A stretch of 64,000 nt of DNA, taken from Sphingomonadaceae bacterium. Its GTDB lineage: Bacteria > Pseudomonadota > Alphaproteobacteria > Sphingomonadales > Sphingomonadaceae. Within the stretch, counting starts at the first letter, position 1, and each line of letters begins with the position of its first letter. The DNA is taken from assembly GCA_019239915.1 (NCBI GenBank), contig JAFAZF010000051.1:124001-188000 (forward strand), in the 5' to 3' direction. Position numbers and translations under genes: made by a program. Below are positions 1 to 64,000 of the stretch, piece after piece. The notes beneath the pieces are model-generated. The model saw only the letters and a program-made list of their open reading frames with translations. It had not been told where the DNA came from and ran no database searches.

Positions 1-2
1 TC

Positions 3-671
3 TGTTCAAGAGACGAGTTAGCCTATGATGCGGCTAATCGAGAGGGAAGGGTGGCACTTGCTACAGAAATCGTCGAATCAAGAGTATTGAGCGGCAACCT
101 GCTGCTCGCCTTTGTCAATCACGGTCCAGACCATCTGAGCACTTACAGCCTGCATCTTGACGTTGTTGACCCTGCCATATTTTCAGGAAAAAGTGGAAAT
201 ATAGAATGGAATGGCGGCCCCACCGTCTTGTTGCATGGTGTTGATAGCGAACCTGATGACTACAGGTCTGAAATCGAAATAAGCCAATTTCTGCTGTTTT
301 GGCACGAGGTTCAACAGCTCCGGCCTGATCTCGCAACGGGTGATACCTCAGGAGCTACGCGAGAGCCTATTTCGCGCCCTGCGCGGAAGCCGGCACCACG
401 CGGCGATCCGGGACGGGAAAATTCCTCCCGCTCAAAAGCGGGACGGCCGAGGCTCAATCACGGCGCGCCCTTCGCCGGCTTCATCGCTCGCGTAGCGAAA
501 TTCGGAGCGCGGGAAGCAGCCAAATTATCGAACAAGGAATTGGGAAATTGGCTCGTGGAGGAATATCGAAAAAGCGGTTTGACGGCGCCGACGGTGGGCG
601 ATGCCGACGCCGCAGCTCGCAGCGCAGTCCAAAGATGGCTTGCGGCTACAAGTGAGGAGCCCAGCATATGA
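3..671 (+). CDS. hypothetical protein (5' end outside window), paralogue of the next gene
   Basis: The frame of ORF 51..671 is open to the window edge. The upstream residues (CSRDELAYDAANREGRVALATEIVES) align with the downstream paralogue (LNREDFEAYAHGARTELATELIVEA), so the GTG at 51 is probably not the start. Confidence 0.7.
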   Translation, partial: CSRDELAYDAANREGRVALATEIVESRVLSGNLLLAFVNHGPDHLSTYSLHLDVVDPAIFSGKSGNIEWNGGPTVLLHGVDSEPDDYRSEIEISQFLLFWHEVQQLRPDLATGDTSGATREPISRPARKPAPRGDPGRENSSRSKAGRPRLNHGAPFAGFIARVAKFGAREAAKLSNKELGNWLVEEYRKSGLTAPTVGDADAAARSAVQRWLAATSEEPSI

Positions 672-1558
672 CCTCGGTGCCCAGGGATGTCTTGGTTGAC
701 ATGGGAAAGCAGGTTGCGACGGACCTCGGTCAGGCCCTGGATGGACTTATCGCTAATGCTTCTAACTCTTACTACAGAGCAGAGCTAATCCCTCCCTTCT
801 ACGCAATTGAGTGGCTGGCCACGGGGAATTTCTACGATACCGGAGAGATTTACCCCATCAAGGACTGGACAGCGTTTGCATTAAATCGCGAAGATTTTGA
901 GGCCTATGCCCACGGAGCCAGGACTGAGCTTGCAACGGAGCTAATCGTTGAAGCAATAGCTGAAGGCAAGGTGCGCCTAATATATATAAATAGATCGGAC
1001 TCATCCACAGCGGGGCTTGGCCCGGCCAACATAAACCTTCTTAAGCTTGAGGCGATCAGCCCTTCGTATTTTGAGGGGGCTAACATTTCCTACGAGTGGG
1101 ACGAGTCTCTTTGTATCACTGCCTTCCGCGACGACGACAGTCGGCAAGAGACATTCGAAGACTTCTTCTTTCTTTGGTCGGAGGTTAGGTCCCTGCGGCC
1201 GTCGCTACCCGTGCCCACACGACAGGGAGCGCTGGTTGATCTGATGAGGCAGGTCACCGGGAACGGCCATGATGTTGCCGCCCCTGCTGTTTCAGAAGTT
1301 GCGCCTATAGCACGCTCGAGCGCCGGCCGCCGTCGGCTCAACCACGGTGGGCCGATTGCAGCTTTCGTCGCGCGGGTAGCGAAATTCGGTGCGGCCGACG
1401 CAGCGAAATTATCGGATAAGGACTTAGGGCGGTGGCTCGATCAGGAATACGCGAAATTCGGTTTGAAGCCTCCAACACCTGCGGATGCCAATTCCGCTGC
1501 TCGCAGCGCCCTAATGACATGGATTTCGCACACCGGCGAAAACTCGTCGCAACAATAA
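668..1558 (+). CDS. hypothetical protein; C-terminal module shared with upstream paralogue
   Basis: ORF with ATG overlapping the previous stop (ATGA). Shared C-terminal block RRLNHGGPIAAFVARVAKFGAADAAKLSDKDLGRWL. Confidence 0.75.
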   Translation: MTSVPRDVLVDMGKQVATDLGQALDGLIANASNSYYRAELIPPFYAIEWLATGNFYDTGEIYPIKDWTAFALNREDFEAYAHGARTELATELIVEAIAEGKVRLIYINRSDSSTAGLGPANINLLKLEAISPSYFEGANISYEWDESLCITAFRDDDSRQETFEDFFFLWSEVRSLRPSLPVPTRQGALVDLMRQVTGNGHDVAAPAVSEVAPIARSSAGRRRLNHGGPIAAFVARVAKFGAADAAKLSDKDLGRWLDQEYAKFGLKPPTPADANSAARSALMTWISHTGENSSQQ

Positions 1559-1684
1559 GCTCGACGGGCTTTTGAATTTCGCCCCCAAAGAGTTGAATTT
1601 CGCTCCGAGATAGCCTCTTTTCGGGGGCGGATGTTCCCCTCATGTTTCTGGCAGTCGGACGGCGCCGCTGTGCGCCGCACATGA

Positions 1685-2956
1685 TTGCCGGAGCACGCCG
1701 TGAAGCCAAAACTCGACGAAGCGCCTAACATCGGACAGGCGCATCCCGCACCCACCGCACAGGCGATGACGTTGAACACAGAAGACGCCGCTGCTTACGT
1801 CGGGCTTTCCGCCTCGACGATGGAAAAGCTGCGCGTGTCGGGGGAGGGGCCGCGCTACGCGAAGCTGGGCCGACTGGTCCGCTATGAGCGCATAACGGAT
1901 CGCGTCGCTGAGTTGCTCGCCGATCTGTCGGACGCGGGCGCCATCAAGGTCGAGCGCCGCGGCGGCGCGGGGCGGAGCATCGTGATCTACGCCGATCGCT
2001 TCGACGATAGCGACGAGATCAGCCGCAAGCTGCAAGCGGAGATGCCGGCGCGCTTCGCGCCATCGCCAGCCGGCCGCCCCGCCAAAGGAAATCATCCCGC
2101 AGCGGCGGAAATCCGCCATCCCCAGCCGGTGCCGGCGTCAAAGGAAATCATCCCCTTTAAGCCGCGCCGCAAGGCGGCCAAGGGGGCAATGCCCTCGATC
2201 GAATGGGTGCAGCTCGATCGCCTCCAGGTCGACGACAGCTATCAGCGCTCGATCGACACAAGGCCGAGTGCGGCACTCATCAAGCGGATCGGTGACGAGT
2301 GGGATTGGCGCCTTTGCGTGCCGCTTATGGTCTCGCGGCGCGTGGACGGCCTCTACGTCATCGACGGCCAGCATAGGCTGCACGGCGCGCGTCTGCGCGA
2401 CGACGTGCCGCAGCTGCCGTGCTGCATCTCGGTCTACGACGGACCGGCCGACGAAGCCGCGATGTTCGTCGCCGCCAATCGCGAGCGTCGCGCGATGAAC
2501 CGCCTCGACGACTTCCACGCCGCCCAGGCCGGTGGCGATGCCGACGCGCTCGCGGTCGCCGCGCTGATCGAGAGCGTCGGCTTCACCGTCTCGCGCCGCA
2601 CCGGCTCGGCGGCATGGGTGCCGGGCGAGGTCGCGTTCACATCGGCGATCAGCACGATGCGGCGCAAGCATGGCGACGGCATCTGTCGCGCGGCGCTGCA
2701 GGCGATGGCGGACGCGTTCCCCGGCCAGCGGCTGGTGGCCGGCTCATCGGTGTTCACCGCGACCGCGCGGATCCTCGTGAACCCGCCGCCGGCGTTCGAC
2801 CGCGAGCGGCTGTTCCGCGCGCTGCGGACCTTCGACATGCCCGGCTGGGCGGACTTCCTCACCAAGGCGAAGGGCGGCGACGAGCGCGCCCAGCGCCTGC
2901 GGGACATGCTGCTCGCCGCCTATGATGATCTTGGCCGGCCCGAGGTAACGGCATGA
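1685..2956 (+). CDS. AlpA/excisionase-like HTH fused to ParB-like (DUF6551-type) domain
   Basis: N-terminus LNTEDAAAYVGLSASTMEKLRVSGEGPRYAKLGRLVRYE resembles HTH_17/AlpA. C-terminal half has WVQLDRLQVDDSYQR..VPLMVSRRVDGLYVIDGQHRLHGA, a ParB-like signature. Confidence 0.7.
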   Translation: MPEHAVKPKLDEAPNIGQAHPAPTAQAMTLNTEDAAAYVGLSASTMEKLRVSGEGPRYAKLGRLVRYERITDRVAELLADLSDAGAIKVERRGGAGRSIVIYADRFDDSDEISRKLQAEMPARFAPSPAGRPAKGNHPAAAEIRHPQPVPASKEIIPFKPRRKAAKGAMPSIEWVQLDRLQVDDSYQRSIDTRPSAALIKRIGDEWDWRLCVPLMVSRRVDGLYVIDGQHRLHGARLRDDVPQLPCCISVYDGPADEAAMFVAANRERRAMNRLDDFHAAQAGGDADALAVAALIESVGFTVSRRTGSAAWVPGEVAFTSAISTMRRKHGDGICRAALQAMADAFPGQRLVAGSSVFTATARILVNPPPAFDRERLFRALRTFDMPGWADFLTKAKGGDERAQRLRDMLLAAYDDLGRPEVTA

Positions 2957-3031
2957 TGGCGAGCGCTACGCAACACCTTCACCGTCAACACCTCGGGGAC
3001 CGCGTCGGCGCTGCTGAACGCGCTGCGAGCC

Positions 3032-3352
3032 GTGAAAGAGCCGGAGGCGCCGTCACTGAAGGGCAAGCTCGCGAAGAGCGCGATGCACCTGGTGCTCGGC
3101 CACGCCACCGGCGGCGCCGGCAATCTCGCGCTCGAGGGCGCGAGCCATGCCGCCGAGGCGCTCAAGACGAGGGCCGCCAACGCCGCACTCGCCGAGGAGC
3201 TGCGGCTCGCTGGCGATGCGCCGGCGGCGCGCGCGCGTGCGAACGAAGCGGCTGCCAACCTCGCGGCGCAGCTGCGCGCACGTAGCGCGGCCGGCGGTGC
3301 CGCGGCGCGCACCGCGCCGGTGGCCGGCACCATCCAGGACAGGAGCAGGTAA
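3032..3352 (+). CDS. hypothetical phage/island protein, probably N-terminally frameshifted
   Basis: ORF from GTG 3032. Coding-like sequence continues upstream in the same frame (TFTVNTSGTASALLNALRA) without a start codon. Confidence 0.5.
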   Translation: MKEPEAPSLKGKLAKSAMHLVLGHATGGAGNLALEGASHAAEALKTRAANAALAEELRLAGDAPAARARANEAAANLAAQLRARSAAGGAAARTAPVAGTIQDRSR

Positions 3353-4164
3353 TGCGTAAGCTTCTCATCGCCGCGATCGCGCTGCTCGCCGTGCCCGCGC
3401 ACGCCGGGTTCAACGGCAGCGGGCAGTATGTCCTGCCCTATAATTGGGAGAACGACGCTGCCAACGGCCTCGCGATCCGCGCCGACCGCATGGACGGCCA
3501 GGATGCGGATATCGCAGCGGCGCTCTCGAACACGATCACGCGCGACGGGCAGGGCGTGCCGACGGCAGCGATCAATTGGGGCGGCCAGAACCTCAGCAAC
3601 GTGAATGTTCTGTCGGCGGCGTCGCTGGCGCTCAGTGGTCCGCTTAGCGCCGGTTCGCTCGTCTCGCCAGGCGGCGCCACCGGCGGTTATGGCGGCCGCA
3701 CCGTGATCGGCTGGGCCGGATCCGGTCCGATCACCGGTGAGGTGGCGGGAACTTGGGTCATCGATTCGGACAACACGAACCGACTGCGCTTCTACAGCCA
3801 CAATCTCGACAACTCGATCAGCACGATCATGACGGCGGTGCCGACGACTGGCGTCGCGACATTCGGCCAGCGCCCGCTGTTCGGCAGCGCGACGCCGTGG
3901 GACAGCGGCAACCTCAATCCCGCCATCTACGCGCCGATTTCGGGCACCATCTTCACGGGCGATATTGGCCGCGATGGTGCGTTCCTGCTCACCTTCAATT
4001 CGACCAATCCCGAGGTGCTCACCTCGTCGACGGGGAGCGGGCTCATCTTCAACCGCACGCTCAAGAAGTGGTATTTCCAGGTCGACGGCGTCAACGTCGC
4101 CTCGATCGACGCGTCGGGCAATCTGAAGGTCGCGGGCAACATCACCGCGAACACGACGCCATGA
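3352..4164 (+). CDS. phage tail fibre/virion-like protein with N-terminal signal-like sequence
   Basis: MRKLLIAAIALLAVPAHAG start, then tail-fibre-like YVLPYNWENDAANGLAIRADRMDGQDADIAAALSN. ATG overlaps the previous stop. Confidence 0.6.
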   Translation: MRKLLIAAIALLAVPAHAGFNGSGQYVLPYNWENDAANGLAIRADRMDGQDADIAAALSNTITRDGQGVPTAAINWGGQNLSNVNVLSAASLALSGPLSAGSLVSPGGATGGYGGRTVIGWAGSGPITGEVAGTWVIDSDNTNRLRFYSHNLDNSISTIMTAVPTTGVATFGQRPLFGSATPWDSGNLNPAIYAPISGTIFTGDIGRDGAFLLTFNSTNPEVLTSSTGSGLIFNRTLKKWYFQVDGVNVASIDASGNLKVAGNITANTTP

Positions 4165-4592
4165 CGCTGCAGAGCTCCGGGGCGATCTCGCTCAACGATA
4201 TCATCGCCGAGTTTGGCCTGTCCGCGCAGGCGGTGTTCCCGCGCGACTTCTATGGCCTGGGCGGCGCGCCGGCATCGGGCGCGCTCAGCCTCGAGGATTT
4301 CTACGGCCGCTCCCATGTCGTGCCCGTGTTCACGCCTTCTGGTGGCAGCGTCAGCAGCAGCAGCGCCTATGCCGCGAGCTACACGCTGAGCTGCTCCGTC
4401 GCGGCGATATGGACCTTTTCACTGCCTTCGGGGGTCACAGCCTCGATCGCATCGGGCGCGTCGGCCACCAGCGTCACCTTCACGTCCTACACGGTCGGGA
4501 CCCACATCATCGGAGTGCACGGCGCTTCCGGCAGCACGACTGCGGATGTGAGCGTGCAGCTCACCGTCTCCGATGGCGGCCCGCCAGTCTGA
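4161..4592 (+). CDS. phage virion-like protein
   Basis: Starts at ATG 4161 (ATGA overlap) inside ORF 3753..4592. SGAISLNDIIAEFG..LSLEDFYGRS motif is typical of phage structural/tail-associated proteins. Confidence 0.6.
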   Translation: MTLQSSGAISLNDIIAEFGLSAQAVFPRDFYGLGGAPASGALSLEDFYGRSHVVPVFTPSGGSVSSSSAYAASYTLSCSVAAIWTFSLPSGVTASIASGASATSVTFTSYTVGTHIIGVHGASGSTTADVSVQLTVSDGGPPV

Positions 4593-4810
4593 TGCCGACG
4601 ATATCCGCGCTGCAGAGCCTGATCGGCGCCATCCCCGGCGGCGGCATCGCCGTGCTCGCGATCTGGGCGCTCATCAAGAAAGACGCCCAGTGCACCGCGC
4701 TGATGGCGCAGCTTGCGGATATCGGGAAGGCCTCGGCCGTTACCAACAGCCAGGTGGTGAGCAGCATCGACGCGCTGCGCGAGGCGATCAAGCAAGGGAC
4801 CCGATCGTGA
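4592..4810 (+). CDS. small membrane protein (holin-like position)
   Basis: ATG overlaps the previous TGA. One predicted TM segment (GIAVLAIWALI) followed by a charged tail. Confidence 0.5.
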   Translation: MPTISALQSLIGAIPGGGIAVLAIWALIKKDAQCTALMAQLADIGKASAVTNSQVVSSIDALREAIKQGTRS

Positions 4811-5079
4811 TCCGACGCATCATTCAGGCTTTCAGGCCACTCGATACCAGCCATGTTGACGCGGCGTTCGCGGAAGCGACGCAGGCGCAGAAGGATGTGC
4901 GGGTGCGTGCTCGGGCACTTCGGATGGACATGTCGTGCGGAGATCCGGCGGCAGCAATCGAGAAACTGTCGCGTGACGTGCGGACGCGGGTGGCGTTCGC
5001 GCTGCAGGCGTTCTTCGGGTCAACGGCGGCCGAACCGCTGCCGAGCGACATGCACGCGATGCTCGCGAAGCTCGACTAA
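4807..5079 (+). CDS. hypothetical protein
   Basis: GTG at 4807 overlaps the previous stop (GTGA). 90 aa, VIRRIIQAFRPLDTSHVDAAFAEATQAQKD. Confidence 0.5.
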   Translation: MIRRIIQAFRPLDTSHVDAAFAEATQAQKDVRVRARALRMDMSCGDPAAAIEKLSRDVRTRVAFALQAFFGSTAAEPLPSDMHAMLAKLD

Positions 5080-5342
5080 CGCTTCCGCCACAGGCGCGCG
5101 GCGCGCTCGCGGGCGCTGACGCCCGACCGCTTCGCGAAGTCGATCACTGCAGCGGATCTCGCCTTCAGCGGGAAAGGGCGCTCGCGGAGGAGGGCCTGTG
5201 CGCCGACTGATAGATCGTCGGGCTCGACCCCATATTGCCGCATCAGGCTCCGCGCGCGCTCAAGCGCGAGCTCGGCCTCATGCTCGTTGTCGCTGCGGGC
5301 GAGGGCGATGCAGCGCTCAATCTTGAGTCGCGTCGTGTCCAT
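5076..5342 (-). CDS. DUF2786-like protein
   Basis: KIERCIALARSDNEHEAELALERARSLMRQYG matches the DUF2786 pattern. Confidence 0.7.
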   Translation of the reverse strand: MDTTRLKIERCIALARSDNEHEAELALERARSLMRQYGVEPDDLSVGAQALLRERPFPLKARSAAVIDFAKRSGVSARERAARLWRKR

Positions 5343-5497
5343 CAGCGCATCTTAACCCTGATCCCAAGTTTGTCGGACCGCGCCGAAACCGCGAGTGGCG
5401 AGCGCCCTAGCTTCTTACCAATATCTAAGGTTGTTGCACCTTCTGCGGCCATTTCCCGTAGCACGATATCATCATTCAACGTCCAGCGGCGGGCCAT
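5342..5497 (-). CDS. 51-aa SANT/Myb-like HTH protein
   Basis: Translated by hand: MARRWTLNDDIVLREMAAEGATTLDIGKKLGRSPLAVSARSDKLGIRVKMR. ATGA overlap with the DUF2786 start. Below the ORF track cutoff. Confidence 0.6.
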   Translation of the reverse strand: MARRWTLNDDIVLREMAAEGATTLDIGKKLGRSPLAVSARSDKLGIRVKMR

Positions 5498-5499
5498 AC

Positions 5500-5691
5500 C
5501 TAAACCCTCGCTCGCGCGACGCGGACCAGTATCCGCAACTCCTGCCTCAGGCTGCTGCCGCCAGCAATGTGCCGGTACGCCGCCTCATAGCCTTCCCGGC
5601 TCAGTTGCCTGATTAGCGCCTCGACGTCCTTACAGGTCCCGGAGCGTGCGATCTGATAGGCGCGTTCGATTAGCGAGGGCTTCTCATCCAT
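5500..5691 (-). CDS. small conserved hypothetical protein
   Basis: 63 aa, SLIERAYQIARSGTCKDVEALIRQLSREGY, immediately upstream of the 51-aa HTH gene on the same strand. Confidence 0.6.
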   Translation of the reverse strand: MDEKPSLIERAYQIARSGTCKDVEALIRQLSREGYEAAYRHIAGGSSLRQELRILVRVARARV

Positions 5692-5730
5692 TACCTATGT
5701 TGGCATGACATGGGCGTGGGTCCTAGCGGC

Positions 5731-5910
5731 TTACGGCCGCTCGCGCGTCGCATCCTTGAACGCCGCCTCGGCATCGAGCCGGCTTGTGAATGTGCGGACG
5801 ATCGGCTCGCGACGGTCACGCAGGACGTAAGCGGCGGCCGCTCCAGGCAGCGTCACCTCTTCCAGCTGCACGTCACCGGACTTCTGAATAATGCGGCGCT
5901 GGGAGGGCAC
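5731..5910 (-). CDS. small hypothetical protein
   Basis: Translated by hand from GTG: VPSQRRIIQKSGDVQLEEVTLPGAAAAYVLRDRREPIVRTFTSRLDAEAAFKDATRERP. Abuts the 5912 ORF. Confidence 0.4.
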   Translation of the reverse strand: MPSQRRIIQKSGDVQLEEVTLPGAAAAYVLRDRREPIVRTFTSRLDAEAAFKDATRERP

Positions 5911-5911
5911 G

Positions 5912-6274
5912 TTAGCTGCTCGGTGAAATGCGGAATCCGCGCCAGATCCAATGGATCGTTACTGCGGAGAGCGCGACGAAAGCCGAGATGGTCAGGTCGA
6001 TCAGGAAGCAGGCCGCGAGCAGTTCGCACCAATAGTAGGAGGCCGTCTTTCCTTCACGTTTATATTCTGGCGCGAAAGCGCCGGAGCGCTTCGCGCAGGT
6101 GATCGCGTCGGGATGCGTCGGACCATCCGATTGGGCGGCTACGCAGGACTGCACCATGATCTGATCAACTGAGGCCCAAGATTGCTCGCGATAGCTGTTG
6201 GAAGCGAGTGCGAGTGCTGGCACGCCGATCAGCGTTGCCACGATCCAGAGCCGCAACCACCCGTTCAAGCGCAT
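5912..6274 (-). CDS. membrane/secreted hypothetical protein
   Basis: 120 aa with N-terminal hydrophobic segment (LWIVATLIGVPALALA) and a second TM (FLIDLTISAFVALSAVTIHWIW). Confidence 0.55.
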   Translation of the reverse strand: MRLNGWLRLWIVATLIGVPALALASNSYREQSWASVDQIMVQSCVAAQSDGPTHPDAITCAKRSGAFAPEYKREGKTASYYWCELLAACFLIDLTISAFVALSAVTIHWIWRGFRISPSS

Positions 6275-6354
6275 AACCGGGCGCTACCACGAAACACGCA
6301 CGCACGAAAACAACCCCGCTTGTTTGAGCGAGGCGCTTTCGTTAATCGTGTCGG

Positions 6355-6545
6355 TTGGGTGTGAGAGCCCGGAACCAAGATAGGCGGTGAGACCCCGTTG
6401 GCGCGGGGCTGATCGCCGAAAAAGCTGAGCGTGGATTGGCGTCCACAGCTCACCGACGACTTATGTCGGGAGCGCGGGCGCCATGCAATAGCCTTCGGGT
6501 AAAAACGCCCCACCGGTCTCTTGGTCCGGCTCTCACCCTCCCGGC
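6355..6545 (+). ncRNA. candidate structured RNA or cis-regulatory leader
   Basis: Long closing stem 6361-6380 with 6519-6536 (single bulges). It encloses hairpins at 6383-6417, 6426-6452, 6453-6469 and 6476-6510, the last containing a cUUCGg tetraloop. No convincing ORF on either strand. Confidence 0.55.
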
Positions 6546-6604
6546 ACCCGGTCCGTCACCGGGAAAGACAGGCTGTGAGAGGCCTCAACCAAGAGTGCGT
6601 ATCA

Positions 6605-6970
6605 ATGAACCTAGAAACGCCTCCGTCGCCGGCAGCACCGTCGCTGCCCGCCATGTCTGACGTCCTGGGCAATCCCCGCCCGCTCCGCCCGTCGGCGCAC
6701 GCGCACGCGGCCGGTCCTCGCGTGCTTCCCTTCAAGATCGCAGCCGCCAAGCACATGCTCGCGCGCGCCGCGGCGCTGGCCTGCCCGGGCCACGATCGCG
6801 CACAAGAGCGCTGGGGTGAGGCCGTGGACACGGTGATCGCATCGCAGCCGATGACGCTCGCCGAAGTGCGCGCCAAGACGGACCTGATCATCATGGAAGG
6901 CCGGTTCGACGCCGCCACCTTCAATGCGATCGCGGCCGACCTCAAGACGTGGGAGGCGGCCCATGCTTGA
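6605..6970 (+). CDS. hypothetical protein
   Basis: Start ATG 6605 within ORF 6521..6970. C-terminal helical region HMLARAAALACPGHDRAQERWGEAVDTVIASQ. Confidence 0.5.
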   Translation: MNLETPPSPAAPSLPAMSDVLGNPRPLRPSAHAHAAGPRVLPFKIAAAKHMLARAAALACPGHDRAQERWGEAVDTVIASQPMTLAEVRAKTDLIIMEGRFDAATFNAIAADLKTWEAAHA

Positions 6971-7111
6971 CGGCTACCAGATCCCCGACGCGACCCCTCA
7001 GACGAGATCACGGTCGCGGTCGAAGCGTCTACCGCGCACGCGCTCGCCAAGCTCCTGAACCGCTTTGACGAGGCCGATATCAATCGTGACGCGATCGAAG
7101 CCGCGGTCGAC

Positions 7112-7837
7112 TTGCTCATTGCCGCGCTCGATGCGCGCGACGGTGACACGGACATCGAGGATATCGACGAACGCGAGCCGGACGATCCGGCGGACCCGTC
7201 CTATCCCGAGGCATATGGCGCTGGTAAGCGCATCATGGTCGGACAGGCTGACTTAGCGCGAGAGGATGACGAGCAAGACGATCCGCTGGAAGCCAATGGC
7301 GATGAGGAAGACGGCAACCGCGACGAGGACGACTTCGTGCGTCACGCCGCCAACGGTCCGGGTTGCCCAATCGCCGATCCCGACGTCAGCGTTGATGACG
7401 GCGATCATAGCTCGGGCGATCGTAGCTATGAGGAGTGGCACACGCTCCCAGGCGCACGCCGCCGAGCCGGGCATGTCACTGGCAAGACGGGCGATGGTTG
7501 GGCGATCGACGAAGATGTGGAGCACGACGACAACGATAGCTGCGCTGCCGCCGACGACGATCCGAGCCGGCTGCCCAGCATTGCCTACGGCGACGGCAAG
7601 CCGGGCGATCGCGATGACGATGAACCGTCGCTAAGCTGGCCGCTTGAGCGCTACGAGGTGCAAAGCCATCCTTCGTCTCGTGACGACGTCGATCTTGAGG
7701 AAGGCGCCGAACGCTTGCGGCCCGGCGTCTTCGGTATCGACCAGACCAAGCTGTTGGTCGGCGAGGAGGGGCGACCCGTCACCCGTCGGCTGCTGCCCGG
7801 CGAGGTTGGGTATCGGGCGACGCGGAGGCGGCCATGA
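7112..7837 (+). CDS. highly acidic hypothetical protein (true N-terminus probably in 6963-7111, out of frame)
   Basis: D/E-rich ORF. Coding-like sequence in the same frame extends upstream (DEITVAVEASTAHALAKLLNRFDEADINRDAIEAAVD) without a start codon. Confidence 0.5.
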   Translation: MLIAALDARDGDTDIEDIDEREPDDPADPSYPEAYGAGKRIMVGQADLAREDDEQDDPLEANGDEEDGNRDEDDFVRHAANGPGCPIADPDVSVDDGDHSSGDRSYEEWHTLPGARRRAGHVTGKTGDGWAIDEDVEHDDNDSCAAADDDPSRLPSIAYGDGKPGDRDDDEPSLSWPLERYEVQSHPSSRDDVDLEEGAERLRPGVFGIDQTKLLVGEEGRPVTRRLLPGEVGYRATRRRP

Positions 7838-8082
7838 GCACGCCAACATGCATGAGCTGTCGGCACTGGCAGGCGATCGTCGAGCCCTCGGAAGACGGCA
7901 AGGGCGAGTGCTTCAGGCATCCGCCGCGGATCGTCGGCGCGGTATTCTCGAGGATCGCGCTGCTCGAAGGGCTCAGCGATGCCGACAGTTCGCCCGACTT
8001 CATGGATCGAGCCCGAGCGACGGTCTGGCCCGTAACCTTCGGCGGCAACCGATGCGGCGAGTGGGACACACTCGTCGCGTAG
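7834..8082 (+). CDS. small Cys-containing hypothetical protein
   Basis: ATGA overlap with previous ORF. CMSCRHWQAIV..GECFRHPPRIV..CGEWDT. Confidence 0.6.
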   Translation: MSTPTCMSCRHWQAIVEPSEDGKGECFRHPPRIVGAVFSRIALLEGLSDADSSPDFMDRARATVWPVTFGGNRCGEWDTLVA

Positions 8083-8166
8083 CTGTATAGCCGCGCCCGG
8101 ATCGGGCTGGGCGGCCGTCTTGTGTCAGCGGAACACAGCGCGACTTGGTCAGTTAACCAAGCTCTT

Positions 8167-8430
8167 CTAGCGCATGCTCCTGCCCCGGTCAGAGATGGCC
8201 GGGGTTGTTGTGTCAGGCGCCTGCCGCTCGATCTCATCCTCGAGCTGATCCGCGAGGAAAGTGATAGCGGTCGCGTTCGGCACGCGGCCCTTCTCAAGTT
8301 TCGCGCGAGCGATACCTGCCACAGCAGACCAATGCTTGATCGTATCGGGGTAGACGGGCTGGCCTCGCCAGCGGCGCGCGCCAGCAACCGCCATCTCGAG
8401 ATTTTTCAGCAGCGTTCCATCGAGTTGCAT
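8167..8430 (-). CDS. small hypothetical protein
   Basis: Internal ATG 8430 of ORF 8167..8532. MQLDGTLLKNLEMAVAGARRWRGQPVYPDTIKHWSAVAGIARAKLEKG. Confidence 0.45.
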   Translation of the reverse strand: MQLDGTLLKNLEMAVAGARRWRGQPVYPDTIKHWSAVAGIARAKLEKGRVPNATAITFLADQLEDEIERQAPDTTTPAISDRGRSMR

Positions 8431-8576
8431 TCGAGCCGTATGGAGCAGGGGAGGGCGGCTGTCGCCAGCGGAAGCGTCCGCGCCGTACAAATTCCGTGGG
8501 TGCCGGGTGGAGACAATGCGGCTAACGAGCAACCCGACCTGTGCGCCGATAACCCACCTAAGTTCTTGAAAAGAAA

Positions 8577-8653
8577 TGGTGTCCCCGACAGGATTCGAAC
8601 CTGTGGCCCTCAGATTAGGAATCTGATGCTCTATCCTGCTGAGCTACGGGGAC
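8577..8653 (-). tRNA. tRNA-Arg (anticodon CCT)
   Basis: Full cloverleaf read by hand: GTCCCCG TA GCTC..GAGC A TCAGA TTCCTAA TCTGA GGGCC ACAGG TTCGAAT CCTGT CGGGGAC A CCA (77 nt). Confidence 0.95.
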
Positions 8654-8708
8654 CCGGCAGCCGTTTAGCCGAAGCCGGGCTCTCAAGGCTAGAGGATGTC
8701 GCCGCCGC

Positions 8709-9026
8709 TCAGGCCGGGCGGCTCATGTCGGACGTGATCGCCGCCAGCGCGAAGGCCATTGCGCGCTCGCCCTTGTCGAAGGCGAGGCGGACGGCGCCGG
8801 CTTCGAGCCCCACCACCTTGGCGGGGATGGTTCCGGCATCGGGGTGATGCAGCTTCACGGCGCGGCCGATCTCGACCTTTGCGCGCGTCTCGATCGTGGC
8901 GCCTTTGCCCGAGATGTCGCGCAGCGCGGCAGGCGACGGCCTGTCGGCGATGAGGATGCACATGCGGCGGCGGCGCCATGGCGTCGCCATCTTGTGCTTG
9001 GTCGGAAATCGCAGTGCAGCGCCCAT
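8709..9026 (-). CDS. PilZ domain-containing protein
   Basis: RRRRMCILIADRPSPAALRDISGKGATIET..GRAVKLHHPDAGTIPAKVVGLEAGAVRLAFD is a PilZ-like pattern. Confidence 0.7.
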   Translation of the reverse strand: MGAALRFPTKHKMATPWRRRRMCILIADRPSPAALRDISGKGATIETRAKVEIGRAVKLHHPDAGTIPAKVVGLEAGAVRLAFDKGERAMAFALAAITSDMSRPA

Positions 9027-9233
9027 CGCCCCAACGCCTCGTGATCGTGTCGGGATGAGGCTAGGCCGGCGATCGTCAGCAAATGGTTAACGCCAGTCTA
9101 AGCTTTCGTGATTCAGAACGCCGCAGTTCGAGCTCCACATGCTCTCGAGCCTGTTGCAGGGGCTCCCGCCGCCTTTAGCGGCAGCGAGGGCAGCCCTGCA
9201 CAGGCTCGGCATCAGACGGATTTTAGACGTGCC

Positions 9234-10340
9234 TCAGCGCGTCGGCACCGCGAAGCAGGCGAGGCCGGCCGCCTGCGCGGCGGCGCAACCCTTCGTGGCG
9301 GCGGCCTTGCTCGCGAACGGCCCAGCCTGAAGGCGCGTCATCGCGCCTGCCGCCGAGGTATAGTGCGAGAAGCCGCCGAGTGCGCCGCTCGCCTTCTTCC
9401 ACGCCGCCTCGGCCGCACCGGCGCTGCCATAGGCGCCGAGCTGAATGCGCCACTTGCCGCCGCTCGCAGGCGCCGCCGCGGTCGTCTCGGCCTTCACCTT
9501 GGGCGCCGCGGTTTCCGCCTTCGGCTTGGCGACCGCGGCCTCGTCGGTCTTGGCTTTTCTCTCGGGCGCCGGCGCGGCGCTCGCCGTCTCGACCGCAGGG
9601 GGTGTCGCCGCAGCCGACGGCTTCACGCGCTTGCCGCCGCGCGGGGAGGGCGTCGCTTCGTTCGCGGTTTCGGGTTGCGACGGTGGCAGCGAGAAGGCCT
9701 GGATGCCCGGTGTCGTTCCCGGCAGCGCCGGACCTGCCTTCTGGATCGCCTGCGCCTGCGCGAGCGAGCCGACGACCGGCGTCGGCTGCGCCATCGTCTG
9801 CGCGAGCGCGAGACCCTTCTGCTTGTCATCGGCGGAGAGATACTGGTCCATCTGCTGCAGGCTGTTGCCGGCCTGCGGCAGCCCGGCGGCCGACGCGCGG
9901 GTCATATAGGCATAGGCGTGCGGCCAGTCCTTGGGCCCGAAGTCGCCGTTGAAAAGCGCCGTACCGACGACGTACTGCGCGCGCGGATCGCCCTTGTCGG
10001 CGGCCTTGCGCAGCCAGGGCATCGCGGCGGCGCGATCGCCGTTCTGGAACAGGATCAGGCCATATTGCGCCGTCGCCTGGACGTGGCCCTGCTCGGCGGC
10101 TTTCTTGTACCAGCCCTGCGCCTTGGCGACGTCGGCCGGGACGCCCTTGCCGAGCTTGTAGGCCTGTCCGAGGTTGAATTCGGCATCGGCATCGCCCGCC
10201 GTTGCGGCCGGCTGCCACTCCTTGACTGCCGCGGCATAATCGCCGCGCTGCCAGGCTTCGATACCCTGCTTGACGTCGGCGATCGCCGGCGCCGCCAACC
10301 CCGCCGCGGCGGCCGCAGCCAGGAACATCGTACGCTTCAT
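9234..10340 (-). CDS. Sel1-repeat/SPOR domain protein
   Basis: Start MKRTMFLAAAAAAGLA. Repeats such as DAEFNLGQAYKLGKGVPADVAKAQGWYKKAAEQGH. C-terminal SPOR-like WRIQLGAYGSAGAAEAAW. Confidence 0.8.
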   Translation of the reverse strand: MKRTMFLAAAAAAGLAAPAIADVKQGIEAWQRGDYAAAVKEWQPAATAGDADAEFNLGQAYKLGKGVPADVAKAQGWYKKAAEQGHVQATAQYGLILFQNGDRAAAMPWLRKAADKGDPRAQYVVGTALFNGDFGPKDWPHAYAYMTRASAAGLPQAGNSLQQMDQYLSADDKQKGLALAQTMAQPTPVVGSLAQAQAIQKAGPALPGTTPGIQAFSLPPSQPETANEATPSPRGGKRVKPSAAATPPAVETASAAPAPERKAKTDEAAVAKPKAETAAPKVKAETTAAAPASGGKWRIQLGAYGSAGAAEAAWKKASGALGGFSHYTSAAGAMTRLQAGPFASKAAATKGCAAAQAAGLACFAVPTR

Positions 10341-10505
10341 CTTCTGCCCCCGTTGAGACGGTAACAACCCCAGGGTCCTATAAGCGGCGTGCCGGCCTCG
10401 CGCCGCAACTAAATTCGCGCGCCGTCCCAGCACGGCAAGCGCGCGTTAACCGTATCTTAGCCCTGACATGCGACCTCTCCGCGAAGGACCGACAGGGAAC
10501 CTTCG

Positions 10506-10913
10506 ATGAGCGAAGCCTTGCACAAGGGGCGTGCAGAGATCGCCGCACGGATGCTGATCGGGCGCGGGGGCGCCGAGCATGCAGCATGCGCACGGATCGG
10601 CTGGGGCGGGGGACCGTCCTCCGGCCCGCGCATCGCGCGCGTCGCCAACCGCCACGCACGGCCGCAGCATATCGCCACCGCCTTCGCGCCGGCGCCGGTC
10701 GGAACGCTTGACGATGCGGGAGGGCGCAAGGCCGCCTTCACGCTTCGCCTCGACGCGCAGCGCCATGCGCGGCTGCGCGACGCTTGCGCCGCCAGCCAGC
10801 GCTCGGCGCAGCAGCTCGTCACGCAGGCGCTCGACCATTTCCTCGCCGCGGTGAGCGGCCCTCAACTCGAAACGAGCGCCGCGGGCGCCATCATCCGGAC
10901 CGGAGGCATTTGA
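10506..10913 (+). CDS. hypothetical protein (possible RHH-type C-terminus)
   Basis: AAFTLRLDAQRHARLRDACAASQRSAQQLVTQALDHFL. Confidence 0.55.
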   Translation: MSEALHKGRAEIAARMLIGRGGAEHAACARIGWGGGPSSGPRIARVANRHARPQHIATAFAPAPVGTLDDAGGRKAAFTLRLDAQRHARLRDACAASQRSAQQLVTQALDHFLAAVSGPQLETSAAGAIIRTGGI

Positions 10914-10914
10914 C

Positions 10915-12468
10915 ATGAAGACTAGCTGGGCGAAGCTCGCCTGCTCGAGCCTGGTGCTTGGCACCCTCGCGATCGGCTGCACGCCGACCGCCAACCTTCA
11001 TCCCGACACGCTGGCTTCGAGCGGGCCGAAGGCGACCAAGCTCGCCGCGCGCTCGGCGGCGCAGGCCAAGGCCTATCTCGCCGCGCACAAGCCCGCCAAG
11101 GCGATCGCGCCGGCGGAGACCGCCGTCGCCGCCGCGCCCGAGAATGTCGGCTATCGCGTGCTCCTCGGCCAGGCCTATCTCCAGGCCGGCCGCTTCGCTT
11201 CGGCGGAGACCGCGCTCGGCCAGGCGCTGACGCTCGATCCGGCGAGTCCGAGCGCGGGGCTCAACCTCGCGCTGGCCCAGGTCGCCGAGGGCAAGCAGAC
11301 CGATGCGCGCGCCACGCTGCAGCAAGTCCGCGAGGGCATCGCGCCGGCCGATCTCGGTCTGGCGCTGGCGCTCGCCGGCGCGCGGGAGGATGCCGTCAAC
11401 ACGCTTGCCGGCGTCGCCCGCAGCCCCCAGTCGACGCCGAAGGTTCGCCAGAACCTCGCCTTCGCGCTGGCGCTCGCCGGCCGCTGGAAGGAAGCGCGCG
11501 CGGTTGCCGCGCAGGATCTCGCGCCGAACGACGTGGACGCCCGCTTGAAGCAGTGGGCGACGCTCGCCGAACCAAAGAGCGCCAACGATCAGGTCGCGAG
11601 CGTGCTCGGCGTCCATCCGGCTGCGGATCCCGGCGAGCCGACGATGCTCGCGCTCGCCCAGCCGGCCACGTCGACCGCCGTCGCCGCCGCCGATCCGGCT
11701 CCGCTCGCCGCGCCGGTGCAGGCGCGGGACACTGCTCCGGTCGCCTCGGTCGCCGCTGCCGATCCGGCTCCCGCGCCCGCCGCGGCGCCGACGATCGTCG
11801 CCGATGCCACTCCGGCCGGCGGCGGATCGCCTGCGGTCAGCTACTTCTATCCCGGTGAGGACGACGTCACCCATTTCGTGACGCCGACCGGCAATCCACG
11901 CGTCAGCTCGAGCAAGCCGATGGTCACTGCCGACGAGGCGACGCCGCGCGTGAGCCTGCGCAAGCCTGTCGCGGTCGCTGCCAGCACGCCGAAGACGCCG
12001 AAGCTGCTCGCGCGGCGCGAGGCGCCGAAGGCGTGGCCGCACGCGGCAGGCGGCGACTTCGTCGTCCAGCTCGGCGCCTACTCGCGCTCGGACGCGGTGC
12101 AGGCGGCGTGGGCGACCGACGGCCATTATCTTCAGGCGGCTGCGTTCACGCCGTCGAGCGCGACCTATGCCGGGCCGCGCCACCGCCAGCTCTATCGGCT
12201 CTCGATCGCGGGCTTCAAATCCCATGACGAGGCGTTCGACGTCTGCCTGCGCATCCGCGCCAAGGGCGGCCGTTGCTTCGTCCGCGCCGCGCAGGGCGAC
12301 CAGCTCGCAGCCTGGTTCAAGGGCGGCAGCGCGCTCGCGCTGCGCGGCCCGGTGCCGAAGCCGCTGCCCGCTCCGGCGCAGAAGATCGCCCAGCGCGCGC
12401 TGCCGGTGAAGCCGGTCTCGGCGCAGGCCGGCCCACGCAACAAGGGGATCGTGATCGCCCTCAAATAA
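10915..12468 (+). CDS. TPR and SPOR domain lipoprotein
   Basis: Signal/lipobox-like LGTLAIGC. TPR-like GYRVLLGQAYLQAGRFASAETALGQALTLDP. SPOR-like FVVQLGAYSRSDAVQAAW. Confidence 0.8.
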   Translation: MKTSWAKLACSSLVLGTLAIGCTPTANLHPDTLASSGPKATKLAARSAAQAKAYLAAHKPAKAIAPAETAVAAAPENVGYRVLLGQAYLQAGRFASAETALGQALTLDPASPSAGLNLALAQVAEGKQTDARATLQQVREGIAPADLGLALALAGAREDAVNTLAGVARSPQSTPKVRQNLAFALALAGRWKEARAVAAQDLAPNDVDARLKQWATLAEPKSANDQVASVLGVHPAADPGEPTMLALAQPATSTAVAAADPAPLAAPVQARDTAPVASVAAADPAPAPAAAPTIVADATPAGGGSPAVSYFYPGEDDVTHFVTPTGNPRVSSSKPMVTADEATPRVSLRKPVAVAASTPKTPKLLARREAPKAWPHAAGGDFVVQLGAYSRSDAVQAAWATDGHYLQAAAFTPSSATYAGPRHRQLYRLSIAGFKSHDEAFDVCLRIRAKGGRCFVRAAQGDQLAAWFKGGSALALRGPVPKPLPAPAQKIAQRALPVKPVSAQAGPRNKGIVIALK

Positions 12469-12492
12469 GCGGGGCGCGATCCGAAAGGGGGA

Positions 12493-12523
12493 GGGCGGCT
12501 AACCGAGCGGTTGGCCGCCCTTT
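12493..12523. terminator. bidirectional hairpin terminator between convergent genes
   Basis: GGGCGGCTAACCGAGCGGTTGGCCGCCCTTT at the junction of the SPOR gene and pyrC. Confidence 0.55.
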
Positions 12524-13752
12524 ATCGTCTTGAGCACTCGGCCCTGGACGGGCAGCCCATCGAACGGCGTGTTGCCGGCGATCCCCGGCATCCCGTCCGA
12601 GTCGATTCGCCAAGGCGCATCGGGATCGACAAGGATGAGATCGGCCTCCTCGCCGACCGCGACCTTCCCGCCGGGCAGGCCGAGCAGCGCCGCCGGCCGC
12701 GACGAGATCAGCTCGAACAGGCGTGGCAGCCCGATGATCTCGTCGCGCACGAGGCCGAGCGCGAGCGGCAGCAGCGTCACCGCGCCCGCCGCACCTGGGC
12801 TGGCATCCGCATAGGGCAGGCGCTTGGCCTCGGGGCCGCGCGGATCGTGGCCCGAGCAGAGAATATCGATCGTGCCGTCGGCGACCGCCTCGAGCGCCGC
12901 GCGGCGATCGTCTTCGGAACGCAGCGGCGGCGAGAGCCGCGCGAAGGTGCGGAACGGGCCGATCGCCTGATCGGAGAGCAGGAGATGCGCCGGCGTCGCG
13001 CCGCACGTGACCTTGAGCCCGCGCCGTTTGGCTTGCCGCACGAGATCGAACGCCGTGCGGGTGCTGAGCTGGCGGAAGTGCAGCCGCGCGCCGGTCTCCT
13101 CGAGGAGCATCAGATCGCGCGCCACTGCCATCGCCTCCGCGATCGCCGGCGCAGCAGGAAGACCGAGCCGGGTTGCAGTCTCGCCCGCGGTCGCGACGGC
13201 GCCGGCGGCGAGGCCGCCATCCTCGGCATGCGCGATGACCGTGAGATCGAGCGCGGCCGCATAGGCGAGCAGCTGGTGCATCAGCCGCGAATCCGCGATC
13301 CAGCCGCGCCCGGTCGCGACCGCGCACGCGCCCGCCGCCTTCATCAGACCGATCTCGGCGAGCTCCCTGCCGTTGAGGCCGCGCGTCGCCGCGGCGATCG
13401 GATGGATCCAGACCTTCGGTTTGCCTGCCGCCGCGGCGCGCTGGACGAGCGCGGGCTCGTCGAGCGGCGGCGATTGATCCGGCATCAGCCCGGCGCGGGT
13501 GATTCCGCCGGCGGTGAAGGCGGCGAGATCGATCGCCATCGCACCGACGTCGACGATGCCCGGCGCGATCAGCGCGCCCTTGGCGTCCGCGACGATCTCG
13601 CAGCGTGCGATGGTACCGGGCGAGAGGTGACCGATCACCGCGATACGGCCATCTTCCATCAGCACGTCACCGGGCGTGATCGTGCCGGCCTGCGGATCGA
13701 CGATGCGGCCGTGGCGCACCGCGACGCGGCCGGCGGTGGGTTTGGCGGTCAT
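12499..13752 (-). CDS. pyrC: dihydroorotase
   Basis: GAIAPGIVDVGAMAIDLAAFTAGGITRAGLMPDQSPPLD, LPYADASPGAAGAVTLLPLALGLV; adjacent to pyrB. Confidence 0.9.
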   Translation of the reverse strand: MTAKPTAGRVAVRHGRIVDPQAGTITPGDVLMEDGRIAVIGHLSPGTIARCEIVADAKGALIAPGIVDVGAMAIDLAAFTAGGITRAGLMPDQSPPLDEPALVQRAAAAGKPKVWIHPIAAATRGLNGRELAEIGLMKAAGACAVATGRGWIADSRLMHQLLAYAAALDLTVIAHAEDGGLAAGAVATAGETATRLGLPAAPAIAEAMAVARDLMLLEETGARLHFRQLSTRTAFDLVRQAKRRGLKVTCGATPAHLLLSDQAIGPFRTFARLSPPLRSEDDRRAALEAVADGTIDILCSGHDPRGPEAKRLPYADASPGAAGAVTLLPLALGLVRDEIIGLPRLFELISSRPAALLGLPGGKVAVGEEADLILVDPDAPWRIDSDGMPGIAGNTPFDGLPVQGRVLKTIKGGQPLG

Positions 13753-13782
13753 GCCACTCGCCCGAGGACGAGCCGAAGAGGC

Positions 13783-13867
13783 CCGTTCGCACTGAGCGCA
13801 GTCGAAGTGCGTGCCCCAAGCGCCTCCTTCGCGGCTCGCCCTTCGACTACGCTCAGGACGAACGGGG
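13783..13867. repeat. REP-like palindrome (CGTTCG..GAGCGCAGTCGAAG / CTTCGACTACGCTCAGGACGAACGG)
   Basis: Imperfect inverted repeat in the pyrB-pyrC intergenic gap; same family as other sites in the window. Confidence 0.8.
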
Positions 13868-13891
13868 AGGGGGAGGAGGTCGGAGCGACCA

Positions 13892-14923
13892 TTACCACCC
13901 CGGCACCCCTCGTCGCCCGCGCGTCAGCACGTCGAGGCAGGCCATGCGCACCGCGACGCCGGTCTCGACCTGCTCGGTGATCGCGGAAACGCGGGGATCG
14001 TCGGCGACGTCGCTGGTGATCTCGATGCCGCGGTTCATCGGCCCGGGATGCATCACCAGCGCATCGGGCGCGGCGCGCGACAGGCGCTCGCGCGTCAGGC
14101 CGTAGAGCGCGTGATATTCGCGCGTCGAGGGCACGAAGCCGCCCTCCATCCGCTCGTTCTGGACGCGCAGCATCATCACCACGTCGGCACCGTCGAGGCC
14201 GGCATCCATGTCGCTGAACGGCGTCACGCCCATGCGCTCGACCGCTGCCGGCATCAGCGTCGGCGGTGCGACGACGCGAACCTCGGCGGCGAGCGCGGTC
14301 AAGGCGAGGATGTTCGAACGGGCGACGCGGCTGTGCAGCACGTCGCCGCAGATCGCGACGACCAGATTCTCGATCCGGCCCTTGCGGCGGCGGATGGTCA
14401 GCGCGTCGAGCAGCGCCTGGGTAGGATGCTCGTGGCGGCCGTCGCCGGCGTTCAAGACCGGGCAATCGACCTTGTCCGCGATCAGCTGCACCGCGCCGCT
14501 CGCATCGTGGCGGATCACGATCACGTCGGGCCGCATCGCGTTCAGTGTCGCGGTGGTGTCGAGCAGCGTCTCGCCCTTCTTCACGCTCGATTGGGCGACC
14601 GCCATGTTGACGACGTCCATGCCGAGCCGCTTGCCGGCGATCTCGAAGCTCAGCAGCGTACGGGTGGAGTTCTCGAAGAAGGCGTTGATCTGGGTGAGGC
14701 CGGCGAGCAGCGGGTCGTGCTTGGTGGTGGCGCGATTGAACGCGATCCACTTCTCCGCCTCGTCGAGCAGATAGACGATCTCGTGCGGCTGCAGCCCCTC
14801 GATGCCGGTGAGATGGCGATGCGGGAAGGCGTGAACGCCCGAGCCCGGCTCGATCGCTTCGGGCATGGGCGGGGAGGCGTTCATCAAAGGCGAGGCTCTA
14901 TGCGGGTGAGGAGAGAAGCTCAA
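13892..14923 (-). CDS. pyrB: aspartate carbamoyltransferase
   Basis: [25 protein letters not shown] and [12 protein letters not shown] motifs. Confidence 0.95.
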
Positions 14924-15109
14924 GCCCGCCCGCTCAAACCAAACCCAGTGTCAGCAAGCGGTAACTGCCATCGCGGCGTTGAGAAACCGACGGACACTAG
15001 CCCGATGGCGGAAGGTCCTCATCGCGCATTGTTCTCAGACCATCAGAAGAGCAAATTTCCAAATCGGCGGTCGATCGCGTCTTTAGAAGTTTGCTGCACT
15101 CCTGATCCG

Positions 15110-15769
15110 TCATGCCGAATATGTTGTGATGGCATTCGTCTCCAGAAGACGAGTCTGATTGGACGAGGCGGGCGGTTGCCGGTAACTCATCTGCGCTAAA
15201 TCGCCAAAATGCTGATGGCGACCCACGAAGTCTCCTAGGATAATACTGCTCGATGTGCCGACATATTCCAGCACCGTGATCGAGCACGCACTGTAACTCG
15301 ATAACGGAGATGCCTCCGCCGGTCGAGTTTTTGAAAGCAAGCCGGTTATAGCGACGCTTCCGCTGGTCATAATGTTCTGGTGGAAGGAGACTGATATAGA
15401 GCTTAGATTCCACCCTCGGCCTCTTAATTTCTCTTGAAGATCGGCCAGCGTTTCGACCGTCTCAATCGGAAAATCTCCGCTTCCATCATCGAATTGTACT
15501 TCGAAACGTCCAGACGCAAGGCAGAGGATTTCAAAAGAGTCGAACCCTCGATAGCCAATAATCATAATACCACCGTCGGGATCAGGAAGGACGGTGATTT
15601 CATCGACCTGTGCCAGCGAAAATATGGTGATGCAGAGCCCGGCATTTTCTCTGGCGAGCTGGCCGGACGGAATGCCTTCGCCATACCGCCATCCGAACGG
15701 AAGTTCGGCGGTAGCGGCGACTTCGCGAAACGCACGCATGGCACCAGGGGAGGTCAGATCAGGTAGCAT
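15110..15769 (-). CDS. hypothetical protein, possibly frameshifted near 15413
   Basis: N-terminal two thirds is coding-like. After KLRGRG a better-looking reading continues in ORF 14997..15413 (ESKLYISLLPPEHYDQRKRRYNRL). Confidence 0.45.
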   Translation of the reverse strand: MLPDLTSPGAMRAFREVAATAELPFGWRYGEGIPSGQLARENAGLCITIFSLAQVDEITVLPDPDGGIMIIGYRGFDSFEILCLASGRFEVQFDDGSGDFPIETVETLADLQEKLRGRGWNLSSISVSFHQNIMTSGSVAITGLLSKTRPAEASPLSSYSACSITVLEYVGTSSSIILGDFVGRHQHFGDLAQMSYRQPPASSNQTRLLETNAITTYSA

Positions 15770-16031
15770 TGGAAATCTTCTTTATGCCTTCGGCCACTTC
15801 GTCGCTTGTCATGATCGTATGATTTGTAACCCTTTCGAGATTGTCCATCATATCGGATAGCTTCTGCAACAAGGACTTCGCTGTCGTAAAAGACATGGCA
15901 AATTTCATCTGTGGCAAATTGTCGAGGGTAACCACGAGCCCGACATCGGCATTGGACAGCGCGAGCACGAAGCCGTTGCCATAGATGGTTGGCACCTGAA
16001 CCTGAGCCGGCCTTGTTTCTTCCTCTGCCAC
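15759..16031 (-). CDS. hypothetical protein
   Basis: MAEEETRPAQVQVPTIYGNGFVLALSNADVGLVVTLDNLPQMKFAMSF; overlaps the next gene start. Confidence 0.65.
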   Translation of the reverse strand: MAEEETRPAQVQVPTIYGNGFVLALSNADVGLVVTLDNLPQMKFAMSFTTAKSLLQKLSDMMDNLERVTNHTIMTSDEVAEGIKKISNAT

Positions 16032-16131
16032 GTAAGCGTCCCTCTCTGCGGCCGACCGCCATCGATCTGCTATTTATATAGTGAGCCTGAGTCCAGCAGG
16101 CTCCTGCGGCAGTTTAGCCTAAGATTTTGCG

Positions 16132-16593
16132 CTAACCCATCGTCAGCGCGTCGATCGCACCCTGGAGGATGTAGGCCGCCGCCATCTTGTCGACGAGCTC
16201 GGCGCGGCGCGCGCGGCTGGCGTCGGCGGCGATCAGCGTGCGCGTGACGGCGGCGGTCGACCAGCGCTCGTCCCACAGCAGGATCGGCAGAGCGAGCGCA
16301 GCGAGGTTGCGCGCGAAGGCGCGGACGCCCTGGGTGCGCGGACTGTCGCTGCCATCCATGCTGAGCGGCAGCCCGATCACCGCGCCCTTGATCGACTGCG
16401 CCGCAAAGCGCTCGCGCAGGAGTGCAAGATCCACGCTGAACTTCTTCCGCTCGATCGTCTCGGCGGGCGAGGCGATCGTCCAGCCGGCATCGCACCAGGC
16501 GAGCCCGATCGTGCGGGTGCCGACGTCGAGCCCCGCCAGCCGGCCACCCGCAGGCAGGACGTCGCGGAAGGCGGTGAGGTCGGGCGCGATCAT
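16132..16593 (-). CDS. ruvX: putative Holliday junction resolvase YqgF/RuvX
   Basis: [53 protein letters not shown]. Confidence 0.9.
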
Positions 16594-16616
16594 GCCGCTG
16601 CCATACACCCGAAATT

Positions 16617-16804
16617 CCGTTCGGTTCGAGCCTGTCGAGAACGGGTCGCGCGCAACGCCTTCTCGACTTCGGATCTCGACAGGCTCGATCCTTCACTCGA
16701 AGCGAACGGTCGGAGAAACCGGGCCGTGCTCCGGCGAAAGCCGGAGCGCTGCCGGCGAGCGGTGCGTGTTCCTATTCACGGCTCCGGCCTGCGCCGGAGC
16801 ACGG
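16617..16804. repeat. REP-like palindrome followed by a GTGCTCCGGC/GCCGGAGCAC palindrome pair
   Basis: CGGTTCGAGCCTGTCGAGAACGGG..CTCGACAGGCTCGATCC..GAACGG, then CCGTGCTCCGGCGAAAGCCGGAGC..GGCTCCGGCCTGCGCCGGAGCACGG. Confidence 0.75.
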
Positions 16805-16806
16805 CG

Positions 16807-17940
16807 TTAGGAGCGCTTGCCGAAATTCGCCAGCCGCGCCGCGGCATCCGCGCGAATGTTCGCCCAGAACAGGGCATAATCGAAGACGTGATAGTTCTGG
16901 CCGGGCAGCACATAGGCGCCGTAACCGTCGGGTGGCGAGCCGATCATCAGGAAGCCCGAATTGTCGCAACGCGCCGGCGCCAGGCCGGGCTTGAGCGTCG
17001 CGCCGTCAAGCGCGGCGTTGGGGATCAGCGCGCCGCGGTTCGCGCTCGCCGGCGCGGCGCTCGCGGGCGCGCCGGTGAGCGGATTGACGCAGAGCATGCG
17101 CGTGCCGCGCCGGGGGGCGCCGGTGAGGCCTGTGGTGGCATCGAAGCGATCGCGTATCATCGAGAAGTCGGTGCCGGTGCCGAAGCCGTTGGGCGCCTCC
17201 GCGAAGCTCTGCCAGGAGAGGATGCAGCCGGGCTCGCCCGCGCTGGTGCAGGCAGGCAGGCCGATCGCGGGCAGGTCGGCCTCGAGGCTGACCGGCCAGC
17301 CGACCAGATAGGCGGCGACGATCCGCTTGGCGAGCGGCGTGCCGGCGACGCGCTCGCGCAGCAGCCGCAGCAGGTGGAGCGAACCCTGGCTGTGGCCGGC
17401 GAGGATGATCGGCCGGTCCGCCGGCTGCGCAGCCACGAACGCCTCGAACGCGCGCGCGACATCGCCATAGGCGAAGTCGAGTGCCGCTTCTCCGTCCCGG
17501 CTCTCGGCGAGGAAGGTGGCGACGGTCGCCTGCCGGTAACGCGGCGCCCACACCGCCGCGACGTTGTTGAACGCGCTCGCTTCGCCGGAGACGAACAGCT
17601 TGGCGCGCCGATCCGCGTCGCGGTCGCCGAGCGGCATGTTCCAGTGCGCGCGGCTGAGATAGGCGGTCGGCGCGACGAAGAAGAGCGCGGCTGGTGGGCT
17701 GGCGCCGGGCTGCTCGCCCGGCGGCGTCCAGCGCGCGGGATCGTTGGCGAGATCGGGGCGCGCCCACCAGCTCGCGGCGAGGCCATAGTCGATCGCACCG
17801 CCTTCGCGCGGCGGCCGGAAGGAGGTCGCGGGCGTGAACGCCGCGCGCATGATCTGGGTGCGGAACAGGTCCCAACCCAGCGCGCCGACCAATGCAAGCA
17901 TGATGAGCCCCGCGATGACGTACAGGAAACGGCGCGCCAT
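16807..17940 (-). CDS. DUF3089-type alpha/beta hydrolase
   Basis: DLANDPARWTPPGEQPG..FFVAPTAYL, RPIILAGHSQGSLHLLRLL (GHSQG nucleophile). Confidence 0.8.
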   Translation of the reverse strand: MARRFLYVIAGLIMLALVGALGWDLFRTQIMRAAFTPATSFRPPREGGAIDYGLAASWWARPDLANDPARWTPPGEQPGASPPAALFFVAPTAYLSRAHWNMPLGDRDADRRAKLFVSGEASAFNNVAAVWAPRYRQATVATFLAESRDGEAALDFAYGDVARAFEAFVAAQPADRPIILAGHSQGSLHLLRLLRERVAGTPLAKRIVAAYLVGWPVSLEADLPAIGLPACTSAGEPGCILSWQSFAEAPNGFGTGTDFSMIRDRFDATTGLTGAPRRGTRMLCVNPLTGAPASAAPASANRGALIPNAALDGATLKPGLAPARCDNSGFLMIGSPPDGYGAYVLPGQNYHVFDYALFWANIRADAAARLANFGKRS

Positions 17941-18060
17941 TTGGCTCCTCGTTCATGTTGCAATGCAGCAAGGTCGTCGGCGGTGCAAGCCCGGTTGATG
18001 CGGCGGAGCGCCGATGCTAGCCGCCTTGGCTCGCCCTGAGCGCCGTTAGCCCGAGATCGC

Positions 18061-18348
18061 ATGTCCGTCGATTCCGCCACCGTCCGCCGCGTCGCCGGCC
18101 TCGCACGCATCGCCGTGAGCGACGCCGAGGCCGATGCGCTCGTTCCCGATCTCGACAAGATCCTCGGCTTCGTCGAGCAACTCGCCGAGGTCGACACCAG
18201 CGGGGTCGCGCCATTGGCCGCCGTGATCCCGATCTCGCTCCGCCTGCGCGACGACGTCGTCACCGACGGCGGCGACCGCGACGCCGTGCTCGCCAACGCG
18301 CCGCAGGCCGAGCACGGCTTCTTCGCAGTTCCGAAGGTGATCGAGTGA
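18061..18348 (+). CDS. gatC: Asp-tRNA(Asn)/Glu-tRNA(Gln) amidotransferase subunit C
   Basis: [46 protein letters not shown]. Confidence 0.95.
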
Positions 18349-19835
18349 CGGCGCCTAATACCCTGATTGAGCTCGGCGTCACCGAATTGCGGGACGGCTT
18401 CCGTGCGGGCGACTTCACCGCACGCGAGGGGGCGGAGGCGTTCAACGCGGCCGTGGCGGGCGGCAAGGCGCTCAACGCCTTCATCGTCGAGACGCCCGAG
18501 CATGCGCTCGCCGCCGCGGACGCCGCCGATGCGGCGCGCGCAGCGGGTGACGTCAAGCCGCTGGCCGGCGTCCCGCTCGGCATCAAGGACCTGTTCTGCA
18601 CCAAGGGCGTGCAGACGACGGCGGCGAGCGGCATTCTCGGCGGCTTCGTGCCGCCCTACGAGAGCACCGTGACGGCGAAGCTGTTCGCCGCCGGCGCGGG
18701 TATGCTCGGCAAGCTCAACATGGACCAGTTCGCGATGGGCTCGTCGAACGAGACCAGCGCGTTCGGAAATGTGATCTCGCCCTGGCGGCGCAACGACGGC
18801 GGCAACGCGCCGCTCGCCCCCGGCGGCTCCTCCGGTGGCTCTTCGGCGGCGGTGGCGGCGCGGATCGTGCCGGGCGCGACCGGGACCGACACCGGCGGCT
18901 CGATCCGCCAGCCCGCCGCCTTCACCGGCATCGCCGGCATCAAGCCGACCTACGGCCGCTGCTCGCGCTGGGGCATCGTCGCCTTCGCCTCGTCGCTCGA
19001 TCAGGCCGGGCCGATGGCGCGAACGGTGAAGGACTGTGCCGCGCTGCTCGAGGTGATGAGCGGCTTCGATCCCAAAGACGCGACGTCGCTCGATCTCCCG
19101 GTGCCGAACTGGGAAAGGCTCTTGTCGAGCGATCTCAAGGGCAAGCGCATCGGTATTCCCAAGGAATATCGCGTCGACAACATGCCGGAGGAGATCGAGG
19201 CGCTGTGGCAGAAGGGGATCGCGATGGTCCGCGATGCGGGCGCCGAGATCGTCGATGTCAGCCTGCCGCATACCAGATATGCTCTGCCGACCTATTACAT
19301 CATCGCGCCGGCGGAAGCGTCGTCCAACCTCGCGCGCTATGACGGTGTCCGCTATGGCCTGCGCGACCTGCCTGACGGCGCCAACCTCCAGGAGATGTAC
19401 GCAGCGACCCGGGCGGAAGGTTTCGGCGCCGAGGTCAAGCGCCGCATCCTGATCGGCACCTACGTCCTCTCGGCGGGCTTCTACGACGCCTACTACACGC
19501 AGGCGCAGAAGGTCCGCGCGTTGATCGTGCGCGATTTCGAGCAGGCGTTCGAGACGTGCGACCTGCTGCTGACGCCGACCGCGCCGTCCGCCGCCTTCGG
19601 CCTCGGCGAGAAGAGCGACGATCCGATCGCGATGTATCTGAATGACGTCTTCACGGTGCCGGCGAGCCTTGCCGGCCTGCCGGCGATGTCGGTCCCCGCC
19701 GGGCTCGACTCGAAGGGCTTACCGCTCGGCCTTCAGATCATCGGCAAGGCGTTCGACGAGCAGGGCGTGCTCGATGCCGGCCTCGCGATCGAGGAGCGTG
19801 CCGGCTTCACCGCGCGGCCGGGGAAGTGGTGGTGA
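18345..19835 (+). CDS. gatA: Asp-tRNA(Asn)/Glu-tRNA(Gln) amidotransferase subunit A
   Basis: [59 protein letters not shown]. Confidence 0.97.
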
Positions 19836-19855
19836 GCGCTTCTGGACTTATATCT

Positions 19856-19938
19856 CCGTTCGTCCTGAGCGAAGTCGAAGGACGTGCGGCGAGCGCCGTG
19901 CCGCCGGCACGCACTTCGACTTCGCTCAGTGCGAACGG
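19856..19938. repeat. REP-like palindrome between gatA and gatB
   Basis: CCGTTCGTCCTGAGCGAAGTCGAAGGACGTGC..GCACGCACTTCGACTTCGCTCAGTGCGAACGG. Confidence 0.85.
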
Positions 19939-19959
19939 TTTTCTTTTTGGAATTGGCAG

Positions 19960-21444
19960 ATGAGCTACCGCATCCAGGGCGCCACCGGCGAGTGGGAGGT
20001 CGTGATCGGGCTTGAAGTCCATGCCCAGATCGCGACCGAGGCGAAGCTGTTCTCGGGCGCGGCGACCGCGTTCGGGGCGGAGCCGAACAGCCAGGTCAGC
20101 CTCGTCGATGCGGCGATGCCGGGCATGCTGCCGGTGCCGAACCGCGAGTGCATCCGCCAGGCGGTGCGCACCGGCATGGCGATCGAGGCGCCGATCAACG
20201 CCTGGTCGCGCTTCGATCGCAAGAATTATTTCTACGCCGATTTGCCGCAGGGCTATCAGATTTCGCAGCTCTATCATCCGCTTGTCGGCGAAGGCTCGAT
20301 CCACATTGAAGCCGGCGAGGGCGCCGAGAAGCGGATCGGCATCGAGCGCATCCATGTCGAGCAGGATGCCGGCAAGCTGATGCACGACCAGCATCCGACG
20401 CGCTCCTATGTCGATCTCAACCGCTCGGGGGTCGCGCTGATGGAGATCGTGTCGCGGCCGGACATGCGTTCGCCGGCGGAGGCGGGCGCCTATCTGCGCA
20501 AGCTCCGCGCGATCCTGCGCTATGTCGGCTCGTGCGACGGCAATATGGAAGAAGGCTCGATGCGCGCCGACGTCAACGTCAGCGTGCGCAAGCCCGGCGA
20601 AGGCTTCGGCACACGCACGGAGACCAAGAACGTCAACTCGGTCCGCTTCGTCATGGCGGCGATCGAGCATGAGGCGCAGCGCCAGGTCGACGTCATCGAA
20701 GGCGGCGGCCGCATCGTCCAGGAGACGCGGCTGTTCGATCCCGATAGCGGCAGCACGCGATCGATGCGCTCCAAGGAGGATGCGCACGACTATCGCTATT
20801 TCCCTGATCCGGACCTGCCACCGCTGGTGCTCGACGACGCCTTCCTCGCCGAATGCCGGGAGAGCCTGCCCGAGCTGCCGGACGCCAAGCGCGAGCGCTA
20901 TATCAGCGGCTTGGGCGTCACCGCTGCCAATGCGGATGTGCTGATCGCCGAGGTCAGCAACACGCGCTTCTTCGAGCCGCTGGTGGCCGAGCTCGCGCGG
21001 CGCACCGGCAAGGCCGAGGCCGATGTCGCGCGCGCCGCCTCGAACTGGCTGGCCTCCGACCTGTTCGGCGCGCTCAACCGTCTTGGCAAGGAAATCGACG
21101 CGAGCCCGGTCAGCCCTGCGCAGGGCGCCGAGCTGCTCGCGCTCGTCGCCGACGGTACGCTTTCGGGCACGCTCGCCAAGCAGGTGTTCGAGATCATGCT
21201 CGAGAGCGGCGAGGATCCGGGTGCGATCGTCGATGCGCGGGGCCTCAAGCAGACCAGCGACACCGGCGCGATCGAGGCCGAGATCGCCAAGGTGCTCGCC
21301 GCCAACGCCGACAAGGTCGCCGACTATCGCGGCGGCAAGGACAAGCTGTTCGGCTTCTTCGTCGGCCAGACGATGAAGGCGATGGCCGGCAAGGCCAATC
21401 CCGCCGTGGTCAACGAACTGCTCAAGAAGGCGCTCGACGGCTAG
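19960..21444 (+). CDS. gatB: Asp-tRNA(Asn)/Glu-tRNA(Gln) amidotransferase subunit B
   Basis: Start [24 protein letters not shown]. Full-length GatB-like to [15 protein letters not shown]. Confidence 0.97.
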
Positions 21445-21513
21445 CGGCACTTGGACGCACCGTCCTCCTCCGGGGAAGTCCTGAGCCCAGTTGGTGAACC
21501 GCAGCGCCGGCCG

Positions 21514-21653
21514 CTAGAGCGCTATTCGATCAGCCTGAATCGCCTCAGCCGTTCGGGCTGAGCGCAGTCGAAGTCCATGCGCTGTGGCTGCCCTTCGACT
21601 TCGCTCAGGGCGAACGGGAAATGGTGGATCAGTTAGGTCGAAAATGGCTCTAG
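21514..21653. repeat. MITE-like element copy 1 with internal REP palindrome
   Basis: Imperfect terminal inverted repeats CTAGAGCGCTATTCGATC / GGTCGAAAATGGCTCTAG. Interior shared with 31803-31932. Confidence 0.75.
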
Positions 21654-21696
21654 TGCTCCGGCCTGCGCCGGAGCACCGGTGCGCACTCGCGTGCGC

Positions 21697-22455
21697 TCAA
21701 ATCCGGCACTGCTTCTTGCGGAAGATCACGTCGCCGTTCTTGTCGAAGCAGTTGTCGGGCAGCGAGCGCAGCGCCGGGATCTCGACATATTCGAGCTTCA
21801 GCGGCAGGAAATTGTCGCCCGCCGGGATCAGGCTGTTGCGGAACTCGCGCAGATATTGCGTCGCCACGGTGTGGAGCTCGCCCTTGGGCATGCCGAGCGC
21901 GATGCGGCCGAGCTTGGCCGCCGTCTGGCAGAAGCCGTACTGGGCATGGAGCGTCGAGAAGCTGTTGTAGGTGCGCGTCGAGTATTGATCGAAGGCGTTG
22001 TTGCCGGCCTTCGTGCCGCCGACGCCGGGCGATTTCGCAGCCTTGCCCTTGCCCTTCGGCGCCGCCGCCTTCGCGGGCTTGGCCGCCGGCGCGGACGCGC
22101 CGCCGCCGGTCTGGCGCGAGAAATAGCCGACGAGCGCCGCCTGCGCCTGATCGAACTCGTGATCATGATGCGCGATGATGTCGTTGTAGAGCTTCACCGA
22201 GCGCAACGCCGGCTCGAACTGGCATTGCAGCGCGGCGACGTTGAGGCCGGCGCGCAGCGTCCAGACGAGGTTGGCCTGCAGCTCCTCGGGGGTCGCGCCG
22301 GGCATCGGCTGCGCGATGCCGGGTTCGTCGCCATTGACCGGCTGGCCGGAAAAATCCGGTGGATTCCAAAAGAGTTGCGCGTCTGCCCCGGTGGTCGCGA
22401 CAAGAATCGAGAGGAGCGCCGCGGCCGCGGCGCCGAGGCGCGATCGATACGCCAT
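21697..22455 (-). CDS. exported hypothetical protein
   Basis: Signal-like N-terminus LGAAAAALLSILVATTGADAQ; Ala/Lys-rich linker. Confidence 0.7.
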   Translation of the reverse strand: MAYRSRLGAAAAALLSILVATTGADAQLFWNPPDFSGQPVNGDEPGIAQPMPGATPEELQANLVWTLRAGLNVAALQCQFEPALRSVKLYNDIIAHHDHEFDQAQAALVGYFSRQTGGGASAPAAKPAKAAAPKGKGKAAKSPGVGGTKAGNNAFDQYSTRTYNSFSTLHAQYGFCQTAAKLGRIALGMPKGELHTVATQYLREFRNSLIPAGDNFLPLKLEYVEIPALRSLPDNCFDKNGDVIFRKKQCRI

Positions 22456-22615
22456 GATCGTCCTTCCAGTTTACAGCTGGCCTGATGTACCCGCCCAGAC
22501 CCGCCGCCATATCGCTACGCGGCGCCGTTGCCAGTGGTCCGCACGCATCCGGGCGCGGCGCATGCACGGCTGGTCGGGAGAATACCGGAATGGCGGACTC
22601 AGGAATTTGTCGGCC

Positions 22616-22648
22616 AAGAAAAAGGCCGCCCGGATCGCCCGGACGGCC
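22616..22648 (-). terminator. rho-independent terminator
   Basis: On the minus strand GGCCGTCCGGGCGATCCGGGCGGCC followed by TTTTTCTT, just downstream of the 22673..22927 gene. Confidence 0.8.
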
Positions 22649-22672
22649 TCCATCCAGCGCAAGCCTGCCGAA

Positions 22673-22927
22673 TTACATCGCGTTGTTGGATGTCATCGCG
22701 CCCGTCGCGTTGGCGTCCATCATCGCGCTGTTGTCGGCGGCGTTGCCGCCGGCGGCGTCGACTGCGGTCATGTCGTTTGTGGTGCCTTCCGGCGCCATCG
22801 TGTTGAGATCCGTCATCGTGGTGTTTTCGGTGACGTTGGTGGACTCGCTGTGGCCGCAGGCCGCGACGAGCAGGGCACCGCCGGCCACCAGCGAACCGGT
22901 CATCAGCTTCGAGATCAGGTGACGCAT
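22673..22927 (-). CDS. small lipoprotein-like protein
   Basis: MRHLISKLMTGSLVAGGALLVAACGHSES: lipobox-like VAAC then Asn/Thr/Met-rich tail. Confidence 0.65.
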   Translation of the reverse strand: MRHLISKLMTGSLVAGGALLVAACGHSESTNVTENTTMTDLNTMAPEGTTNDMTAVDAAGGNAADNSAMMDANATGAMTSNNAM

Positions 22928-22992
22928 CTTTGACTCCCTAGTGTCCGATTTGGCCCGGCTTGCCTGCCCTAATCTCCAAATCGTCACGAAGC

Positions 22993-23667
22993 TTAACTGG
23001 AAAGGGAGTCGGCCTCAAGCGAAACGCTGCAGCGCGACAGAAGCGCGTCGCGCGTCGCCCAGAGCGCGGCGTCGAGCGGCGCCATGTCCGCCGCCAGGCC
23101 CAGCGCGGCGAGGCTGGTGACGGGATAGTCCGCAAGGCCGCACGGTACGATGCCGCTGAAATGCTCGAGATCGGGCGCGACGTTCAACGAGAAGCCATGG
23201 AGCGTCACCCAGCGTCGCACGCGCACCCCGATCGCCCCGATCTTGGCTTCGCCCGCCGGCGTGTCGACCCAGATGCCGACGCGGCCGTCGACGGCGTGGG
23301 CGGCGAGCCCGAGCCGCGCCAGCGCCGCGATCACCCATTGCTCGAGCGCGTGGACGTAGCAGCGGACATCGTGCCCCCGCGCGGCGAGGTTGAGCATGAC
23401 ATAGCCGATGCGCTGGCCGGGACCATGATAGGTGAAGCGGCCGCCGCGGCCGCTGCGGTGGACCGGGAAGCGGCCGGGCGCGAGCAGCTCGTCGTCGGCG
23501 GCGCTGGTGCCGGCGGTGTAGAGCGGGGGATGCTCGAGCAGCCAGACCAGCTCGCGCGCATCGCCGTCGCGGATCGCGGCAGCCCGCGCTTCCATCGCCG
23601 CGACCGCGTCGCGATAGTCCACCGGCGCCTGCGCGACATGCCACTCGATCGGATCGTCCAAGGTCAT
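22993..23667 (-). CDS. lipB: lipoyl(octanoyl) transferase
   Basis: [60 protein letters not shown]. Confidence 0.95.
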
Positions 23668-23735
23668 CGCCGGCCAGTTGGGCGCGCGCGGGGCGGCTTG
23701 CAAGCTTCGCCGCGCCAAGCGATAGGCTGGCGCCG

Positions 23736-24524
23736 GTGACCGCCCCCCGGCTCTCGATCAGCGACGCGACCGCTTGGACGCAGGCCTTCCTCGAACGCGA
23801 ATGGCGGCTCACGCTGCCGGTTGCCTTCGCGCTGATGGGGCTGCCGGCGATCATCGTCGAGCTGTTCGCTCCGGTCGCGCACGGTCCGCAGGATCTCGCG
23901 ATCCCGCTGTTGAGCGGGATGCTGGCGGCGATCGCCACGATCGCGGGCGCGCTCGCCGTGTCGGCGCTGGCGCTGCGGCCGGCGATCAGCGTCGCCGAGG
24001 CGCTCGCGCTCGCGTTCCGCCGCCTGCTCGTGATGATCGGCGCGACCCTGATCGCCGGCGTCGGCGGCGGCATCGTGCTCGCGCTCCTGGCCGTGATCGT
24101 CACGCTCGCGAGCGGCGCCGAACAGGCGATGCAGCCCGGCCACGCCGGTCTCCTGGTCTCGGTGATGATGCTGCTCATGGTCGCGATCGCGGCGCGGCTC
24201 TGCATGATCACGCCGATCGTGGTCGTCGAGCCGATCGGCCCAATGCGTGCGCTGGTGCGCAGCTGGATGCTGTCACGCGGTCATTTCTGGCGGTTGTTCG
24301 CGCTGCTGATGATGGTGGTGATGACCAGCCTCATCGTCTCCGTGGCGGCGCAATCGGTGACCGGCGTGATCGTCTGGCTGATCGGCCGTGCGACGGGCTT
24401 CGATACGCTGATGCGCACGATCGTCGCGGTCGTCGGCGCGCTCGTCAACGCGGTGGTCAGCATGCTGTTCGCGGTGCTGATCGCCGCGATCTATCGTCAG
24501 CTCGCCGCCAGCAGAGCCACCTGA
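23736..24524 (+). CDS. integral membrane protein
   Basis: Multiple hydrophobic segments; GTG start. Confidence 0.65.
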
Positions 24525-25087
24525 GGCGCGGCTTCGCGCGCGATGATCCCGGCGACGCGCGGATCGGCGAAGGTCTCGATCGCGCGGGAGTAGGGCACGA
24601 ACCCGGCCTTACGATAGGCGGGCAGCGCCGCCGGATGATCGAGCGTGCAGGTGTGGACCCAGACGCGCTCGACGCCCGGCCGCCAGGCTAGACCGAGGGC
24701 GCTCGCGAGCAGCCATGGCCCGTGCCCCTTGCCGGCGAGCTCCGGGATAAGGCCCAGGAACGCGAGCTCGCACGTGCGGGGTTCGCGGCAATCGAGCTCG
24801 AGCATACCGATCTCGAGCCCGCGCCGATCGGCGACCGCGAATATCTCGACCGCTGGATCGTGGACGATCGCGGCGAGGTCCGCGTCGCTCATCACCAGCC
24901 GCGAGAACCATAGCCATGGTTCGCCGACGCGGCGGAACAGCGCGCGGTAGGTGGGGAGCGCGGGTGCATGCCAGCGAACGAGGCGGAACGGCGACGGCGG
25001 GAGCGGCCGCGGCGCGGGCCGCGCGGTCATCTCCAGCGACGTGACGACGGCGGCAAGCATGTGCGGTTCGAGCGGAACGAGGCTCAT
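24497..25087 (-). CDS. GNAT family N-acetyltransferase
   Basis: EIGMLELDCREPRTCELAFLGLIPELAGKGHGPWLLASALGLAW and VHTCTLDHPAALPAYRKAGF. Confidence 0.85.
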   Translation of the reverse strand: MSLVPLEPHMLAAVVTSLEMTARPAPRPLPPSPFRLVRWHAPALPTYRALFRRVGEPWLWFSRLVMSDADLAAIVHDPAVEIFAVADRRGLEIGMLELDCREPRTCELAFLGLIPELAGKGHGPWLLASALGLAWRPGVERVWVHTCTLDHPAALPAYRKAGFVPYSRAIETFADPRVAGIIAREAAPQVALLAAS

Positions 25088-25110
25088 GCCACGAACCCCC
25101 GCTCCGCAAC

Positions 25111-25195
25111 CTGTTCGTGCCGAGCGAAGTCGAAGCATGTGCCAAGAGCGATGCGCCCGGCTTCACGTCCTTCGACTTCGCTCAGGGCGAACGGC
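25111..25195. repeat. REP-like palindrome
   Basis: CTGTTCGTGCCGAGCGAAGTCGAAGCATG..CCTTCGACTTCGCTCAGGGCGAACGG. Confidence 0.8.
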
Positions 25196-25211
25196 CTGCT
25201 GTGTGGCCGGG

Positions 25212-26096
25212 CTACTCCCACGTCGCCTCGGGGGGTAGGCTCATCAGGATCGCGTCGATGTTGCCGCCGGTCTTGAGGCCGAACAGCGTGCCGCGATCGT
25301 AGACCAGGTTGAATTCGGCGTAGCGGCCGCGCCAGGCGAGCTGGCGCGCCCTGTCGGCGGCGGTGAAGGGCGTGTCCCTCCGGCGCCGTACGATGCGCGG
25401 AAACACGTCGAGGAAGGCGCGGCCGACTGCCTGGGTGAAGGCGAACAGCGGCTCGAACCTGGCTTCGGACCCGCATTCGAGATGATCGTAGAAGATGCCG
25501 CCGACGCCGCGATGCGCCTTCCGGTGTGGAATGTAGAAGTAATCGTCGGCCCAGGCCTTGAAGCGCGGATGATCGGCGACGCCGGCATTGTCCTCGCAGG
25601 CACGCCGAAGCGCCGCGTGGAAATCGGCGGTGTCCTCCTCATAGGGGATCGGCGGATTGAGGTCGGCGCCGCCGCCGAACCAGCGCTTGGTCGTTGCGAG
25701 AAAGCGAGTGTTCATGTGGACCGCCGGCACGTGCGGGTTCGCCATGTGCGCGACGAGGCTGATGCCGGTGGCGAAGAAGCGCGGATCTTCGCCGGCGCCA
25801 TGGATCGTCCTGGCGAACTCGCCCTCGAACGCTCCGCCGACGGTGGAGACGTTGACGCCGACCTTCTCGAACACCTTGCCCTTCATCACCGCGCGCACGC
25901 CGCCGCCACCGTTGGGTCGACCCTCGGCATCGGTGCGATCCCATGGCGTGCGCTCGAACACCGCATCGCTGCCCGCTTCGCGCTCGATCGTCACGAAGGC
26001 GTCGCAGATTTCTGTCCTCAGCGATTCGAACCAGTCGCGCGCGCGCTGCTGCTCTCCATCCAGGGTGAGCGGGGCAGGGGAAAGCAGCGTCGCCAT
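25212..26096 (-). CDS. hemF: oxygen-dependent coproporphyrinogen III oxidase
   Basis: GGGADLNPPIPYEEDTADFH, YFYIPHRKAHRGVGGIFYDHL, YAEFNLVYDRGTLFGLKTGGNIDAILMSLPPEATW. Confidence 0.97.
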   Translation of the reverse strand: MATLLSPAPLTLDGEQQRARDWFESLRTEICDAFVTIEREAGSDAVFERTPWDRTDAEGRPNGGGGVRAVMKGKVFEKVGVNVSTVGGAFEGEFARTIHGAGEDPRFFATGISLVAHMANPHVPAVHMNTRFLATTKRWFGGGADLNPPIPYEEDTADFHAALRRACEDNAGVADHPRFKAWADDYFYIPHRKAHRGVGGIFYDHLECGSEARFEPLFAFTQAVGRAFLDVFPRIVRRRRDTPFTAADRARQLAWRGRYAEFNLVYDRGTLFGLKTGGNIDAILMSLPPEATWE

Positions 26097-26304
26097 GGCC
26101 GCTCGCTAGCCGTGCGCGCCGCCGTTGCGCAAGCGCCGCAAATTGTCAGTTGGCAAAGCGCTCCGGCCAAGGCTATCAGGCCGGCCAGCCGCCGGGGGAG
26201 CAAGGCGGTCGCGTGGGCTCAGGGGGTCATTGCCAGCATCGCCGATTTCCGGCGGCACGGCCCTCAGGCGCACGCTCCCGACCGAAGTGCCGAGGTTATT
26301 GCCG

Positions 26305-26901
26305 ATGTCGACGATCACGAACGCCGAGGATCCCAACCAGCGCCCGGCGGTGATCGGCGAAGAGACCGACCCGCATGGCGAGGGCGTGCGTCGCCGCGAC
26401 TTCATCAACATCGCCGCGGTGAGCTTCGCCGGTGTCGGCGCCGTCGCGACCGTCATCCCGCTGATCAATCAGATGAATCCGTCAGCGGACGTGCTCGCGC
26501 TCGCGCAGATCGAGGTCGATATCTCGAAGATCGCGACCGGTTCGGCGATCAAGACCGTGTGGCGCAAGCAGCCGGTCTTCATCCGCAACCTGACGGCGAA
26601 GGAGATCGCCGAGGCCGATGCCGTGCCGCTCTCCGCGCTGCGCGATCCGCAGACGCTCGAGGAACGCACCAAGCCCGGCAAGAAGAACTGGCTGATCACG
26701 CTCGGTGTCTGCACCCATCTCGGCTGCGTGCCGCTGGGCGCCGGCGCGGGCGAGAACAAGGGCCCCTATGGCGGCTATTTCTGCCCGTGCCACGGCTCGC
26801 AATACGATACCGCGGCGCGCATCCGCGGCGGGCCGGCGCCGAAGAACCTCGTCGTCCCCGAATATGCGTTCAAGTCCGACACCACCGTCCAGATCGGCTG
26901 A
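26305..26901 (+). CDS. petA: ubiquinol-cytochrome c reductase iron-sulfur subunit
   Basis: Rieske motifs CTHLGCVPLG and CPCHGSQYD. Confidence 0.97.
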   Translation: MSTITNAEDPNQRPAVIGEETDPHGEGVRRRDFINIAAVSFAGVGAVATVIPLINQMNPSADVLALAQIEVDISKIATGSAIKTVWRKQPVFIRNLTAKEIAEADAVPLSALRDPQTLEERTKPGKKNWLITLGVCTHLGCVPLGAGAGENKGPYGGYFCPCHGSQYDTAARIRGGPAPKNLVVPEYAFKSDTTVQIG

Positions 26902-26912
26902 GGTAGAGAAGA

Positions 26913-28208
26913 ATGAGCTTTCCCTGGGCTGAGCATTACGCACCCAAGCACCCGGTGATGCGGTGGCTGGACGAGAAGCTGCCGCTGCCGCGCCTGGTCT
27001 ACAGCGCGGTCGGCCCCGGCTATCCGGTGCCGCGCAACCTCAACTATTTCTGGAATTTCGGCATCCTCGCGGGCCTCGCGCTCGGCATCCAGATCGTTTC
27101 CGGCATCATCCTGGCGATGCACTATGCCGCGAACGGCACGGTGGCGTTCGACAGCGTCGAGCACATCATGCGCGACGTCAATTCGGGCTGGCTGATCCGC
27201 TACGCGCACATGAACGGCGCGAGCTTCTTCTTCATCGTGGTCTACATCCACATCTTCCGCGGCCTCTATTACGGTTCGTACAAGGCGCCGCGCGAGATGG
27301 TGTGGCTGCTCGGCGTCGTCATCTTCCTCTTGATGATGGCGACCGCGTTCATGGGCTACGTGCTTCCCTGGGGGCAGATGAGCTTCTGGGGCGCGCAGGT
27401 GATCACCGGCTTCTTCTCGGCCATTCCCGTGGTCGGCGAGCCGATCCGCGAATGGCTGCTCGGCGGCTTCGCGCCGGACAACGCCGCGCTCAACCGCTTC
27501 TTCTCGCTGCACTATCTGCTGCCGTTCGTGATCGCCGGCGTGATCGTGCTGCACATCTGGTCGCTGCACATCCCCGGCTCGAACAACCCGACCGGCGTCG
27601 ACGTGCAGGGCCCGCAGGATACGGTGCCGTTCCACCCCTACTATACGGCGAAGGACGGCTTCGGCGCCGGCGTTTTCCTGGTCTGCTACGCGCTGCTCAC
27701 CTTCTTCGCGCCGAACTATCTCGGCCATCCGGACAACTATATTCCGGCCAACCCGCTTTCGACGCCGGCGCACATCGTGCCCGAATGGTACTTCCTGCCC
27801 TTCTACGCGATCCTGAAGTCGTTCACCTTCAACTTCCTGTGGATCCCGGCGAAGCTGTGGGGCGTGATGGCCATGTTCGGCTCGATCCTGCTGCTGTTCT
27901 TCCTGCCCTGGATCGACGGCTCGCCGGTGCGCTCGGCCAACTACCGGCCGCTCTACCAGAAGTTCTTCTGGATCCTGCTCGTCGACGTGCTGATCCTCGG
28001 CTATCTCGGCCAGGCGGAGGTGACGCCGATGGTGGTGCTCGCCAGCCAGATCTGCGCCATCTATTACTTCTCGCATTTCCTCATCATCCTGCCGATCGTG
28101 TCGCGGATCGAGCGGCCGCTGCCGCTGCCGAATTCGATCACCGAATCCGTCCTCCACGGCGAAGCCGCGGAAGCCGCACCGATCGGCCTTGCGGCCGCGA
28201 GCCACTAG
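26913..28208 (+). CDS. petB: cytochrome b
   Basis: [48 protein letters not shown]. Confidence 0.97.
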
Positions 28209-28223
28209 GAGAGCCCGACTACC

Positions 28224-29051
28224 ATGCTCGCCCGCATCTTCGCCCCGATCGTCGTCGGCCTCGGCTTCGTCACGGCGCTTGTCTTCGCGATCCTGTTCAC
28301 GCCGCACGACGCCGCGCAGCCGAACGTCGTCGAGGAATTCCACAAGGATCCGAAGGCGATCCACTACGCCTCCGACGGTCCGCTCGGTAAGTTCGACCGC
28401 CAGCAGCTGCAGCGCGGCTTCCAGGTCTATCAGGAAGTCTGCTCGGCCTGCCACTCGATCCGGCTCGTGCACTTCCGCGATCTCGAGGAGATCGGCTTCA
28501 CGAAGCCGGAGGTGAAGGCGATCGCCAAGCAGTACAAGATCGAGCAGCCCTCGATCAATCCGGACACCGGCGAGGCGACGACGCGCAAGAACCTGCCGTC
28601 CGATCCGATCCCGTGGAACTTCGCCAACGAGATTGCCGCGCGCGCCGCGAACAACAACGCGCTGCCGCCCGATCTCTCGCTGATGGTGAAGGCTCGCGAG
28701 GGCGGGGCGCCCTACATCTATTCGCTGCTCACGGGCTTCGCTCCGGTTCCGGCGAACCTGCCCGCGTCCAACCGCCCGGCGCCGAACCTCCACTACAATC
28801 CCTATTTCGCGAACCTCAACATCGCGATGCCGCCGCCGCTCACCGCCGACGGCCAGGTGGAATATTCGGACGGCACCAAGGCGACCGTCGATCAGATGGC
28901 CCGCGACGTCTCGGCCTTCCTGATCTGGACCGCGGAGCCCAAGCTCGAGGCGCGGCACCGGGCGGGCATCGGCGTGGTGATCTTCCTGCTGATTGCGACC
29001 GTCCTCGCGTACATGTCGTACCGCAACATCTGGGCCGGCAAGAAGCATTGA
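28224..29051 (+). CDS. petC: cytochrome c1
   Basis: CSACHSIRLVHFRDL haem-binding motif; C-terminal TM; operon with petAB. Confidence 0.95.
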   Translation: MLARIFAPIVVGLGFVTALVFAILFTPHDAAQPNVVEEFHKDPKAIHYASDGPLGKFDRQQLQRGFQVYQEVCSACHSIRLVHFRDLEEIGFTKPEVKAIAKQYKIEQPSINPDTGEATTRKNLPSDPIPWNFANEIAARAANNNALPPDLSLMVKAREGGAPYIYSLLTGFAPVPANLPASNRPAPNLHYNPYFANLNIAMPPPLTADGQVEYSDGTKATVDQMARDVSAFLIWTAEPKLEARHRAGIGVVIFLLIATVLAYMSYRNIWAGKKH

Positions 29052-29090
29052 TCGGGCGGGGAGGACGGCCCTCGTCCTCCCGCCTATGTC

Positions 29091-29166
29091 GTCACCCCGG
29101 CACAGGCCGGGGTCCAGAGTCTCGGGCGATCCGCCTGCTTCTGGACCCCGGTCTGTGCCGGGGTGG
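29091..29166. repeat. intergenic palindrome ACCCCGGCACAGGCCGGGGTCCAGA..CTGGACCCCGGTCTGTGCCGGGGT
   Basis: Near-perfect inverted repeat between petC and apt. Confidence 0.85.
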
Positions 29167-29190
29167 CGTGTTTCAGGAAGGGCGAAGACT

Positions 29191-29724
<534 letters not shown>

Positions 29725-29776
29725 GCCCCATGAGGGCGTCTCAATTCCTGCGCCGCTTAACATTTAAATTCGGATG

Positions 29777-29861
29777 CCGTTCGCCCTGAGCCTGTCGAAG
29801 GGCTGTTCTTTTCCGCACGAAGCAGAAAAAGACAGTGCTTCGACGAGCTCAGCACGAACGG
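29777..29861. repeat. REP-like palindrome
   Basis: CCGTTCGCCCTGAGCCTGTCGAAGGGC..GTGCTTCGACGAGCTCAGCACGAACGG. Confidence 0.8.
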
Positions 29862-29879
29862 TTTTCCCGCGACTTCGTG

Positions 29880-30338
29880 CTAAACCACCCGCCGCCGGAT
29901 CAACTCGGTCGCGACGAAGGTCATCACGCGCTCGCCATGCTGGTTGTGGAGCGTCGAGCGGCTCCGCATCGTGCCGCGGTCGGGCTTGCTGCGCGATGGC
30001 GTCACCTCCAGCACTTCCCATTCGAGACTGAGCGTGTCGCCGGCATAGACCGGCTTCAGCCAGCGCAGCTCGTCGACTCCCGCGCCGGCGAGCACCGGCG
30101 TGAGGTCGCCGCGGGCACGGCGATGCTCGACGAGCAAGCGCATGGCGATCCCGGCCGATTGCCAGCCGCTCGCCGCCAGCCTGCCGAACAGCGGGTTCGC
30201 CGCGGCGGCCGCGTCGTCGAGATGGAAATCCTGCGGATCGTAGAGCCGCGCGAACGCGAAGATCGCCTCGCGTTCGACCGGGAAAGCGCCAAACCGCTCC
30301 ACCAAGCCCGGCTCGTAGTCGTCCAGCCAGCGGGTCAC
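29880..30338 (-). CDS. MaoC-like dehydratase
   Basis: FARLYDPQDFHLDDAAAAANPLFGRLAASGWQ..PVYAGDTLSLEWEVLE. Confidence 0.85.
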   Translation of the reverse strand: MTRWLDDYEPGLVERFGAFPVEREAIFAFARLYDPQDFHLDDAAAAANPLFGRLAASGWQSAGIAMRLLVEHRRARGDLTPVLAGAGVDELRWLKPVYAGDTLSLEWEVLEVTPSRSKPDRGTMRSRSTLHNQHGERVMTFVATELIRRRVV

Positions 30339-30342
30339 CGCG

Positions 30343-31440
30343 TCATACGTTGAAGCGGAACAGCATCACATCGCCATCCTTGACGACATAATCCTTGCCT
30401 TCCGAGCGCAGCTTGCCGGCCTCGCGCGCGCCTGCCTCGCCGTTGAACTGGACATAGTCGTCATAGGCGATCGTCTCGGCGCGGATGAAGCCGCGCTCGA
30501 AATCGGAGTGGATCGCGCCCGCGGCCTGCGGCGCCTTCGAGCCGACCGGGATCGTCCAGGCGCGCGACTCCTTCGGGCCGGCGGTGAAGAAGGTGAGCAG
30601 GTCGAGCAGCGCATAACCGGCGCGGATCACGCGGGCGAGGCCGGTCTCCTCGAGCCCGAGGTCGCTCAGGAAGGCGGGGCGATCCGCGGCGTCCATCGTC
30701 GCGATCTCGGCCTCGATCGCCGCCGAGATCACCACCGCCTGCGCACCTTCCGCCTGCGCCTTCGCGAACACGCGGGCGGAGTGGGCGTTGCCCTCGGCAG
30801 CATTCTCTTCCTCGACGTTGCAGACGTAGAGTACCGGCTTGGCGGTGAGCAGCTGCGCCTGCGCGAAGTGGCGCGCCTCGTCCTCGTCCCTCGGTTCGGT
30901 CAATCGCGCGGGCTTGCCGTCGCGCAGCAGCGCGAGCGCTGCCCCGAGCACGCTCGCCGCGCTCTTGGCTTCCTTGTCGCCCTGCTGCCCCTTCTTCTGG
31001 AGATTGGGGACGCGCTTCTCGAGGCTCTCGAGATCGGCGAGCATCAGCTCAGTCTCAACCGTCTCGGCGTCGGCGATCGGATCGACCTTGCCCTCGACAT
31101 GCGTCACCTCGCCCTCGAAGCAGCGCAGCACGTGGATGATCGCATCGACCTCGCGGATATTGCCGAGGAACTGGTTGCCCAGCCCTTCGCCCGTGGAAGC
31201 GCCGCGCACGAGGCCGGCGATGTCGACGAATCCGAGCTGTGTCTCGACGACCTTGGCCGAGTGAGCGATGTCGGCGAGCTTCGAGAGGCGCGGATCGGGC
31301 ACCGCGACCTGGCCGACATTGGGCTCGATCGTGCAGAACGGATAGTTGGCCGCCTGCGCCGCGGCGGTCTCGGTCAAGGCATTGAAGAGCGTCGATTTGC
31401 CGACGTTGGGCAGGCCGACGATGCCGCAGCGGAAACCCAT
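30343..31440 (-). CDS. ychF: redox-regulated ATPase/GTPase YchF
   Basis: MGFRCGIVGLPNVGKSTLFNALTETAAAQAANYPFCTIEPNVG; C-terminal TGS-like KDYVVKDGDVMLFRFNV. Confidence 0.97.
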   Translation of the reverse strand: MGFRCGIVGLPNVGKSTLFNALTETAAAQAANYPFCTIEPNVGQVAVPDPRLSKLADIAHSAKVVETQLGFVDIAGLVRGASTGEGLGNQFLGNIREVDAIIHVLRCFEGEVTHVEGKVDPIADAETVETELMLADLESLEKRVPNLQKKGQQGDKEAKSAASVLGAALALLRDGKPARLTEPRDEDEARHFAQAQLLTAKPVLYVCNVEEENAAEGNAHSARVFAKAQAEGAQAVVISAAIEAEIATMDAADRPAFLSDLGLEETGLARVIRAGYALLDLLTFFTAGPKESRAWTIPVGSKAPQAAGAIHSDFERGFIRAETIAYDDYVQFNGEAGAREAGKLRSEGKDYVVKDGDVMLFRFNV

Positions 31441-31550
31441 GATGCGCTTTCTATGAGGAAGGTTCGCGCCGCTCCTTAGGCAAAGGGCGGGGGCGGGGAA
31501 AGGGCGCGAGGAACGCGCCGCGCGACGCTTCGTTGATCTGGGTGAAACCG

Positions 31551-31787
31551 ATGACGGCAAAGGAGGCCGACATGGCCACGATCGATCCCAAGGCTGAGGA
31601 TAAGGCGAAGCTCGCCGAGGAAACCGAGATCGCCGAGGAAGAAGAGTATCTCATCCGCAAGAAGGCGCGCGCCAACGCCGTAGACGATGGCGATGCGGCG
31701 CATGGCGGCGGCATGGGCGCCACGGGCTCGGCGCCCGATTTCGGCCGGCCGAAGAATTTTTCCGGCGTTGACGACCAGGGGCTTTGA
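31551..31787 (+). CDS. hypothetical protein
   Basis: Short charged ORF MTAKEADMATIDPKAEDKAKLAEETEIAEEEEYLIRKKARANAVDDGDAAHGGG. Confidence 0.45.
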   Translation: MTAKEADMATIDPKAEDKAKLAEETEIAEEEEYLIRKKARANAVDDGDAAHGGGMGATGSAPDFGRPKNFSGVDDQGL

Positions 31788-31802
31788 ATTCGCGAACGGC
31801 GG

Positions 31803-31932
31803 CTAGAACGCTATTCGATCAGCCTGAATCTCCTCAGCCGTCCGGGCTGAGCACGCGCTGTGGCTGCCCTTCGACTTCGCTCAGGGCGAACGGGGGAAAT
31901 GGTGGATTAGTAAGCTCGAAAAATGCTCTAAA
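31803..31932. repeat. MITE-like element copy 2
   Basis: CTAGAACGCTATTCGATCAGCCTGAATC..GCGCTGTGGCTGCCCTTCGACTTCGCTCAGGGCGAACGGG..AAATGGTGGATTAGTAAGCTCGAAAAATGCTCTAA parallels 21514-21653. Confidence 0.75.
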
Positions 31933-31944
31933 GATCGCCGTTTG

Positions 31945-32021
31945 TGCTGAGCTTGTCGAAGCATTGTCCTTCTTCTCCCCACGAAGAAAGAACAACGCTT
32001 CGACTAGGCTCCGGGCGACGG
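31945..32021. repeat. REP-like palindrome
   Basis: GTTTGTGCTGAGCTTGTCGAAGCATTG..AACGCTTCGACTAGGCTCCGGGCGACGGG. Confidence 0.7.
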
Positions 32022-32041
32022 GCGGATGATGATGCCTCCGC

Positions 32042-32632
32042 TCAATCCTGCAACCGCAGTGCCACCTCGTTCATAAAGCGGGCATCGTCGCCGGCGGCGA
32101 GCCAGGGCGCTTCAGCCGCGATCGCGCCGAGCATGCCGGCGAGCGGGTCCATCTCGCTCTTGGAATAGTTGCCGAGCACGTGACCGGTGACGCGGTCCTT
32201 GTGGCCGGGGTGGCCAATGCCGATGCGCACGCGCCGGAACGCGTTGCCGATGTGCGGTTCGGTCGAGCGCAGGCCGTTATGGCCGGCGGTGCCGCCGCCG
32301 ACCTTCACCTTGACCTTGAACGGGGCGAGATCGAGCTCGTCGTGAAAAAGCGTGACGTCGCCGACGTCGAGCTTGTGGAAGCGCGCCGCCTCGCCGACGG
32401 ATCTGCCACTCTCGTTCATGAACGTCGCGGGCTTGAGCAGCAGGATGCGCTCGCTGCCGATCCGGCCTTGAGCGACCCAGCCCTGGAAGCCTTTCTTCCA
32501 CGCGTCGAAGCGGTGAACCTCGGCGATCGCGTCGACGGCCATGAAGCCGACATTGTGCCGGTTGAGCGCGTGTTGCGCCCCCGGATTGCCGAGGCCGACC
32601 CAGAGCTGCACTTCGGCTCCCGCTCCTCTCAT
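32042..32632 (-). CDS. pth: peptidyl-tRNA hydrolase
   Basis: LWVGLGNPGAQHALNRHNVGFMAVDAIAE, KPATFMNESGRSVGEAARF, GHNGLRS. Confidence 0.95.
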   Translation of the reverse strand: MRGAGAEVQLWVGLGNPGAQHALNRHNVGFMAVDAIAEVHRFDAWKKGFQGWVAQGRIGSERILLLKPATFMNESGRSVGEAARFHKLDVGDVTLFHDELDLAPFKVKVKVGGGTAGHNGLRSTEPHIGNAFRRVRIGIGHPGHKDRVTGHVLGNYSKSEMDPLAGMLGAIAAEAPWLAAGDDARFMNEVALRLQD

Positions 32633-32633
32633 T

Positions 32634-32760
32634 CCCTCTCTCGCCTTTGCGGGAGAGGGTTAGGGTGAGGGTCTTTCTGCCTCGGGCTGATTCAGCCGCG
32701 ACGCGTCGTTTCAAACGAACAAGACCCTCACCCGACCCTCTCCCGCCAGCGGGAGAGGGA
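32634..32760. repeat. paired GGGAGAGGG palindromes facing each other
   Basis: CCCTCTCTCGCCTTTGCGGGAGAGGGTTAGGGTGAGGGTCTT..AAGACCCTCACCCGACCCTCTCCCGCCAGCGGGAGAGGG. Confidence 0.85.
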
Positions 32761-32787
32761 GGAGAAAGGGCTGCGACGAAGTCGGGA

Positions 32788-33414
32788 CTAAGCCCCTTCG
32801 CCCTCGCCGACGACCTCGGTCTGGACGTCGCCTTCCTGGCTCTTGAGCGCGGACGGCGCGACGATCGTCGCCAGCGTCTCGTCTTCCTCGTGGGAGACGG
32901 CTTTGGCGCCCGCCGGCAGCGTGATCTGCGAAAGATGGAGCGAGGCGCCGACCTCGAGCCCCTTCAGCGAGACGGTGATCTCGCTCGGGATGTTCGCGGC
33001 ATCGACGACCAGTTCGAGCTCGTGATGGATGATCGAGAGCACGCCGCCGCGCTTGATGCCGGGGCTCTCCTCCTCGTCCGCGAACACGATCGGCACGTTG
33101 ACGTGAACGCTGGCATGCTCATCGATGCGCAGGAAGTCGACATGCAGCGGGCGGTCGGTGACCGGGTGGAACTGGACGTCCTTCGGCAGCGTCCGGGTCG
33201 CCTCGCCGGCGCCCTCGATCATCACCACCGTGTTCATGAAGTGGCCGGTGCCCAGCATCTTGACGAGCTCGCGCTCGTTGACGCTGATCGCCAGCGGCTC
33301 CTTCTTCTCGCCGTAGATCACGGCGGGGACGCGGCCCTCGCGGCGCAGATAACGGGAGGCTCCCTTGCCAGCCCGCTCGCGCGCCTCGGCCGACAGCGTC
33401 AGCACATCGCTCAT
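32788..33414 (-). CDS. rplY: 50S ribosomal protein L25/Ctc
   Basis: [46 protein letters not shown]. Confidence 0.95.
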
Positions 33415-33521
33415 CGCATGTCTCCAGTTCGCATGAGTTCAAGAACCGGCCGAGCCTCCAGGGATGACCCCGGCCGGAAGCGGGCGCGCATAGGGGAAGA
33501 GGCGACATTTGCCAAGCAAAA

Positions 33522-33607
33522 CCCGTTCGTGCCGAGCGTAGTCGAAGCACGTGCAGCATTGAGGTGCCGCTTGTGACACGTAATTCGGCTGCGCTCAGGA
33601 CGAACGG
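33522..33607. repeat. REP-like palindrome (degenerate right arm)
   Basis: CCGTTCGTGCCGAGCGTAGTCGAAGCACG..ATTCGGCTGCGCTCAGGACGAACGG. Confidence 0.7.
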
Positions 33608-33628
33608 ATGCCGCTTTTTACGGAAGCG

Positions 33629-34525
33629 TCACTCCACCCGATCGACCCTGAAGCCCTTCGCCTCGAGCAGGTGGACCACCGATCCCGGTCCCGCAAGGTG
33701 GCCAGCGCCGACTGCGACGAGCGTGGCGCCCGGTTGACCGAGCCGCTTGGCGATCGCGTCCGCCCAGGCCGCATTGCGGCGGGTGAGCAGCGCGTCGCGC
33801 AGCGCCGGCGAGGCCTTGAAATCCTTGTCGAAGCTCGCGCTGATCGCGGCCTCGTCGCCCTTGCTCCACGCCGCCAGCATCGCCGCGAACTCGCGCTTGT
33901 CGTCGGCCGGATCCTCGAGCACGCTCTGCAGGAACTCGACCTGCTGCGCTTCCGGCAGATCGTGGAGGATGTCGAGCTGCTGCTCGGCGGTCTCGAGCGT
34001 GGCGATCGGCTTGCGCGCGGCGTTGAACTGCGCCTTCAGCACCTCCTCGACGCCGTTCGCGGCGCTGACGCCGAGATCGCCCATCGAGACGCCGAACAGC
34101 ATGAACGCCGCGGCCCAGGTCGCCATCCCGTTGAACGTCGTCGCCGGCGCGCCGGCCTTGGCCTCGAGCGCGGCGAGCGCAGGGCGATAGAAGGGCGCGA
34201 CGCGTTCGGCGAGCGGCGGCAGCGTCTGCGTCGGTGCGGCGAGCTTGGCGAAGGTCGCCGCCGCGGCGGCCGGATCACCGTCGATCTTCGCCTCGATGAC
34301 GAGTTCGCGTGCGGCGGCGAAGCTGCGGTCGAGCTTGGGATTGCGCCACCGAAAGCCGGCGGGAAGCGCGTGGATCGTTCCGAACAGCCACACGGTCGCG
34401 CCGCCCTTGCGCACCACCCACAGGGCCGGATGCGCCGCCGGGCGAGGCGCGGGCGGCTTCGCCGAGAGCGGCGCGGCGAAGAGAAGCAACGCCGACAGCG
34501 CGGCGCGGAGGCGAGGCAAAGGCAT
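33629..34525 (-). CDS. TraB/GumN family protein
   Basis: PALWVVRKGGATVWLFGTIHALPAGFRW, C-terminal TLVAVGAGHLAGPGSVVHLLEAKGFRVDRV. Confidence 0.85.
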   Translation of the reverse strand: MPLPRLRAALSALLLFAAPLSAKPPAPRPAAHPALWVVRKGGATVWLFGTIHALPAGFRWRNPKLDRSFAAARELVIEAKIDGDPAAAAATFAKLAAPTQTLPPLAERVAPFYRPALAALEAKAGAPATTFNGMATWAAAFMLFGVSMGDLGVSAANGVEEVLKAQFNAARKPIATLETAEQQLDILHDLPEAQQVEFLQSVLEDPADDKREFAAMLAAWSKGDEAAISASFDKDFKASPALRDALLTRRNAAWADAIAKRLGQPGATLVAVGAGHLAGPGSVVHLLEAKGFRVDRVE

Positions 34526-34569
34526 GGATGCTGTCTAGCCGAGGCAGGCTCAACCGCAATCTCCAACGC

Positions 34570-34671
34570 GGTCCCCCTCCTTGGAGGGGATGGGGTAGGG
34601 GTGGGTTGCGGTCGATCGGAGCACTTCGCTTCTTCTCCACCCACCCCGACCCTCCGTTCCAGGGAGGGGAG
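34570..34671. repeat. long imperfect inverted repeat upstream of glyQ
   Basis: GTCCCCCTCCTTGGAGGGGATGGGGTAGGGGTGGGT..CCACCCACCCCGACCCTCCGTTCCAGGGAGGGGAG. Confidence 0.8.
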
Positions 34672-34745
34672 AAGTGCCCCTCGCTTGACCCCTCGGCCCT
34701 GCTGCGCCAGAGCGTCACGCCTCGTCTAACCCGGAGCCTGCCCCC

Positions 34746-35618
34746 TTGAGCGAGCCGCGCCCGCTCAGCTTCCAGAAGCTGATCCTGACGCTCCACGATT
34801 ATTGGAGCGGGCAGGGCTGCGTCATCCTCCAGCCCTACGACATGGAAATGGGCGCGGGCACCTTCCATCCCGCGACGACGCTGCGCGCGCTCGGCCCCAA
34901 GCCGTGGAAGGCGGCCTATGTCCAGCCCTCGCGCCGCCCGACCGACGGCCGCTATGGCGAGAACCCGAACCGGCTCGGCCATTATTACCAATATCAGGTG
35001 ATCCTGAAGCCTTCGCCGGCGGACCTGCAGCAGCTCTATCTCGGCTCGCTCGCCGCGATCGGGATCGACTTCACGAAGCACGACATCCGTTTCGTCGAGG
35101 ACGATTGGGAGAGCCCGACGCTCGGCGCCTGGGGGCTCGGCTGGGAGGTCTGGTGCGACGGCATGGAGGTGACGCAGTTCACCTATTTCCAGCAGGTTGG
35201 CGGGTTCGACTGCAAGCCGGTCGCGGGGGAGCTCACCTACGGGCTCGAGCGGCTGGCGATGTACATCCAGAACGTCGAGAACGTCTACGATCTCGCCTTC
35301 AACGACGAGGGCGTAACCTATGGCGACGTCTTCCTCGAGAATGAGAGGGAGTTCTCCGCCTATAATTTCGAGGCGGCGAATACCGAGACGCTGTTCGCCC
35401 AGTTCCGCATGGCCGCCGACGAGGCCAAGGCGCTGATCGCCCGCGCGCTGCCGCTGCCCGCCTATGACCAGGCGATCAAGGCGAGCCATATCTTCAACAC
35501 GCTGCAGGCCCGCGGCGTCATCTCGGTCGCCGAGCGCCAGGCCTATATCGGCCGCGTCCGCGATCTCGCCAAAGGCGCCTGCGAAGCCTGGATGGCGAAG
35601 AACGGATGGCAGGCGTGA
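34746..35618 (+). CDS. glyQ: glycyl-tRNA synthetase alpha subunit
   Basis: [40 protein letters not shown]. Confidence 0.97.
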
Positions 35619-36073
35619 TCCTCCCCGACACGGGGAGGGGAACCGCCGGCGAAGCCGGTGGTGGAGGGGGAGTGCGGCAGGCGCGTCGCCCCGAGGTGGC
35701 GACTGCCCGCAAACTGCGCCGCATGATGAGTCTGCCGGAAGTCCTGCTGTGGGAGCGGCTGCGCGGCGGTAGCGTCGGCGCCAAGTTCCGACGGCAGCAT
35801 CCGATCGGACCCTATGTGGTCGATTTCTACTGTCGCGAGGGTCGCTTGATCGTCGAAGTGGATGGCGAGGTGCATAATCGCGGCGAGCGAACGACGAGGG
35901 ACGCAGTGCGCGAAGCTTTTCTCCGGGAGAATGGCTTTCGGTTTTTTCGCACGCCAGCCGCGGACGTGCTTCGCGATCCGGATGCGGTGGCACAATCGAT
36001 CGCGGCGCTTGTTGAGTGCCTCCTCCACCAGCCTGCGGCTGGTCCCCCTCCCCGTGCCGGGGAGGAGCTGTAA
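35606..36073 (+). CDS. DUF559 endonuclease-like protein (GTG 35672 also a possible start)
   Basis: [56 protein letters not shown] is a DUF559 signature. Confidence 0.9.
35619..36067 (+). mobile_element. DUF559 cassette bounded by about 50-bp terminal inverted repeats
   Basis: Left end TCCTCCCCGACACGGGGAGGGGAACCGCCGGCGAAGCCGGTGGTGGAGGGGG. Reverse complement of right end CTCCTCCCCGGCACGGGGAGGGGGACCAGCCGCAGGCTGGTGGAGGAGG. Confidence 0.65.
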
Positions 36074-38334
36074 TGGCCGACTTCCTCCTCGAACTCCTTT
36101 CCGAAGAGATCCCCGCGCGGATGCAGGACAAGGCGCGGGCCGATCTCGCGCGGCTGTTCGCGGAGGAGATTGCGAAGGCGGGGCTTGCCGCCTCGGCCGT
36201 CGAGACCTTCGCCACCCCGCGCCGGCTCGCGCTGATCGCGCACGATCTGCCGTTGGCGACGCAGGCCGTCTCCGAGGAGATCAAGGGGCCGCGCACCTCG
36301 GCGCCGGCCCAGGCGCTCGACGGCTTCCTGCGCAAGACCGGCCTGTCGAGGGACCGGCTCGTCGAGCGCGACGGCGTGTGGTTCGCGCTGATCGACAAGC
36401 CCGGCCGCGCCACGGCGGAGGTCGTCGCCGAAGCCGTTCCCGCGCTGATCCGCGCCTTCCCGTGGCCCAAGTCGATGCGCTGGGGCGCGGCCTCGGCGGA
36501 GAGCACGAGCCTGCGCTGGGTGCGGCCGCTGCAGGGCATCGTCGCGCTGCTCGGCGAGGATGTCGTGCCGTTGGAGGTGGCGGGCATCCGCGCCGGCGCC
36601 GCCACTGTCGGCCACCGCTTCCACCATCCCGGCGCGATCACGATCGGATCGGCGGCGGATTATGCCGCCAAGCTGCGCGCCTGCCACGTCATCGTCGACG
36701 CCGAGGAGCGCAAGGCCTTCATCCGCACCCGCGCCGCGGCGCTGGGCGAGGCAGCGGGGCTGAGTGTGGTGCCTGACGAGGGGCTGGTCGCCGAGAATGC
36801 CGGGCTCACCGAGTGGCCGGTGCCGATCCTCGGGAGCTTCGATCCCGCCTTCCTCGCGGTGCCGCCCGAGGTGATCCAGCTCACCATGCGCACCAACCAG
36901 AAATATTTCGCGCTGAACGACGCGGGCGGCAAGCTCGCGCCCGCCTTCATCTGCACGGCCAACATCGAGGCGGCCGACGGCGGCGCCGCGATCGCCGCCG
37001 GCAACGCCCGCGTGCTCGCCGCGCGCCTCTCCGACGCCAAGTTCTTCTGGGAGCAGGACCTCAAGGTGCCGCTCGAAGAGCAGGCGCAGAAGCTGTCGCA
37101 GATCGTCTTCCACGAGAAGCTGGGGACGGTGGCGGACAAGGTCGAGCGGGTGGCCAAGCTGGCACGCTGGTTGGTGGAAGAGGGGATCGTCACAGCTTCT
37201 CCCTCTCCCCTCGGGGGAGAGGGTCGGGGTGAGGGGGAGCAAGCGCAGCGAGCGTCCGCCCTCTCGATGGCGCACCCCCCCCTCACCCAACCCTCTCCCC
37301 CGAGGGGAGAGGGCTATGATCGAGCGGCTCTCGCCGACATGGCCGAGCAGGCCGCGCGGTTCTGCAAGGCCGATCTCGTCACCGGCATGGTCGGCGAGTT
37401 CCCCGAGCTCCAAGGCGTCATGGGCGGCTACTACGCCCGCGCCCAGGGTCTGCCGCCGCAAGTCGCCGACGCGATCCGTGACCATTACAAGCCCGTCGGC
37501 CAAGGCGACGACGTCCCCACCGCGCCGGTGACGGTCGCGGTGAGCTTGGCCGATAAGCTGGATACGATCTGCGGTTTCTTTCTATTCGGTGAGAAGCCGA
37601 CCGGCTCCAAGGATCCTTTCGCACTCCGCCGGGCGGCGATCGGGATCATCGAGTTGGCGTTGGCGAACAGCTTGCCTCTCGAGACTATGCATCTCTTCGC
37701 TCGCTCAACGGGCTTCTATCATCGCCAACTCGAAAAGCGGCCGGAATATCAGACAGAGGAATGGCGTGACGGCTTGGGCAAGCTGATCACCGCAGAGTTC
37801 TATGGCGCTGTGACCGAATTCCTAATCGACCGCCTCAAGGTCCAGCAGCGAAGCGTCGGCACGAGACATGATCTGATCGACGCCGTGTTCGCAACCGGCG
37901 ACGATCAGCCAGTCCGCCTCCTCGCGCGGGTGAAGGCGTTGCAGGCGTTCGTCGGGACAGGCGAGGGCGCGGACCTGCTCGCCGGCTATCGCCGCGCCGC
38001 GAACATCCTGAAGAAGGAGGGGTGGGACTCTCCCTCTCCCCGCGGGGGAGAGGGCCATGAGAAACAGCTTTCCTACACGCCTGAAAAGGAGGAGGCTGCC
38101 CTCATCGCCGCGCTTGATGTCGCCGAACCCGCCGCGCGCGCTGCGGTGGCGGCGGAGGATTTCGAAGGGGCGATGGCGGCGCTCGCGGCCTTGCGCGGTC
38201 CGATCGACGCCTTCTTTGACAAGGTGACCGTCAACGATTCCGATCCCGCCCGGCGCGCGGCCCGGCTCGCTCTGCTCGCGCGCGTTCGCGATGCGGTTCA
38301 TGCGGTGGCTGATTTTTCCAGGATCGAAGGCTGA
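36073..38334 (+). CDS. glyS: glycyl-tRNA synthetase beta subunit with in-frame repeat insertions
   Basis: [29 protein letters not shown]..; TPRRLALIAHDL; C-term FFDKVTVNDSDPARRAARLALLARVRDAVHAVADFSRIEG. Confidence 0.95.
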   Translation: MADFLLELLSEEIPARMQDKARADLARLFAEEIAKAGLAASAVETFATPRRLALIAHDLPLATQAVSEEIKGPRTSAPAQALDGFLRKTGLSRDRLVERDGVWFALIDKPGRATAEVVAEAVPALIRAFPWPKSMRWGAASAESTSLRWVRPLQGIVALLGEDVVPLEVAGIRAGAATVGHRFHHPGAITIGSAADYAAKLRACHVIVDAEERKAFIRTRAAALGEAAGLSVVPDEGLVAENAGLTEWPVPILGSFDPAFLAVPPEVIQLTMRTNQKYFALNDAGGKLAPAFICTANIEAADGGAAIAAGNARVLAARLSDAKFFWEQDLKVPLEEQAQKLSQIVFHEKLGTVADKVERVAKLARWLVEEGIVTASPSPLGGEGRGEGEQAQRASALSMAHPPLTQPSPPRGEGYDRAALADMAEQAARFCKADLVTGMVGEFPELQGVMGGYYARAQGLPPQVADAIRDHYKPVGQGDDVPTAPVTVAVSLADKLDTICGFFLFGEKPTGSKDPFALRRAAIGIIELALANSLPLETMHLFARSTGFYHRQLEKRPEYQTEEWRDGLGKLITAEFYGAVTEFLIDRLKVQQRSVGTRHDLIDAVFATGDDQPVRLLARVKALQAFVGTGEGADLLAGYRRAANILKKEGWDSPSPRGGEGHEKQLSYTPEKEEAALIAALDVAEPAARAAVAAEDFEGAMAALAALRGPIDAFFDKVTVNDSDPARRAARLALLARVRDAVHAVADFSRIEG
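37201..37313. repeat. inverted-repeat element inside glyS coding sequence
   Basis: Left arm CCCTCTCCCCTCGGGGGAGAGGGTCGGGGTGAGGGGGAG. Reverse complement of right arm CCCTCTCCCCTCGGGGGAGAGGGTTGGGTGAGGGGGGG. Translated in frame. Confidence 0.85.
38032..38054. repeat. single palindrome CCCTCTCCCCGCGGGGGAGAGGG inside glyS
   Basis: Read directly. Encodes SPSPRGGEG in frame. Confidence 0.85.
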
Positions 38335-38465
38335 GCGACGCCCGAAGATCACGAAACCCCGTGACCTTCCGCCCGCAAAGAGTGTGACCTTCCAGCGCAG
38401 ACGGCCGGTTCCGAACCCATGGCTAAACGCATCTCGACCGCGCGGCGCGCATTCCGCCGCAATTG

Positions 38466-38663
38466 TCAGCGGCCCTGCTTCTTGCGCTCTTCCAGCTCGT
38501 AGGTGATCCAGCGGCAGAACATGCCAGTGACCGACGTGACCGCGCCGACGATCAGGCAGGCGCTCATCGCCGTGGTCTTTTGCGCGCTCTGCCAGCTGAC
38601 GATCGCGAGCAGCAGCACGCTGATCGAGGAGACGAGGTAGCCGAGCGTCTTGATGTGGTGCAT
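38466..38663 (-). CDS. small membrane protein
   Basis: 65 aa with two hydrophobic segments (LVSSISVLLLAIVSW, LIVGAVTSVTGMFC). Confidence 0.55.
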   Translation of the reverse strand: MHHIKTLGYLVSSISVLLLAIVSWQSAQKTTAMSACLIVGAVTSVTGMFCRWITYELEERKKQGR

Positions 38664-38756
38664 GCGCGATCCCTAGCCGAAGCGTCGCCGCCAGAAGCTT
38701 GCGCGAATCTGTGTTGCAGCGCACAATGGCCTGTCGAAAAGATGAGGATTAGCCCG

Positions 38757-41465
38757 ATGGCCACGACCGCGGAACCCAGGACGGAAGCCGGCACGCACGC
38801 GCCGCGCTACGTCTATCGCTTCGGCGGCGGGGTGTCGGACGGCGGCAAGGGCGACAAGAACCTGCTGGGCGGCAAGGGTGCGAACCTCGCCGAGATGGCG
38901 TCGATCGGCCTGCCGGTGCCGCCCGGCTTCACGATCTCGACCGCGATGTGCGCGCGCTACTATGACGAAGGGCAGGCGTTCCCCGAGAGCCTGAAGGCCG
39001 AAGTCGCCGACGGCATCGCGCATATCGAGCAGGTGACTGGCAAGCGCTTCGGCGATGCGTCCGATCCGCTGTTGGTCTCGGTCCGATCGGGCGCGCGCGT
39101 GTCGATGCCCGGCATGATGGACACGGTGCTCAACCTCGGCCTCAACGACGCGACCGTCGAAGGGCTGGCGAAGGCGTCCGGCGACGAGCGTTTCGCGTGG
39201 GACAGCTATCGCCGCTTCATCCAGATGTATTCGGACGTCGTGCTCGAGCTCGATCATGGCGATTTCGAGGAAGCGCTCGAGATCGCCAAGGAGGATCGCG
39301 GCTTCCATCTCGACACCGATCTCTCGGCCGACGACTGGAAGGCGCTGGTCGCCGAGTACAAGGCGATCGTCGAGCGGCAATGGGGCAAGCCCTTCCCGCA
39401 GCACGTGCACGACCAGCTCTGGGGCGCGGTCGGCGCGGTGTTCGGTTCGTGGCAGTCCGAGCGCGCGAAGGTCTATCGCCGGCTGAACGACATCCCGGGT
39501 GATTGGGGCACCGCGGTCAACGTCCAGGCGATGGTGTTCGGCAATATGGGCGAGACCTCGGCGACCGGCGTCGCGTTCACGCGCAACCCCTCGACCGGCG
39601 AGCGCGCTTATTATGGCGAGTTCCTGATCAACGCGCAGGGCGAGGACGTCGTTGCCGGCATCCGCACGCCGCAATATCTGACGAAGGCCGCGCGTGAGGA
39701 GGCCGGCGCCAAGCCGCTCTCGATGGAAGAGGCGCTGCCCGAGACCTACACCGAGCTCGCGCGCGTCTTCGATCTGCTCGAGACGCACTATCGCGACATG
39801 CAGGACATCGAGTTTACGGTGCAGCAGGGCAAGCTCTGGATGCTCCAGACGCGCTCGGGCAAGCGCACCGCCAAGGCCGCGCTCAAGATGGCGGTCGAGA
39901 TGGCGGGCGAGGGGCTGATCGGCCACGAGGAAGCGATCGCGCGCGTCGATCCGCAGGCGCTCGACCAACTCTTGCACCCGACGCTCGATCCGAGCGCGCA
40001 GCGCGACGTCATCACCAAGGGCCTGCCCGCCTCACCGGGCGCCGCCTCGGGCGAGATCGTGTTCGATGCCGAGACCGCCGAGAAGCGCGCCGAACAAGGC
40101 GCGTCGGTGATCCTCGTCCGCGTCGAGACGTCGCCTGAGGACATTCACGGCATGCATGCCGCCAAGGGCATCCTCACCGCGCGCGGCGGCATGACCAGCC
40201 ACGCCGCGGTGGTCGCGCGCGGCATGGGCCGCCCGTGCGTCTCCGGCGCCGGCAGCCTCGCGATCGACGGCAAGGCGAAGACGCTGCGCGTCTCCGGTCG
40301 CGAGTTCAAGGAAGGTGACATCGTCACGATCGACGGCTCGACCGGCGAGGTAATGGCCGGCCGGGTACCGACCGTGCAGCCCGAGCTCGCCGGCGATTTC
40401 GGTACCCTGATGGAGTGGGCCGACGAGGTCCGTCGCCTCAAGGTGCGCACCAATGCCGAGACGCCGCTCGATTGCCGCACCGCGCGCGATTTCGGCGCCG
40501 AGGGCATCGGGCTGTGCCGCACCGAGCACATGTTCTTCGATGCCGCGCGGATCACCGCGGTTCGCCAGATGATCCTCGCCGAGGACGAGAAGGGCAGGCG
40601 CGCAGCGCTCGCCAAGCTGCTGCCCGAGCAGCGCAAGGATTTTTCGGAGATTTTCGAAATCATGGCCGGCCTGCCGGTGACGATCCGGCTGCTCGATCCG
40701 CCGCTTCACGAGTTCCTGCCGCACGAGGAGGAGGAATTCGAGGAGGTGGCGCAGGCGTCGGGCATCGGCGTCGCAGCCTTGAAGCGCCGCGCGGCGGAAC
40801 TGCACGAGTTCAATCCGATGCTCGGCCATCGCGGCTGCCGCCTCGGCGTCACCTATCCCGAGATCTACGAGATGCAGGCGCGCGCGATCTTCGAAGCGGC
40901 GGTCGACGTCGCCGTGAAGACCGGCGAGGCGCCGATCCCCGAGGTGATGGTGCCGCTCGTCGCGACCTGCCGTGAGCTCGAGCTGATGAAGACGGTGATC
41001 GACGATGCCGCCAAGGCGGTGTTCGCCGAGAAGGGCAAGTCGGTCCGCTACCTCGTCGGTACGATGATCGAGCTGCCGCGCGCCGCGCTCAAGGCCGGGG
41101 AGATCGCCGAGGTCGGCGAGTTCTTCTCGTTCGGCACCAACGATCTGACGCAAACGACGCTCGGCGTGAGCCGCGACGATGCCGGCCGCTTCCTCGGCAC
41201 CTATGTCGAGAAAGGCATCTACGCGCGCGACCCCTTCGTCAGCCTCGATGTCGAAGGGGTGGGCGAGCTGATCGAGATCGCCGCCGAACGGGGGCGGAAG
41301 ACGCGGCCGGGGATCAAGCTTGGCATCTGCGGCGAGCATGGCGGCGATCCCGCCTCGATCGCGTTCTGCGAGGCCACCGGGCTCGATTATGTCTCGGCCT
41401 CGCCTTATCGTGTGCCGATCGCCCGCCTCGCGGCCGCACAGGCGGCGCTGAAGGTCAAGGTATGA
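38757..41465 (+). CDS. ppdK: pyruvate, phosphate dikinase
   Basis: GKGANLAEMASIGLPVPPGFTIST, GGMTSHAAVVARGMGRPCVSGAGSL, EHMFF, FSFGTNDLTQTTLGVSRDD. Confidence 0.97.
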   Translation: MATTAEPRTEAGTHAPRYVYRFGGGVSDGGKGDKNLLGGKGANLAEMASIGLPVPPGFTISTAMCARYYDEGQAFPESLKAEVADGIAHIEQVTGKRFGDASDPLLVSVRSGARVSMPGMMDTVLNLGLNDATVEGLAKASGDERFAWDSYRRFIQMYSDVVLELDHGDFEEALEIAKEDRGFHLDTDLSADDWKALVAEYKAIVERQWGKPFPQHVHDQLWGAVGAVFGSWQSERAKVYRRLNDIPGDWGTAVNVQAMVFGNMGETSATGVAFTRNPSTGERAYYGEFLINAQGEDVVAGIRTPQYLTKAAREEAGAKPLSMEEALPETYTELARVFDLLETHYRDMQDIEFTVQQGKLWMLQTRSGKRTAKAALKMAVEMAGEGLIGHEEAIARVDPQALDQLLHPTLDPSAQRDVITKGLPASPGAASGEIVFDAETAEKRAEQGASVILVRVETSPEDIHGMHAAKGILTARGGMTSHAAVVARGMGRPCVSGAGSLAIDGKAKTLRVSGREFKEGDIVTIDGSTGEVMAGRVPTVQPELAGDFGTLMEWADEVRRLKVRTNAETPLDCRTARDFGAEGIGLCRTEHMFFDAARITAVRQMILAEDEKGRRAALAKLLPEQRKDFSEIFEIMAGLPVTIRLLDPPLHEFLPHEEEEFEEVAQASGIGVAALKRRAAELHEFNPMLGHRGCRLGVTYPEIYEMQARAIFEAAVDVAVKTGEAPIPEVMVPLVATCRELELMKTVIDDAAKAVFAEKGKSVRYLVGTMIELPRAALKAGEIAEVGEFFSFGTNDLTQTTLGVSRDDAGRFLGTYVEKGIYARDPFVSLDVEGVGELIEIAAERGRKTRPGIKLGICGEHGGDPASIAFCEATGLDYVSASPYRVPIARLAAAQAALKVKV

Positions 41466-41740
41466 GGCCCGGCGTCAGCATACGGCTGCGGACCGTTCTC
41501 GGTCTCGTGGCGGTGTTGCTGATCGGCTCGAGCGCGCTCGCCGCGCCGGAAGCGCCCGGCGCAGCGGCGAAGATCACGCCCGATCCCGACGTCAAGCCGG
41601 AAAAGCCGATCGGTGCGCAGGCGCGTGCCAAGAACGGCCCCGATCCTATGGCGGTGCCGCCAGCGGATGCGGGCATGACCGACGATCCCACCGACATGCC
41701 GGTCCACCCGAGGGATTCGCCGCCGATTCCGACAAAATAG
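41462..41740 (+). CDS. hypothetical exported protein
   Basis: ATGA overlap with ppdK; N-terminal hydrophobic segment then Pro/Asp-rich tail. Confidence 0.45.
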   Translation: MRPGVSIRLRTVLGLVAVLLIGSSALAAPEAPGAAAKITPDPDVKPEKPIGAQARAKNGPDPMAVPPADAGMTDDPTDMPVHPRDSPPIPTK

Positions 41741-41787
41741 CCGATCGCCGCCCTGCGCTGGGGAACCGGAAGATGGGAAACTGAGCC

Positions 41788-42273
41788 TCAGCCCCAGCGC
41801 TTGCTGTGCTCCGTGGTCTTGCCGCTATCGAGCAGCTCGGCCTGATCGCGCCACTCCTCGCGGCCGATCGTCCCCGGTTCCGCACCGAGCTTGCCCTCGA
41901 GTGTCGCCGCCTCGTTGTCCGAAAGCTCGGCGATGTCGCGGTAGCGGAAATAGCCGAGCTCGTTGAGCCGCGTTTCGCCGGCGCGGCCGACACCCTTGAT
42001 GAGCGAGAGATCGTCGCGCGTGCCCGCTGCGGCCGCGCCGATCCCGCCCGCGGTCCCGGCGACGATCGGCTGGCTTGCGGTCTGGCGTTCCAGCTCGGCG
42101 ATACGGGCGTTCGTGCCGGCGATGCGCGCCTCCGCCGCCTCGCGCCGCTTGCGCTCCTCGATGGCTTCGGCGCGCCACTTGGCGCCGCCCGAGCGCGAGA
42201 GCAGCCCGAGCAACCAGCCCAGCACCAGCACGAGGCCGAGCACCGCCCACTGGTTCGTCGTGAAGCCCATCAT
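41788..42273 (-). CDS. membrane-anchored helix-hairpin-helix-like protein
   Basis: N-terminal TM (WAVLGLVLVLGWLLGLL) and C-terminal DLSLIKGVGRAGETRLNELGYFRYRDIAELSD. Confidence 0.7.
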   Translation of the reverse strand: MMGFTTNQWAVLGLVLVLGWLLGLLSRSGGAKWRAEAIEERKRREAAEARIAGTNARIAELERQTASQPIVAGTAGGIGAAAAGTRDDLSLIKGVGRAGETRLNELGYFRYRDIAELSDNEAATLEGKLGAEPGTIGREEWRDQAELLDSGKTTEHSKRWG

Positions 42274-42349
42274 CGCCGGCTCTCCTGTTTCGGAGGTTCA
42301 ACGATGCGCGGCCCGGCGCGTTCCTGGCAGCTCTCTTCGAAGGCGGCGG

Positions 42350-43351
42350 TCAGACGCCTTTGCCGAAGGCGTCGCTGATCGAGCAGGCGGCGGGCCCCAG
42401 GATCACGATGAACAACACCGGCAGGATGAACAGGATCAGCGGCACGGTCATGATTGCGGGCAGCCGCGCGGCCTTCTCCTCAGCGCGCATCATGCGCTCG
42501 TGGCGGAATTCGGCCGAGAGTACGCGCAGCGCCGAGGCGAGCGGGGTGCCGTATTTTTCGGTCTGGATCATCGTCGTGACGACGCCCTTGACGGCATCGA
42601 GCTTCACGCGGGTCGCAAGGTTCTCGAACGCTGTGCGGCGATCGGTGAGGAAGCCGAGCTCGATCGCGGTCAGCGCGAACTCGTCGCCGAGCTCGGGATA
42701 GGCCTTGCCGAGCTCGCGCGCGACGCGGGCGAATGCGGCGTCGACGGTAAGGCCCGCCTCGGCGCAGATCACGAGCAGATCGAGCGCATCGGGCAGGCCC
42801 TTCTGGATCATCTGGCTGCGCTTGGTGATGAGGTTCTTCAGCCAGATGTCCGGTGCCTTATAGGCGCCGATCAGCGCTCCGGCCACGAGCGCATATTGCT
42901 TGAACGGGCTCCAGTCGGGAAACCAATCGAGCACGTAGACGACGATGATCGCGCCGCCGCCGAGCACGATCGGACCGACCATGCGCGCGAAGATCACGCC
43001 GACGGCGGCATCCTTGGTGCGGATACCGGCTTGCATCAGCGAGATCTGTGCCTTCTTGAGCTGCTCGTCCTGGAGCACCTTCAGCGACGAGAGCAGCGAC
43101 CGCATGCGATCGGTCGTTTCGTTCTTGCCCGTAATCTTCGCGCGGCTGCGCTTGGTCGATGCGGTGATGCCGGCCTTGAGTTGCTCGCGCCGCTCGTTCA
43201 GCGCCTTGACGCGCTTGGCCATTGGATCGCGCACCGTCGTCGCGGCATAGATGGCGACGAGCACGGCGAAGGTGGCGAGCGCCGCCAGCATCGTCGCGAT
43301 CGTATAGATGTCCATGCCCAACATGCTCGGCGCGGCGGAAGCTTGCTGCAT
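42350..43351 (-). CDS. tadC: type II secretion F family protein, Tad pilus TadC
   Basis: DLLVICAEAGLTVDAAFARVARELGKAYPELGDEFALTAIELGFLTDR. Confidence 0.9.
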   Translation of the reverse strand: MQQASAAPSMLGMDIYTIATMLAALATFAVLVAIYAATTVRDPMAKRVKALNERREQLKAGITASTKRSRAKITGKNETTDRMRSLLSSLKVLQDEQLKKAQISLMQAGIRTKDAAVGVIFARMVGPIVLGGGAIIVVYVLDWFPDWSPFKQYALVAGALIGAYKAPDIWLKNLITKRSQMIQKGLPDALDLLVICAEAGLTVDAAFARVARELGKAYPELGDEFALTAIELGFLTDRRTAFENLATRVKLDAVKGVVTTMIQTEKYGTPLASALRVLSAEFRHERMMRAEEKAARLPAIMTVPLILFILPVLFIVILGPAACSISDAFGKGV

Positions 43352-43361
43352 CGGTCCGGTC

Positions 43362-44348
43362 CTAGATCTCGAAGCTGACCATCTTGGCCATGATGAAGGC
43401 GCCGATGCCCATCCAGAAAAGGCCGCCCATACCCGCAATCATCAGTCGCGTGTCGGAGAAGAAGCCCTTCATGTAGTCGGCGTTCACGAACCAAACCATG
43501 ATGAAGACGATGAACGGCAGCGAGCCGACGATCAGCGCCGATGCCTTGGACTCGGACGACATCGCCTTGATCTTGAGCTTCATCTGCGCGCGCTTGCGCA
43601 ACACGTCGGCGAGGTTCGAGAGCGTTTCGGCGAGGTTGCCGCCGGTTTCGCGCTGGATCGCCAGCGTGATCGTGAAGAACTGGAACTCGGGCGTGCCGAG
43701 CCTGTCGGCGGTTTCCTGGAGCGAGGCCTCCATGGTCCGGCCGATCTTGATACGATCGGAGATCGCGCGAAACTCGACGCCGACCGGTCCCGGAACTTCC
43801 TGGCCGACGACGGTGAGCGTCTCGGAGATCGGCAGACCCGAACGCAGACCGCGCACGAGCAGCTCGATGGCGTCAGGGAACTTGGCGGTGAACAGCTTCA
43901 CGCGCCGGCCGATCAGGAAGCCGACCGCCTTGTGCGGGAAGCCGAGCCCGACGAACAGCCCGACCAGGATCGAGAGCGGCAGTGGTGGCCCCTTGAGGTG
44001 GACGAGCAGCGCCACGCCCACCGTGATGCCGACGCAGGCGAGGGCATATTGGCCCAGCGTCCAGTCACGCCCGGTCATGTCGAGCCGCTTGCGCAGCGCC
44101 GCCGGCTTCGGGACGAAGCGCGTGAAATATTCGTCGAGCTTGGTGTCGCGCTGGGCGAGGATGCCCCGCAGCTGCGCTTGCGCCACCGTCTCGCGCGAGC
44201 CGGAATAGCGGCCTTTGAGCGCATGCAGCCGCCGGCTCTGGACACGGCTGGCGCTCGGCCCCGCAAAGGCGAAGCCGAGCAGCACCAGGCAAAGCGCCCC
44301 CGAAAAGGCGAAGAGGATCACGGGCATCATCATGGCGCGCGCCTGCAC
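43362..44348 (-). CDS. tadB: type II secretion F family protein, Tad pilus TadB
   Basis: FPDAIELLVRGLRSGLPISETLTVVGQEVPGPVGVEFRAISDRIKIG. Confidence 0.9.
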   Translation of the reverse strand: MQARAMMMPVILFAFSGALCLVLLGFAFAGPSASRVQSRRLHALKGRYSGSRETVAQAQLRGILAQRDTKLDEYFTRFVPKPAALRKRLDMTGRDWTLGQYALACVGITVGVALLVHLKGPPLPLSILVGLFVGLGFPHKAVGFLIGRRVKLFTAKFPDAIELLVRGLRSGLPISETLTVVGQEVPGPVGVEFRAISDRIKIGRTMEASLQETADRLGTPEFQFFTITLAIQRETGGNLAETLSNLADVLRKRAQMKLKIKAMSSESKASALIVGSLPFIVFIMVWFVNADYMKGFFSDTRLMIAGMGGLFWMGIGAFIMAKMVSFEI

Positions 44349-44385
44349 CTCGTCTCAAGCCGGCGCCGCGAGCGGCGCCGAGCGG

Positions 44386-45675
44386 TCAATCCTTCTTCGC
44401 CTTCGAGGGGATGAGCCCCTTGAGGTCGCCGAACTTGTCGAGCAGCGAGCCGGCTTTGGCCTTCTGCTCGCCCTTGCTCCTGGGGGCATCATCCGCATCC
44501 GGGTCGGAGACGCGGATCACCTGGCGCGCGAGGTCGGCGAGCGCCTGGCCGACCTTGGCGGATTTGCCCGCCTCGGCGAGCGGCTTGCCGAGCTTGGCGG
44601 CCTGCGCGGCGAGCTTGTGATCGATCGGGATCAGCAGATCGATCTTGCGCTCGATCGAGGTCTCGAAATCCTTGCGGCTGACCTCGGCGGTGCCCGCCAC
44701 GACCTTGTTCGCGACGACGAGCACCTTCGACTGGGGCGCGTTCGCCTTGAGCCAGGAGAGGATGCGGATCGCATCGCGCGCCGCGGCGAGCGTGAACTCG
44801 GTGACGAGCACGGTCGAATTGCAGTCGTGCAGCAGATGCGGGTGCTGGACCAGCATCGTGCGCGGCAGATCGACCACCGTGCATTCGAACGCCGCGCGCA
44901 TCTCCTCCTGGAGCTGATAGAAAGCGGTGCCGTCGCTGATCAGCGGCTGGTGGATCGGCGCCTCGGCCGAAAGCACCGCGAGCTTCTCGTTGGCCTTGAC
45001 CATCGCGCGTTCGATGAAGAGCCCGTCGATGCGGCTCGGGTTCTCGATCGCGTCGGTCAGGCCGCGGCCCGGCTCGAGATCGAGGTTGAGCGCGCCGGTG
45101 CCGAAATGCACGTCGAGGTCGAGCAGCGCCGTGGAGCGCTTTGCGTTCTCGCCGAGCAGCCACGCGATCGAGGTGGCGATCGTGGTCGCGCCGACGCCGC
45201 CGCGAACGCCGATCACCGCGCTCATGCAGTGCGGACGGTCGGCCTGCGCTTCCGCCACCTTGGGCCCGGAGAGGGCAAGCTGCGCGTGCGCGAAGGCTTC
45301 GCGGGCCTGATCGGGGCTGAATGGCTTCAGCAGATAGTCCTGAATTCCGCTCGCGACGAGGTCACGATACAGCCGTACGTCGTTGACCTGACCCGAGGCG
45401 ACCACCACCGTGCCGGGCTCGCAGACTTCGGCGAGCGCATTGATGTCGTTGAGCGGATCACCGCTCTCGGACAGATCGACGAACAAAATCTGCGGGCTCG
45501 CCGAGACGGCGAGCGTCTGCACCGCCGTGCGCAGGCCGCCGCGCTGGATCTTCTCCGGCGCCCATCCGAGCTCGATCGCGACGGGGCGGAGCATCTCCGC
45601 CGTCGCATCGTCGCAGACGAAAGCGGAGAAAGGATCGCGAAGCCCGGCGCCGCGAGGGTTGAAAGGCGCGTTCAC
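44386..45675 (-). CDS. cpaE: CpaE/TadZ-like ATPase
   Basis: SAVIGVRGGVGATTIATSIAWLLGENAKRSTALLDLDVHFGTGALNLDLEPGRGL. Confidence 0.92.
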   Translation of the reverse strand: MNAPFNPRGAGLRDPFSAFVCDDATAEMLRPVAIELGWAPEKIQRGGLRTAVQTLAVSASPQILFVDLSESGDPLNDINALAEVCEPGTVVVASGQVNDVRLYRDLVASGIQDYLLKPFSPDQAREAFAHAQLALSGPKVAEAQADRPHCMSAVIGVRGGVGATTIATSIAWLLGENAKRSTALLDLDVHFGTGALNLDLEPGRGLTDAIENPSRIDGLFIERAMVKANEKLAVLSAEAPIHQPLISDGTAFYQLQEEMRAAFECTVVDLPRTMLVQHPHLLHDCNSTVLVTEFTLAAARDAIRILSWLKANAPQSKVLVVANKVVAGTAEVSRKDFETSIERKIDLLIPIDHKLAAQAAKLGKPLAEAGKSAKVGQALADLARQVIRVSDPDADDAPRSKGEQKAKAGSLLDKFGDLKGLIPSKAKKD

Positions 45676-46325
45676 TGGCCACCTCCCGACTTGGTGCTCT
45701 CTTGCTTCAGACCGCCCTTGCCGGTCGGATCCTGATCACGCCACAGCGCGACGGACTTGTTGGCGACCCGCGCGTCGGTCGGGCCGCTGCTGGCATGGCC
45801 GCGGACCAGATCGGTCGGGCTCGCCACCATCGCGGCGAGGTTGGTGTTCACCGCGCACCCGAAGTTCGAGCTCGTCGATTCGGAGAAGTTCGGCTGCGAC
45901 GGGGCATCCCAGTTCGGGCAGCGATCCGTACGCGCCGAGGAGCGCGTGACGACGACCCGGATCATTCCCGCCGCGACCGGGTTCTGCGTCACCGGCGCTT
46001 CGTTGTTGACGAGCAGGCCGTAGCGCGCGGCGACCGCAGCGACCGTATCGTGCGCGCCCCGGTGCCCGTACGGAACCGGGTCATCGACGGCGACGGCATC
46101 GCCGTAGCCGAGACGCATGGTGTCGAACCAGCCGGCGAGGCGCTGTTCCTCGCCGGGGGCGAGTCCCTTCGGCGCGGTGCCGAGGTCGATCGCATAGTCG
46201 GCGCGGCTCACCAATGGTTGGTGGACGCTCTCCAGACCGCGATTGACCGGTCCGCAGGCGCCGAGGCTCGCGACCAGCGCAAGGCCGAGGGGGGCGGTGA
46301 TGCGACGCATGATCTTGCTCTCCAT
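45672..46325 (-). CDS. cpaD: CpaD family pilus lipoprotein
   Basis: LVASLGACGPVNRGLESVHQPLVSRADYAIDL; FGCAVNTNLAAMVASPTDLVRG. Confidence 0.92.
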   Translation of the reverse strand: MESKIMRRITAPLGLALVASLGACGPVNRGLESVHQPLVSRADYAIDLGTAPKGLAPGEEQRLAGWFDTMRLGYGDAVAVDDPVPYGHRGAHDTVAAVAARYGLLVNNEAPVTQNPVAAGMIRVVVTRSSARTDRCPNWDAPSQPNFSESTSSNFGCAVNTNLAAMVASPTDLVRGHASSGPTDARVANKSVALWRDQDPTGKGGLKQESTKSGGGQ

Positions 46326-46337
46326 CTCGGTCGAGCC

Positions 46338-47972
46338 TCAGTTGTTGAACGAGAAGCCAGGCGCGGCGTCCGCGACCTTCTTGGGCTTCTTGTCCTTAGG
46401 ATCGGTTACCGGAGCGGCCGGATCGGCCATGCCGACCTGCGCGACCGGCGGCGGCGGCGTTTCCATTTTCGCGGTCGGTCGCTTCTGGCCGGTCTTGCCG
46501 CCGTTGTCCTGGCCGCCGAGGATCCGCTCGAAGTCGGTCGCCGCCTTGTAGCCGTCGGTCGGCAGCGCGATCTGATCGGCCGAGGTCGGCTTCACGAGAT
46601 ACGGCGTGACGACGATGACGAGCTCGGTCTCGTTGCGCGTGAACTTGTTGTCGCGGAACAGCGTGCCGAGCACCGGCAGATCGCCGAGGAACGGCGCCTT
46701 GTTGGTCGTGTTGCCATGCCCGTTCGAGAGCAGGCCGCCGATCATGAAGCTCTGGCCGGAGCCGAGCTCGATCGTCGTTTCCGCGCGCCGCGTGGTGAGA
46801 CCGGGCACCGCCGTGCCGCCGATGGTGACGCTGTTCGAATAGTCGAGCTGCGACACTTCGGGGCGGACGCGCATCGAGATGCGGCCGTCGGCGAGCACGA
46901 TCGGCGTGAAGGCGAGGCTGACGCCGTACTGCTTGTACTCGATCGAGATCTGGCCGAGCTGCTGCGCGACCGGGATCGGGATCTCGCCGCCGGCGAGGAA
47001 GCTTGCCGTCTCGCCGGAAAGCGCGGTGAGGTTGGGCTGGGCCAGCGTCGTGACCAGGCCATCGTTCTCGGCGAGATCGATGGCATCCATGATGTCGACA
47101 CCCCAGAGCTTGCCGGCAAGGCCGAGCGAGGTCGTCGCGCCGTCCTTGAGCAGGCTCGAGAAGTTGTAGGTGGTGCCGCCGGTGATGAACTTGCCCGTCG
47201 CCGGATTGAACGGCAGGCTGAGCGAGCCCGCCGGCAATCCGTAGAGCGACGATGCGTCCAGCGACGGCAGGCCGGAGGTGCTGTACGGATCGATCGAGCC
47301 GAAGCTGCGGCCGCGCGCGACGTTGAAGTTGAAGCCGCCGGTCGTATCCTTCGTGATCAGGTTCATGCCGATCTGCTTCAGGAACGTCCGGCTGACCTCG
47401 GCGACCTTGACGTGCAGGTTGACCTGCATCGGCGTCGCGGTCGCGAGCCGGCTGATCACCTGGATGTCCTTGCCGACGAACGCCTGGACGAGGCGCTGGG
47501 CCTGCTCGACGTCATCGGGCGCGGCGACGGTACCGGTGAGCAGGACGAGGCCCTGCATCGGCGTCGCCGTGATCGTCGCCTGCGGCATTGCGAGCTTCAG
47601 CATCGTCTGGATGCTGTCCAGATTGGTGCCGACGCGCACGTCGGACGACCAGATCACCGCACCGCTCTTGCCGGTGGCGTAGACCGAGGTCTGGCCCGCG
47701 CCCTTGCCGAAGACGTAGAGCTGCGTCTTGGAGCGCACCTGGACGTCGGCGATGGTCGGATCCGCGACGAACAGATCGGTCATCGGCGCCCGGAGGTTGA
47801 CGAGCTCGCCGCGGCCGACCGAGAGGGTGATCTGGCCTTGCGGCCGCACGCCCGGAGCCGAGGTGGTCGCTGCCGCGGCGGGGGTGGCGGGCATCGCCGC
47901 CAGGCCTGCCGCGAGGGCCGCCGCCAGCGCGCCGCCAAGCGCGCCATGGCGAAGGATCGACTGCGTGTTCAT
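46338..47972 (-). CDS. cpaC: CpaC/RcpA secretin
   Basis: LSVGRGELVNLRAPMTDLFVADPTIADVQV; secretin core VTTLAQPNLTALSGETASFLAGGEIPIPV. Confidence 0.95.
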   Translation of the reverse strand: MNTQSILRHGALGGALAAALAAGLAAMPATPAAAATTSAPGVRPQGQITLSVGRGELVNLRAPMTDLFVADPTIADVQVRSKTQLYVFGKGAGQTSVYATGKSGAVIWSSDVRVGTNLDSIQTMLKLAMPQATITATPMQGLVLLTGTVAAPDDVEQAQRLVQAFVGKDIQVISRLATATPMQVNLHVKVAEVSRTFLKQIGMNLITKDTTGGFNFNVARGRSFGSIDPYSTSGLPSLDASSLYGLPAGSLSLPFNPATGKFITGGTTYNFSSLLKDGATTSLGLAGKLWGVDIMDAIDLAENDGLVTTLAQPNLTALSGETASFLAGGEIPIPVAQQLGQISIEYKQYGVSLAFTPIVLADGRISMRVRPEVSQLDYSNSVTIGGTAVPGLTTRRAETTIELGSGQSFMIGGLLSNGHGNTTNKAPFLGDLPVLGTLFRDNKFTRNETELVIVVTPYLVKPTSADQIALPTDGYKAATDFERILGGQDNGGKTGQKRPTAKMETPPPPVAQVGMADPAAPVTDPKDKKPKKVADAAPGFSFNN

Positions 47973-47973
47973 C

Positions 47974-48996
47974 TCACTTACCCCCCAAGGGCACGACAGT
48001 GATGGTTGAGCCCCGCGCGACCTTCACGCTCGGACCGGTGGGCACCGCAGGCGCGGCGCCGGGCTGCGGCTGGCCGTTGGCGGCCATCTGCGGGCCGGAC
48101 GGACCGGCCTTGCCCGGGACGGTGTTGCGCTGGAAGCGCGAGACTTCGCCGCCGGTCGTGTAGGTCGTGTCGGTATCCAGCGGCCGCGAGGCGATCGGCA
48201 GCAGCACCTGCTGCGGCGCCTTCGGATCCTTGCTGTTCGCGGTCGCGACCGTGGTTTCGCCGCTGGCGAGCGCCTTCTGCAGGTCGGCGCTGTTGTCGGC
48301 GATCGAGCGCAGCGACAGCGAGAGCTGGCCGAGCGTCTGGGCGACCGCGATCTTCTCGGCGATCTTCGGCGTCGCTTCCATCGTCACCGTCGAGAAGGTC
48401 TTGACGTCGGTCTTGCCCTCGTCGTCCTTGCTGTTGGTGCGCTGGTCGGTGGCGAGCACGCGCAGGTTGCGCACGATCGTTTCGGAGACCTTGAGCGGCG
48501 GGCCGTTGCCGCCACCCTGGACGTCCGAGGTCAGCACCAGATCGACGCGGTCGCCTGGGAAGACGAAGCCGGCGACACCCGAGGCGGCCGAGACCGAAAC
48601 GGTCATGGCGCGCATGCCGGGGCTGAGCGCGGCGGCGAGGAAGCCGCGGTCACCCGGCTTCACCAGCGCGCCCTGGGTGAGCGGCTGGCCGGCGGTGATC
48701 TCGGTGCGCACGACCGTGCCGGCGAGCTTGAGCGGATCGACGCCCGGCTGGCCCTTCACGAAATAGGCGTTCCCGACGAGATCCTTCGGCCAGGGCTGGA
48801 AGCGGAAGCTGCCCTCCTGGAGAATGGTTCCGACCGGCAGCGGCTGCGTAGCCACGAGCACTTCGGGCCCGGTCTCGACCGGGGCGGCCTGCGCCTGGGG
48901 CGCGGCTGCGCCGGTGAACATGTTCTTGGCCATCACCGCGGTAATCGCAGCGACGACCAGAGCGCCCACCAGCAACGCAAGCTTCTTCACATCCAT
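47974..48996 (-). CDS. cpaB: CpaB/RcpC pilus assembly protein
   Basis: VLVATQPLPVGTILQEGSFRFQPWP; SVSAASGVAGFVFPGDRVDLVLTSDV. Confidence 0.93.
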   Translation of the reverse strand: MDVKKLALLVGALVVAAITAVMAKNMFTGAAAPQAQAAPVETGPEVLVATQPLPVGTILQEGSFRFQPWPKDLVGNAYFVKGQPGVDPLKLAGTVVRTEITAGQPLTQGALVKPGDRGFLAAALSPGMRAMTVSVSAASGVAGFVFPGDRVDLVLTSDVQGGGNGPPLKVSETIVRNLRVLATDQRTNSKDDEGKTDVKTFSTVTMEATPKIAEKIAVAQTLGQLSLSLRSIADNSADLQKALASGETTVATANSKDPKAPQQVLLPIASRPLDTDTTYTTGGEVSRFQRNTVPGKAGPSGPQMAANGQPQPGAAPAVPTGPSVKVARGSTITVVPLGGK

Positions 48997-49044
48997 GGTG
49001 CCGATCGCCCCCCTCGAGGCTCGTTGAAAAGTCAGCGCTTCTCT

Positions 49045-49515
49045 TCACCCAAAATGGTAAAGATATCGTTCGCCTATCGCCCACAGCCCGGCACAAGAGA
49101 TGGCGAGGCCGTAAGGCACCTCGATCGCGCCGCTGCTCTTGCGCACGCGGGCATGGATCACCATCGCGACCGTGAGCACGCCGCCGAGCACCGACATCAG
49201 GAACAGCATCCGGATGGCGGGCTCCCACGGCAGCCACAGCGCCAGCGCGCCGATCAGCTTGACGTCGCCGCCGCCCATTGCGCGCAACGCGAACGCACCG
49301 GTGAAGAGCGCGAAGACGAGCACCGCGAACAGGATCTGTCCGGCTATATCGGGCCAGAGCGCGAGCCCGTTCGCCCACCACCACAGCGGCGCGGCAAGCG
49401 CGAGGCCTGCGGTCAGTCCGTTCGGGATGGTGCGCGACCGCAGGTCGGTGCAGGCCGCGACGAGCAGCGCGAGCCCGCAGCCCGCTCCCAGGATTATCGC
49501 GAAAGCCGTATGCAT
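49045..49515 (-). CDS. cpaA: A24-type prepilin peptidase CpaA
   Basis: ACTDLRSRTIPNGLTAGLALAAPLWWW and ALRAMGGGDVKLIGALALWL (type IV prepilin peptidase motifs). Confidence 0.9.
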   Translation of the reverse strand: MHTAFAIILGAGCGLALLVAACTDLRSRTIPNGLTAGLALAAPLWWWANGLALWPDIAGQILFAVLVFALFTGAFALRAMGGGDVKLIGALALWLPWEPAIRMLFLMSVLGGVLTVAMVIHARVRKSSGAIEVPYGLAISCAGLWAIGERYLYHFG

Positions 49516-49564
49516 GCAGCCAAGCCTAGACGGCACGGCTTTCCAAACCGTAACGCAACCATCG

Positions 49565-50524
49565 ATGACCGCTGAATTCCCGGCTTTCGATCCGCGCGCA
49601 CGGCCGGCGGGACTGCGCTTTTCGGAGTGGAACGCGCCCGATGGCTGGGCGCACCGCACCTATTCCTGGGCGCAGGACAAAGGCGTAGCACGGCAGCGCG
49701 GTAGCCTGCTCTATCAAGGCGGGCGCGCCGACTTCGCGGAGAAACATCTCGAGTCGCTGTACGACTGGCATCGCGCCGGCTGGCATCTTTCGGGGTTCGA
49801 CTGGCGCGGGCAGGGCGGTTCGGGCCGGCTGCTCGCCGATCCGCATATCGGTCATCTGCCGAGTCTCGATCCGCTCGTCGACGACCTCGCCGCCTTCGTG
49901 GTGCGGTGGCAGGCGGAGACGCCGCCGCCGCACGTGATCGTCGCGCACTCGATGGGGGCGCATATCGCGTTGCGGATGCTCGCCGAGCGCGACTGCCCAA
50001 TCGACGCGGGGGTGCTGCTGGCGCCGATGCTGGGCATCAACACCGCTCCTTTTCCGGAATGGTTCGCCCGCGTCGTGGTCGCCGGCATGCGCCTGGCCGG
50101 ACGCGGTGCGCGCGCGGCGTGGCGGGAGGGGCAGGGCGGCGCGAGCGACCGCATGCGGCAGCTCCGCCTCACCAGCAGCATCGAGCGGTTCGAGCATGGC
50201 CGCTGGTGGAAGCGCCGCCATCCCGAACTCACCACCGGCGGCCCGAGCTGGGACTGGATCGCCGCCGCGCTCGGTTCGCAATGCGCGCTCGATCAGGATG
50301 GCGCGCTCGAGGCGATCTCGACCCCGCTGCTGATCCTCGCGACGCCGACCGATCGGCTCGTTTCGAGCGCCGGCATCGCCCGCGCCGCCGAACGCCTCAG
50401 GGACGCGCGGCTGCGCATGTTCCCGGGCGCGGCGCACGATCTGCTGCGCGAGGCGGATCCGATCCGTAGCGCGGTGATGGCGGAGATCGCCGCCTTTCTC
50501 GACGAGCGGGCGCCGGCGCGGTGA
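49565..50524 (+). CDS. alpha/beta hydrolase (lysophospholipase-like)
   Basis: HLSGFDWRGQGGSGRLL; VIVAHSMGAHIALRML. Confidence 0.88.
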   Translation: MTAEFPAFDPRARPAGLRFSEWNAPDGWAHRTYSWAQDKGVARQRGSLLYQGGRADFAEKHLESLYDWHRAGWHLSGFDWRGQGGSGRLLADPHIGHLPSLDPLVDDLAAFVVRWQAETPPPHVIVAHSMGAHIALRMLAERDCPIDAGVLLAPMLGINTAPFPEWFARVVVAGMRLAGRGARAAWREGQGGASDRMRQLRLTSSIERFEHGRWWKRRHPELTTGGPSWDWIAAALGSQCALDQDGALEAISTPLLILATPTDRLVSSAGIARAAERLRDARLRMFPGAAHDLLREADPIRSAVMAEIAAFLDERAPAR

Positions 50525-51615
50525 TCGCGGTCGATGTCGCGATCGTCGGCGCCGGCATCGCGGGCGCGGGGCTGGCGGCGGCGATCGGGGACCGCGCGCG
50601 GGTGCTGCTGATCGAGGCGGAGGCGCAACCCGGCTATCATGCGACTGGGCGTTCGGCAGCGTTCTGGCAGGAGACCTATGGCGGTCCGGGCGTGCAGCCG
50701 CTGACCACTGCATCGGGGCCTTGGCTGGCGGCGGGCGGCTATCTGCGGCGGCGGGGGGCGCTGCATCTCGACGACGCTGCTGACGGTACCGCCGTAATTC
50801 AGCTCGATGCGGCGTTCGGCGCGCGGGTGCGGTTGGTGAGGCTTGGGCGGAGCGGGCTGGCGGCGCGGGTTCCGGGGCTGCGCGCGGCGTGGCAGCGCGG
50901 CCTGTTCGAACCGAGCACCGCGGACATCGATGTGGCCGCGCTGCACGAATATTATCTCGCTGAAACAAGACGATATGGCGTGCGCTTGCTGTGCGACTCG
51001 CCGCTCCGCACGGCCGTTCGCGAGCGTGGGCACTGGCGGATCGAGGCGGGCGAGGAGACGATCGCCGCCGACCTGCTCGTCAATGCCGCCGGAGCCTGGG
51101 CGGACCGGATCGCGATCCTCGCGGGCGCTCCGCCGCTCGGCATCCGGCCTTATCGCCGCACCGTCGTCCAGCTCGCCGTCGACCCGCCCGCGCCAGCCGA
51201 CATGCCGCTCGTCATCGACGCCGCCGGCCGCTTCTACTTCAAGCCCGAAGCAGGCGGCCGCCTGTGGCTCTCGCCACACGACGAGACGCCCTGCGACCCG
51301 TGCGATGCGGCGCCGGAGGAGATCGACGTCGCGCGCGCGATCGACCGGCTCGAACGCGTCGTCGATTGGCGGATATCGCGGGTCGAGCGAAGTTGGGCTG
51401 GCTTACGCAGTTTCGCGCCCGATCGTCTGCCCGTCTACGGCTTCGATCCGCGACGGCCCGGGTTCTTCTGGTGCGCCGGGCAGGGCGGCTTCGGCATCCA
51501 GACCGCGCCGGCGGGATCGGCGCTCGCGGCATCGCTGCTGCTCGGCCTCGCGCCGGACGGGTTGGCGGCGGACATCGACGCCGCGGCTTACGCGGCCGAT
51601 CGCTTCGCGCGCTGA
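50521..51615 (+). CDS. FAD-dependent oxidoreductase (DadA/glycine oxidase-like)
   Basis: VDVAIVGAGIAGAGLAAAIGDRARVLLIEAE; FFWCAGQGGFGIQTAPAGSALAASLLLG; ATGA-type overlap with hydrolase. Confidence 0.88.
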   Translation: MIAVDVAIVGAGIAGAGLAAAIGDRARVLLIEAEAQPGYHATGRSAAFWQETYGGPGVQPLTTASGPWLAAGGYLRRRGALHLDDAADGTAVIQLDAAFGARVRLVRLGRSGLAARVPGLRAAWQRGLFEPSTADIDVAALHEYYLAETRRYGVRLLCDSPLRTAVRERGHWRIEAGEETIAADLLVNAAGAWADRIAILAGAPPLGIRPYRRTVVQLAVDPPAPADMPLVIDAAGRFYFKPEAGGRLWLSPHDETPCDPCDAAPEEIDVARAIDRLERVVDWRISRVERSWAGLRSFAPDRLPVYGFDPRRPGFFWCAGQGGFGIQTAPAGSALAASLLLGLAPDGLAADIDAAAYAADRFAR

Positions 51616-51736
51616 GCCCTGCGGGTCTGTGCCGGCGCGCCCGGGAAGGTCGCGTACCCCAGATAAGGTCGAGGATCTCTGTAATCATTTCCCGGCTGAG
51701 CGGTACCGAGAGCTGCCGCCGTCATGCTCGCCTACT

Positions 51737-52201
51737 TCAGCGCTCCTTTACCGTCTCCATCGCGACGAAGGTCGAGGTGCTCGCGACGTGGGGCAGGCTG
51801 GAGATCTTCTCGCCGAGAACGATGCGATAGTGGCGGATGTCGGCGGTGCGGACCTTGAGCAGATAGTCGAAGCTGCTCGCGATCATGTGGCATTCCTCGA
51901 CTTCGGGGATGCGGCGGACGGCGGCGTTGAATTCATCGAGCGCGGTCTCGCGCGTATCGGACAGCTTGACCTCGGCGAAGGCGACGTGATCGAGACCGAG
52001 CTTGGCCGCATCGGTCACGGCGCGAAAGCCGAGGATCACGCCGCTCTCGATCAGCCGCCGCAACCTCACCTGGCATGGCGTCTTGGAGAGGCCGACGCGC
52101 CGGGCAAGATCGGTGACGGTGATACGTCCATCGTCCGCGAGCACGGCGATGATCTTGCGATCGAACACATCCAGATCGACCGCTGCTGAGCTCTTTTCCA
52201 T
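51737..52201 (-). CDS. Lrp/AsnC family transcriptional regulator (likely proline-utilisation regulator)
   Basis: DVFDRKIIAVLADDGRITVTDLARRVGLSKTPCQVRLRRLIESGVI; divergent from putA. Confidence 0.92.
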   Translation of the reverse strand: MEKSSAAVDLDVFDRKIIAVLADDGRITVTDLARRVGLSKTPCQVRLRRLIESGVILGFRAVTDAAKLGLDHVAFAEVKLSDTRETALDEFNAAVRRIPEVEECHMIASSFDYLLKVRTADIRHYRIVLGEKISSLPHVASTSTFVAMETVKER

Positions 52202-52300
52202 GCCAATCGCCCTAAACACCCGACCGATCAAGCCGATCCGAGCTGTCGATAGCCGATCTTTGGTCGGATCGTCAGCGGCGGATCTGGTAAGGATACCGGC

Positions 52301-55300
52301 ATGATCGATCAGCCGCCCTTCGCCGCATTCGCACCGCCCATTCGCCAGCCGTCGCCGCTCCGGCAAGCGATCACCGCCGCCTATCGTCGTGACGAAGCGG
52401 CGTGCCTCGCGCCGTTGATCGAGAGAGCGACACTCGACGACGGCATGAAGGCTGCGATCCGCGAAACCGCCGTCACGCTGGTGACGACGCTGCGTGCCGC
52501 CCATCGCGGCAGCGGCGTCGAGGGGCTGGTGCAGGAATATGCACTGTCGAGCGAAGAGGGTGTCGCGCTGATGTGCCTCGCCGAGGCGCTGCTGCGCATT
52601 CCCGACGACGCGACGCGTGACGCGCTGATCCGCGACAAGCTGGCGGAGGGGGATTGGGGAGCGCATCTTGGCGGCGGCCGTTCCCTGTTCGTCAACGCCG
52701 CGACCTGGGGGCTGGTCGTCACCGGCAAGCTTGTCGGCAGCGTCGACGATCGCGGGCTCGGCGCGGCGCTGGCGCGTCTCGTGGCGCGCGCAGGCGAGCC
52801 GGTGATCCGCCGCGGCGTCGATCTCGCGATGCGGATGATGGGCGAGCAGTTCGTCACCGGCGAGACAATCAAGGAGGCGCTTAAGCGTGCCCGTGAGCTG
52901 GAGGCGAAAGGTTTCCGCTACAGCTACGACATGCTTGGGGAGGCGGCGACGACGATGGCCGATGCCGAGCGTTACTATGCCGATTACGAGCGCGCGATCC
53001 ACGCCATCGGCAAGGCGTCCGGCGGGCGCGGGGTCTATGAAGGTCCGGGCATCTCGATCAAGCTTTCGGCGCTGCACCCGCGCTACGCGCGATCGCAGGC
53101 CGATCGCGTAATGGGCGAACTGCTGCCGCGCGTTCGCAAGCTGGCGTTGCTCGCCAAGGGCTATGACATCGGCCTCAACATCGACGCCGAGGAAGCCGAT
53201 CGGCTCGAGCTCTCGCTCGACCTGCTCGAGAGCCTCGCGCTCGATACCGAGCTCGCCGACTGGAACGGGCTTGGCTTCGTCGTCCAGGGCTATGGCAAGC
53301 GCTGCCCGTTCGTGATCGACTGGATCATCGATCTCGCGCGGCGGTCGAAGCGGCGTATCATGGTTCGGCTCGTCAAGGGCGCCTATTGGGACGCCGAGAT
53401 CAAGCGCGCGCAGGTCGATGGGCTCGCCGACTTCCCCGTCTACACGCGCAAGGTCCATACCGACGTCGCCTATATCGCCTGCGCGCAGAAGCTGCTGGCG
53501 GCGGCGGACGCGGTTTTCCCGCAGTTCGCGACGCACAATGCGCAGACGGTCGCGACGATCTATCATCTCGCCGGGCCGGATTTCGCGGTCGGCCAATATG
53601 AGTTCCAGTGCCTGCACGGCATGGGCGAGCCGCTCTACCAGCAGGTCGTCGGCGCCGACAGGCTTGATCGGCCGTGCCGCATCTATGCGCCGGTCGGCAC
53701 GCACGAAACGCTGCTCGCCTATCTCGTACGCCGCTTGCTCGAGAACGGCGCCAACTCCTCCTTCGTCAACCGCATCGCCGATCCGGCGGTACCGGTCGAC
53801 GCGCTGATCGCGGAGCCGGCCGAGCAGGTGCGGGCGATGCCGCACCCCGGCGCACGACACGACCAGATCGCGTTGCCCGCCGATCTTTACCCCGATCGCC
53901 CCAACTCGGCCGGGATCGATCTCAGCGACGAAGCCGCGCTGGCGGCGCTCAGCGCGGCGCTTCGCGAAAGCGCGGGGCTGGACTGGCGGGCGGCTCCGGC
54001 CCACGGTAGCGGCAGCGAGCGACCGGTGACCAACCCGGCGAACCATCGGGACGTCGTCGGCAGCGTCGTCGAAACGTCTTCTACACAAGCCACGGCCGCG
54101 GTAGCGCGCGCCGCGGCGTCCGCTTGGGGCCGGACGCCCGTCGCCGAACGCGCCGCAATGCTAGAACGTGCCGCGGACGCGATGCACGCGCGCATGCCGA
54201 TCCTGCTCGGGCTGATCGTGCGCGAGGCGGGCAAGTCGCTGCCCAACGCGATCGCCGAGGTGCGCGAGGCGATCGACTTCCTGCGCTATTATGGCGCGCA
54301 GGCGCGCGCGACATTCGGACCGGGGCAGACGCCGCTCGGGCCGATCGTCTGCATCAGCCCGTGGAATTTCCCGCTCGCGATCTTTGCCGGCCAGATCGCC
54401 GCCGCGCTCGTCGCGGGCAATCCGGTGCTCGCCAAGCCGGCGGAGGAGACGCCGCTGATCGCCGCCGAGGGCGTGCGGCTGCTGCACGAGGCCGGCGTTC
54501 CGGCCGACGCGCTGCAGCTGCTGCCGGGCGACGGCACGATTGGCGCCGCCCTGGTCGCCGCGCCCGAGACTGCAGGCGTGGTGTTTACCGGATCGACCGA
54601 GGTCGCGCGGCTGATCCAGCGCCAGCTCGCGACGCGGCTATCGCCCGCCGGGCGCCCGATCCCGCTGATCGCCGAGACCGGTGGGCAGAACGCGATGATC
54701 GTCGACAGCTCCGCGCTTGCCGAGCAGGTCGTCGCCGATGTTATCGCCTCGGCGTTCGACAGCGCCGGCCAGCGTTGCTCGGCGCTGCGCGTGCTCTGCC
54801 TGCAAGAGGAGATCGCCGATCGCACGCTGGCGATGCTCAAGGGCGCGCTCAAGGAGCTGCGCATCGGTCGTACCGACGCGCTCAAGGTCGATATCGGTCC
54901 GGTCATCACCGCGGAGGCGAAGGAGGCGATCGAGAAGCACATCGCCGCGATGCGTAAGCGCGGCGCGCGGATCGAGCAGCAGGCGCTGCCGGCCGAAGCG
55001 GTCAACGGCACCTTCGTCGCGCCGACGATCATCGAGATCGCGGACATCGCCGAGCTGCAGCGCGAAGTGTTCGGCCCGGTGCTGCACGTCGTGCGCTACC
55101 GGCGCGAGCGATTGGGCGCGCTGATCGACGCGATCAACGCCACCGGCTACGGCCTTACCTTCGGTCTCCACACCCGGCTCGACGAGACGATCGCGCACGT
55201 CACGGCGCGCGTGAAGGCGGGCAATCTCTATGTGAACCGCAACGTCATCGGCGCGATCGTCGGCGTCCAGCCGTTTGGCGGGCGCGGGCTCTCGGGGACC

Positions 55301-55909
55301 GGGCCGAAGGCGGGCGGACCGCTCTATCTCGGCCGGCTGGTCGCGCAGGCACCGGTGTTCGCCGCGCGGGCCGGGCATCTCGATACGCCGCTGCACGATT
55401 TCGCCGCCTGGCTCGACGCGCAGGGTGACGCCGCCGGCGCTGCGAGCGCGCGCCGCTATGGCGAGGCGTCGGCGCTCGGTGTCGATCTCGCGCTGCCGGG
55501 CCCGGTCGGGGAGCAGAATCTCTATTCGCTGCACCCGCGCGGGCGCATCCTGATGCGGCCCGCGACGCTCGCGGGTTTGTTCGAGCAGATGGCCGCCGTG
55601 CTCGCGACCGGAAATCGCGGCGCGGTCGAGGGCATCGCGCTACCGGCCGATCTGCCCGCGAACGTGGCGGCCGCCTTCGTGACGGTGCCGGGCGAGGGCT
55701 ATACCGCCGCGCTGGTCGAGGGCGATCGCGCTGCCGTCATCGATACCGCCGCGCATGTCGCCGCAATGCCGGGGCCGATCGTCTCGGTCCACGCCGCCCA
55801 GGTCGGCCAGCCGCTCGCCTATCCCTGCGACTGGCTGCTCGAGGAAGTCTCGACCTCGATCAACACCACCGCGGCCGGCGGCAATGCCAGCCTGATGATG
55901 ATCGGCTGA
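52301..55909 (+). CDS. putA: bifunctional proline dehydrogenase/L-glutamate gamma-semialdehyde dehydrogenase
   Basis: PRODH domain (GPGISIKLSALHPRYARSQ..GLNIDAEEADRLELSLDLLE) and ALDH domain (AFDSAGQRCSALRVLCLQEEIADRTL). Confidence 0.97.
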   Translation: MIDQPPFAAFAPPIRQPSPLRQAITAAYRRDEAACLAPLIERATLDDGMKAAIRETAVTLVTTLRAAHRGSGVEGLVQEYALSSEEGVALMCLAEALLRIPDDATRDALIRDKLAEGDWGAHLGGGRSLFVNAATWGLVVTGKLVGSVDDRGLGAALARLVARAGEPVIRRGVDLAMRMMGEQFVTGETIKEALKRARELEAKGFRYSYDMLGEAATTMADAERYYADYERAIHAIGKASGGRGVYEGPGISIKLSALHPRYARSQADRVMGELLPRVRKLALLAKGYDIGLNIDAEEADRLELSLDLLESLALDTELADWNGLGFVVQGYGKRCPFVIDWIIDLARRSKRRIMVRLVKGAYWDAEIKRAQVDGLADFPVYTRKVHTDVAYIACAQKLLAAADAVFPQFATHNAQTVATIYHLAGPDFAVGQYEFQCLHGMGEPLYQQVVGADRLDRPCRIYAPVGTHETLLAYLVRRLLENGANSSFVNRIADPAVPVDALIAEPAEQVRAMPHPGARHDQIALPADLYPDRPNSAGIDLSDEAALAALSAALRESAGLDWRAAPAHGSGSERPVTNPANHRDVVGSVVETSSTQATAAVARAAASAWGRTPVAERAAMLERAADAMHARMPILLGLIVREAGKSLPNAIAEVREAIDFLRYYGAQARATFGPGQTPLGPIVCISPWNFPLAIFAGQIAAALVAGNPVLAKPAEETPLIAAEGVRLLHEAGVPADALQLLPGDGTIGAALVAAPETAGVVFTGSTEVARLIQRQLATRLSPAGRPIPLIAETGGQNAMIVDSSALAEQVVADVIASAFDSAGQRCSALRVLCLQEEIADRTLAMLKGALKELRIGRTDALKVDIGPVITAEAKEAIEKHIAAMRKRGARIEQQALPAEAVNGTFVAPTIIEIADIAELQREVFGPVLHVVRYRRERLGALIDAINATGYGLTFGLHTRLDETIAHVTARVKAGNLYVNRNVIGAIVGVQPFGGRGLSGTGPKAGGPLYLGRLVAQAPVFAARAGHLDTPLHDFAAWLDAQGDAAGAASARRYGEASALGVDLALPGPVGEQNLYSLHPRGRILMRPATLAGLFEQMAAVLATGNRGAVEGIALPADLPANVAAAFVTVPGEGYTAALVEGDRAAVIDTAAHVAAMPGPIVSVHAAQVGQPLAYPCDWLLEEVSTSINTTAAGGNASLMMIG

Positions 55910-55980
55910 CGTTCCGGCGTCGAGCGTCGCGCCGCTCAGACGGGTGGCGCGGCCGCCTGTCTCTGCCTAAAAGGACGGCG

Positions 55981-56478
55981 ATGACCGACACCACGACGAT
56001 CGACAGCGCCACCTTTCGCCGCGTCCTCGGTCACTATCCGACCGGGGTTTGCGTCGTCACGGCGGCGGATCCGCGCGGCGCGCCGATCGGCATGGCGATC
56101 GGCTCCTTCACGTCGGTATCGCTCGAGCCGCCGCTCGTCGCCTTCTTCCCGGACAAGCGTTCGTCGAGTTGGCCGCGCATCGAGGAGACGGGCAAATTCT
56201 GCGTGAACGTGCTCGCCAGCGATCAGCAGGAGCTCTGCCGTCAATTCGCGATGCGCGGCGGCGACAAGTTCGCCGGCGTCTCACATCGGCTCTCAACAAA
56301 CGGCTCGCCGATCCTCGACGACGTCATCGCGTGGATCGACTGCGATCTCTACGCGGTGCACGAGGCGGGCGATCATTTCATCGCGCTGGGCGTCGTCGTC
56401 GAGCTCGAGGTGCATCGACCCGGCGGCCCGCTGCTGTTCCTGCAGGGCGCCTATGGCGAGTTCAACCTGCTCGGCTGA
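55981..56478 (+). CDS. flavin reductase family protein
   Basis: FRRVLGHYPTGVCVVTAADPRGAPIGMAIGSFTSVSLEPPLVAFFPDKRSSSWPRIEETGKFCVNVLASDQ. Confidence 0.92.
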   Translation: MTDTTTIDSATFRRVLGHYPTGVCVVTAADPRGAPIGMAIGSFTSVSLEPPLVAFFPDKRSSSWPRIEETGKFCVNVLASDQQELCRQFAMRGGDKFAGVSHRLSTNGSPILDDVIAWIDCDLYAVHEAGDHFIALGVVVELEVHRPGGPLLFLQGAYGEFNLLG

Positions 56479-56499
56479 CGCAGCGGGACGGCACGCGGC

Positions 56500-57117
56500 T
56501 CAATAGCCCATCAGCTTGAGCACTTCCTGGCGCGACCGCTCGTCGTCCCGGAACACGCCCATCATCCGGCTCGTCGTCATCGCGACGCCGGGCGTGCGGA
56601 CCCCGCGCGCGGTCATGCAGCCATGCGTTGCTTCGATCACCACCGCGACGCCCTGGGGATGGAGATGCTCCCAGATGCAGTCGGCAACCTCCGCGGTGAG
56701 CCGCTCCTGCACCTGTAGCCGGCGCGCGAAGCCGTGCAGCACGCGCGCGAGCTTCGAGATGCCGACGACGCGATCCTGGGGCAGATAGGCGATCGAGGCC
56801 TTCCCGACGATCGGCGCCATGTGGTGCTCGCAATGCGACTGGAACGGGATGCCCTTCAGCAGCACGACCTCGTCATAGCCGCCGACCTCCTCGAACGTGC
56901 GGCTGAGATGATGGGAGGGATCCTCGTCATAGCCCTGGCAGTATTCGCGCCAGGCGCGCGCGACGCGCTTCGGCGTATCGACGAGGCCTTCGCGCGTAGG
57001 GTCGTCACCGGCCCAGCGAATCAGCGTGCGGATCGCCTCCGCTACCTCGGCCGGCACCGGCAGCTTGCCGGTGTCTTCGATCAGATCGCCATCCTCGGGA
57101 TCGCCATGATCGGTCAT
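56500..57117 (-). CDS. folE: GTP cyclohydrolase I
   Basis: FQSHCEHHMAPIVGKASIAYLPQDRVVGISKLARVLHGFARRLQVQERLT. Confidence 0.97.
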   Translation of the reverse strand: MTDHGDPEDGDLIEDTGKLPVPAEVAEAIRTLIRWAGDDPTREGLVDTPKRVARAWREYCQGYDEDPSHHLSRTFEEVGGYDEVVLLKGIPFQSHCEHHMAPIVGKASIAYLPQDRVVGISKLARVLHGFARRLQVQERLTAEVADCIWEHLHPQGVAVVIEATHGCMTARGVRTPGVAMTTSRMMGVFRDDERSRQEVLKLMGY

Positions 57118-57235
57118 CTCGTCTCCTGCGCTGGTTCGCGATCGCTGCCGCGATCCAAGTTTACGCGATCTTGTTTCGGCTCTAACCGGAACGAGCGAGC
57201 CAAGGCTAGTGTCCGCGCGCCGCGCAGGCGGGGTC

Positions 57236-57382
57236 TCAGTGGGTCAGCGTGACCCAGAAGGCGGCGCTGCCGGTGACGACCAGCGCGAGCATGGCGAGAT
57301 AGGCGGCCACGCCGGGCCGGACCGCCCCGCTGTCGTCCTGGACATGGCGTCGTCCGCCGAGTCTGGCCGGGGGTGTGTTCAT
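57236..57382 (-). CDS. 48-aa small TM protein
   Basis: Translated by hand: MNTPPARLGGRRHVQDDSGAVRPGVAAYLAMLALVVTGSAAFWVTLTH. Confidence 0.4.
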   Translation of the reverse strand: MNTPPARLGGRRHVQDDSGAVRPGVAAYLAMLALVVTGSAAFWVTLTH

Positions 57383-57456
57383 CGCGCCGCCGAGAGTGGC
57401 GCGATATGGTTAACAACATCTCAATGCGTCGCCGCGCGGCGGCGTCAGTGCGCCGG

Positions 57457-58887
57457 CTAGCGGGTGCCGTCGTCGAGCGTGTGGATGAAGGCGATGATGT
57501 CGGCGATATCGCGATCACTTAGCGGCGGCGGCGCGCCGGCTTTACGATCGAACGGCGCGTCGGCGAAGTCGACGTTCTTGCGGTAAGCCGCGGGCAAATC
57601 GTTGAAGATCGCGATCTTGCCGCTCGCGTCGCGCGGATAGATGCGGCCTGGCGCCACGTTGCGGAGGTTGTAGAAATCGAGCACCTCGCGCAGCGTGTGA
57701 TAGACGCCGTTGTGGAAGTAGACGCCGCGCCGCGCGCTGTTGCGGAGCGTCGGCGTCAGGAACATGCCGCAATATTGCGTCTGCCGTGCAAGGTCGGTGC
57801 GCAGCGGGCCGCATAGGCCCATGTCGTGGAAGTTCGGATCGCGGTTGGCGGCGAGGTGCTGGTCGCGAGGCACGCCAAGCGCTTCATATTCGGTATCCGT
57901 GAAGAGCGGCGGCAGCCCGTCGGCACCCGGCGCGCTCAGATGGCAGCCCGCGCAATTGGCCTTGGCGGGATCGTTGAACAGCTTGAGACCGCGCAGCTCG
58001 GCCGGGCTGAGCCGCGCCTTTCCCTCGAGCCAGCGATCATATTTGCTGTCGAAGCGGTGGAACGAGACGTCCTCGATTTGAAAGCGCGAGAGCGCGGACA
58101 TTGCCTCGGCGAAGAGCATGTCGGGATTGCCGTAGATTGCGGGGCCGAACAGCGCGCCGAAGCGGTCGCGGTAACGGGCGTGCAGCAGCTTGCCGACGAT
58201 TTCCGCCTGATCCTTATTGGCCATCTCGGCGGGGTTCAGCATCGGCCCGCTGGCCTGCGCCATCAGCGTATCCTCGCGGCCATCCCAGAACAGGCCGCCC
58301 TGCGGCACGATCGCGGCGGCGGCCGCCGCCGACGCACCTGCGGTCTTTGCCGCGCGCAGCGTCGCGGCGCCCTGCGCGGCGAGTTGACTGAGCGATGCGG
58401 GGGTGTCGTTCTCCGCGCTTTCGGGGCCGATGCCGAACGGCAGCTGGCGATAGAGATAGGCGAGCGACGGCGGCGGACGCAGGCCCTCGCTGATCAAGTT
58501 CGGGCCGCCGAGCCGCACCGAGCGCCCGTCGGGCGGGCCGTAGCTGTGGTCGGCGCTGTGGCAGCTCGCGCAGGATTGCTTGCCTGAGGCCGAGAGCGAG
58601 GGGTCGTTGAACATCTCGCGGCCCAGCAGCGCGAGCCCGCTCAGCGGCGCCTGCGCCGGCCGCATCAGCTTGATCGGGTGGGCGTTGGCGCCGGTGAGAT
58701 CGGCGATGCGGTCCGCGAGCGCTGCCGGCGCATGCTCGGGATGGAGCGTGAGATAACCCAAAGCGAGGGCGAGCAGGGCGAGCGCGGCGACAATGATCCT
58801 GCGCGCACTATGGCTGGCTCGCCGCGACGATCGACCGTCCTGGTTGGCTGAAGCGGGAAGGCTGGGCTTGCGCTGGAGGTTCATCAC
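57457..58887 (-). CDS. di-haem cytochrome c peroxidase (MauG-like)
   Basis: Two CxxCH motifs (CASCHSADHSYG, CAGCHLSAPG); GREMFNDPSLSASGKQSCASCH. Confidence 0.92.
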   Translation of the reverse strand: MMNLQRKPSLPASANQDGRSSRRASHSARRIIVAALALLALALGYLTLHPEHAPAALADRIADLTGANAHPIKLMRPAQAPLSGLALLGREMFNDPSLSASGKQSCASCHSADHSYGPPDGRSVRLGGPNLISEGLRPPPSLAYLYRQLPFGIGPESAENDTPASLSQLAAQGAATLRAAKTAGASAAAAAAIVPQGGLFWDGREDTLMAQASGPMLNPAEMANKDQAEIVGKLLHARYRDRFGALFGPAIYGNPDMLFAEAMSALSRFQIEDVSFHRFDSKYDRWLEGKARLSPAELRGLKLFNDPAKANCAGCHLSAPGADGLPPLFTDTEYEALGVPRDQHLAANRDPNFHDMGLCGPLRTDLARQTQYCGMFLTPTLRNSARRGVYFHNGVYHTLREVLDFYNLRNVAPGRIYPRDASGKIAIFNDLPAAYRKNVDFADAPFDRKAGAPPPLSDRDIADIIAFIHTLDDGTR

Positions 58888-58972
58888 CGGAAAATCTGCT
58901 GGCCCTGAAACGGGTCTCGCCGGGCATGCGCCCGGCGAGACTGATAGATCACGATGATCGGGATTAACGCGA

Positions 58973-60721
58973 TCAGCTGCTGGCGGGTGCTGCCGAGAGC
59001 TTCGTGCCCATCGTCGGATCGAGATAGAGCGGCGTCGTGTGCGGCGATGACTTGAAGTCGAACAGCGCCATGATGTCGCCCGCCGTGGTATCGGCCGAGC
59101 CGCCGCCGAGGCGTTTGCTGCTCAGCCAATTATCCTCGATGAACTTGATCACCGACGCCTGGGTGATGGCGGTGTGATCGATGTAGTTCACCTTGGCGTA
59201 GGGCGAGATCAGGACGAACGGGATGCGCGAACCCGGGCCGCAGCGGCCGTTCACCGGGGTGGCGTTCACGCCCATCGCCGGGCCGGCGCTGGGGCTGGTG
59301 CAGATGCCGGAGCTCGTGAACTGATCGGCGCCGGTGATCGTGCCGGGAGCGGGGTTGATCGATTGCGGCGTGGTCGAGTCGAACGACGAGCGCAGGATCG
59401 TCGGCGACTGATGATCGTACCAGCCGTCGGAGTCGTCGTAGGTGACGATCACGGCGGTGTTCTTCCAGTCCGGCTGCTGCTGGAGGAAGTTCAGCACCTT
59501 GGTCACGAAGGTCTGCTCGTCGAGCGGGTTCGAGTTGCCGGGGTGCGCATCCTGGAACGCCGGCGGCTTGATGTAGCTGACCGACGGGAAGTTGCCGGCG
59601 CCGACCGCGGCGACGAAGTCGTTATAATCATATTCGTGATTGACGGCGGTCGCGCCGCCGGGGGCGTCGTTCGCCTCGGTATAGCCGATCTTGGACGTCG
59701 CGCTCGGGCGGGTATGCGCCTTGTTGAGCGTCGAGTTGTAATATTGGAACCAGGCGTGGTGCGGGATGTAGTCCGTCACCTGGCGGCTGGTGACCGGTGA
59801 GACGGTGCTGCGCGTGCAGCCCGTCGAGTTGTTGGCGTTCTTCGCGGTGAGGTCGAAGCCGCCCATGAAGCTGCCCCAGGTGATGTTGGCGGCGTTGAGC
59901 AGGTCACCGATGTTCTTGCCGGACATCTGGATGGTCTGCGCCACGGTCGACGTCGAGCACTGGTCGCCGGCGGGATCGGAGTCGTTGATCAGCGTCCAGC
60001 CGCCCTGGCCGTCCGGCACGGTGCTGTTCGTCGCGTTCGAGCCGCCGTTGGTGGTGCCGGCGACCACGTTGAGCGCGCCCGGCGTCGACGGACCGAAGCT
60101 GTCCGTGAACATGTTGTCGCTCATCGCGAAGTTCTGCGCGTAGTTCCACAACGCGGTGACGGTGCGGCCGTCGAAATAGCCCATAACCTGCGCCTTGGTG
60201 CCGAACGCGCTGGCGCCGGCCATGTTGGTCTTGCCGGTATGCGCGACGAACGCGTCCATAAGGCCGTGATCGCTCGCGAGCTGCTCCGGCGTGTAGGCGT
60301 GGTTCTGGCTCGCCGTGTCCGCCTGCGAGCGCAGCAGCAGGAAGGGGTTCATCAGGTTGGCGGGAATGCCCGTCGCGAGGTTCTGCGCGTTGGTCGTGTT
60401 CGGATTGGCGGTCAGCAGGGTCGGGGTTTGAACATAGTTGTTCGAGGTCGGCGTGCCGCTGGCGGCGGTGAAGTCGGGATCGCCCGCCGACGCCGGCGAG
60501 ACGTTCGGATAGGTGCCGAAATAATGGTCGTAGGACTCGTTCTCGTCGAAGATCACGACGAGATGCTTGATCGGCGTCGCCGTCGCCAGCGCATCCTGCG
60601 GGGACTGCTGCGGCTGGGTCGTGCCGGTATTGTTGCTGCTGTTGTTATGATCGTGGCCGCACGAGCTCAAGAGCAAGGCGATACACGTAGCCTTCGTTAC
60701 GGATGACAAGCGCCTGAACAT
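58973..60721 (-). CDS. alkaline phosphatase-like phosphoesterase (phospholipase C/acid phosphatase family)
   Basis: IKHLVVIFDENESYDHYFGTYPNVSP; IVTYDDSDGWYDHQSP; RIPFVLISPYAKVNYIDHT. Confidence 0.9.
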   Translation of the reverse strand: MFRRLSSVTKATCIALLLSSCGHDHNNSSNNTGTTQPQQSPQDALATATPIKHLVVIFDENESYDHYFGTYPNVSPASAGDPDFTAASGTPTSNNYVQTPTLLTANPNTTNAQNLATGIPANLMNPFLLLRSQADTASQNHAYTPEQLASDHGLMDAFVAHTGKTNMAGASAFGTKAQVMGYFDGRTVTALWNYAQNFAMSDNMFTDSFGPSTPGALNVVAGTTNGGSNATNSTVPDGQGGWTLINDSDPAGDQCSTSTVAQTIQMSGKNIGDLLNAANITWGSFMGGFDLTAKNANNSTGCTRSTVSPVTSRQVTDYIPHHAWFQYYNSTLNKAHTRPSATSKIGYTEANDAPGGATAVNHEYDYNDFVAAVGAGNFPSVSYIKPPAFQDAHPGNSNPLDEQTFVTKVLNFLQQQPDWKNTAVIVTYDDSDGWYDHQSPTILRSSFDSTTPQSINPAPGTITGADQFTSSGICTSPSAGPAMGVNATPVNGRCGPGSRIPFVLISPYAKVNYIDHTAITQASVIKFIEDNWLSSKRLGGGSADTTAGDIMALFDFKSSPHTTPLYLDPTMGTKLSAAPASS

Positions 60722-60979
60722 CGATGGACCTCCCGAGTGCGGCCGTTGGTGTTCCCGGCGCCGGATGGCGACGGGGTTATCGTGATCGAAATGGCACGGT
60801 CAGGCGCATCAACGGGCGCCCCCCAGCCCCAAGCTTTGAACGCAGCTTCTGGAGCCTCAGGAGCAGCTTAACGTGACACAGACGTGACGAAACGCGGACA
60901 GCGCAAAAGGTTAGGCGACGAATCCTGCCGACGAGACGGGTTTCCAAAGGCGGGTCGGCAGCTGCAGCGGGCGGGACGG

Positions 60980-62143
60980 TCAGGCGGCGGCGCTGTCCGT
61001 CGTGACGCCTGTGGTCGGCGCCGGAGCGATCGCGGGCCGGAGCGCGTTGCGACCGCGCTGGCGATCCCGGCGGTGCCATCCACCGAGCCGCTGGCCTTTC
61101 GGGTCTCGCTGCGGCCGGCGCGCCGCGAGCACGTCGCGGTAGAGCGCCGCATAGGCGTCGGCCTGCGCAGCGAGCGAATAGTCGGCGGCGCGGGCGGCGG
61201 CGGCGGTGCCGAGCCGGGCCCGCAGCGACGCGTCGACCATCAACCGCGCGATCGCCTCGGCAAGCCGCACCGGATCGCGCGCGGGCACGAGCAGCGCCGC
61301 GCCCGTGGCAAGCGCGGGCACCCCGCCGACCGTCGTCGCGATGCAGGGCAGGCCGCAGGCCATGGCCTCGAGCAGCGCCGCCGGCGTTCCCTCATGATCG
61401 GAGGGCAGCAGCAAGGCATCGAGGCGGCGATAGAAGCTGGCCATGTCCGCGACCGGACCGAGCATCCGCACGTCGAGCCCAGCTCCGGCGCGGGCGATCT
61501 CCTCGTGAAGGGGACCCTCGCCGGCGATCAGCAGCCGGCAGCGGCGGCCGCGCTTCTCGACCAGCCGCAGCGCCGCGATCGCATCGGCATGGCGCTTCAC
61601 GGGGTGCAGCCGTGCCGCAATGCCGATCGTGAACGGAGCATCCGGCCGAAGCGCGGTCGAAGCGGCGAAGCGGGCGAGGTCGACACCGGTCGGAATCGTC
61701 GCGATGCGCCGGCCCGCGATCCAGCCGAACTGCCGGGCCAGATCGCCCGAAACGGCCGTGACGGCGTCGGCCGCACGCAGCCCGCGGGCGATTGCCGGCA
61801 GCCAGCGCCAGCCGCTTCCGAGCGCGATGTGCAGCGTCGCGACCATCGGCATCGCGCGCGTGACGTGGCGGGCAAGCGCCGCCGCGACATGGCCTTGGGC
61901 GTGGAGGAGATCGATGCGTCGATGCTGGAGCGTGCCGACGAGCGTCGCCGGGAAGCCGCGTCGGCGTCGCTCGAGCGCGACGATCGGCGCGACGGGATCG
62001 AGTTCGGCGCTGCCAGGCACCGGATCATAGGTGATAACGATCGGATCGATGCCGTGCGGCGCGGCGGTTCGACAAAGATCCGCGACGATGCGCTCGCGGC
62101 CGCCCACCGCCATGCTCGGCACGAGATGCGCGACGCGGATCAT
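60980..62143 (-). CDS. glycosyltransferase family 4
   Basis: VAHLVPSMAVGGRERIVADL; FTIGIAARLHPVKRHADAIAAL; PSDHEGTPAALLEAMACGLPCIATTVGGVPAL. Confidence 0.92.
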   Translation of the reverse strand: MIRVAHLVPSMAVGGRERIVADLCRTAAPHGIDPIVITYDPVPGSAELDPVAPIVALERRRRGFPATLVGTLQHRRIDLLHAQGHVAAALARHVTRAMPMVATLHIALGSGWRWLPAIARGLRAADAVTAVSGDLARQFGWIAGRRIATIPTGVDLARFAASTALRPDAPFTIGIAARLHPVKRHADAIAALRLVEKRGRRCRLLIAGEGPLHEEIARAGAGLDVRMLGPVADMASFYRRLDALLLPSDHEGTPAALLEAMACGLPCIATTVGGVPALATGAALLVPARDPVRLAEAIARLMVDASLRARLGTAAAARAADYSLAAQADAYAALYRDVLAARRPQRDPKGQRLGGWHRRDRQRGRNALRPAIAPAPTTGVTTDSAAA

Positions 62144-62157
62144 CGCGGCGCCATCCC

Positions 62158-63285
62158 TCAGGCCGGGCTCCGCGCCGCCGCCAGCGCGCTATATTTGCGG
62201 AAGCTTGGGCCGTGCTTCTCGATCCGCGAGGCCGCCTCGCAATGGCAGTTCGGGCAGTGGAGCTGGAAGGCGTCGCGCGCGGCCTGGTGATGCGCCGGGT
62301 TGTAGAGGATTTCGGAGAGCCGCTTCTCGTGCAGGTTGCCGAGCGGGAAGGTGACGTAGCAGAGCATCACCGATCCGTCGGCGCCGACCCAGAGTAGCTT
62401 GCGCGCGTCGCACGGCACCCGCATCTCTTCCTGGAGCAGCGCCCAGTCAGCGAAGGAAGCGAGCGCGGCGGCTGATTCGGTCAGCAGCTCGGGCTGGCTC
62501 GCCTTGATGGCCAGCATGTGATCGATGACGCGATCGACCGCCGGCCTGTCTTCGGGACGGAACTGCAGCTCGCGATCCTCGCCTTCCTGGAAGTAAGGCA
62601 GCGAATAATGGACCACGTCCATATGGATGCGCGCATCGAAGCGTTCGGCGAAGGCGCGCACCTGCTCGACCGCCGCGATCGTCGCGGAGCGGCGGCTGAG
62701 CAGGAAGTTGAGCTGGATCTCGAGTTCGTCCGGCCCGAACAGCCGCCTCGTGTTGGTCAGGCTCTCGATCAATCGGTCGAATCGGCCGGGGCGCTGGACA
62801 TAATCGTCGAACGCGCCGCCCTCGCCATAATAGCCGATCGTCAGCTTGCGCAGACCGGCGGCGTGCAGCGCCTCGATCTTGCGATCGAGGATGAGCGCAT
62901 TGGTCGTCATGTAGCAGCCGACGCCGAGCCGATTCGAGGCCTCGACCATCCTGACGACGTCGGGATGGAGCAGCGGTTCGCCGCCGTAGAGCCGCACCGC
63001 CGGCACTTTGGCTGCGGCGGCATCCTCGATCAGGCGCTCGACGATCTCGTAGGGCAGCTGCGCGCCGGGCATGAAATCGCGCCCGTAGCGGCAGCCGCGG
63101 CAACGCAGGTTGCAATGTGCGGTGATCGCGATCGTGATCTTCTCGGTGCGGGCGCGGATCAGCCCCGGCCAGGTGCCGCCCAGGCCGCTCAGCATCCGCT
63201 CGCTGGCGCGATAGCCTTGCTTCAGCGCCGGCGCCGTCGCCGGCACGGCCCTCGCAACCGTGCGCGCGAGGCTTTCGATCGTCAT
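62158..63285 (-). CDS. radical SAM protein (SPASM-like C-terminus)
   Basis: AHCNLRCRGCRYGRDF (CxxxCxxC), RLYGGEPLLHPDV, C-terminal HCPNCHCEA. Confidence 0.92.
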   Translation of the reverse strand: MTIESLARTVARAVPATAPALKQGYRASERMLSGLGGTWPGLIRARTEKITIAITAHCNLRCRGCRYGRDFMPGAQLPYEIVERLIEDAAAAKVPAVRLYGGEPLLHPDVVRMVEASNRLGVGCYMTTNALILDRKIEALHAAGLRKLTIGYYGEGGAFDDYVQRPGRFDRLIESLTNTRRLFGPDELEIQLNFLLSRRSATIAAVEQVRAFAERFDARIHMDVVHYSLPYFQEGEDRELQFRPEDRPAVDRVIDHMLAIKASQPELLTESAAALASFADWALLQEEMRVPCDARKLLWVGADGSVMLCYVTFPLGNLHEKRLSEILYNPAHHQAARDAFQLHCPNCHCEAASRIEKHGPSFRKYSALAAARSPA

Positions 63286-63475
63286 CGCCTGTCCCCCTCC
63301 GGACCGGGAAATGACATGCGATACGGCTACGGGCGAGGCGGATAGATGCTTAACGCGGCGGAATGCGCGCCGAATCTGAACACACGTGCCATCGCGACGA
63401 TTGCACTTTTCGTCGCTTGAGCGTTAACCGTGGCGAAACGAGACGCAGCCTGTGGAAACGAGCGAAGGCCCGCGG

Positions 63476-64000
63476 ATGATGGACCTGGACGCCTACGGCA
63501 AGCTCACCGAGCGGCAAAAGCAATGTCTGCGCATGGTGGCGGCGGGCAAGCGATCCAAGACGATCGGCGCCGCGCTCGGCATCTCCCACCTCACCGTCAA
63601 CCAGCATGTCGAGGCCGCTAAGGCACGCATCGGCGCCGCGACGCGCGAGGAGGCGGCCCAGATCCTCATCGCCCACGAGCAGACTACGCATACCGATCAA
63701 ATCACTAGTTATCCGCCAAGCCTTGGCGACACGCTTTTTTTCGACAGGATCGGTGCATCGCCAACCCCGGACGATGCACTTCCCACCAGACCCGCCGACG
63801 TGATGATGGAGGAGCAGGCCGCCTATCGGGCGGCCGGCCTCGGCGTCGAGGAGCTGCTGCGATTGCCTCTCCGCACGAGAGAAAGGCCGCGCAATGACCT
63901 GAGCACGCTCCAGACGCTCTTCGCTGTCGCGGCACTCATCCTTCTTCTCGCCATCGGCGGGATCGCGGTTGCCGCCATCGTCGAGACGATCACCAGGTTC
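63476..64000 (+). CDS. LuxR-type HTH protein with C-terminal TM helix (runs off window)
   Basis: Translated by hand: LTERQKQCLRMVAAGKRSKTIGAALGISHLTVNQHVEAAKARIG; C-terminal LFAVAALILLLAIGGIAVAAIV; no stop before 64000. Confidence 0.8.
   Translation, partial: MMDLDAYGKLTERQKQCLRMVAAGKRSKTIGAALGISHLTVNQHVEAAKARIGAATREEAAQILIAHEQTTHTDQITSYPPSLGDTLFFDRIGASPTPDDALPTRPADVMMEEQAAYRAAGLGVEELLRLPLRTRERPRNDLSTLQTLFAVAALILLLAIGGIAVAAIVETITRF

Follow-up and report, generated by a model that had tools for sequence, protein, structure and literature searches.

Our analysis suggests that the leader upstream of ORF 6605, in the 64,000-nucleotide stretch of Sphingomonadaceae DNA analysed here (the window), is probably a C4-type antisense-RNA control locus that belongs to a 10.3-kb integrative element and would silence ORF 6605. 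As read from the sequence, this interpretation is carried by three matched boxes (R1, AR and R2), their three-way co-variation among homologues, the position of R2 over the ribosome-binding site (RBS), the homology of a module of the leader to sRNA-Xcc1 and the mobile-element setting. An earlier sequence-only reading had described a repeat-antirepeat-repeat leader at this place; its observation was confirmed, while its interpretation was partly supported.

Architecture of the leader

The sequence-only reading had located R1, the antirepeat AR, R2 and ATG 6605 correctly (Table 1), and the repeat pattern is far above chance. R1 and R2 are identical at 17/20 positions, and their shared 20-mer pattern, with at most 3 mismatches, occurs 2 times in the 64 kb against 0.06 expected, no shuffle having two occurrences. 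The leader folds with -121.1 kcal/mol (z = -4.45), and none of 200 shuffles was equally stable. In the window, RNAduplex gave -30.5 kcal/mol for R1:AR and -27.6 kcal/mol for AR:R2. The full leader folded in silico with R1 and AR paired and R2 free; when R1 was deleted in silico, AR paired with R2 and covered AAGAG.

Four hairpins had been proposed between R1 and AR. All of them exist, but the one at 6453-6469 (P4) is rivalled by the helix in which GUCGGGAG (6465-6472) pairs with CUCCCGGC (6538-6545), and the 3' strand of P4 (6465-6469) is common to both. P4 is weakly supported in the large alignment, with 61.7% of cells paired. RNAalifold also proposed an additional helix within P1 (columns 134-140 with 179-184), which we left out because it conflicts with P5.

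The promoter guessed at TTGTTT / GTTAAT fails a strict sigma-70 scan, but the guess held for its position: in 39 homologues, the same positions 5' of R1 are taken up by a conserved CTTG(C) together with a -10-like block. The transcript is expected to start at about 6353-6357. About 40-50 bases 5' of R1, many alphaproteobacterial loci have a recurrent CCCC-loop-GGGG inverted repeat directly before the -35 region.

UUGGCG-type loops were found in 37 of the 40 alphaproteobacterial homologues, and 89 of 92 such loops have a stem of at least 3 bp. Hairpins of this type recur 1-5 times on the stretch from R1 to the sRNA module in the window (6383-6452), L007, L041, L052 and others; in L007 one of them is duplicated, and in L041, L042, L065 and L070 similar hairpins lie upstream of the -35. 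These hairpins may be a protein-binding site.

Table 1. Features of the leader, its downstream genes and the right end of the element (window coordinates unless marked C43, a contig)
Feature	Position	Strand	Evidence or remark
Probable promoter	-35 (C)TTGTTT 6320-6325, -10 region GTTAAT 6341-6346	+	position conservation in homologues
R1 (a1b1 / seqA-like repeat), GTGAGAGCCCGGAACCAAGA	6361-6380	+	a-box GTGAGAG + b-box ACCAAGA
Hairpin P2, UUGGCG loop	6383-6417	+	sequence; RNAalifold, 6 homologues
Hairpin P3, second UUGGCG loop	6426-6452	+	RNAalifold, 6 homologues; UUGGCG-loop survey
Hairpin P4	6453-6469	+	invariant among six close homologues (RNAalifold)
sRNA-Xcc1-like antisense RNA module	6465-6545	+	Rfam RF02221 match 6465-6553; covariation
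Module outer stem	6465-6472 with 6538-6545	+	covaries
P5 of module	about 6475-6509	+	
b' hairpin of module	6513-6516 with 6526-6529	+	covaries
AR antirepeat, TCTTGGTCCGGCTCTCAC	6519-6536	+	b' in hairpin loop; a' CTCTCAC 6530-6536 single-stranded in module
Small GC-rich hairpin between AR and R2	6546-6563	+	fold; also in close homologues
R2 (a2b2 / seqC-like repeat) over ribosome-binding site, GTGAGAGGCCTCAACCAAGA	6575-6594	+	SD-like AAGAG 6591-6595
ORF 6605 (ATG 6605), 121 aa, presumed target gene	6605-6970	+	coding-frame GC-position bias
Second ORF of presumed operon	7112-7837	+	acidic; LI..LD..DGDxDxE motif, similar in several homologues (first ORFs)
Right att repeat, 50 bp in 3' half of tRNA-Arg(CCT)	8573-8622	.	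identical copy C43:122348-122397

Co-variation of the three boxes in Alphaproteobacteria

A DNA search of the family returned five relatives with 71-82% identity, and a covariance model made from the six sequences found four more within the order, some very diverged. A pattern that fixed R1 only, with the specificity triplet given as NNN, yielded 23 matching stretches from genome contigs and 18 from viral ones; all these searches covered genome samples with filters. The loci belong to Bradyrhizobium, Sphingomonas, Pseudolabrys, Hansschlegelia, Xanthobacteraceae, Rhodospirillaceae and others. The viral-contig 20-mer matches L032 and L033 were discarded as chance, the structure being absent there, and the window DNA had no match in phage and plasmid collections. 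The alphaproteobacterial module model, run on 385 genomes of the class, found only 2 further genomes, which means either a patchy distribution of this clade or a filter that lacks sensitivity.

Co-variation was scored in 40 non-redundant complete alphaproteobacterial loci, mostly fetched by the R1-only pattern. In every one of them (40/40), AR carries the complement of the six-base R1 a-box and R2 carries a second copy of that box, and ten different triplets are used. The R1/AR/R2 triples at the first specificity position were G-C-G in 23 loci, C-G-C in 11 and A-U-A in 6; at the second, A-U-A in 25 and G-C-G in 15; and at the third, G-C-G in 17, A-U-A in 12, C-G-C in 10 and U-A-U in 1. The consistent co-variation of the R1 box, its AR complement and its R2 copy indicates that selection acts on both of the mutually exclusive helices. 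The homologues are related, and sequence counts are not independent events; even so, ten triplets need repeated change, and the slid-register controls retain the relatedness.

In R1:AR, 97.5% of a-helix cells and 96.7% of b-helix cells were paired, with double changes at 10 of 15 pairs, and in the a-helix of AR:R2 the values were 98.1% and 6 of 9 pairs. None of 500 shuffles and no slid register reached these percentages, the slid registers giving 24-50%. Both stems thus carry compensatory changes, where the sequence-only reading had pointed to conservation without compensation as the outcome that would speak against its proposal. Its two mutually exclusive pairings, the second of which covers the likely Shine-Dalgarno of ORF 6605, are borne out by this covariation. 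R2 lies 25-31 nt 5' of a start codon in all 40 loci. The mean AR:R2 energy was -26.1 kcal/mol for cognate and -16.6 kcal/mol for non-cognate pairs, while cofolding of the module with R2 separated the two weakly (net binding -5.6 cognate vs -3.0 non-cognate) and gave -10.8 or -2.0 for the window, depending on module boundaries.

The same helices could belong to a purely cis-acting two-state leader, in which R1:AR leaves the RBS open and AR:R2 closes it. The kinetics of folding, the traffic of ribosomes or a protein bound to the RNA would set this switch, with no free antisense RNA. The in silico fold, with its R1:AR pairing and the flip of AR onto R2 after R1 removal, agrees with such a leader, as does the covariation of both helices, and the repeated UUGGCG-loop hairpins resemble a protein or ligand docking site. 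We nevertheless consider this explanation unlikely. The outer stem and the b' hairpin of the module, which are sensible only for a free module, also covary in the alphaproteobacterial clade; both are incompatible with full R1:AR pairing, and the free-module conformation is therefore apparently under selection as well. Two further points against cis action alone, the relationship to a discrete RNA and the diversity of co-resident copies, are given below.

Relationship to sRNA-Xcc1

The sequence-only reading had assigned the leader to no known family, which no longer holds: the 3' half is homologous to sRNA-Xcc1 (RF02221) below the cut-off, and C4 RNA has the same a1b1 - antisense - a2b2 layout. 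RF02221 matched window positions 6465-6553 with 44.2 bits (E 7.7e-7), below its gathering score of 53 bits, and the alignment is complete (model 1-87) with a few non-canonical pairs. The order-level relative L044 reached 64.3 bits, over the cut-off, and among 18 loci scanned, phage Aaphi23 alone passed it (86.1 bits). The Rfam C4 model RF01695 gave no match in the window even at E = 5, RF02221 being the sole family reported. We therefore file the window under neither RF02221 nor RF01695, and describe it as a sub-threshold relative of sRNA-Xcc1 with a probably C4-like mode of action.

In Xcc, sRNA-Xcc1 was cloned as a discrete sRNA of ~88 nt, detected by Northern and with ends mapped by RACE (PMC2996969); the homology of the 3' half to such an RNA argues against a leader that acts in cis only. 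Its description comes from a plant pathogen, and current work takes it for an sRNA of virulence or of vesicles (PMC12189769, PMC12444791). The window module shares with it the outer stem, P5 with a conserved internal loop and the AR hairpin, and most of the 30 RF02221 loci described below share the R1-AR-R2 context. The alphaproteobacterial clade differs in its P5 loop variants, many of them AUGUCCAG...UUAAAAG, and in its next gene, which is not ant or symE. What is new is this clade itself, mostly missed by Rfam, without a U-tract terminator after R1, and with UUGGCG-loop hairpins and unknown downstream proteins.

An RF02221 search of 399 genomes of the phylum matched 56 genomes, and 29 fetched loci together with Aaphi23 gave a repeat-independent test set of 30 sRNA-Xcc1 loci. 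We scored them for two boxes in order, with the other loci as controls; this ordered two-box score replaced a duplex z-score against shuffled flanks that was too noisy for R2. The cognate R1 upstream scored 15.4 on average vs 11.0 for non-cognate pairs and was the best of 30 in 21 loci; for the cognate R2 downstream the means were 13.0 and 9.6, with the best of 30 in 16 loci. Both observed means exceeded all 20,000 permutations.

In phages, the gene that follows is annotated as ant (Aaphi23), KilA-N (Acinetobacter 4316), Ant (Pasteurella Pmp3), antirepressor (Rac-SA53, Bordetella IFTN1) or hypothetical protein (Moraxella Mcat15), and the boxes lie at its RBS. Among the 30 downstream proteins there were 8 matches to Bro-N, 4 to pRha, 2 to KilA-N, 2 to P22_AR_N, 1 to AntA and 2 to SymE. 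Nearly all of the independent RF02221 loci in other Proteobacteria (L096-L125 and L088-L095) have R1 on the upstream side, and in most of them R2 lies at the RBS of the gene behind, which frequently encodes an antirepressor or SymE. It is reported that sRNA-Xcc1 lies upstream of symE in Xanthomonas integrons (PMC12444791), and two symE loci fetched here have the b-box at the symE RBS, although the gene in that cassette is a toxin gene in an integron and not a prophage regulator. In the literature searched, we found no paper with both 'sRNA-Xcc1' and 'antirepressor' and none stating the R1/R2 context of sRNA-Xcc1.

Where several copies reside in one genome, their ARs are all distinct (5/5, 9/9 and 6/6 in three genomes), and the two copies in a fourth genome, G1253, have different boxes. 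These differing specificities point to trans action and speak against a cis-only leader. They could reflect mutual exclusion of like copies, but random divergence could give the same pattern. No recognisable R2 was found in about 14 of the 20 copies of the three multi-copy genomes, and in two of these genomes most copies have R1 and no clear R2, so that silencing of a neighbour in cis is no general rule. The many co-resident copies of G1003 (L130-L134) and G898 (L135-L143), with R1 but mostly no recognisable R2, are possibly stand-alone antisense RNAs.

The mobile element and its downstream genes

The R1-AR-R2 locus sits in an integrative, phage-derived element of ~10.3 kb, whose left att copy (C43:122348-122397) lies about 1.6 kb left of the window and is followed by an integrase at C43:122514-123815. 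In relatives, the RNA is located between capsid or tape-measure genes and an integrase. Within the element, the ORF at window positions 1685-2956 encodes HTH_17 and DUF6551 (ParB-like, phrog_1033), and the first 80 residues of the one at 3352-4164 resemble a phage virion structural protein (phrog_13989).

ORF 6605 had no Pfam or PHROG match, and no relatives of it were found in viral contigs. The first ORFs of the alphaproteobacterial loci are diverse and likewise showed no Pfam/PHROGs match and no antirepressor domain. Judged by position, the ORF 6605 product would be antirepressor-like or derepressing. In 16 of 37 first ORFs of these loci, the pI is below 4.6. A very acidic small-protein family with a LI..LD..DGDxDLE-like motif comprises the first ORFs of L004, L007, L041, L043, L046, L052-L054, L068 and L075 and window ORF 7112-7837; these proteins could be DNA mimics or antirepressors. 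The first ORFs of L006, L057, L061, L062 and L085 have a twin-arginine-like RR motif near the N-terminus and then a hydrophobic stretch.

With few recognisable phage genes in 10.3 kb and an orphan as ORF 6605, the locus might be taken for a degenerate remnant, a C4-type locus that formerly worked and is now an RNA fossil in a decayed element. We regard this as quite improbable, since the three boxes of the window agree well with one another (-30.5 and -27.6 kcal/mol) and there is no damage to the promoter region, the module or the att repeat. Still less probable is a ligand-binding riboswitch with its aptamer between R1 and AR and AR:R2 as expression platform, which was rejected despite a structured core that is compact, strongly conserved and closed off by a helix resembling P1, and an anti-P1 overlapping the SD, because there is no hint of a ligand, the R1-module spacer varies in length and hairpin number, the downstream genes are unrelated and without a common pathway, the loci are mobile elements, and the conserved core is that of sRNA-Xcc1, a separate sRNA. 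The label 'riboswitch-like' of the sequence-only reading is thus abandoned in its ligand-sensing sense.

Comparison with C4, P4 CI and IsrK

In C4, a1b1 is the upstream target copy. The C4 antisense RNA lies 5' of its own target on the same transcript and has two antisense segments (PMC5320573, PMC8198154); these are the a' and b' loops, b' acting over the RBS and a' providing specificity, and C4 is cut by RNase P (PMC5320573). Weinberg 2010 listed the c4 and c4-a1b1 motifs (PMC2864571). The alphaproteobacterial loci agree with C4 of P1/P7 (RF01695; c4-2 RF02944) in having two target copies complementary to the antisense RNA, one upstream and one at the RBS of the next gene (40/40 loci). They differ in that the window has no covariance-model match and its target is an orphan ORF, not icd/ant. 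Control of an antirepressor operon, as in C4, was not seen here, ORF 6605 having no antirepressor domain, though sRNA-Xcc1 relatives precede such genes.

P4 CI pairs with seqA upstream and seqC downstream, and the antisense RNA is cut from the leader (PMC4825925). The seqA - seqB - seqC order is matched by R1 - AR - R2, and the element is likewise small and integrative. However, P4 uses premature transcription termination on replication genes, whereas the alphaproteobacterial loci lack a U-tract terminator after R1: 37/40 have no T run over 3 there. In Gifsy-1, IsrK and STnc1160 precede anrP, and IsrK is complementary to a processed RNA and shares one transcript with orf45-anrP (PMC4825925). 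This resembles our loci in the upstream RNA complementary to a presumably processed RNA; an antirepressor gene then follows on the single transcript of Gifsy-1. IsrK ends at a Rho-independent terminator, and a terminator-like run of T5-T7 follows R1 in the nine gamma/beta loci inspected, but the alphaproteobacterial leaders have none, and UUGGCG-loop hairpins instead.

Proposed mechanism

The sequence-only reading left a choice between a two-state leader and an independent ncRNA; probably both apply, with one transcript being the leader and the precursor of an antisense RNA of ~85 nt. In the C4-type reading, a promoter at ~6320-6346 would give a transcript that starts just 5' of R1 and can continue into ORF 6605. 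In its 3' part, at about 6465-6550, the leader would fold like sRNA-Xcc1, and this segment would presumably be released by processing at 6465; the 5' end of the module might be made by RNase P as in C4. The free module would display b' in a hairpin loop and a' single-stranded, and could pair with R2 in cis or trans. The RBS would then be masked and ORF 6605 silent, probably with the following genes, during the dormancy of the element. By analogy, the a-box would give the specificity of the module-R2 pairing.

R1, being transcribed first, may serve as a second target: nascent R1 would capture AR and leave R2 free. When R1 is bound by pre-existing antisense RNA, this could signal that the cell already has a resident copy. 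From the systems compared above, we infer for this locus that the RNA is processed, acts in trans, silences the gene behind it and gives immunity between like elements.

Significance

The layout of the locus is the one by which known prophages silence their wake-up genes, here in a form that databases do not recognise. The flanking target copies and the antirepressor genes behind many copies offer a concrete role for sRNA-Xcc1 in antisense immunity and silencing in mobile elements, and sRNA-Xcc1 RNAs in general may be C4-type regulators. The alphaproteobacterial clade extends their range to Bradyrhizobium, Sphingomonas, Pseudolabrys, Hansschlegelia and others, most copies being unannotated at the Rfam cut-off, and the unknown small proteins behind these RNAs are candidate inducers. 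More tentatively, sRNA-Xcc1, which has been filed as a virulence-linked sRNA acting in trans, could form the antisense centre of a modular cassette (R1 - antisense - R2 on the RBS) that is widespread in mobile elements of Proteobacteria and silences interchangeable genes, whether for an antirepressor, a SymE toxin or an unknown small protein. The alphaproteobacterial form would then be a distinct branch, with UUGGCG hairpins that may bind a protein and orphan ORFs that include new prophage-inducing proteins.
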